From: a virus
Virus record (IMG/VR): IMGVR_UViG_3300025940_000020
Coordinates: 1-28,360 of that record
Length of the DNA: 28,360 bases
Direction: 5' to 3' (one strand)
Shown: piece after piece, positions 1-28,360 of the stretch
Layout: every line of letters begins with the position of its first letter
How positions within the stretch are numbered: position 1 is the first letter of the stretch
Made by a program: the position numbers and the translations under genes
Notes under the pieces: generated by a model
Database searches by the model: none
Seen by the model: only the letters and a program-made list of their open reading frames with translations
Told to the model about the DNA's origin: nothing

Positions 1-5
1 ACGAG

Positions 6-2003
6 ATGTGGGACGGCGAGGCTGCAACGAATCGGGTGTTCGAGTGGGCCACGAAGGAAGATGGGTCCCTCGATCAGGAGAAGCTCCGTCAGGCGTTCTT
101 CTTCATCGACACTGAGATGGATCTCAACACCCGACAGGCGTACAAACTCCCGTACACCGACGTGAGCGACGGCGGTTTGCACATCGTCCCCCGTGGGATG
201 TCCGCCGTGTCGGGGGGTCACGGTCTCGAGAAGATGCTGGGCGCATCTAAGGCCGAGAAGGAAGCCATCAAGCGGAAGATCTGCTCGATCTACAAGAGGA
301 TCGTTCAGAAGTACGACGATTGGCCCGACTGCCCGTACAGCCCCGACGGCACCCGCCCCGAGCGCCGTGAACGCCGCAACGACAAGGATGTGGACAGCGT
401 GGATTTCAAGGACTACTCGCCCGAGCAGCGGGACAAGATGGCGAAGAACGGTGAGGCGCTGCCTGACGGGTCCTTCCCGATCCACGACTGCGCTGACCTG
501 AAGAACGCGATCTCCGCGTTCGGCCGCGCCTCGGACAAGCCGAAGGCGAAGGCGCACATCAAGAAGCGGGCGAAGGCCCTCTCCTGCGACATCGACCTTC
601 CGGAGGACTGGAGCCTGGAAGAGGATGACCTGGGGAAGAAGACCGCAGGCATCATCGGCACCGGCACCCTCTCCAAGTCCGAGGACCCTCGCACTCAGGC
701 GCTGGTGGCCCGCGTCCAGGAACTTCTTCGCGAGGGTGCAGTGGCAGTGTCCATCAAGCACGACCTCCACCCCGAGGTCGCCGAGAGGTTGGCCGCGCTG
801 GAGCCGGGGCCGGACGATGACGACGAGACCGCGATGAAGAAGATGGAGGAGGCGAACGAGATCTTCTTGAACGCCGACATCCGTCCGCGTCACGTCGCCA
901 TCGTCGACACGGCTGCATTTTCCAACGCTCGCCTCGCTCTGGACGATGACGGCTACGGCGTGTCCGGCCCGGTGACGTTCGAGGGGATCTACACCGGAGA
1001 CGTCCGCACGCTGAAGTACGGGTCCCTCCAGTGGGACAACGAACTGCTCCCGATCCCGATCATCTGGGACCCGGAGAACAACGACCACGACGGCGTGGTG
1101 GTCGGCTCCATCAGCGACCTCGAGCGTGTCGACGGCATGGAGACTGCCGTCCGACCCGAGGCGCTCACCGGGGAGGACGTCGAGGCTGTCACTGCTGCCG
1201 CTGGCTCCGCCGCCCTCCCCGCTGGGTACTTCGCCGACTTCAAGCCGACGAAGATGGTGCCGCTCACCGTGGGCGACGAGGACTCCAACGGCCTCCGTCG
1301 CGTGTACGGCATCGCCGCACCGAAGGGCGTGTGTCACCGGAGTGACATGGGCGCGTGCTTCCAGTACCCCGGCGACGTGGACCGTCAGCACAAGGGCTTC
1401 CACACGGGGCAGGAACTCACCCTGTCCGATGGATCCCGCATCCGGGTGGGCGCGCTCACCATCGGCGGGAAGCACGTCGACGCCAACCTCGCCCGGCAGG
1501 GCGTGGACTTCCGTGAGGTGAACCGGCACCGCGACGACGCGAACACCATCTTCGCGATGGTCCGTGCGTGGGATACCCCCTTCGGTCTCGCGGTCAGCGG
1601 TGTCGTCATGCCCAGCGTGGATCAGGACACTCTGTTCCGTGCCGCCGCGTCCAGCCCGAGTGTGGAACTGTGGCCTGCCGGTCGTGGCCGCACGCTGGTC
1701 GGCATCCACCTTGTCCCCACTCCCGCGTGGCCCGTCGCGGCCAGCGCGGGCGGCGACTCCCTGACCGTGACCCAGCAGGAGCACATCCACGTCATCAACC
1801 CGGAGGGCGGCTTCTGCGAAGAGTGCGGCGAAGGCTTCGAGAATCCCTTCCCGCCGAAGAAGCCGGAGGGCGAGCCGGAGGAGAAGGCGCCGAGTCTGGA
1901 CGAGGTCATGGCGAGCCTGAAGCGGATCGAGAAGGCCGTTGCGCTGATGGCCGAAGAGATCATGACCGACGTCCCACTTCCAGAAGATTCTCCCAAGGAG
2001 TAG
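6..2003 (+). CDS. Capsid maturation (prohead) protease, multidomain, possibly 5'-partial
   Basis: Putative phage head protease that would trim the capsid protein and scaffold during head maturation. The first ATG in the window is at 6, but the frame is open to the left edge, so the true start may lie outside. Residues 1-105 resemble the N-terminal domain often found in phage prohead proteases (KLPYTDV, then VPRGMSAV). Residues about 133-202 match DUF6582 (KNGEALPDGSFPI, AKAHIKKRAKAL, LPEDW). A protease-like stretch follows (VAVSIKHDL, then HVAIVDTAAFSNARL). The C-terminal half (residues about 320-590) matches the actinophage capsid maturation protease family (RVYGIAAPKGVCH, RVGALTIGGKH, FGLAVSGVVMP, LVGIHLVPTPAWPVAA). 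The tail of the protein has a CxxC pair near residue 606 and an acidic, coiled-coil-like end. Lying directly before the capsid gene fits this role. Catalytic residues were not assigned. Confidence 0.8.
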   Translation: MWDGEAATNRVFEWATKEDGSLDQEKLRQAFFFIDTEMDLNTRQAYKLPYTDVSDGGLHIVPRGMSAVSGGHGLEKMLGASKAEKEAIKRKICSIYKRIVQKYDDWPDCPYSPDGTRPERRERRNDKDVDSVDFKDYSPEQRDKMAKNGEALPDGSFPIHDCADLKNAISAFGRASDKPKAKAHIKKRAKALSCDIDLPEDWSLEEDDLGKKTAGIIGTGTLSKSEDPRTQALVARVQELLREGAVAVSIKHDLHPEVAERLAALEPGPDDDDETAMKKMEEANEIFLNADIRPRHVAIVDTAAFSNARLALDDDGYGVSGPVTFEGIYTGDVRTLKYGSLQWDNELLPIPIIWDPENNDHDGVVVGSISDLERVDGMETAVRPEALTGEDVEAVTAAAGSAALPAGYFADFKPTKMVPLTVGDEDSNGLRRVYGIAAPKGVCHRSDMGACFQYPGDVDRQHKGFHTGQELTLSDGSRIRVGALTIGGKHVDANLARQGVDFREVNRHRDDANTIFAMVRAWDTPFGLAVSGVVMPSVDQDTLFRAAASSPSVELWPAGRGRTLVGIHLVPTPAWPVAASAGGDSLTVTQQEHIHVINPEGGFCEECGEGFENPFPPKKPEGEPEEKAPSLDEVMASLKRIEKAVALMAEEIMTDVPLPEDSPKE

Positions 2004-2011
2004 CGCAATAC

Positions 2012-2079
2012 CCGATAGGGGGCTACCCTTCGGGCAATCGGCTCTGTGTAGAGCCTCATAGCGGTGGCACCGCGTCCCT
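2012..2079 (+). promoter_or_regulatory. Structured leader of capsid gene with T-box-like hairpin
   Basis: The 105-base gap before the capsid gene holds nested inverted repeats. CCGAT at 2012-2016 pairs with ATCGG at 2037-2041. GGCTCT-GTGT-AGAGCC at 2040-2055 is a perfect 6-bp hairpin. GCGGT-GGC-ACCGC at 2061-2073 is a perfect 5-bp hairpin. GGTGGCACCGCG followed directly by TCCCT (2063-2079) matches the core of the T-box antiterminator signature (GGUGGNACCGCG then GUCCCU). However, the usual long stem I and the spacer hairpin are absent. There is no T-run, so it is not a classical terminator. It may be a T-box-like or other regulatory or processing element for capsid expression; the function is unproven. 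Confidence 0.4.
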
Positions 2080-2108
2080 GTTCACACCAGACGCGAAAGA
2101 AGTCCACC

Positions 2109-3740
2109 ATGGATCTCCAGCAGGCTCTCAGCATCCTGGGTCGGGTTGGCGCGGGAGAGACTCTCTCGCTGTCAGAGCTGACACAGGCACGCGACGTCAT
2201 CGCTCGCCAACTCCACTCCCTCCGAGGAGCGGCCTCCCCCGACCTCGACGCACTGACCACCCTCCGCGAGTCCTACTTCGCCGCCGACGCCGCCGTCAAG
2301 GCCGTCGCCGAGCAGGAGCAGGCCGCGGCGAACGACGTGGACGCCGCGCTGTCCGACATCCCCAACCCGGACGAGGAGGCAGCCGAGAAGGACCCCGAGG
2401 ACGACGAGGACGAAGACCCGGAGAAGGACCCCAAGGAGGACGAGGAGGACGACGAGAAGTCCCTCTCCTCCAAGCCGAAGAAGGGCAAGATGCTCTCCGT
2501 CCAGGAGGCAGTCGCCCGGCTCGGCCTCAGCGGCACCCCCGGCATCCAGGTCAACGAGCGGCCCGCGGACCTCTCCATCACCAAGACCAGCGTGATCCTG
2601 AACGGCGACCGGGTCGCGGACCCCACGATGTTCATGCTGGCCGAGGCCTTCCGTGACTCCTCGGGTCGCAGCCTCAAGACCGGCAAGGAGCGGGTCGCCC
2701 GCTTCGAGACCTCGTTCGCCGAGGACCGCACGCTGACCGGCAAGATCAACGCCGACACCCGGCTGCTCGACTCGTTCGTCAGCCCGGAGGCCGTGGTCGC
2801 GTCGGGTGGCTGCTGCTCCCTCCCGCAGCCGATCTACACGAACCCGGTGCAGGGCAGCACGGCTCGCCCCATCCGGGACGCCCTGCCGACGCTGGGCGCG
2901 ACGCGAGGCAAGTTCACGTTCTTCAACGCCATCTGCCTCCCGGTGGACGGCTTCGGCGTGTGGACCTGTGAGGACGACGAGCTCGTCGACGAGGCGGACC
3001 CGGACACCTGGAAGGTGTGCGCCGAGGTCGACTGTGACGACACCGATGAGGTTGGCGTCGACGCGGTCTACTCCTGTGTCGTCGTCGGGAACTACCAGAC
3101 CCGGTTCGCCCCCGAGCAGTGGCAGGGCTACCTCGCCGCTCTGGCGATCCAGAACGCCCGGCGCGGTGAGGTCCTGCTCTTCGAGAAGATGCGTGACGCG
3201 GTCCTGTCGACCTACACGGTCCCGGCCCTCGGCTCCGTCTTCGCCAACGTGGTGAACGGTGTCGGCACCGCCGCCGCCGCGCTCCGCTCAGACCAGCGCC
3301 TCGGCGACATCCAGTTGGACTACTTCGTGGGCGAGTCGCTGCTCACGGCGGTCCGGCTCGACCTGATCAACCGTCGGGTCTTCTCCTCGGCGGTCGACGA
3401 CCCCAACATCGCGGCGAGCCTGCTCTCCACGGCGTTCTCCAACGAGGGCATCAACGTCCACTACTCGCAGGACCTGGACCCCGTGTCCTTCGGCTCCGGC
3501 GGCGACGACCCGGAGTTCCCGCTCACCCTCGGCTCGGTGCTGGCCCCCAACGGGTTCTTCACCTTCCTCGACGGTGGCACGCTGGACCTCGGCACCGAGA
3601 TCCGGGACCACAACCTCAACCGGCAGAACAAGGTCGCAGCGTTCGCCGAGTCCTACGAGGGTATCCTGGCCCGTGGGTGCAACGCCCTCGGCCTGGACAT
3701 CCCGGTCGAGATCTGCGACAACGTCGCCTGCCCGTCCTGA
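2109..3740 (+). CDS. Major capsid protein (HK97-type, with N-terminal delta domain)
   Basis: Main shell protein of the head, 543 residues. ATG 2109 is chosen over the upstream in-frame start at 2064 because that start lies in the structured leader, whereas GAAAGAAG stands just before 2109. Residues about 1-80 are helical and coiled-coil-like. Residues about 87-127 are extremely acidic with interspersed Lys, then a lysine patch (KPKKGK). This is the typical internal scaffold (delta domain), usually cut off by the prohead protease encoded just upstream. Residues about 200-543 form the shell domain, with segments typical of actinophage capsids (DRTLTGKINADTRLLDSFVSPEAV, AIQNARRGEVLLFEKM, FAESYEGILARGCNALGLDIPVEIC). 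The shell domain is unusually rich in cysteine (GGCC, WTCEDD, CAEVDCDD, YSC, DNVAC). Confidence 0.9.
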   Translation: MDLQQALSILGRVGAGETLSLSELTQARDVIARQLHSLRGAASPDLDALTTLRESYFAADAAVKAVAEQEQAAANDVDAALSDIPNPDEEAAEKDPEDDEDEDPEKDPKEDEEDDEKSLSSKPKKGKMLSVQEAVARLGLSGTPGIQVNERPADLSITKTSVILNGDRVADPTMFMLAEAFRDSSGRSLKTGKERVARFETSFAEDRTLTGKINADTRLLDSFVSPEAVVASGGCCSLPQPIYTNPVQGSTARPIRDALPTLGATRGKFTFFNAICLPVDGFGVWTCEDDELVDEADPDTWKVCAEVDCDDTDEVGVDAVYSCVVVGNYQTRFAPEQWQGYLAALAIQNARRGEVLLFEKMRDAVLSTYTVPALGSVFANVVNGVGTAAAALRSDQRLGDIQLDYFVGESLLTAVRLDLINRRVFSSAVDDPNIAASLLSTAFSNEGINVHYSQDLDPVSFGSGGDDPEFPLTLGSVLAPNGFFTFLDGGTLDLGTEIRDHNLNRQNKVAAFAESYEGILARGCNALGLDIPVEICDNVACPS

Positions 3741-3774
3741 TCGCCGGCTCGAGAACTAGGAAGGGGAGGCCCTG

Positions 3775-4533
3775 ATGTCTCAAGGTCTCATGGAGGGCGT
3801 GGAGGTCGAGGTTGACACCCGATCCGGTGGCATCCTCGACTCCGCGCTCCCTGCCCCGCAGGGCTGGAGGCAGGGCCTCTCCATCCCGTTCTACGGATGC
3901 GGCGAGCCGGTGCTCGTGGACCGGTGCGTCGCCGCTGATGACACCGCTCCTCTGAACAAGCCTGCCGTCGGGGAGTTCCTGCCGTTCGGCATCACCCAGA
4001 GCGCGGCGTGCAGCAGCCTGTCCAGGCTCGACCAGAAGAAGCACGCGACGGGGCGGCTCGACTCGACGACCGAATGGGCCGTCGCCCGTCAACTGGCAAC
4101 GGACGGTCTCGGCCTCGGCACTCCGTCCTTTGAGGACGGGACCAGCCTTGGCACCGTGGCTGACGGGAACTTCGCTCTGGCTGTGGGAACACTGGAGCAG
4201 GGCGCGGCGGACGCTGGCTTCGGCACTCAGTGGTGGCTCCACGCTCCGGTCAAGGCGGCGGCGTTCCTAGCCGAAGCCCAACTCCTGTGCGAGAAGTACT
4301 CCCCGACCGGCGCTCCGTGGGTCATCAGCGTCGGCTATCCGGTACAGAACGACACCACCATCCGGCTCTGGGCCACTGGCTCAGTGTGGGCGGGGGTGGA
4401 CGAGGCATTCGTCCTCAACGACCTGGACCGTCGTAGCAACACGGACGAAGCCTTCGCCAATCGCAGCGCCATCGTTGCGTTCGATCCCTGTATCAATCTC
4501 TACATCGATGTCACTGTTCCGGCCAGCCCCTGA
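3775..4533 (+). CDS. Putative virion structural protein after capsid gene
   Basis: 252-residue protein with a strong ribosome binding site (GGAAGGGGAGG) before ATG 3775, 34 bases after the capsid gene. It has no signal peptide or membrane segment. Its composition (Gly/Ala/Thr rich, few charged runs) and motifs such as APWVISVGYPV, RLWATGSVWAG and NDLDRRSNTDEAFANRSAIVAFDPC look like a folded structural protein. Proteins of this look occur beside capsid genes in actinophages. It could be a capsid decoration or minor capsid protein, or a head-tail joining component. The role is inferred from position only, and the family was not recognised with certainty. Confidence 0.55.
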   Translation: MSQGLMEGVEVEVDTRSGGILDSALPAPQGWRQGLSIPFYGCGEPVLVDRCVAADDTAPLNKPAVGEFLPFGITQSAACSSLSRLDQKKHATGRLDSTTEWAVARQLATDGLGLGTPSFEDGTSLGTVADGNFALAVGTLEQGAADAGFGTQWWLHAPVKAAAFLAEAQLLCEKYSPTGAPWVISVGYPVQNDTTIRLWATGSVWAGVDEAFVLNDLDRRSNTDEAFANRSAIVAFDPCINLYIDVTVPASP

Positions 4534-4553
4534 AATCGGAAGCGAGAAACGCA

Positions 4554-5234
4554 ATGGGAAACTGCACAACGCCCGATCTGGGGCGCATCAAGAAGGTCGG
4601 ACTCTTCCTGGCCGACGAATGCCTCACTCCGCTCTACGGAGCCGACATGGGGTACCTCGACGACTGTCCCGCAGCCTTCGAGACCAGCGACAACGTGGAC
4701 GACGGCGAGGAGTTCACTCGCCGCTGCGCTGACGGCTCGATCAAGCGGTACATCCCGGGCGTGAAGAGCCTCCAGTCCATCGAGGTGAACGTCGACCTCC
4801 ACTGGCTCGACCCCGAGTGGATCTCGAACGCGGGCGGTGCCACGGCGATCGAGCACAACAGCGAGGTCATCGGCTGGGCGGACGGCAAGGCCGATCGCTT
4901 CAACGTGGTTGTGATCGTGTGGCAGGAGATCCTCGGCGAGTGCGGTGGCGGTGCCACTGGCGACTTCGTCCGGATCTACCCTGTCAAGGGCGCGACGGTC
5001 TCCGAGGAGGGCACGCCGGGCAGCGAGGACAACTACGTCCGCATCACCGGCTCGACCTCCGACAGCCACAACATCGGCTTCGGTCCGATCCCACTGGCGC
5101 TGGACACCACGACCGGCGACACCGAGTGGTTGTCTGACGAACTGGCGGACGCCACCCACCGCTTCCGGTTCGTCGGGGGTATCGCCCCTGACGGTTGCGG
5201 CGCGATGGCCACGACTGACCCCGGCTCGGCGTGA
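4554..5234 (+). CDS. Probable major tail protein
   Basis: 226-residue protein that probably forms the stacked rings of the tail tube. It resembles actinophage major tail proteins in plan: an early 'GEEFTRRCADGSIKRY' segment, then 'SLQSIEVNVDLHWLDPEWIS', then 'NVVVIVWQEILGECGGGATGDFVRIYPVKGATVSE', ending in a predicted beta-rich 'DNYVRITGSTSDSHNIGFGPIPL' block. The coding start at 4554 lies 20 bases after the previous stop. Its place is unusual: tail tube genes normally follow the connector genes, but here it precedes the adaptor. A capsid-associated protein with a tail-tube-like fold is the main alternative. Confidence 0.6.
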   Translation: MGNCTTPDLGRIKKVGLFLADECLTPLYGADMGYLDDCPAAFETSDNVDDGEEFTRRCADGSIKRYIPGVKSLQSIEVNVDLHWLDPEWISNAGGATAIEHNSEVIGWADGKADRFNVVVIVWQEILGECGGGATGDFVRIYPVKGATVSEEGTPGSEDNYVRITGSTSDSHNIGFGPIPLALDTTTGDTEWLSDELADATHRFRFVGGIAPDGCGAMATTDPGSA

Positions 5235-5246
5235 CGGGCGGGCACG

Positions 5247-5969
5247 ATGGCTCTCCTCAGCGAGACCTCGTGTCCGTGGCCAATCGACGTAGACAGTTGC
5301 GGGCTGGCTGACCTCGATCCGCAGACCCCGGTCTTCCTCTCCTCTGTCGCGACAGCCTCGTCCATCATGACGAGGCTGTCGGCGTACACGATCGGAACGT
5401 GCGAGGTCGAGATCCGTCCACTGAACCAGTGCCCCGAGTGCCGCTCGTGGTGCTGCGGGGGTGGCGACTCCATCCCCCTCAAGGGGCCGTTCAACATCTC
5501 CGTCTGGGATGTCGCCGGCGTCCGGCTCGGCCCAGACGCGTATCCGGTCTCCTCATGGCGATACGACCGCCCCTCGTCGATGCTGTACCGAGTGCCCCCA
5601 GATGTCTGGCCGCGCAAGGACGAGAAGTGGTCAGACGCCGGCGAGGGCGAGGCGTTCGTGGTGGACGCCGAGATCGGTACCCCGCCGGACGCATGGGCGC
5701 TGGACGTGGCTGCTCGGCTGGTCAAGGAACTCTACCTGTCCTGCACGGGCGCGAAGTGCCGTCTGCCGTCCAACGTCACCAACGTGACCAGTCAGGGCAT
5801 CACGGTGCGGCTCCGGGACCAGGAGATCAACACCTTCATACCGGAACTTGGAGCGTGGGTGGCCTCCGTCAACCCTCACAATGCCCGCCTGCCGGGTGCC
5901 GTGTTCAGCCCCGACCTCGCTGCGGCCCGTAGGGGCGCTCTGAGCGGCTCGGGGTGCCGTTGTGGCTAA
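5247..5969 (+). CDS. Head-to-tail adaptor
   Basis: 240-residue protein matching the actinophage head-to-tail adaptor plan. It begins with tryptophan- and cysteine-containing segments (CPWPID, AYTIGTCEVEIRPLNQCPECRSWCCGGG). Next comes a central 'IPLKGPFNISVWDVAGVRLGPDAYPVSSWRYDRPSSMLYR' stretch, which corresponds to the family's 'LP-PV--V--V--DG--L----Y-V' region. A helix (WALDVAARLVKELYLSCTGAKCRLP) follows. The adaptor docks under the portal and continues the DNA channel into the tail. The gene starts 12 bases after the preceding stop. The cysteines (CPEC, CC, CRCG at the end) may form disulfides or bind metal. Confidence 0.7.
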   Translation: MALLSETSCPWPIDVDSCGLADLDPQTPVFLSSVATASSIMTRLSAYTIGTCEVEIRPLNQCPECRSWCCGGGDSIPLKGPFNISVWDVAGVRLGPDAYPVSSWRYDRPSSMLYRVPPDVWPRKDEKWSDAGEGEAFVVDAEIGTPPDAWALDVAARLVKELYLSCTGAKCRLPSNVTNVTSQGITVRLRDQEINTFIPELGAWVASVNPHNARLPGAVFSPDLAAARRGALSGSGCRCG

Positions 5970-5996
5970 GTACCCCACGCGGCACGCCGTTGAGAC

Positions 5997-6025
5997 CTCA
6001 GAGGGCGCTCAGAGGCTCTCAGGGG
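5997..6025 (+). repeat. Short CTCAGAGG direct repeats before tail-terminator gene
   Basis: The 62-base gap between the adaptor stop and ATG 6032 contains CTCAGAGGG, CTCAGAGG and CTCTCAGGGG in tandem. The 15-base piece at 6008-6022 (CTCAGAGGCTCTCAG) differs by one base from 22946-22960 (CTCAGAGGCCCTCAG) in the terminator behind the endolysin. The last copy also supplies the AGGGG that can serve as ribosome binding site for the next gene. It may be a short dispersed phage repeat; the function is not known. Confidence 0.5.
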
Positions 6026-6031
6026 CTCGTT

Positions 6032-6553
6032 ATGCCTAGCGGCCTTGCCGCCACGGCGGACATCCTGCTGAACGCCGTGGCGGATGCGCTCAGCGATGAC
6101 CTGCGTCCAGTCTGCAAGGCGTACCAGACCCACGGCATTCCGGTCATCTTCATGTGCTGTGAGTGCGAGGACGACGAGGAAGCCAACGGCGAGGTCAGCA
6201 TCCATTTCCGTCGTCTCTTCGACGCGAACCCGTCCGGGCTTGACGAGGTGCGTCGCATCCGCCCGTGCCACGGCGGGACGACAGCCGCTCAGTTCCGGAT
6301 CGTGCTGGCCCGGTGCCGCCCGATCATCGACGAGAAGGGTGAGATCCCGCCGCCCGAGACCCTGACCGAGCACACCCAAGACCAACTCCGTGACGTGGAG
6401 TTGCTCTGGCAGAGCATCGCCTGCTGTGGGATGGACGTTCGGATCGACGACGTCTCTGCTGACCTCAGCGATCCCGGCAACTGCTCCGTAACGTTCATGG
6501 ATGTAACGGTGCAGGTGTACGTCCCCGCGCTATCGAGTCCTGGCTCCTCATGA
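6032..6553 (+). CDS. Tail terminator-like / head-tail joining protein
   Basis: 173-residue protein. ATG 6032 is preferred because AGGGG lies 7 bases before it; an in-frame ATG at 5954 would overlap the adaptor gene. The sequence follows a family common in actinophages between adaptor and tail genes: an N-terminal helix (ADILLNAVADAL), a proline/tyrosine segment, a Cys pair (FMCCECED), 'RRIRPCHGGTTAAQFRIVLARCRPI', then 'PPPETLTEHTQDQLRDVELLWQSIACCGM' and a C-terminal beta strand pair. Such proteins are usually annotated as tail terminator or head-to-tail connector. They cap the tail tube at its head-proximal end. The precise choice between these is not secure. Confidence 0.55.
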   Translation: MPSGLAATADILLNAVADALSDDLRPVCKAYQTHGIPVIFMCCECEDDEEANGEVSIHFRRLFDANPSGLDEVRRIRPCHGGTTAAQFRIVLARCRPIIDEKGEIPPPETLTEHTQDQLRDVELLWQSIACCGMDVRIDDVSADLSDPGNCSVTFMDVTVQVYVPALSSPGSS

Positions 6554-6570
6554 TTGCTACGCTGCGGTCA

Positions 6571-6615
6571 CCGTGGGCCGGGGGTTCTCCTGGCATCGTT
6601 CTCTTCGGCCCACGG
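6571..6615 (+). other. Perfect 10-bp stem-loop upstream of tail chaperone
   Basis: CCGTGGGCCG at 6571-6580 and CGGCCCACGG at 6606-6615 are perfect inverted repeats around a 25-base loop, in the 90-base gap between two tail genes. No T-run follows, so it is not a typical intrinsic terminator. It ends 28 bases before the ATG of the tail assembly chaperone and leaves the AAGGAG binding site free. It could attenuate transcription, mark an RNA processing site or stabilise the downstream message. Confidence 0.55.
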
Positions 6616-6643
6616 CCTGTCGCTAGGACAAAGGAGAACAGCG

Positions 6644-7027
6644 ATGACTGAAGAAGTACGCCGTGACGTAGTCAAGTTGGGCCTAGACTTCCGGGCCATC
6701 CCGGTCGATCTGGGTGACGGCATCGAGTGGGAGTTCAACTCCGACCCGTCGGCTGAGCAGTGGTCCATGCTTGTGGATGCGCTGAAGCAGTTCACGAAGT
6801 TCGAAGAGGACGACTTTGGGGGCGACGCCTTCAAGTCCGCTCTCGCCGGCTTCACGAAGGCGATGGCTGACATGCTGGTCAAGGCCGAGCAGCGGACGGA
6901 GTGGGTCGAGAAAGGCTACGGGCTCGGCCCCCAGCAGGCGATCTCGGAGGCACTCATGGGGATCTGGACGGGGTTCCCTACGAAGCAGCAGTCGCCGTCT
7001 GGGAAGGGATTGAAGCCAACTGGATAA
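6644..7027 (+). CDS. Tail assembly chaperone, short form (gpG-like)
   Basis: 127-residue protein. ATG 6644 is chosen for the AAGGAG at 6631-6636; the frame is open further upstream but contains the stem-loop region. It is predicted mostly helical (EEVRRDVVKLGLDFRAIPVDLGDG, then AEQWSMLVDALKQFTKF). Position just before the tape measure region, size, and an overlapping downstream frame identify it as the G-like tail chaperone. That protein coats the tape measure during tail assembly and is not part of the finished virion. The last about 18 residues after the slip region differ from the frameshifted product. Confidence 0.8.
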   Translation: MTEEVRRDVVKLGLDFRAIPVDLGDGIEWEFNSDPSAEQWSMLVDALKQFTKFEEDDFGGDAFKSALAGFTKAMADMLVKAEQRTEWVEKGYGLGPQQAISEALMGIWTGFPTKQQSPSGKGLKPTG

Positions 7028-7233
7028 CCCTCGTCACATCATGGAACCTCCAGGGTGTGCGATGGAAGGAGTTCTCGTTTGCGGAGATGCTGTGGACGGT
7101 TCACCTGTCCACCATCGAACAGTTGAAAGAGGACAAGCCGCAGCAAGTCCGCATGTACCTCACCCAGACCAAGGACTACACTGCTCTCCGTGAGTGGGAC
7201 AAGTCCCAACTGAAGGATTCCAGAGACAAGTAG
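6644..7233 (+). CDS. Tail assembly chaperone, -1 frameshift fusion (gpG-T-like)
   Basis: A second frame, -1 relative to the short chaperone, is open from 6871 to the stop at 7233. It encodes 'YEAAVAVWEGIEANWITLVTSWNLQGVRWKEFSFAEMLWTVHLS', which resembles the T-like half of actinophage chaperones and has no good start of its own. A -1 ribosomal slip would join the two halves (about 6644-6973 then 6973-7233), giving a protein near 196 residues. The most likely slip region is GGGGTTCCC at 6970-6978, although it is not a canonical X-XXY-YYZ heptamer. The fusion recruits the major tail protein in lambda-like systems. The existence of the extension is well supported; the exact slip point is not. 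Confidence 0.75.
6970..6978 (+). promoter_or_regulatory. Candidate -1 frameshift site
   Basis: GGGGTTCCC is the best run of repeated bases within the overlap of the two chaperone frames. In the first frame it reads ACG GGG TTC CCT. After a -1 slip it reads GGG GTT CCC TAC. The P-site GGG re-pairs perfectly, but the A-site Phe codon does not, so this is a weak site by the lambda-type rule. Other C- or G-runs in the overlap (for example around 6926-6932) fit no better. Confidence 0.4.
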
Positions 7234-7248
7234 GCGGGAGGCGGGCTC

Positions 7249-7686
7249 ATGGCAGGCGGAGGCGGTGTCTTCGTTGGAGGCGGCGTGACCGTGGTCATGG
7301 AGCCCGCTCCTCTCGTCTACGTGGAGGTCTTTCACACCGGCTCTGGTCCTGATCGCCACCTTCGCAGGAAGGCGGAGGATGTAGCGATCCTGGCCCGGGA
7401 ACTCGTCCCTGTTCGGACCGGGCGGTTGAAGTCCACGATCAGTGTCGACCAGAACCGAAACGAGCTCGGCCAGTACGCCTTCGGCTTCAAGGTCTCTGCT
7501 GGAACCTCGTACGGATTCTACGTTCACGACGGCACCGGCCCCTCGCCTCGCTGGCCGAACTCCAAGAAGGTCATGATGTGGACTGGTCACGAAGGCACCC
7601 CTGTCTATCGTGACTTCGTCATGCACCCTGGAACTCCTGCTGTTCCGTTCCTCCGGGACGCGCTCGTAGCGATGGTGGGGGGCTGA
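7249..7686 (+). CDS. HK97 gp10-like tail/connector protein
   Basis: 145-residue protein of the HK97-gp10-like family, shown by 'AILARELVPVRTGRLKSTI', 'SAGTSYGFYVHDGTGPSP' and the C-terminal 'MHPGTPAVPFLRDAL'. These proteins usually join head and tail or complete the tail end. Here the gene sits between the tail chaperone and the tape measure rather than in the connector block. ATG 7249 follows a GGGAGGCGGG sequence and lies 15 bases after the preceding stop. A glycine-rich N-terminus (MAGGGGVFVGGG) is unusual, and a second ATG at 7297 would remove it. The gene ends one base before the tape measure start. Confidence 0.7.
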   Translation: MAGGGGVFVGGGVTVVMEPAPLVYVEVFHTGSGPDRHLRRKAEDVAILARELVPVRTGRLKSTISVDQNRNELGQYAFGFKVSAGTSYGFYVHDGTGPSPRWPNSKKVMMWTGHEGTPVYRDFVMHPGTPAVPFLRDALVAMVGG

Positions 7687-7687
7687 G

Positions 7688-10600
7688 ATGGTAGCCCTCG
7701 GTCCTAACGTCGGTAGGGCACACGTCAGCGTCAACATGAAGTTTGACGACAACTCGCTCAATCAGGTCGGCAAGGCGATCAAGCGGCAACTGAGCAAACT
7801 GAACAAGGACCTCGTCGCGGCAGGTGAGCAGAACAAGAAGGTCTACCGGGGGATCGGCCAGAGCGCGGTCACCGCGTGGCGGTCTGTCCTCGGCACATTC
7901 GTCACAGGCGCGCCACTCGTCGGCGGTGCGATCAGCGGAATCGCTGCTGCTGCGACCGACTTGGCCGGAGCGCTTGTGTCCACGGCGCAGGAGTCGGCTG
8001 CCCTGATCCCCATGTTCACCAGCCTCGGCATCGCGGGCCTCACCCTCAAGGTGGGTATGCGAGGCTTCGGCGAAGCCGTGTCTGAGGTCGATCCCAAGAA
8101 GTTGAAGCTCCTTCTTGCGGATATGCCGAAGTCCATGCAGAACGCGGTCATGGCGACGCGGAAACTCTCCAACGAGATGCGAGCCGCGGTCTGGCCGAAG
8201 TTGTTCGTCGGGTTGTCCGATGGGATCAACAAACTCCGCAACACGGGCGTCATCCAGGCCGGTCTCGGTGCGATGGCGGATCAGTTGAACCGGCTGGCGA
8301 AGGGCGTTCTCAAGTACGCCAACTCGAAGGAGGGCGTCAAGACCATCGGCTCCTTCTTCCAGAACAACGCGAAGGTGTTCGGGGCTTTGTCCCGGATCGC
8401 CGTTCCGTTCCTGGATGGGTTCCTTCGTCTCATCAACGCTTTGACGCCCGCAGCCATCCGGCTCGCGGGTGGCATCGAGGGCGTCGCCAAGTCGTTCCAG
8501 GACTGGACGAAGGGGGAGGGCTTCGGTAAGCGGGTCGACGACTCGATGCGGAAGGCGGCCACGACGGCGGGCAAACTCTGGGATATCCTGGTGAATCTCG
8601 GCGGGGCGCTGATGAACGTCTTCAACATCGCGAACCCGTCTACGAACACCTTCCTCGATATGCTGGTGGGTGTCACCCAGAAGTTCCAGGACTGGACGGA
8701 GACTGTCGGCGGAGAGAACGCCATCGCGAAGTGGGCTGCGGTCGGGGTCGACGTGATGCGGCAGGTCGGTAAGACCATCGAGCAGATTTGGCCGGTCATC
8801 GTGAAACTCGTTGACCCCCGCGTCTTCATGTCGTTCATAGACACGGTGGGAGGCGCGTTCGCACTTCTCAACAAGTTGCCGCTGGAGCAGATGGTCAACG
8901 CCTTCGTCGCAGTCTCCTCGGCACTTCAGCCGGTCAGCAGTTTCTTCCTTGCCATCATCATCGCCGGCGTCTCCTTCAACATCATGGTCGGCAGCATGAT
9001 CGGTCAGATGGGCGGCCTGTTCAGCATGCTCGCCAAGATGCTCAGGTTTAGGATCTTCATCAACGTCCTTAGGGGCATGGGTCCACCAGCGGAGCAGGCG
9101 GCAACGAAGGTCGGCCTCCTGAAGCGGGCGTGGGAACTGATCATCAAGATCTTCGACAGGGTGAAGGGCGCTGTCAGCAAGGTCATCGGCATCTTCTCGA
9201 AGACCAGCGCGGCCACGGGGGAGACTGCGTCTACAGTCGGGAGACTTGCCAGAGTCTTCAAGCCGGTGCTGTCTATCCTCGCCCGCTTCTCGAAGATCGC
9301 CGGGCCGGTGGGCATCGCGATCTGGATCGCTGTCATCATCGCGAAGTCCAAGGATCTTCAGGCCAAGTTGGGCGAAGTCTGGGGTGCGCTCAAGGGTGTG
9401 TTCTCTCAACTAGGCGAGTCGTTCGCCGAGATCGGTGCTGCGCTCAAGCCTCTCGCCCCGGTTGCGAAGGCTGCTGGCAAGGCGTTCGGCTTCATCTTCG
9501 ACATGATCGACAAGATCGCCGAGATCGCTATCGGCTTGGTCCTGGACACCATCATCTTCGGCTTCAAGTCGCTGGGCCTTGTGATCGAGGGCGCGGGCCA
9601 CATCATCGCCGGGTTCATCAACGTGCTGGTAGGTCTCTTCACCCTGGACTTCGGCAAGGTGTGGGACGGGCTGAAGCAGATGGCGAGCGGCGTCTGGCCG
9701 CTGCTGAAGGGGCTGGTCGGCCTGTTCGTCACGTTCTTCGCTCCTGCGAAGTTCGCGAGATACGGGCTCATGGCGTTCAAGGCTCTCGGCGTCGGAATGA
9801 AGGGGGCCATGCCGGCGATCCTGTCTGGACTCCGCCGATTCCTGGTCTTCATCGGCGAGGGGTTCATGAAGTTGGCTCCCAAGTTGATCGCGCTCGGTGG
9901 CCGGGCCATCTCGGGACTCGGCAAGGCTATCGTCAAGTACACACCGATCGTGCTGGCGGCGGCGGGCCGTCTGGTCGCCGGGTTCCTCCGGTGGTACATC
10001 AGTCTGCCTGGGAAGTTGCTCGCCCTTGGGGCTCGGGCGATTCGGTCACTCGCTAGTGCTGTCGCCAAGGGTGCTCCGAGGGTAGTAGCGGCGGCGAGGG
10101 CTATCGCCTCAAACGTCGCCACCTGGATCGGGAAGTTGCCCGGTCGTTTGGCGACGCTGGGCAGTTCGGCCGTCTCGAGGTTGGCGAGCGCCTTCCGTCG
10201 CGCGATCGGCGCCATGAAGGGCGTCGCCAGCAGTGTCGTCTCCTCGACCGTGAGCACCATCAAGGGTCTTCCCGGGAAGTTGCTCGCGCTCGGTGGGTCG
10301 TTCGCCTCAGCCGGAAAGTCGCTGGGTGGCAAGATCCTTTCGGGTATCCGGAGCGGCATCAGCGCGATCGGCAGCATGGCCGGAAGCATCGCCGGGAGCC
10401 TGAAGGCTGGCCTGAACAGCGCCATCGGCCTGCCGAGGTCTATGTCCTTCAACGTGCTGGGCAAGAAGATCGGGTTCACCATCCCCGGCTTCGCCAAGGG
10501 CGGCATCACGCCGGGCGGTCTGGTCGGGGTTGGCGAGACTGGCCCCGAACTGGTGAGTCTTCCCCGTGGGTCGCGGGTCTACTCGAATGCAGACAGCAAG

Positions 10601-10735
10601 AAGATGATGAACGACAGCGGCCTCCCGAAGACCGTGGTGCTCCGCATCGGTGCTCGCGACTTCCTGGCGTACGTCGAAGAGGTTGCGGACAACCGGATCA
10701 ATGCCTCAGACAACCTCGCGTGGCAGGGAGCCTGA
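7688..10735 (+). CDS. Tail tape measure protein
   Basis: 1015-residue protein that sets tail length and is released with the DNA. It begins with helical segments (VSVNMKFDDNSLNQVGKAIKRQLSKLNKDL). It has several long hydrophobic stretches (residues about 70-115, 415-450, 535-560) likely to insert into the host membrane. It is rich in Ala, Gly, Lys, Ile and Leu. Residues 729-881 carry 44-residue repeats. It ends with the typical tape measure signature 'FAKGGITPGGLVGVGETGPELVSLPRGSRVYS'. ATG 7688 follows directly after the stop of the upstream gene (TGAGATG), suggesting coupled translation. By the usual rule of about 0.15 nm per residue the tail would be near 150 nm (inference). Confidence 0.95.
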   Translation: MVALGPNVGRAHVSVNMKFDDNSLNQVGKAIKRQLSKLNKDLVAAGEQNKKVYRGIGQSAVTAWRSVLGTFVTGAPLVGGAISGIAAAATDLAGALVSTAQESAALIPMFTSLGIAGLTLKVGMRGFGEAVSEVDPKKLKLLLADMPKSMQNAVMATRKLSNEMRAAVWPKLFVGLSDGINKLRNTGVIQAGLGAMADQLNRLAKGVLKYANSKEGVKTIGSFFQNNAKVFGALSRIAVPFLDGFLRLINALTPAAIRLAGGIEGVAKSFQDWTKGEGFGKRVDDSMRKAATTAGKLWDILVNLGGALMNVFNIANPSTNTFLDMLVGVTQKFQDWTETVGGENAIAKWAAVGVDVMRQVGKTIEQIWPVIVKLVDPRVFMSFIDTVGGAFALLNKLPLEQMVNAFVAVSSALQPVSSFFLAIIIAGVSFNIMVGSMIGQMGGLFSMLAKMLRFRIFINVLRGMGPPAEQAATKVGLLKRAWELIIKIFDRVKGAVSKVIGIFSKTSAATGETASTVGRLARVFKPVLSILARFSKIAGPVGIAIWIAVIIAKSKDLQAKLGEVWGALKGVFSQLGESFAEIGAALKPLAPVAKAAGKAFGFIFDMIDKIAEIAIGLVLDTIIFGFKSLGLVIEGAGHIIAGFINVLVGLFTLDFGKVWDGLKQMASGVWPLLKGLVGLFVTFFAPAKFARYGLMAFKALGVGMKGAMPAILSGLRRFLVFIGEGFMKLAPKLIALGGRAISGLGKAIVKYTPIVLAAAGRLVAGFLRWYISLPGKLLALGARAIRSLASAVAKGAPRVVAAARAIASNVATWIGKLPGRLATLGSSAVSRLASAFRRAIGAMKGVASSVVSSTVSTIKGLPGKLLALGGSFASAGKSLGGKILSGIRSGISAIGSMAGSIAGSLKAGLNSAIGLPRSMSFNVLGKKIGFTIPGFAKGGITPGGLVGVGETGPELVSLPRGSRVYSNADSKKMMNDSGLPKTVVLRIGARDFLAYVEEVADNRINASDNLAWQGA
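9872..10330 (+). repeat. 44-residue repeats inside tape measure
   Basis: Three complete and one partial repeat unit start at residues 729, 773, 817 and 861 of the tape measure (nt 9872, 10004, 10136, 10268), exactly 132 bases apart. The shared core is L-x-[PG]-[KR]-L-x-x-LG followed by A-hydrophobic-x-x-L and then an Ala-rich amphipathic helix (for example LPGKLLALG, LPGRLATLG, LPGKLLALG). The repeats are predicted as stacked helical hairpins. Later units diverge. Confidence 0.85.
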
Positions 10736-10736
10736 G

Positions 10737-12527
10737 ATGACACAGATCACCATTCCGCTGACGACCTACCTTGTCAAGCAGAACCGGGCCTCGTACCCTA
10801 TCGGGTCCCCGGCGACCCTGACCATCCAGAACCTGAGCAACAAGATCCACCGTATCTTGATACGCGTCCCGATCGACCAGATTCCCGTAGGGGCCATCGT
10901 CACGTCGGCGGACGTTCAGTTCTGGACGCAGTCAGCCAAGACAGGTTCGGTGCCCGTCCGAATCCGCCCGATCACCTCGTCTTGGAAGTCTTCGGTCACC
11001 TACGCCAAACAACCTACGCTCGGCTCCATCATCACCACGACCACGATCACTGGCCCGGTCGTGGACACGCTCTACTCCTTCTCCGTCACGGCGTGGGCCA
11101 ACACCCGGAGTCGGACCGGTCTGGCGCTGGACACCACTATCACCACGCCCATCTATCTCAAGGGCTCGGCAGCGGCGATCAACAAGCCGGTCATGGTGGT
11201 GAACTACTACACGCCGAACTCCGTGCCCACCGGCCTGTCTCCGCAGGGCGGGGCGGTCTCGGTGCCCACTCCTATCCTGTCTTACACGGGCGACACGGAT
11301 ATGGACCACCAGCAGATCCAATACTCCTCGGACGGCACGGTCGCCAACATCACCTTCGACACCGGCTCGATCCCAGCCGTCTCGGGTCGCTACGTGCCGA
11401 CTGCGGGTGCTCCTGTCCTGACGCCGGGGGGAGTCGCCTACTGGCGCGTTCTGACCACTGGAGGGGGCGGCACGAGCCCGTGGAGTCCGTGGGTGTCCTA
11501 CTCCTACCGGCCCATCGTCAACCCGGTCATCGTCAACCCGCCTTCGGTCACCGACGACGGCAGCCCCACCCTGACCTGGACGGTGGCTGATCAGGTCTCG
11601 TGGCGGGCTGAACTCATCGAGGGTTCCGCGGTTCTTTCCAAGTCGGTCTGGGACGTGGACTCGGTGTCCCGCGACTGGAACCCGTCGGATGGTGTGAGGG
11701 TGCCGGGTGGTCACGGCAAGATGACTCTGCGGACAACCGACTCTATCACCCCGCGTGTGGCGGCAGAGGGAGCGCCTGTCTGGTCGTACGCGGAGAAGAT
11801 ATTCGACACCGTCCACAACGGAACGGGTCCGGCTATCACGAATCTCAAGGTCACGATGGACGACCCTGCCTTCGTCATCACCGGCACTCGCGCTCTCGGC
11901 ATCCCCGACGAGGTTGCACTCTGGCGTGACGGCAAGGCGGTCACGATCTACGATGCAGATGGTGTTCCTCGTAAGTGGGCTTCCGCCGCCGACTTCTTCA
12001 CCGGCATCAACTTCACCATCCGGGACTACACCGCGGACCCCCGTGTGGAGCACACTTGGTCCGTGCTGACCAAGATCAACGGTGTGACCTCGGCGATCGG
12101 TCCCAAGGTCACAGACACTCTCACCACCGCGAGCATCTGGATCGTGGACCCGAGGACGGGCAAGCAGATCGAGATTCTCGGGAACAACTCGGTTCCCGTC
12201 GTGTCGCAACTCACGGAGGAAGGGTCGATCCTACACACTCCGGTTCACGGCAATCTCGTCGTCGAGCCGGTGCGTCGTAGGCTGATGCGGACCACTCGTT
12301 CGGGCAGCATCGAGGGTCTCGTGCTCAACGACGACGAGGCCACACTCAACGCATGGGCGCTCAGTGACTCAGCGCTGAAGTACCGGCTGATCTTCGGCAA
12401 GGTCAACTGGCCCATCATCTTCGGCGATTACAGCCCGACCGACGTCTTCTACAACCATCCTGATCCTAAGTGCGACGACACTCTCGTTCTCGTGTCGCTC
12501 AACTGGTGGGAGAGGCTGGGAGACTGA
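10737..12527 (+). CDS. Minor tail protein with DNRLRE-like and fibronectin-like domains
   Basis: 596-residue tail tip protein. ATG 10737 lies two bases after the tape measure stop (TGAGATG). The in-frame upstream start at 10650 would overlap the tape measure and is rejected. Residues about 1-165 look like a DNRLRE domain, a beta-sandwich linked to carbohydrate binding (TLTIQNLSNKIHRILIRVPI, VTSADVQFWTQ, SVTAWANTRSRTGLALD). Middle segments (PTGLSPQGGAVSVPTPILSYTGDTDMDHQQIQYS, SPTLTWTVAD) resemble fibronectin-III-like sandwiches. The C-terminal part (residues about 480-596) resembles a distal-tail-type domain. Likely role: baseplate or tail-tip structure and contact with cell wall sugars. Domain calls are by sequence pattern only. 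Confidence 0.75.
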   Translation: MTQITIPLTTYLVKQNRASYPIGSPATLTIQNLSNKIHRILIRVPIDQIPVGAIVTSADVQFWTQSAKTGSVPVRIRPITSSWKSSVTYAKQPTLGSIITTTTITGPVVDTLYSFSVTAWANTRSRTGLALDTTITTPIYLKGSAAAINKPVMVVNYYTPNSVPTGLSPQGGAVSVPTPILSYTGDTDMDHQQIQYSSDGTVANITFDTGSIPAVSGRYVPTAGAPVLTPGGVAYWRVLTTGGGGTSPWSPWVSYSYRPIVNPVIVNPPSVTDDGSPTLTWTVADQVSWRAELIEGSAVLSKSVWDVDSVSRDWNPSDGVRVPGGHGKMTLRTTDSITPRVAAEGAPVWSYAEKIFDTVHNGTGPAITNLKVTMDDPAFVITGTRALGIPDEVALWRDGKAVTIYDADGVPRKWASAADFFTGINFTIRDYTADPRVEHTWSVLTKINGVTSAIGPKVTDTLTTASIWIVDPRTGKQIEILGNNSVPVVSQLTEEGSILHTPVHGNLVVEPVRRRLMRTTRSGSIEGLVLNDDEATLNAWALSDSALKYRLIFGKVNWPIIFGDYSPTDVFYNHPDPKCDDTLVLVSLNWWERLGD

Positions 12528-13762
12528 TGCAGCATCAGGGTCGATCTTTGGCTGCCCGTACCGCCTACCACGAGCGCCTCCAGTCCGACCATGATTTCCG
12601 GGTGTGGGTCGACGTGCTCACGATCAATCAGCACTACATCGACACGCTGGACCTGCTCGACGGGCAGATGAACTACTCGAACGGAAGCGAGGGGCCGGTT
12701 CGTACCGGGTCTGTCGTCCTGTCCGATCCCGAGGGCGCGCTGAACTTCGGAAGCGACTACATGCGTGACCCGAAGGGCGTTCTCTGGATCAACCGGTTAC
12801 TCCAGGTCTGGCACGAGATCACTGTCCCGGGCTACGGGCTGTTCACCACGTCTTGCATCGTGGGACTGCCCACGACGGTCGCTCGCTCAGGCGCGGAGGT
12901 CTCTCTCGAGTTGGGGGACAAGTCCCTGCTGGCCGATCATGGTGTCCGCCCTCGCACCTACAAGAAGGGTGAGCGTGTGGACAAGGTTCTGCGTTCGATC
13001 TTGGAGGACTGTACGGGCGAGAAGTTCATGCACATCCCCACGACCAAGAAGACTCTGAGTCGTGGCTACTCGGTCGGGATGGGCGAGAACTCGTTGACCC
13101 CGTGGCAGTTGTTCAAGAAGATCGCTGATCAGGAGATGAACTGGCGGGCCTACTACGACGGACTGGGCTGGGCCACGGCCGAGCCGACCTCGGACGCCAA
13201 GGATCCGGTCGAGGTTCACTCGATGCTGGCGCTTCCCTCGGCATCGGCTTCCTTCACCGAGTTCTCGAACTACGTGCAGGTCACCAGCCACCGCACTCCG
13301 AAGAACAAGAAGAGCACGAAGAAGGTGGACGAATCCAAGACCCACTACACCTACGACAGCATCGTCGCGCTTCTGCCCGAGAACGAACTCTCGGAACAGT
13401 CACTCGCCCGTAACTCCATCTGGCGGACGCAGCCTCTCGTGATCGTCAACGACGACCTCAAGACGCTCCAGGGCACTCTTACTTCAGCGACCAACGAGTT
13501 GAAGGCGGATTCAGGTATAGACTCGAACCAGTCCTACGAGATCATCCCGCTGTTTCATCTAGAGCCCTTCGACTACGTGAACTTGCCCTTGGGCGTGGGG
13601 GATGTGAGACTTGCCGCTGGTGCGTCCATCCCGTTCGGGACGGGCGGCAACATGACCGTCGGTTATCACAAGTGGGTCAGCAAGGCGACGAATGTCAAGA
13701 AGATCCGGTCGAAGACGACCAAGAAGGTTGACAAGAAGAAGAAGGGTGGGAAGAAGAAGTAA
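12527..13762 (+). CDS. Minor tail protein, tail-tip hub-like
   Basis: 411-residue protein. ATG 12527 overlaps the stop of the previous gene (TGATG), so the earlier in-frame start at 12470 is rejected. The N-terminal half (LQSDHDFRVWVDVLTINQHYIDTLDLLDGQMNYS, LWINRLLQVWHEITVPGYGLFTTSCIVG, GEVSLELGDKSLLADHGV-like region, KVLRSILEDCTGEKFMHIP) follows the plan of phage hub or baseplate proteins that bridge tube and fibre. The last about 25 residues are almost all lysine, glycine and threonine (KKVDKKKKGGKKK). Such a basic tail is unusual for a hub and may bind DNA, the tape measure or an acidic surface. It overlaps the start of the giant fibre gene by one base. Confidence 0.65.
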   Translation: MQHQGRSLAARTAYHERLQSDHDFRVWVDVLTINQHYIDTLDLLDGQMNYSNGSEGPVRTGSVVLSDPEGALNFGSDYMRDPKGVLWINRLLQVWHEITVPGYGLFTTSCIVGLPTTVARSGAEVSLELGDKSLLADHGVRPRTYKKGERVDKVLRSILEDCTGEKFMHIPTTKKTLSRGYSVGMGENSLTPWQLFKKIADQEMNWRAYYDGLGWATAEPTSDAKDPVEVHSMLALPSASASFTEFSNYVQVTSHRTPKNKKSTKKVDESKTHYTYDSIVALLPENELSEQSLARNSIWRTQPLVIVNDDLKTLQGTLTSATNELKADSGIDSNQSYEIIPLFHLEPFDYVNLPLGVGDVRLAAGASIPFGTGGNMTVGYHKWVSKATNVKKIRSKTTKKVDKKKKGGKKK

Positions 13763-16700
13763 TGGGTATCAACGGCCTGCTCGTCGACGTCCGCTGGGAG
13801 TGGACTGGCACTGAGACTACCGCAGACCTACCTGCCGGTACCTACGTTCTTCCCGTTCTCGATCCCGAGTCGATCACGGAGGAGGAGGTCGTCTGGATCG
13901 CTGACACCGGCCCCTACGAGATTGTTGACGTGGACGTAGACACGTCTATGTTCACCATCACCCCTGGACTAGCCATTGACGTGGACAGCGGGGTCGAGGT
14001 GACTACCGACATCGGCGGTCAGCCGGGTCGGGCGTGGGTGTGCGAGGTCATCCTCGCCGACGCGGAACGGCCCGTCGAGGTTCCACTCACCATCCACGAT
14101 CTTGCCGTCATGCCCGAGGGCGGCTACGACCCACCTGTCGTCATCATCCTGTCGGACGATCTTGATTCGGTAGAGAACCTGCCCGGAGCGATGCCGGTCA
14201 TTGACGGAGTCTACATCGATCCCGACACCCTGCCGCCCGGACCTCAGGGAATCCCCGGCCCACCCGGAGTCAACGGAACTCCTCAGTACACATGGGTCAA
14301 GTACGCCGACACCCCGACGACCGGGATGAGCGACGACCCGACCGACAAGGTCTACATGGGCCTGTCGTACAACCATGAAGACCCTACCGAGTCGAACGTC
14401 TACACCGACTACCAGTGGTCGAAGGTGCAGGGCGACCCCGGTCCCCCTGCGGGTGTGATCGACCTGTCCTCGACGACGCAGGTGCTCACTCAGCCCGCAA
14501 CGGGTGGCGCGACGACGCCGGCGACAGCCGTGGTGACGGGCGTCGGGACGAACACCACGATCGTTGCTTGGGAGTACAGCAGCGACGGCGCGGGATTCTC
14601 GACCATTCCTCCGGCTGGCGCTTCTCGAGCAGGAAACGTCGTGACGATCACTGGTGGCACGATGGTCGCCAAGACGATCACCGTGCGAATGACCAACGGC
14701 GCGGGCGGCATCTCTGACAGCCTCACCGTGTCCCGGGTGGTGGAGGGTGCGGGCGGTGCTCCCGGGCCGCAGGGACCGCCCGGTGTGGACGCCTACACAC
14801 TCATCCTGAGCAACGAGGCGCACACCTTCCCCGGATCGACGACGGCTGCGCTGGCGGGCAGCACGACGACCGTGATCACCGCGCTGAAGGGCGCGGTTCC
14901 GGTCAACGCGAGCGTCAGCAACGCGGCGATCACCGGAAAGCCTACCGGAATGACGACAGCGGTGACCGGCTCTCCAGGTACGCCGACGGTGACCGTCACG
15001 GTGACAACGGCTCTGGTCGCTGTCAACGGCGTGCTGACGATCCCGGTCGTGGTGGACGGCTTCACCTTCAACAAGTTGTTCTCGTGGTCGGTGAGCCGTC
15101 AGGGCACGACCGGAACACCGGGTACTCCGGGCACCGACGGAACGCCGCGCTACACGTGGACGAAGTACGCCGACAACGCGACGGGCGCGGGCTTCTCCGA
15201 CATCCCGACGGCGACCTCGAAATATCTCGGCATCTCGTACAACCAAACCTCGAACATTGAGAGCAACCTCTACACCGACTACGAGTGGTCGCTGATCCAG
15301 GGTCCACAGGGGCCGACGGGACCGACGGGGCCAGCGGGACCGCAGGGAGGTCAGGGCATTCCCGGCCCTGCCGGTACGAACGGCGAGTCGCTCTACACAT
15401 GGCTCAAGTACGCCGATTCCCCGACGACTGGCATGAGCGATTCCCCTGTCAACAAGACCTACATGGGCGTGTCGTACAACAGGACCTCCCCCGCAGAGTC
15501 CAACGTCTACACCGACTACTCCTGGTCGTTGATCGTAGGACCACAGGGAAATCAGGGCATCCAAGGACCGGCAGGTCCCAACGGACAGCCGACCTACACG
15601 TGGATCAAGTACGCACCCAACGGAAACCCCACCTCGTTGCAGATCTCGGACACGCCGGGGACCCTCCCGTACATCGGCATCGCGTACAACAAGACGACGG
15701 CTGCTGAGTCGATCATCCCCACCGACTACGAGTGGTCGCTGATCCAGGGGCCGCAGGGACCGCAGGGTCCACCCGGGATGCCCGGTGCGGTGGCTGCTCC
15801 TCCTGCCTCGCCGGCTCTGACGATCACGCCTCAGGACAACGGCTTCGTGATCCAGGCTGGACCGATCGACATCTACTCCACGCTGGCCTATCACGTCTCC
15901 ACCGCTTCCAACTTCACGCCCGGTCCGACGACGGTGGTCCTGTCCGGCACCCGGAACCAGAACGTGCTGATCACCGCGCAGAACGGTGGAGCAGCCTTCG
16001 TCCGCGGGACCACCTACTACTTCCGGGCGGTCGAGTCTAACAACATCGGCTCAGCCCCGCCCTCGGCGCAGGTGTCCGGTCAGTTGCGAGTCTGGACCCA
16101 GACCGACATCCCGGATCTTGCGAAGGCGGTCACTGACTCGACCAAGGCGTTGACCGACTCTGCTGCTGCTCAGTCCACGGCGAACTCGGCGCTGGTGCAG
16201 GACTCGCTGAGTTCGAACCCAATCTTCGCTGCTTGGTCTGGTCCTCGACCGGATGGATGGAATGTCACGACTGCTGCGCCATGCACCAAGGAGACGACGC
16301 TAGTCCGGACACCCCCGAACGCGGTCCGGTTCAACGTTGCTCCGGTGACGCAGACGTACATCGCTTCCAGCACTGGCGTGTCACCGTTGCCGAACCTCGA
16401 GTACGTCACTGTGACCGTGGACTTCATGCTGGTCTCCGGTGATCTGAACAATGCGGGCGTGATGCTCCGTTGGTACCACGATGCGACCTACAAGAGCGCC
16501 TACATGCCACTGACGGCATCGTTCACTCTCGCACCTCCTACCTTGGGTCAGTGGTACCGGGTGACCAGAGTGGTCCCGCGTCCCGCAGGAGTCGGAGCCT
16601 TCCTGAGGATCGACCCGTACCTGTGCGGTGGCTACTCGCTGATGGAGGCCGGGAACGTCACGGCGAAGGACATCATCTTCGACCAGTTCGCGATGCGTGC

Positions 16701-19700
16701 TTCCACCGCCGAGGAGATCACGGCGTACGGTACGCCCGCTGCGATCGCCAAGTCCGCCACTGATCTACAGAACTACGTGCAGTCCCGTGGGTCGAATCTC
16801 GTGACGAACGGGTCAGGTGCTCTCGGGACGAACCAGAACTTCTCACCGCTGGCGTTCACTGCCGCCGACACTCCGCCCGGCGCGTCCGGGTCGTTCGTGT
16901 TCCCGAGTGGAACGGGGCAAAGTGCTCGGTTCAACGACGAGTACATCCCGGTCGACCCCTCGAAGACCTACGAGTTTGCGTGCGATATGCGGCAGGTCAC
17001 CGGACAGGCGAACTTCTACATCGGGTACTATCCCTACGACGCCTACGGTCTGGCGATTAACCCGTATCAGTATGCCGCGCAGGCGAACACCCTGACGACG
17101 CTGGCGGCGGCGCTGAATCCAGGCGACACCAAGATCACGCTCACCTCTGCCGCGAACTGGTACAACAGTTCAGCGGCAGCGACGTGGTACAGGTCGATGA
17201 TTACGTGGGACTACGTTGATCAGGGTGGGAAGGTGTGGCCCGTCAACACCTACTCCCGGAACTGGTACGCCGACATCTACGCTTCGGGCGGGATCACCGG
17301 CAACGTGATTACGTTGAGAGTCCCGTGGGCCGGTCCGGCCATCCCGGCTGGCACTTCGGTGTCGAACGGATACAACGGCGGCACGTACATGTACCAGATC
17401 AACAATCAAGTCGGACAGCCGGTGTGGACGCACTACTCAAACCGAACAAAGAAGGGCGCGCACCCCTCAGGAACTCCAGCCGCGGCGACGCTTCAGTTCC
17501 CGATGTCGACCGCCAAAGTCCGGATCGCGATGCTGACGAACTATGCGCCGCTGACCCAACCGAGTCAGATGGCGATTGCGAATGTATCGGTAACGGAGGT
17601 GACTGCTGGCGACGACGCACTGATACTGGCGCAGTCCGCACAGACCTCGGCCAACGGTAAGAACCGGATCAACTACGGATCCGTCGCGCCGAACGCGACA
17701 TCTCCGGGCATCCCAGGCGATGTCTGGTGGGTGACCGGCCCCCTGAACACGATCGTCGGTCAGTACCTGAACACGACGGGCACCGGCACTACCTCGGGTA
17801 ACGTCTGGGTAGAGCAGCAACTCACCAACGCGACGATCGCCACCCTGGACGCGGCGAAGATCAACACCGGCTACCTGAACGCGCAGCGGATCGCGGCGAA
17901 CTCCCTGAGCGTCGGCCAGATCTCGGGACTGAACACTACGCTCGGCATCCTGTATGAGATGACGCCGGTCCCCATCTTGACCTCCGACTCCCCGATCGCA
18001 GGGTCGATCGCATGGCCCGCATTCACGCTCAAGCACCGCGAGGTCACCATCTCAGTGCCTACGGGGAGCACGCTGAATAGTTGGGTGATCTATCGCTGGA
18101 ACGCCGGTGTTCCTCTCATCGAGCAGTCCGACGTTCAGCCGGTACTGGCGAACGACGACTTCGTGCTGTTCGCGAACAACAACGGGGTCGGGATCAGGAT
18201 CTTCAGCACGGTGCTGGTCTCGGGCGACATGATCGTGGACGGCTCGATCAGCGCCACCGCGATCGGTGCTGGTCAGATCATCGCCGAACATCTCGACGCC
18301 AACGCGATCACCGCCGATATGGTCAAGAGCGGGACGCTGGACTCGACGGTGGTGATGGCTGGCCTGCTGACGGTGGGTACCGGGATCTCGATCAACCCTG
18401 ACGACGGGATCACGGTGGACGGGCCTTCGGGCAAGTCCCAGATCCCGGCTGACGGATCTGGTATGTCCCTGTCCGGTACTCTGTCTGCGAACTCCCTGAC
18501 CATCGAGGGCATCTCGAAGATGCAGGGGACCAGGAACGAGATCACCAACGGTGGCTCGCTGACTCTTCAGGCGGCGCAGACGCCGCCCGCCTCGCCGCCT
18601 ACGGTTGTGAGCGAGTGGCCGCTGCACGAGATCCCGAACCTCGGTGACCCGGATCTGGTCGGCCGGTTCCGTGGTCTGGTGCAGTTCCCGGCGGAGGACG
18701 CGTCGACGTGGCTGACCACGGCGAATGACTGGGGGAACGTCGCTTCTATCGTGAAGTTGACGAAACAGGCCAACGGCGACTTCCTCGAGCCGCCGATGCG
18801 ATTCGACATGAGGGTTCTCCGACCGGAGATCACCGCCTCGTATGGCGGGCTCGCGGTGATTGGGACCGATGTCTACACGCTGGGTCAGACCACAGAGAAG
18901 ATGACCGGAGCGTCTACCTATCGGTGGTACGTCTATCAGTGGCGCTACACCGGGGTCGCCTCTCCTGCGCAGTCGCGGTTCACCTACGTCCGGCGGTGGC
19001 TGCACGAGCCGAGCACGAAATACGGCGGGTACTCGCGTCAGCCCGGTATCGGCACTGACGGCACTGAGATTCTGATCTTCCAGTCGAACAGCGACGACCT
19101 CTGGGGAATGTCCCGATACACCGCTGCCACCGGAGCGTACATCGCCACGACCCCGCTGTATCAGGACGCCGCGCACACGAATCGGGTCACCGCAAGTCGG
19201 GTTGGGCAACAGGTCATCGCCACCGCAGCAGACCTCGGTGGGCCGGTCCTGTGGTGGGTTATCAATCAGGACCATACGAACGTCTACTGCTTCGACACGA
19301 CTGGAACTCGGCAGATTCAGAACGAGTTCTCCGCTCCCGGTCTGCCGGTGACAGGATTCTGGTGGGACGGCACCCGGTTCATGGGCCACGACGACGCGAA
19401 CCAGAAGGTGTACGACTACTCCCGGATCAAGGACACAGATCTGGTGACGAACCCGGTGAAGGCGGTCCAGACGTGGCGGCTGAACAACGACACAGACGCT
19501 GGTGGATTGTTCGTCGGTGACTATGCGACCTACGAGACGGCGGCATCCCCGGTCGCGTCGTACACGAACCTGAAGAAGCGGTCGTTCTTCCGGCTCAACT
19601 CCCCCGGCCCGATTCCGGACGATCCGGGGGATGCGAACGACCCCGACTCTCTGACGTTCTACATGGCACGTGGAGCGACCCCAGCGATCACGTCGTACTG

Positions 19701-20307
19701 CCGGATCACCCCGTTCACCGGCGTCAACAAGACACTGACCACGGTGCTTCTGGACACCCTGCCCACGGTCGTCGCTCCGCCACCGAACCCGATCGGGAAC
19801 TTCCCCACGGCTGGCGTGACGCCCGCTGTGATCAAGTCCTCCGCGGGCGGTGGTAACCCGAACTGGCAGTTCCAGGGTGACGGATCGTGGGATCTCGCTC
19901 CACTCGGCTCGCACAGCACGAAGTCCACTGCGACGTTGGCGCAGAAGTACGACACCGGCTGGCAGGAGTTGGCTGCCGTTACCGGGTTCACCAAGATTTA
20001 TGCGCGGTGGCGGCGGATCGGGGCGCTAGTCACCCTTGAGGTGAACGTCACGAACAACGTGGGAATCGCGGTCACGGCGCAGGGCTCGGTGACGAATCAG
20101 TACATGATCGCCGCGCTCCCGGTCGAGGTCTGGCCACGGCAGAACTGTAACGGGATGCTGGCGCTAGGGTCCGGCGGCGGGCTTGGGATGGGGTACGTGT
20201 CCTCGACCACGGGGCAGACCGGTATCGCCTCGGCTGACGCCACCGGCACGGCCCGGACGATCGCCGTAGGATCCCCGCTCGTCGGCACGTTCACATGGAT
20301 GATCTAA
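13762..20307 (+). CDS. Giant minor tail protein / tail fibre with collagen-like repeats
   Basis: 2181-residue probable receptor-binding fibre; ATG 13762 overlaps the previous stop (TAATG). Residues 1-150 attach to the tail tip (beta-rich). Collagen-like Gly-X-Y stretches (GPQGIPGPPG at about 158, and others near 332, 515, 595 and 664) separate four 'YTW-KYAD...YTDY-WS' modules at residues about 174, 462, 543 and 610. Ig-like sandwiches lie between the first and second modules. A fibronectin-III-like domain follows (about 680-775). Two jelly-roll, carbohydrate-binding-like domains come next (about 815-990 and 1013-1275), then a short-repeat shaft (INTGYLNAQRI, DGSISATAIGAGQIIAEHLDANAIT). A WY-rich, propeller-like region (about 1610-1960) and a C-terminal beta domain ending in VGTFTWMI complete the protein. 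It probably trimerises through the collagen segments. Confidence 0.85.
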   Translation: MGINGLLVDVRWEWTGTETTADLPAGTYVLPVLDPESITEEEVVWIADTGPYEIVDVDVDTSMFTITPGLAIDVDSGVEVTTDIGGQPGRAWVCEVILADAERPVEVPLTIHDLAVMPEGGYDPPVVIILSDDLDSVENLPGAMPVIDGVYIDPDTLPPGPQGIPGPPGVNGTPQYTWVKYADTPTTGMSDDPTDKVYMGLSYNHEDPTESNVYTDYQWSKVQGDPGPPAGVIDLSSTTQVLTQPATGGATTPATAVVTGVGTNTTIVAWEYSSDGAGFSTIPPAGASRAGNVVTITGGTMVAKTITVRMTNGAGGISDSLTVSRVVEGAGGAPGPQGPPGVDAYTLILSNEAHTFPGSTTAALAGSTTTVITALKGAVPVNASVSNAAITGKPTGMTTAVTGSPGTPTVTVTVTTALVAVNGVLTIPVVVDGFTFNKLFSWSVSRQGTTGTPGTPGTDGTPRYTWTKYADNATGAGFSDIPTATSKYLGISYNQTSNIESNLYTDYEWSLIQGPQGPTGPTGPAGPQGGQGIPGPAGTNGESLYTWLKYADSPTTGMSDSPVNKTYMGVSYNRTSPAESNVYTDYSWSLIVGPQGNQGIQGPAGPNGQPTYTWIKYAPNGNPTSLQISDTPGTLPYIGIAYNKTTAAESIIPTDYEWSLIQGPQGPQGPPGMPGAVAAPPASPALTITPQDNGFVIQAGPIDIYSTLAYHVSTASNFTPGPTTVVLSGTRNQNVLITAQNGGAAFVRGTTYYFRAVESNNIGSAPPSAQVSGQLRVWTQTDIPDLAKAVTDSTKALTDSAAAQSTANSALVQDSLSSNPIFAAWSGPRPDGWNVTTAAPCTKETTLVRTPPNAVRFNVAPVTQTYIASSTGVSPLPNLEYVTVTVDFMLVSGDLNNAGVMLRWYHDATYKSAYMPLTASFTLAPPTLGQWYRVTRVVPRPAGVGAFLRIDPYLCGGYSLMEAGNVTAKDIIFDQFAMRASTAEEITAYGTPAAIAKSATDLQNYVQSRGSNLVTNGSGALGTNQNFSPLAFTAADTPPGASGSFVFPSGTGQSARFNDEYIPVDPSKTYEFACDMRQVTGQANFYIGYYPYDAYGLAINPYQYAAQANTLTTLAAALNPGDTKITLTSAANWYNSSAAATWYRSMITWDYVDQGGKVWPVNTYSRNWYADIYASGGITGNVITLRVPWAGPAIPAGTSVSNGYNGGTYMYQINNQVGQPVWTHYSNRTKKGAHPSGTPAAATLQFPMSTAKVRIAMLTNYAPLTQPSQMAIANVSVTEVTAGDDALILAQSAQTSANGKNRINYGSVAPNATSPGIPGDVWWVTGPLNTIVGQYLNTTGTGTTSGNVWVEQQLTNATIATLDAAKINTGYLNAQRIAANSLSVGQISGLNTTLGILYEMTPVPILTSDSPIAGSIAWPAFTLKHREVTISVPTGSTLNSWVIYRWNAGVPLIEQSDVQPVLANDDFVLFANNNGVGIRIFSTVLVSGDMIVDGSISATAIGAGQIIAEHLDANAITADMVKSGTLDSTVVMAGLLTVGTGISINPDDGITVDGPSGKSQIPADGSGMSLSGTLSANSLTIEGISKMQGTRNEITNGGSLTLQAAQTPPASPPTVVSEWPLHEIPNLGDPDLVGRFRGLVQFPAEDASTWLTTANDWGNVASIVKLTKQANGDFLEPPMRFDMRVLRPEITASYGGLAVIGTDVYTLGQTTEKMTGASTYRWYVYQWRYTGVASPAQSRFTYVRRWLHEPSTKYGGYSRQPGIGTDGTEILIFQSNSDDLWGMSRYTAATGAYIATTPLYQDAAHTNRVTASRVGQQVIATAADLGGPVLWWVINQDHTNVYCFDTTGTRQIQNEFSAPGLPVTGFWWDGTRFMGHDDANQKVYDYSRIKDTDLVTNPVKAVQTWRLNNDTDAGGLFVGDYATYETAASPVASYTNLKKRSFFRLNSPGPIPDDPGDANDPDSLTFYMARGATPAITSYCRITPFTGVNKTLTTVLLDTLPTVVAPPPNPIGNFPTAGVTPAVIKSSAGGGNPNWQFQGDGSWDLAPLGSHSTKSTATLAQKYDTGWQELAAVTGFTKIYARWRRIGALVTLEVNVTNNVGIAVTAQGSVTNQYMIAALPVEVWPRQNCNGMLALGSGGGLGMGYVSSTTGQTGIASADATGTARTIAVGSPLVGTFTWMI
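14281..15750 (+). repeat. Four 'YTW-KYAD' repeats in tail fibre gene
   Basis: Modules of about 51-54 residues start at 14281, 15145, 15388 and 15589. They share YTWxKYA, SDxP, Y[ML]G[LIV]SYN or IAYN, ES and [YP]TDYxWS. Copies 2 and 4 end in an identical 29-base stretch (15274-15302 and 15721-15749), and copies 1 and 3 are also close at the base level. Collagen-like linkers flank most copies. Confidence 0.85.
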
Positions 20308-20317
20308 GGAGCAAGAG

Positions 20318-20566
20318 ATGCCGCAACTGCCTACACTGACCGTCCCACAGGCGATGGCTGACCGGATCCTAGCAGCGTTCGGTCCTGGCATGACTCCGCA
20401 GGAGGCGGGTGTCCGATACAAGGAGTGGCTGCGGACCGAGGTGACTCGGTACGTGCATGATGCTGAGATGAGCACCCTGGAGAGGGACCACCAGATCGAG
20501 AAGGCCGAGAGGCAGCGGGAGATCCTGGCGTCGATGCCTCAGCCCGAGGATCCGACAGCACCGTAA
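20318..20566 (+). CDS. Small protein of unknown function after tail fibre
   Basis: 82-residue soluble protein. AAGGAG stands just before ATG 20318, 10 bases after the fibre stop. It has a Pro-rich start, then two predicted helices: 'VPQAMADRILAAFGPGMTPQEAGVRYKEWLRTEVTRYVHD' and a charged coiled-coil-like 'EMSTLERDHQIEKAERQREILASM'. No catalytic motif or membrane segment is seen. Small coiled-coil proteins at this position could be fibre chaperones or attach to the tail tip, but this is inference from place only. Confidence 0.6.
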   Translation: MPQLPTLTVPQAMADRILAAFGPGMTPQEAGVRYKEWLRTEVTRYVHDAEMSTLERDHQIEKAERQREILASMPQPEDPTAP

Positions 20567-20576
20567 GGAGGACCCC

Positions 20577-20831
20577 GTGCAAAGACTTCGGGATCGCAGC
20601 ACGGGAGACCTGCTGGTACTGATGGTGACGGCTACCGTCTGCATCTCCATCATGGCGAGTGGAGTGACAATCGTGATCGTAGAAATCGTCAAACCACAGA
20701 GCGACACCACCGATGGTCTACAGAGCATCACGGGGATCATCAACACCCTGATCGGTCTGATCGCCGGCTTCCTGGCGGGCAAGACCGGAAGTACGCTGGC
20801 GGACAAGAAAGAAGATGACCCGCCTCTATGA
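20577..20831 (+). CDS. Small membrane protein, candidate holin
   Basis: 84-residue protein with a GTG start at 20577 and a strong AAGGAGG site at 20565-20571. It has two predicted transmembrane segments: '[19 protein letters not shown]' extending to about residue 40, and '[18 protein letters not shown]'. The start ([11 protein letters not shown]) and the end (LADKKEDD) are charged. The size, two-segment layout and location two genes before the endolysin fit a holin or a holin partner. The stop overlaps the next start (ATGA). A second holin-like gene lies at 21413, so which one forms the pore is unclear. Confidence 0.6.
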
Positions 20832-21358
20832 TGCGACGCGTCTACGGCAACCCGATCATCGGCTATGGCCTCGCTGGCATCCTGATGATAGTGGCCTTCG
20901 TCGGGACAATCGCAGCAGCCCGAGCCGACACACAGCCTGTATCGTTGGACCGTCCGGCACCGTCCTCCACCCCGACGCCGGTGCCGGGTCCGCAGGGTCC
21001 GCAGGGTGAGGCTGGCCCTCCAGGTCCTCAAGGGCCTCCTGGTGTTCCTGGCAACGACGGCGCTGATGGTAGTTCTGGTGACACTGGCGCTTCTGGTCGC
21101 AGCGGTGCTGATGGGAGCGCTGGCCCTCGCGGTGCTCGCGGCAGCAGCGTGACGGGACCGCAGGGCAAGACCGGACCGGAGGGGCCTCGAGGACGACGAG
21201 GGCCACGGGGCTTCCCTGGACGGCAGGGACCACCCGGCCCCGCGCAGCCTCCGGGGGCCTGCCCTCCAGGCTTCACCTTCCGGGTGGTGGCCGTTCACCA
21301 GCGAGCGCCGGTTGACAGAGACTTGGTCATCCAGGTGTGTGTCCAAGACGGACAATGA
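20828..21358 (+). CDS. Membrane-anchored collagen-like protein in lysis region
   Basis: 176-residue protein. Start ATG 20828 overlaps the stop of the previous gene; ATG 20831 is one codon later. Residues about 8-33 form one hydrophobic segment ([22 protein letters not shown]) that serves as signal anchor. A Pro/Thr/Ser spacer leads into about 30 Gly-X-Y triplets (from GPQGPQ near residue 54 to about 140), with one interruption at GSSVTG. The C-terminal 35 residues contain two cysteines (GACPPGF and VCVQ) and may form a small folded head. It would sit in the membrane with a collagen-like stalk in the wall. The function is unknown: it might link membrane and wall during lysis, act as a surface protein of infected cells, or be a virion fibre. 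Confidence 0.7.
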
Positions 21359-21412
21359 CTAGCCCGCCTGCTAAGGTAATCACCACAGGCCCATCTCCGA
21401 CAGGGAGCGATC

Positions 21413-21631
21413 ATGGCAAATCCATTTCAAGGCAACGTGCTGCGACACGAGCCGGTCCTGATCCAAGGTCTGGTGCAAGCCATTCTCGGGGTGATTCTCG
21501 CGTTCGGAGTGGACCTGACCAACGAGCAGGTCGGCTCCATCATGGCGGTCACCGCCGTCGTCCTGGCGATCCTGGTCCGGATGTTCGTCACCCCGGTTGT
21601 TCCGGTCCCACCGGCAGGAGAGACATTGTGA
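21413..21631 (+). CDS. Holin-like small membrane protein
   Basis: 72-residue protein with AGGGAG before ATG 21413. Two predicted transmembrane helices are 'LIQGLVQAILGVILAFGV' and 'IMAVTAVVLAILVRMFV', split by the turn 'DLTNEQVGS'. The tail is Pro-rich (VTPVVPVPPAGETL). This pattern (HEPVLIQGLVQA...GVDLT-EQ-GSIMAVTA-VLA...VTP) is frequent next to endolysins in actinophages and is commonly annotated as holin. The stop overlaps the GTG start of the endolysin (GTGA), so the two are translationally coupled, which supports a lysis role. Confidence 0.7.
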   Translation: MANPFQGNVLRHEPVLIQGLVQAILGVILAFGVDLTNEQVGSIMAVTAVVLAILVRMFVTPVVPVPPAGETL

Positions 21632-22941
21632 CGTACCGCAGGCTGCCCGCGGATCTGCCCGATCGGCTGAGGAAGGCGGGCCTCAAGGTCGTAGTGATCG
21701 ACGGCTGGCGCACTCGCGGGCGACCGGCCAGCACGGGCGCGTTCAAGCCGGTGGGTTCTCTCAATCACCACACCGGGTCTTACGACAAGATCGGCGACAC
21801 ATCTGACGATCTCTCCTACGCGAAGTGGATGTTCCTCACGGGTCGCGGCAAGGCGCTTCCCCCGCCGCTCTGTCAACTGGCCCTGTCCCTGGAGGGCGTT
21901 GTCTACGTGGGCGCGTCCGGTCGGGCCAATCACGCGGGGAAGGCGAAGGCGTCCGGCTCCGTGGCCGCAGGCGACGGCAACGCCCTCTACGTCGGCACCG
22001 AGTGGATGCTCTCTGGGACGCAGCCGATCCCGAAGGGCATGTACGACGCGGGCGTCAAGTTGAACGGCGTCTTGATGGACGTGCTGGGCAACAGCGTGGA
22101 GACCATCTCCTGTCACTACCAGACCTCCGTCACCGGCAAGTGGGACATCGGCGACCCGAACGGTGTGCCCTTCAAGGGGCAGAAGGTCCTCGACGTACCG
22201 AAGTTCCGGAGGGCCGTGAAGGACTGGCGGGCCTCGCGCAACGCACCGGCCAAGAAGACGTCACCTCCGCCGCCGCCCAAGACGGCACCGGGTCACAACC
22301 CGTATCCGCCAGCGATCATCGGCGGAGCGGTGTATCACAAGTCTCGCGAGATGTCGTACGCCGCGGGCTGCAACTTCGAGACGATCCGGGTGGCAAGTGC
22401 CTCCTCCTCGGACTACGAGGGCATCGACCTGGACCTGAACGTGGGGCTGGAGAAGACCGCGTGGGGGACGCACAACACGCACCCGACACGAGGCGATGCG
22501 TGGTACGACCCGGAGGGCAAAATCAACGACAGCCACTCCATCGTCAAACTCAAGAACTCCGAGATCAACCGGCTGGTGGTGGACTACCGGGGCGATCAGC
22601 GGCCGATCCGCACCGCGCAGGAACTCGCGAAGTTCTGCCGCGACATCAAGCCTCGGAAGTTGATCCCCTGCTTCGAGGCGAAGCACTCCGCCTACTTCCT
22701 CAAGGAGGACTGGTGGGAGGCGTTCAAGAAGTCGATGCCCGCTGGCAGCACGCCGATCATCATGAGCCTGCCGGTGGGCGCGAACAACTTCGGCATCCGC
22801 AAACTCGCCGCCGCCCACGCCGTCGGCCTTCCGACGATGCTCCTGTGGCGCGAGGACGCTCGTCCGTACATGCCGGGCTGGGAGAAGCACGTCGATCTGG
22901 TCAAGTCGCGACCCGGTCGAGGCATCTACGCGGTCACCTGA
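21628..22941 (+). CDS. Endolysin: N-acetylmuramoyl-L-alanine amidase with GDPD-like C-terminal domain
   Basis: 437-residue endolysin. GTG 21628 is chosen because it overlaps the holin stop and has AGGAGA upstream; the frame is open further upstream but that part is a shadow. Residues about 1-190 form an Amidase_2/PGRP-type domain: first zinc His pair in LNHHTG, second His in RANHAGK, and a CHYQTSVTGKWDIGDP segment corresponding to the family's 'HKEW-PGRK-DP'. This domain would cut the bond between muramic acid and the peptide stem. A Pro/Lys linker (about 206-230) leads to a domain resembling glycerophosphodiester phosphodiesterases (YEGIDLDLNVGLEKTAWGTHNTH, then KPRKLIPCFEAKH). This could cleave wall teichoic acid or only bind the wall. 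Confidence 0.85.
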   Translation: MTYRRLPADLPDRLRKAGLKVVVIDGWRTRGRPASTGAFKPVGSLNHHTGSYDKIGDTSDDLSYAKWMFLTGRGKALPPPLCQLALSLEGVVYVGASGRANHAGKAKASGSVAAGDGNALYVGTEWMLSGTQPIPKGMYDAGVKLNGVLMDVLGNSVETISCHYQTSVTGKWDIGDPNGVPFKGQKVLDVPKFRRAVKDWRASRNAPAKKTSPPPPPKTAPGHNPYPPAIIGGAVYHKSREMSYAAGCNFETIRVASASSSDYEGIDLDLNVGLEKTAWGTHNTHPTRGDAWYDPEGKINDSHSIVKLKNSEINRLVVDYRGDQRPIRTAQELAKFCRDIKPRKLIPCFEAKHSAYFLKEDWWEAFKKSMPAGSTPIIMSLPVGANNFGIRKLAAAHAVGLPTMLLWREDARPYMPGWEKHVDLVKSRPGRGIYAVT

Positions 22942-22946
22942 TTGCC

Positions 22947-23030
22947 TCAGAGGCCCTCAGAACCTCGCAGGGCTGGTGGCGGGTACCTGCACCCCACCGC
23001 ACCCCCCGCGAGCGTTCTGAGGGCCTCTGA
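22947..23030. terminator. Bidirectional terminator candidate (17-bp inverted repeat)
   Basis: TCAGAGGCCCTCAGAAC at 22947-22963 and its exact reverse complement at 23014-23030 enclose a 50-base loop, placed between the convergent endolysin (ends 22941) and GT4 glycosyltransferase (ends 23038). Each arm also contains a smaller palindrome (GAGGCCCTC). No long T-run follows on either side, as is common in GC-rich genomes. It is the only gap between the two transcription units, so it probably stops both. Confidence 0.75.
22992..23030. repeat. Dispersed repeat, copy 1 (intergenic)
   Basis: CCCCACCGCACC, then 17 bases, then GGGCCTCTGA. The same two blocks with the same 17-base spacing and orientation recur at 26825-26863 inside the thymidylate-synthase-like gene. 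This copy covers the right arm and part of the loop of the terminator. Confidence 0.5.
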
Positions 23031-23037
23031 CAGCGTT

Positions 23038-24009
23038 CTACGGCGTCGTTAGGGCGGCTACGCCCCCCGCAAACCGTTCCAACTCCTCGACTTCCCGCCA
23101 TGCGAGCATTCCCACGCGGGAGTAGGCCCGTTCCGACCAGATGTCGTACTCCAGTTCTACCTGTGTGAGCGAGTGGTCCAGTTCGTCGATCTTGGTCGTC
23201 TTGAGGAGCAGCGCCGCCGTGCCGATTCCTTCGCGGACGTGCGGGGTGTCCACGTGGACCGAGGGGATCCCGTACCATGCCGCCTCCACTGCGGCCATCC
23301 CGTAGGTCTCATATCGTGACGGGACCAGCAGGACGCGAGTCTCAGCCCAGAGCCGGTTCATCTCGTCGGGGTGCAGGCGCGGCCAGATCTCTACGTTGCC
23401 CAACTTCTCCGCCTGCTCCCAGAACGCGGGGTCGCCGTGGGTCGGGTGCGCGGGGGACTCGACAATGATGAACCGCTGGTCCCAGCGCCGAGCCGCGAGT
23501 TTGAGCACGCGAGCCGCCCCCTTGTTCACGAGAGACGAGGTCAGCGTCAGCGCGTTGCGCGGCCCCTCCAGCATCTTGAGCGGCTCGCCGATCGGTGGGT
23601 GCAGCAGCCACCCCTCTGGGTCATGCCATTCCTTGCGAGCGACCTCCGTGTTGTAGAGGCGAACCGTGGCTGACGCCCGCGCCCGCCGCAGGTCCTTCCC
23701 GAACTGAGGCGGTGCGTGGACGGTGAGGATGGATGGAAGGTCCAGGTGCCGCGCAGCCCGGATGGTCTCATCGGACAGTCTCGAGTGCCCGAACAGAACG
23801 CTGGCCCCAACGGACCTAGCGTCGTCCTTGATGCACTGGACGGACACACCCGTCGCCGGCATCACCGAGACCCCGTCGAGTTGATACTCCTCGAGCGCCG
23901 TCGTGAACACAACCGATCCAGGCACGGCCCTGAGGGCGCGGTGGGTAGCCATCTCTCCGCCCATGGACCAGAGCGGCGGGTAGCCGTGGAGGAACGCGGT
24001 GAGCGTCAT
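23038..24009 (-). CDS. GT4-type glycosyltransferase (GT-B fold)
   Basis: 323-residue probable retaining glycosyltransferase. The C-terminal half has the GT4 signature 'VPSRYETYGMAAVEAAWYGIPSV' with an exact E-x7-E motif (ETYGMAAVE), which normally binds the sugar nucleotide. The N-terminal half has 'HGYPPLWSMGGEMATHRALRA', a GT-B acceptor-side opening with a GGE loop. The central 'LTSSLVNKGAARVLKLAARRWDQRFIIVE' is the usual strand-helix after the domain joint. It is somewhat shorter than typical GT4 enzymes. ATG 24009 overlaps the stop of the upstream glycosyltransferase gene (ATGA). It is the last gene of the leftward operon. Donor and acceptor are unknown: DNA base, virion protein or host polymer. 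Confidence 0.85.
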   Translation of the reverse strand: MTLTAFLHGYPPLWSMGGEMATHRALRAVPGSVVFTTALEEYQLDGVSVMPATGVSVQCIKDDARSVGASVLFGHSRLSDETIRAARHLDLPSILTVHAPPQFGKDLRRARASATVRLYNTEVARKEWHDPEGWLLHPPIGEPLKMLEGPRNALTLTSSLVNKGAARVLKLAARRWDQRFIIVESPAHPTHGDPAFWEQAEKLGNVEIWPRLHPDEMNRLWAETRVLLVPSRYETYGMAAVEAAWYGIPSVHVDTPHVREGIGTAALLLKTTKIDELDHSLTQVELEYDIWSERAYSRVGMLAWREVEELERFAGGVAALTTP

Positions 24010-24683
24010 CGCAGGCGGCGCTTCCAGTCACTGTCCTGTGTCCAGCGGAGGTACGCCTTCCGATCGGCGCGGCGGATGTTCGGGTTGCGCCCGCCCTCGT
24101 GGTAGGTCTGGTCGTGTATCTCCTCGCCCTCGGCCCACGGGTGGAGATGTCTGATCTTGACCGGCACGAACACGAAGTTCTTGAGGTACCGGCCCACGTC
24201 TCTCGCCACGTTGTCCAGGTACAGATGGCGGATGTCGGGCGGCGACAGGTAGCCGAGACGACGATAGACCTCGGTGTGGGTGATGTAGTGCGTCGGCAGG
24301 TCGGGGTCATGCCTGCTCCGTAGGCCGTCGTCACCATAGGCGACACCGAGGTCGTCGCCCAGCGCCTCGACCAGCCGAGTGTCCCAATGCGGCGTCTCTG
24401 TCACCACGTCGTCGCCGAACATGCCCAGATGCGACACCCCGTCCCGCTCAGCATCACGGGCCAGTTCGTTCAAGGAAGGGCCGAAGCCGACCCGGAGACC
24501 GTGGCGGACGGAGATGTTCTTGTGCTTCCCCCCGATAACCGTGTCGTACGCGGGTGCCAGTAGGTCGTCGTAGTCGAGCCGGAGGTACAGGTGCCAGTCG
24601 TCAGTGGTTTCCTCAACCGCCATGAGGAAACGGGCGAGGGTGTGAGGTCTCCCTCGCGAAGGGAGCAGGATCCCGAGAGTCAC
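24006..24683 (-). CDS. Phage-type GT-A glycosyltransferase
   Basis: 225-residue predicted glycosyltransferase. The GTG start at 24683 overlaps the stop of the upstream gene (GTGA) and puts the first beta strand 'LGILLPSRGRP' at the N-terminus, as expected for a GT-A fold; a start at 24779 would overlap the Stealth-like gene by about 100 bases. Acidic metal-binding candidates are 'LRLDYDD' and 'GMFGDDVV'. The segments 'HWDTRLVEAL', 'GVAYGDDGLRSRHDPDLPTHYITHTEVYRRLGY' and 'IRHLYLDNVARDVGRYL' followed by 'VPVKIRHLHPWAEG' match a family widespread in actinophages and usually annotated as glycosyltransferase. It is coupled to the GT4 gene by a 4-base overlap. Substrate unknown. Confidence 0.8.
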   Translation of the reverse strand: MTLGILLPSRGRPHTLARFLMAVEETTDDWHLYLRLDYDDLLAPAYDTVIGGKHKNISVRHGLRVGFGPSLNELARDAERDGVSHLGMFGDDVVTETPHWDTRLVEALGDDLGVAYGDDGLRSRHDPDLPTHYITHTEVYRRLGYLSPPDIRHLYLDNVARDVGRYLKNFVFVPVKIRHLHPWAEGEEIHDQTYHEGGRNPNIRRADRKAYLRWTQDSDWKRRLR

Positions 24684-25375
24684 TTGGTTTCTCTTTCGTA
24701 GGGCGACTTGTCCGGGAAGAGGTATCTCAGTACCGGCTCCACGGTTGAGCGGAACGTATCGTCGCTGGAGGATAGCCACGCACCCCGAGGGAACGGGTGG
24801 GTCCGGCGCATCAACTTGGGGTCATGATGCTCCACGCCCTCGAGACCTGACAAGGCCCCGTAGAGCGTCCTCAGGTGAACGGCATCAGTGGGAACGTTCT
24901 TCGCCAGCCGCAGCGCCTCTCGCATTGGGGCCTTGTGGACGACCAGCGGTAGATGGACGTCGTAGCACATCGCCCCCGCCAGCATCTCTCGCCGCTCCAT
25001 CAGCGCGGCGGTCTTGCGTAGCCCATCCGCCCACGGCGTCTTCAGCATGGCGTACGTCTTGAGCACGGACTCCAGCGGGCCACGATGATAGAGCGGCATG
25101 GGGTCGACGTAGTGCATCGCGTAGAAGTCGTCGTTCCAGAGCACGAAGGGGTCGCTCACGTCCACGGTGTTGCACGCGGCCCCGATATGGCCTCGGACGG
25201 ATGCGTACGGCGACCCGCCCTGCCTACGCCTCTGGAGAGTGATCTTGGCTAGGTTGATCCAGTTGGGTGCGCCCCCGAAGATCCATACCCGGTCGTGCTC
25301 CACGTTCACCAGTGTGCGAAGAGAGTATCGGAGTTCGGGGTTGCTCCCGTCCCGGCAGACGTAGACCACGTCCAT
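24680..25375 (-). CDS. Stealth-like sugar-phosphate transferase family protein
   Basis: 231-residue protein. ATG 25375 overlaps the stop of the upstream small gene (TGATG); a longer open frame to 25522 is antisense-overlap shadow. The sequence resembles the central conserved region of Stealth proteins, which are hexose-1-phosphoryltransferases in capsule synthesis: 'CRDGSNPELRYSLRTL' (compare RDN-ELRYSLRS), 'HDRVWIFGGAPNWINL', then an acidic 'FVLWNDDFYAM' (compare F-YLNDDFF). C-terminal 'DDTFRSTVEPVLRYLFPDKSPYE' corresponds to a closing motif of related phage proteins. It might move a sugar phosphate or act as an ordinary glycosyltransferase. It is shorter than cellular Stealth proteins and lacks their first and last conserved regions. 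Confidence 0.6.
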   Translation of the reverse strand: MDVVYVCRDGSNPELRYSLRTLVNVEHDRVWIFGGAPNWINLAKITLQRRRQGGSPYASVRGHIGAACNTVDVSDPFVLWNDDFYAMHYVDPMPLYHRGPLESVLKTYAMLKTPWADGLRKTAALMERREMLAGAMCYDVHLPLVVHKAPMREALRLAKNVPTDAVHLRTLYGALSGLEGVEHHDPKLMRRTHPFPRGAWLSSSDDTFRSTVEPVLRYLFPDKSPYERETK

Positions 25376-25575
25376 CACAGGAGTTCTGCTCCCGCGCCGT
25401 GGTACTCCACCGTTTCTCCGGTCTCCTTGTCTACGGCCCGAGCCAGAACCCCCCGCTTCGCCAACTTCTGGACGTACGCCTTCGGGTTCATCAGGTTGAG
25501 CCCCGCGTGGCCGACCTCCCACTGGCCTGTCATCGCGTTCCAGTACTCAATGCGAACGAACGTGGGGTGGTCCAT
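25375..25575 (-). CDS. Small protein of unknown function (66 residues)
   Basis: ATG 25575 overlaps the stop of the 38-residue membrane protein gene (TGATG); a GTG one codon earlier is also possible. GAGAGG upstream could be the binding site. The protein is soluble, with an N-terminal beta-like part (FVRIEYWNAMTGQWEVGHAGLNLMNP), a short helix (KAYVQKLAKRG) and a C-terminal 'ARAVDKETGETVEYHG'. It has no known motif. Its stop overlaps the Stealth-like gene start, so it is made together with the sugar-transfer enzymes. Confidence 0.65.
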   Translation of the reverse strand: MDHPTFVRIEYWNAMTGQWEVGHAGLNLMNPKAYVQKLAKRGVLARAVDKETGETVEYHGAGAELL

Positions 25576-25691
25576 CACTTGTAGCCTCTCTTCTCATCCT
25601 CATCGCTGGATGCCCTGACGAGCGAGTAGGCGATCAGCAGGACGGCGAGATACGCGATTGCCCCGAGAATGGTCCAGAGCCACCACGGCAT
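25575..25691 (-). CDS. 38-residue membrane protein
   Basis: A short gene missed by length cut-offs. ATG 25691 is preceded by a perfect AGGAGGA (25703-25697) five bases away, and it ends in a stop that overlaps the next start (TGATG). The protein starts MPWWLW and has a single hydrophobic helix (TILGAIAYLAVLLIAYSLV), then a charged tail (RASSDEDEKRGYK). One base separates it from the upstream stop. It may anchor or regulate a partner at the membrane, for example one of the glycosyltransferases. No family was recognised. Confidence 0.75.
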   Translation of the reverse strand: MPWWLWTILGAIAYLAVLLIAYSLVRASSDEDEKRGYK

Positions 25692-25692
25692 C

Positions 25693-25929
25693 CTAATCCT
25701 CCTCTTTCCTCAGGTCGTCCAGGAGATCTTCGTACTCTCCGCGGTGCCGGTCCCGCAGCACGGCCAGCGCCTTCCGCCGGATCTTCTCGCCAGCCCGATT
25801 GCGGGCCAGCCCGTTCTTCGCCCGGTACTCCCGGACGTACTCGTTGATCGCTTCGCGACATTCGTCACACGGTGGGTCGCCCATGCGACGGTGAGCGTAG
25901 TACCCGCTTCGCGTGCCATGATTGATCAT
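25693..25929 (-). CDS. Small Cys/His protein of a common actinophage type
   Basis: 78-residue basic protein. ATG 25929 overlaps the upstream stop (ATGA). The N-terminus 'HGTRSGYYAHRRMGDPPCDECREAINEYVREYRAK' has the pattern HGT-x-GY-xx-HRR-G-xx-PC-xx-CR-A seen in many small proteins of actinobacteria and their phages. The CxxC with nearby histidines could bind zinc. The C-terminal half is helical and charged (RRKALAVLRDRHRGEYEDLLDDLRKEED). It possibly binds DNA or RNA, but no function is established. Confidence 0.75.
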   Translation of the reverse strand: MINHGTRSGYYAHRRMGDPPCDECREAINEYVREYRAKNGLARNRAGEKIRRKALAVLRDRHRGEYEDLLDDLRKEED

Positions 25930-26243
25930 ATGCAGAGCACCTCTTCCGTGTGGATGACGACCGCAGCCCCCCGTAGGATGATGAACGGGGTGGTCTGAAA
26001 CAGAGTGGGGTCAGCACCCGACGGGGTGGAGCCCCCATCCACGAACTCGGGGAACATCTCGGCCCTGAGACGCATCTCCTGGAGGGCTTGGATCCCCTCG
26101 GCGTCTGTGTCCTCCTCGGCACTCCAGATCACCCACACACCGGCCTCCTCGTTGTTGACGACCGTGGCGTCGGGAACGCGGGCAGCCGCGTCCAACGCCA
26201 TGGATCCGTCCGGAAGCGCGAGTAGCGCGGTGTAGATCGTCAT
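25926..26243 (-). CDS. Protein of unknown function (105 residues)
   Basis: ATG 26243 overlaps the stop of the thymidylate-synthase-like gene (TGATG). It is acidic, with an N-terminal beta-alpha pattern (MTIYTALLALPDGSMALDAAARVPDATVVNNEEAGVWVIWSAEE), then a helix (AEGIQALQEMRLRAEMF), a loop and a hydrophobic strand (FIILRGAAVVIH). It has no signal, membrane span or catalytic motif. The operon position suggests a link to nucleotide metabolism or modification, but nothing in the sequence proves it. Confidence 0.65.
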   Translation of the reverse strand: MTIYTALLALPDGSMALDAAARVPDATVVNNEEAGVWVIWSAEEDTDAEGIQALQEMRLRAEMFPEFVDGGSTPSGADPTLFQTTPFIILRGAAVVIHTEEVLCI

Positions 26244-27823
26244 CAGTCGGAGTCAGCTCCCTTGTACTCGTCGTAGGACGCGGTCATGCCGTCTTCATAG
26301 GCTGCCTCGAGGACGGCGGCGGCACCCGGTCCGTGAATCTTGTCGTTCTGCTGCTCCTCGTACCAGACGTCGCGGGCGATGGGGGTCACTCGCAGTCCCA
26401 GCGCGGTCAGGAACGCTAGTTTCTGGTCGGTGTTGAAGTCGTCGATGTTGTCGCAGTAGCGATTGAAGTCATCCACGATGTCGACGATGGCGATGTCCGC
26501 CGCCTGATCCACGCACTCCTCGCTGTCGGACAGGAACTGCGCCAGCATGAAGTTGACCTTCTCAGGGCCGTCGTCTGTGCCGCCGAGCCAGCACCCGTAC
26601 TTGATCGAGTAGACCAGCAGGTCGATCAGGGTGTCCGCCGAACTGTCGAACTCGTCGCCGACTCCCAGCCGGTCCACCTTGCGGGCCATGTTCGCCAGGA
26701 TAGACATCTTCTCGCCGCGCTTCTTCCACGAGTTTCCGTACGACGCGTGCTTCTTGGCGTGCAGGTCGGTGACGAAGCCGTAGAACGCTCGTGTACGCTC
26801 GTGCGCGGCTAGGTTGTGCCCTACCCCCACCGCACCGCTGGACGACGCTGTACGGGCCTCTGAGAGCACGCTGGCGGGGGTTCTAGCCATTGCCACGGCC
26901 AGCGCCGTGCCGTCGAGCATCAGGAGCCACCGTTCCTCCCGCTGCCAGTAGTATGCGATCGCCGCTGCCCAGGACTTGAACAGCGGCTCATCGATCTCCT
27001 CCAGGCCCTCTAGCGTGGCCTTGCCCTCTCGGCACAACCCCTCCCACGCGAACCAGCGGTCGAGGAGGATGTCCACCCATTCGAGCTCCCGGCCCATGTG
27101 ATCGGGCATCTGGAACGGGACGACCGGGTAGACGGCGGGCTCGTACTCGATGCGGCGGGCCTTGTCCCAATGCTGGCCGTAGAGATGCAGGCTGCCGATG
27201 TTGAATGTGAGCGTGCCCACGGTGATGCCGAGCAGGTGGGCCACGATCTCCTGGAGGGTGCTCCACTCGAAGGCGTTGATCCCCGACCAGCCCCACATCA
27301 CATCATTGGACCGCACGGTCACGGTCATGTGCAGCGCACCGAGGCGGCTCTGGAACTGCAAGAAGTCGTTGCAGGGGATGTCCTTGCCGGGGGCTGAGTC
27401 CACGCTGGGGTCGTAGATCGCGATCACCGCACGCCGTGACAGCGGGTCCGCCTGGAGCAAGTCCAGAACGTGGGCGAGTTGATCGAAGCCGAAGTGCGTG
27501 TCGCGGATGCGCGGGCCGTAGCCGCCCCTCCACGTCTCCCCGTCGTCGCTGTAGTCCTTGGCCCGTGGGAGGTAGGCGCTGAGCCACTCGATGTCGTTGC
27601 GCCCCGCCAGCACCCACATCGTCTCAGCGATCTGGGCGAAGACGTTGGCCTTGCGGTTGATGCTGAGGATCTCCCGCTGCTGCGGATCTGTCAGGACGAT
27701 CTGGGCGTTCAGGTGCTCCTTCACCCGCCCGTTCCTGCTGCCGACCTCATCGCCTAGTTCCAGCAGGTCGGACAGGATCTGTGGGAGAACCTCGCTCGCC
27801 GTGGGTGCTTCGAACCTACTCAC
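26243..27823 (-). CDS. Thymidylate synthase-like protein fused to Nmad1/DUF1599-like domain
   Basis: 526 residues, about twice ThyA length; the GTG start at 27823 overlaps the upstream stop (GTGA). Residues about 20-235 follow ThyA or pyrimidine hydroxymethylase. The catalytic cysteine is probably Cys151 in 'DIPCNDFLQF'. An SRRAV phosphate-binding motif, 'RSNDVMWGWSGINAFEW' (family RS-D---G-P-N---Y) and 'GSLHLYGQHWD' (family D-H-Y-NH--) are present. The Asn in GIN is the residue that favours uracil over cytosine in ThyA. A helical stretch and a low-complexity linker (about 312-342) lead to a domain with 'LHAKKHASYGNSWKKRGEKMSILANMARKVDRL', resembling Nmad1/DUF1599. This domain is linked by comparative genomics to nucleotide modification. 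Likely activity: dTMP or 5-hydroxymethyl-dUMP formation. The tail is rich in Asp/Glu. Confidence 0.75.
   Translation of the reverse strand: MSRFEAPTASEVLPQILSDLLELGDEVGSRNGRVKEHLNAQIVLTDPQQREILSINRKANVFAQIAETMWVLAGRNDIEWLSAYLPRAKDYSDDGETWRGGYGPRIRDTHFGFDQLAHVLDLLQADPLSRRAVIAIYDPSVDSAPGKDIPCNDFLQFQSRLGALHMTVTVRSNDVMWGWSGINAFEWSTLQEIVAHLLGITVGTLTFNIGSLHLYGQHWDKARRIEYEPAVYPVVPFQMPDHMGRELEWVDILLDRWFAWEGLCREGKATLEGLEEIDEPLFKSWAAAIAYYWQREERWLLMLDGTALAVAMARTPASVLSEARTASSSGAVGVGHNLAAHERTRAFYGFVTDLHAKKHASYGNSWKKRGEKMSILANMARKVDRLGVGDEFDSSADTLIDLLVYSIKYGCWLGGTDDGPEKVNFMLAQFLSDSEECVDQAADIAIVDIVDDFNRYCDNIDDFNTDQKLAFLTALGLRVTPIARDVWYEEQQNDKIHGPGAAAVLEAAYEDGMTASYDEYKGADSD
26825..26863. repeat. Dispersed repeat, copy 2 (inside coding linker)
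   Basis: CCCCACCGCACC and GGGCCTCTGA at 17-base spacing, same as at 22992-23030 behind the endolysin. Here it encodes, on the minus strand, the low-complexity linker between the thymidylate-synthase-like part and the Nmad1-like part. Confidence 0.5.
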
Positions 27824-28359
27824 GGCAACTCCATCTCGTCGATCGCAGTCTGGAGGGACTCACGGGCTGCCTCCAGCCATGCCGCCTGCGCCTCCTCGAA
27901 GTCGGTGTAGTCGACGCCGTCGATGGTCCACTCTCCGGCGTCCTCCTCAGGCTCGTCCTCCGGCTCCCACTGCTCCAGGGCCTCAGCGGCGCTGTTCAGC
28001 ATCTCCGCTCGCTCCTGGAGGTCCATGTTCCGCTCGAACATCTCGCTGTCCTCGTACTCCCCGGCGACCTCTTGGGTTGCGGTGACCACGTCGTCCCGGA
28101 TCTGGGTCAGGTCCTCGAGACCCCCAGCGGCGGAGACGTCGGCGTCCTCCTGCGCGGCGTACACGCCAGACACCAGAGATGACTCCCGCTCGCTGGGCTT
28201 CGGGTAGCACTCGGTCTTCGTGCAGCGGGTCTGCACAAACCCGCGGAACCCGACAGAGAAACGGACAGCCGGGTCCCCGACGTTGACCTCCTGCCCGCAC
28301 TTCCCGCACTTGCCGGGCTTCCGCACCCGGCCGATCTGATTCACTTTCGCCAAACTCAT
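27820..28359 (-). CDS. Zinc-ribbon protein of unknown function
   Basis: 179 residues, with ATG at 28359, one base from the window edge; the frame may continue beyond, so the start is provisional. An N-terminal zinc-ribbon is likely: 'GKCGKCGQEVNVGDPAVRF' gives CxxC and 'QTRCTKTECY' gives a second Cys pair; this layout (CEKCG---I--GD) is frequent in phage proteins. The remainder is strongly acidic and helical, with a coiled-coil-like 'FERNMDLQERAEMLNSAAEALEQ' and a C-terminal 'FEEAQAAWLEAARESLQTAIDEME'. Its stop overlaps the GTG of the thymidylate-synthase-like gene. It may bind nucleic acid or act as an assembly factor; no direct evidence. Confidence 0.7.
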   Translation of the reverse strand: MSLAKVNQIGRVRKPGKCGKCGQEVNVGDPAVRFSVGFRGFVQTRCTKTECYPKPSERESSLVSGVYAAQEDADVSAAGGLEDLTQIRDDVVTATQEVAGEYEDSEMFERNMDLQERAEMLNSAAEALEQWEPEDEPEEDAGEWTIDGVDYTDFEEAQAAWLEAARESLQTAIDEMELP

Positions 28360-28360
28360 G

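Follow-up and report, generated by a model that had tools for sequence, protein, structure and literature searches.

Organisation of the operon

The window analysed here corresponds in full to one IMG/VR record, a linear contig with a length of exactly 28360 bases. Its segment 23038-28359 is filled by nine minus-strand open reading frames (g1 to g9), bordered by an intergenic hairpin:

27820..28359, minus strand: g1, 179-aa Cys-rich protein, no Pfam match, at the contig end
26243..27823, minus strand: g2, predicted ThyA-family hydroxymethylase fused to a helical Nmad1/SPO1-gp30-like domain, GTG start
25926..26243, minus strand: g3, 105-aa protein, blastp match to L009:10645-10956 (E 6e-5)
25693..25929, minus strand: g4, 78-aa protein, phrog_12112 (1.9e-9), kept in 6/6 sister contigs
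25575..25691, minus strand: g5, 38-aa peptide containing a single hydrophobic stretch, homologs in L007, L008 and L011
25375..25578, minus strand: g6, 67-aa protein, kept in 6/6 sister contigs
24680..25375, minus strand: g7, 231-aa predicted minimal Stealth-type sugar-phosphate transferase, phrog_7999 (7.1e-50)
24006..24683, minus strand: g8, 225-aa GT-A-fold glycosyltransferase, GTG start, phrog_14945 (3.3e-28)
23038..24009, minus strand: g9, 323-aa GT4-family glycosyltransferase, final gene of the operon, Glyco_trans_1_4 (3.7e-9)
22942..23037: hairpin in the intergenic stretch that separates GT4 from the convergent endolysin gene, MFE -71.6 kcal/mol, z = -7.5

The first-pass annotation had described this block as nine gapless minus-strand genes. 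Its coordinates are reproduced here, and all nine genes were also picked independently by a codon-usage gene caller. The eight junctions measure -4, -4, -1, -4, +1, -4, -1 and -4 bases. Hence 8/8 lie within -4..+1, compared to 6/17 on the plus strand of the window (Fisher p = 0.003). Because the record is a linear contig of this length, g1 sits at its very end, and the operon probably continues past that point. At the other end, the hairpin contains a 17-base perfect inverted repeat (22947-22963 / 23014-23030) and is a probable bidirectional terminator closing the operon. In the sister contig G001, replication genes run into the block, which ends at the GT4 gene, opposite the late genes. The block is the 3' end of a phage replication operon, and the source is an uncultured phage, probably of an actinobacterium.

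For g1, earlier labelled a zinc-ribbon protein, the cysteines are present and form the sole basis of that label, no Pfam family being matched. In the sister contigs L007 and L008 its counterpart lies between kinase and ThyA, and distant homologs occur in Arthrobacter and Microbacterium phages. The g3 protein is a distant homolog of the gene following TAGT, a TET-associated (T6-type) DNA glycosyltransferase, in sister contigs. The g4 protein resembles WhiB-like regulators of phages over their C-terminal tail, and g5, judged by eye from its sequence, probably spans the membrane.

The ThyA-type fusion protein

The first domain of g2 (about aa 1-325) matches the Pfam family Thymidylat_synt at 2.1e-23, so that the ThyA half of the fusion proposed in the first-pass annotation stands. 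Both Pfam and PHROGs label the protein as thymidylate synthase, and g2 might accordingly be an ordinary enzyme supplying dTMP in a block without any DNA modification; sequence alone is described as discriminating the two activities poorly in the work on phages SP-15 and PhiW-14 (PMC5977210). However, the best PDB match is a CMP 5-hydroxymethylase (3.5e-29), nearer than any thymidylate synthase (best 5e-14 only), and g2 stays far under the cut-off for the NCBIfam thymidylate synthase equivalogs. Residue N183 is invariant across 16 homologs and aligns with an Asp of the CMP enzyme. We take an Asn at this position to be the uracil-type residue, as in the comparison of thymidylate synthase with dCMP hydroxymethylase. 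Homology and Asn183 thus provide good support for a ThyA domain of the hydroxymethylase type, predicted to act on dUMP.

The helical second domain (about aa 337-450) had been named Nmad1-like. The Pfam model Nmad1 (PF07659, DUF1599) matched none of the 16 g2 homologs and nothing in 19 whole records even at E 10. After this direct search had failed, the link was made through intermediate sequences: against an alignment of SPO1 gp30, LysYB1 and cr85_1 the domain reached an hhalign probability of 98.9, and cr85_1 matches PF07659 at 1.3e-11. The name therefore holds through intermediates but not by the Pfam model, and as PF07659 gives no direct match, we call the domain putatively Nmad1-related rather than a member of Nmad1. 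A Foldseek search of the model of this domain against the PDB returned nothing significant. In SPO1, gene 30 is located shortly downstream of the dUMP hydroxymethylase gene 29, and in phage Goe26 a gp30 homolog directly follows thyA. Because of this SPO1 gene order the g2 fusion resembles gp29 plus gp30, near neighbours there corresponding to the two domains here, although gp29 and gp30 are, unlike g2, separate proteins.

Three sugar transferases

Taken alone, g7 shows only a weak match to Pfam Stealth (E 0.057). At family level the Stealth-like assignment made earlier is firm: Stealth_CR2 was found in 13/13 family members (best 1.6e-8), and a PDB profile search with the family identified GNPTAB (2.8e-9) and CpsY (7e-4). 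Besides CR2, g7 shares with these Stealth proteins the NDD motif, H-x-P and a C-terminal FPxxSPYE; N81 D82 D83, H141, R169 and E227 are invariant. It differs from them in comprising 231 aa only, with no Pfam match to CR1 or CR3 in the 13 members at E 0.1 and with CR4 below threshold (about 0.06 in 2/13). By family, g7 is predicted to be a sugar-1-phosphate transferase. Comparison of the family with TAGT led us to reject a relationship between the two.

The GT-A and GT4 assignments were confirmed as well, for g9 by a clear Pfam match and for g8 by phrog_14945 together with an AlphaFold model (pLDDT 90.3), for which Foldseek matched RmlT, WrtF and SpsA. The start of g8 is most likely the GTG at 24683 and not the longest-ORF start at 24779. 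The possibility that g8 is a disguised TAGT was rejected (hhalign profile probability 7%). The g9 protein has a homolog in gp20 of Streptomyces phage TurkishDelight. A pattern scan of viral contigs with GT4 alone returned nothing, although four sister contigs contain GT4 homologs, indicating that single-sequence patterns are weak. No NCBIfam equivalog scored above its cut-off for any of the three transferases, and PADLOC assigned no defence family to the four main proteins of the operon.

Linkage and exchange of modules in sister contigs

The window is cut just before the content found upstream in the sisters, a 5-hmdU DNA kinase and a DNA polymerase. It contains no such kinase gene itself, ending where the sisters encode the kinase. 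HMUDK_hel was detected in 5/6 sister contigs at about 1e-47 or better, and the sixth carries the last residues of the kinase at its contig end. An HMUDK-family gene was present in 19/25 records searched, including every ThyA-bearing record except one short contig. Among the relatives of g2, ThyA is followed by ADDT/PLP/kinase or by TAGT modules. This gene context, together with the SPO1-gp30-like domain and the relation to CMP 5-hydroxymethylase, argues against g2 as an ordinary thymidylate synthase, which we consider very improbable. The hydroxymethylase suggested by the first-pass annotation is borne out by the nearest structure, the uracil-type Asn, the gp30-like partner and the adjoining kinase in the sisters.

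A lack of conserved linkage in relatives had been named as an observation that would speak against a functional unit. Within the clade the linkage is conserved: Stealth follows ThyA in 5/5 sister contigs long enough to judge, accompanied by GT-A and GT4 in 4/5. The exception is G006, where ThyA is kept and GT-A and GT4 are absent.

TAGT (PF20691), a family that includes the second glucosyltransferase of T6 (PMC13216743), is encoded right after ThyA in four of the six sisters (G002, G003, G004 and G006); its model has no match in the window. The ADDT model (PF18724) matches neither the window nor any of the six sisters, and the clade therefore does not belong to the amino-type subgroup of thymidine hypermodification systems. 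More distant ThyA relatives possess an amino-acid:DNA transferase module instead of TAGT. ADDT was found in 7/20 and TAGT in 6/23 records, and both together in none, an exclusion that is not phylogenetically independent: the clade supplies seven of the records, two nearly identical, and counts as a single lineage, and the sugar label requires no more than about three changes on the tree. Outside the clade, Brevibacterium phage LuckyBarnes shows the order ThyA-TAGT-TAGT-HMUDK; ThyA, TAGT and HMUDK are all encoded by Microbacterium phage Nucci, too. The window and G001 possess neither TAGT nor ADDT, and the visible candidates for tailoring are only Stealth, GT-A and GT4 plus a DDD-motif protein in G001. 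This 310-aa protein, also present in G005, was considered as a divergent TAGT, for which a probability of 36% is suggestive only.

DNA or virion as target of the transferases

The kinase and TAGT in the sisters, and the fact that ADDT and TAGT never occur together, support thymidine hypermodification with tailoring of the sugar type. We assign a probability of roughly 0.55 to the reading that the operon serves a 5-hmdU-type hypermodification in which sugar is placed on DNA. By homology, the ThyA domain of g2 would convert dUMP to 5-hydroxymethyl-dUMP, and the fused Nmad1/gp30-like domain may act in replication or nucleotide handling. 5-hmdUTP would then be built into phage DNA by the DNA polymerase A of the phage itself, for which the sisters have a gene in the adjoining region, and part of the 5-hmdU would be phosphorylated by the 5-hmdU DNA kinase, whose gene is presumably cut off here. 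These three steps very probably hold. Subsequently GT-A and GT4 might add sugars to the hydroxymethyl group, and the Stealth-type enzyme might attach sugar-1-phosphate, via a phosphodiester, either to the base directly or to a sugar already linked to it. The outcome would be phage DNA shielded from restriction. That the three transferases act on DNA at all has a slightly better than even chance. Doubtful is the specific version in which Stealth places sugar-1-phosphate on 5-hydroxymethyluracil or its sugar, leading to a phosphodiester-linked glycan on thymine that GT-A and GT4 extend. For the glycosylated pyrimidine proposed in the first-pass annotation, the hydroxymethylase and the conserved linkage thus stand, whereas the operon alone does not establish DNA as the transferases' substrate.

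Glycosylation of the virion or host surface had rightly been kept as the alternative. In that case g2, with the off-contig kinase and the TAGT of the sisters, would modify DNA, and Stealth, GT-A and GT4 would form a separate cassette acting on capsid, tail or host surface. In 6/68 loci (six contigs) the Stealth gene is the next one behind the major capsid gene, and in 13/68 a head or packaging gene is no more than five genes away. Outside the clade, a relative of the g2 ThyA is missing from all 52 records tested that carry a Stealth or GT-A homolog. Both observations favour virion glycosylation. In TurkishDelight, homologs of GT4 and Stealth flank the major tail protein gene, and no HMUDK was found in this phage, Fionnbharth or OneUp. 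Furthermore, PMC12363180 and PMC11256854 describe mycobacteriophage capsid and tail-tube proteins as glycosylated by phage glycosyltransferases, which may be encoded away from the capsid gene. On the other hand, the window and every sister long enough to judge keep the cassette joined to ThyA; it belongs there to the replication arm, and the late genes are read from the other strand. In addition, the tblastn matches of GT-A and GT4 at 1e-5 include no mycobacteriophage, so that at sequence level no homology to the mycobacteriophage capsid/tail glycosyltransferases (Che8, Corndog, Myrna) was found. We regard virion or surface glycosylation as a substantial possibility, although not the probable one.

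A further alternative is that the substrates of the sugar transferases are free modified nucleotides, or else a small molecule. On bacterial chromosomes, relatives of ThyA-Nmad1 and HMUDK occur in cassettes with a TylF-like methyltransferase, and these enzymes are therefore not confined to the tailoring of phage DNA. The genes of the window, however, lie within a phage replication operon, and the sisters contain TAGT, a DNA-glycosyltransferase family, so that this explanation appears extremely unlikely.

Relation to known hypermodification systems

PMC6449724 describes for M6, ViI and PhiW-14 a thymidine hypermodification pathway which, like the clade of the window, has a ThyA of the dUMP hydroxymethylase type adjoining a 5-hmdU DNA kinase and a phage DNA polymerase. 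The clade differs in lacking an amino-acid:DNA transferase and in having sugar transferases in the tailoring position. HTVC023P-type pelagiphages carry clusters of thymidylate synthase, aGPT-PPlase1 and beta-glucosyl-HMC-alpha-glucosyltransferase (PMC9599517). Together with LuckyBarnes and Nucci they combine ThyA, the kinase family and a TAGT-type glycosyltransferase, a plan matched by four sisters; neither Stealth nor this GT-A/GT4 pair was seen in these clusters, and the window differs from them in having no TAGT.

The hypermodified thymine of Bacillus phage SP-15 bears glucose and a phosphodiester-linked glucuronolactone and is, for the chemistry only, a precedent for a sugar attached by phosphodiester to a thymine-type base. 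Unlike the window, SP-15 relies on synthases of the ThyX type and on dihydroxypentyluracil, and that paper lists no gene for Stealth (PMC5977210). Complete replacement of thymine by 5-hmdU is described for the DNA of phage SP8 (PMC7653180).

If Stealth does act on DNA, this would be a new DNA-modification chemistry and a new tool enzyme, the base modification then deriving from the enzyme class of capsule phosphoglycans and of the lysosomal mannose-6-phosphate tag. The comparison suggests that a conserved core of ThyA and 5-hmdU kinase exchanges its tailoring modules, of amino-acid or sugar type depending on the phage. The sugar-type core is represented among cultured phages by LuckyBarnes and Nucci.

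Operon structure and conservation in sister contigs

The nine leftward genes at the end of the window form a real and conserved operon. The coordinates, gene number and tight coupling described in the first-pass annotation were all reproduced: a codon-usage gene caller picked the same nine genes, and every one of the eight junctions falls between -4 and +1 bases, compared to 6 of 17 for the plus-strand genes of this linear IMG/VR virus record of 28360 bases (Fisher p = 0.003). The block is probably closed by a bidirectional terminator, a very stable hairpin containing a perfect inverted repeat of 17 bases.

Features of the window
23038-28359, minus strand: nine coupled genes
22942-23037: intergenic hairpin, 96 bases, where the GT4 and endolysin genes converge (-71.6 kcal/mol, z = -7.5)
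20828-21358: collagen-repeat protein (PF01391, 2.4e-13) between tail-fibre region and lysis genes

Six IMG/VR contigs carry the same block with about 60-80% identity of the main proteins: G001 (55.7 kb), the near-identical G002 and G003, G004, G005 and G006. Their gene order is SSB, DNA polymerase A, HMUDK_hel kinase, in some the Cys-rich gene 1, and then ThyA-Nmad1. The 5-hmdU DNA kinase family is represented in all six, in G006 only by its last residues at the contig end, and presumably the phage of the window encodes this kinase, too. A long arm of co-directional replication genes (SNF2-type helicase, primase-like protein, nuclease, SSB) leads into the block in G001 and ends at GT4; the late genes lie on the opposite strand. 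The proposed unit of ThyA with three sugar transferases is intact in G001-G004, where Stealth, GT-A and GT4 are all kept between ThyA and the lysis genes, but not in G006, which keeps Stealth without GT-A and GT4; G005 stops ahead of this position.

The ThyA-Nmad1 protein

Gene 2 matches thymidylate synthase in Pfam (2.1e-23). Among solved structures the top match was CMP 5-hydroxymethylase (3.5e-29; best thymidylate synthase 5e-14), and the family profile gave the same ranking (1e-41 vs 8e-25). The conserved core retains Cys151, R171-S-N-D174 and H213-x-Y215, the counterparts of catalytic and substrate-binding residues of thymidylate synthases. N183 is invariant in 16 homologs and aligns with an Asp of CMP 5-hydroxymethylase. 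Thymidylate synthases read uracil through Asn at this site, and Asp is the cytosine type, which makes dUMP the likely substrate. Among phage proteins it is closest to Glutamicibacter phage Montesquieu MONT_51 and Brevibacterium phage LuckyBarnes gp41, with weaker similarity to, among others, proteins annotated as dUMP hydroxymethylases in Bordetella and Pseudomonas phages.

The helical C-terminal domain was not matched by the Pfam Nmad1 model, and its predicted fold had no significant match in PDB. Outside the fusions, tblastn with this domain gave mostly weak matches, the bulk of them in Bacillus phages of the SPO1 type (E 0.003-0.1) and in Lysinibacillus phages (1e-5). A profile of SPO1 gp30, LysYB1 and the crAss-like protein cr85_1 aligned with the domain at 98.9% probability, and cr85_1 on its own matches Nmad1 (1.3e-11), so that the label "ThyA-Nmad1 fusion" is right in substance. 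In SPO1, gene 29 (annotated dUMP hydroxymethylase) is shortly followed by gene 30, then TF1 and DNA polymerase, and in phage Goe26 a homolog of the domain directly follows thyA. Gene 2 thus looks like SPO1 gp29 joined to gp30.

Tailoring genes after ThyA

Directly after ThyA, G002, G003, G004 and G006 carry a TET-associated glycosyltransferase (TAGT), the family of the T6 enzyme by which glucosylated hydroxymethylcytosine receives its second glucose (PMC13216743, PMC13390438). In the window, G001 and G005 this position is occupied by the 105-aa protein of gene 3, a distant homolog (6e-5) of the gene following TAGT in the sisters, which implies a clean insertion or loss of TAGT. More distant ThyA-Nmad1 phages have an amino-acid:DNA transferase (ADDT), a PLP enzyme and a P-loop kinase after ThyA, matching the known amino-type pathway. 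ADDT (7/20 records) and TAGT (6/23) never occur in one record; counted by homologs, nine amino-type and nine sugar-type records show no overlap (Fisher p = 4e-5, weakened by seven of the latter being a single lineage). On the ThyA tree the module label needs three, weakly supported, changes.

LuckyBarnes has the layout ThyA-TAGT-TAGT-HMUDK. The cultured Microbacterium phage Nucci encodes ThyA (gp48), TAGT (gp45, 5.5e-11) and HMUDK (gp56, 1.3e-32), and this kinase has matches in 42 Microbacterium records. Pelagiphages that combine this glycosyltransferase type with TS and aGPT-PPlase1 were already noted (PMC9599517). Where G002 and G003 have a second TAGT copy, G001 and G005 carry an unassigned 310-aa protein with an LLDDDV motif (L012:894-1826, L008:452-1384). 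It matches TAGT at 36% probability and is possibly a very divergent glycosyltransferase.

The three transferases and their target

The "Stealth-like" assignment, weak for the single protein (CR2, 0.057), is backed by the family: CR2 was matched in 13/13 members (best 1.6e-8), the profile finds GNPTAB (GlcNAc-1-phosphotransferase, 2.8e-9) and CpsY (7e-4), and NDD (81-83), H141, R169 and E227 are invariant. By sequence, it is a minimal Stealth enzyme, presumably transferring sugar-1-phosphate like its family. The GT-A model (AlphaFold, pLDDT 90) is nearest to RmlT, WrtF and SpsA; its assignment as TAGT was rejected by comparison. GT4 matches Glyco_trans_1_4 (3.7e-9). Paired GT-A homologs lie beside a nucleotidyltransferase gene in Streptomyces phages Faust (L033:4375-6087) and Tribute (L034:4366-6066), in Faust also near a deoxynucleoside monophosphate kinase and a 5'-nucleotidase.

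Speaking for DNA as target, the transferases are coupled to ThyA within the replication arm throughout the clade, and four sisters hold TAGT in the same operon. Neither TAGT nor ADDT was found in the window and G001, leaving the three transferases and the G001 DDD-motif protein as candidates, although absence of TAGT from the window, a fragment, carries little weight. Glycosylation of virions or the host surface instead has a precedent in mycobacteriophage virions, glycosylated by phage glycosyltransferases (PMC12363180, PMC11256854). Also speaking against DNA, a relative of the gene 2 ThyA was found in 0/52 records outside the clade with Stealth or GT-A homologs, in a search without internal positive control whose query elsewhere recovered G001 and the sisters. 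Stealth genes directly follow the major capsid gene in 6/68 loci and lie at most five genes from head or packaging genes in 13/68; in TurkishDelight the major tail protein gene is flanked by GT4 and Stealth. Weighing both sides, we put the probability that the sugar transferases act on DNA at about 0.55, and consider the virion or surface target a serious but less probable alternative. The six capsid-linked Stealth genes, from other uncultured phages (L085, L088, L089, L091, L094, L116), are candidates for capsid phosphoglycosylation.

In the proposed scheme, dUMP would be converted to 5-hm-dUMP and the product incorporated into DNA; the kinase would act after incorporation and sugar tailoring would come last. 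The kinase beside glycosyltransferases may mean either partial 5-hmdU phosphorylation or phosphorylation priming a different linkage. DNA as carrier of a Stealth-type product is chemically reasonable, since SP-15 DNA bears a sugar on a thymine-type base via a phosphodiester (PMC5977210), although the SP-15 genes differ from those of the window. Overall the operon fits phage 5-hmdU hypermodification, a known kind of system, with a sugar or sugar-phosphate as its possible product.

Chromosomal relatives

Bacterial contigs (L164-L190) of alphaproteobacteria, actinobacteria and others contain a compact cassette of ThyA-Nmad1, a TylF-like methyltransferase and a 5-hmdU-kinase family gene. In L168:6730-11619 and L176:6676-11604 it is preceded by a Thoeris ThsB-type TIR-domain gene (PADLOC 7e-55, both), and in L168 also by a gene matching Nmad2 (2.4e-63). 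This arrangement is possibly a host conflict or defence cluster with hydroxymethyl-pyrimidine chemistry. L189, L173 and L174 show the same gene-size pattern, the two extra genes being judged by size alone.
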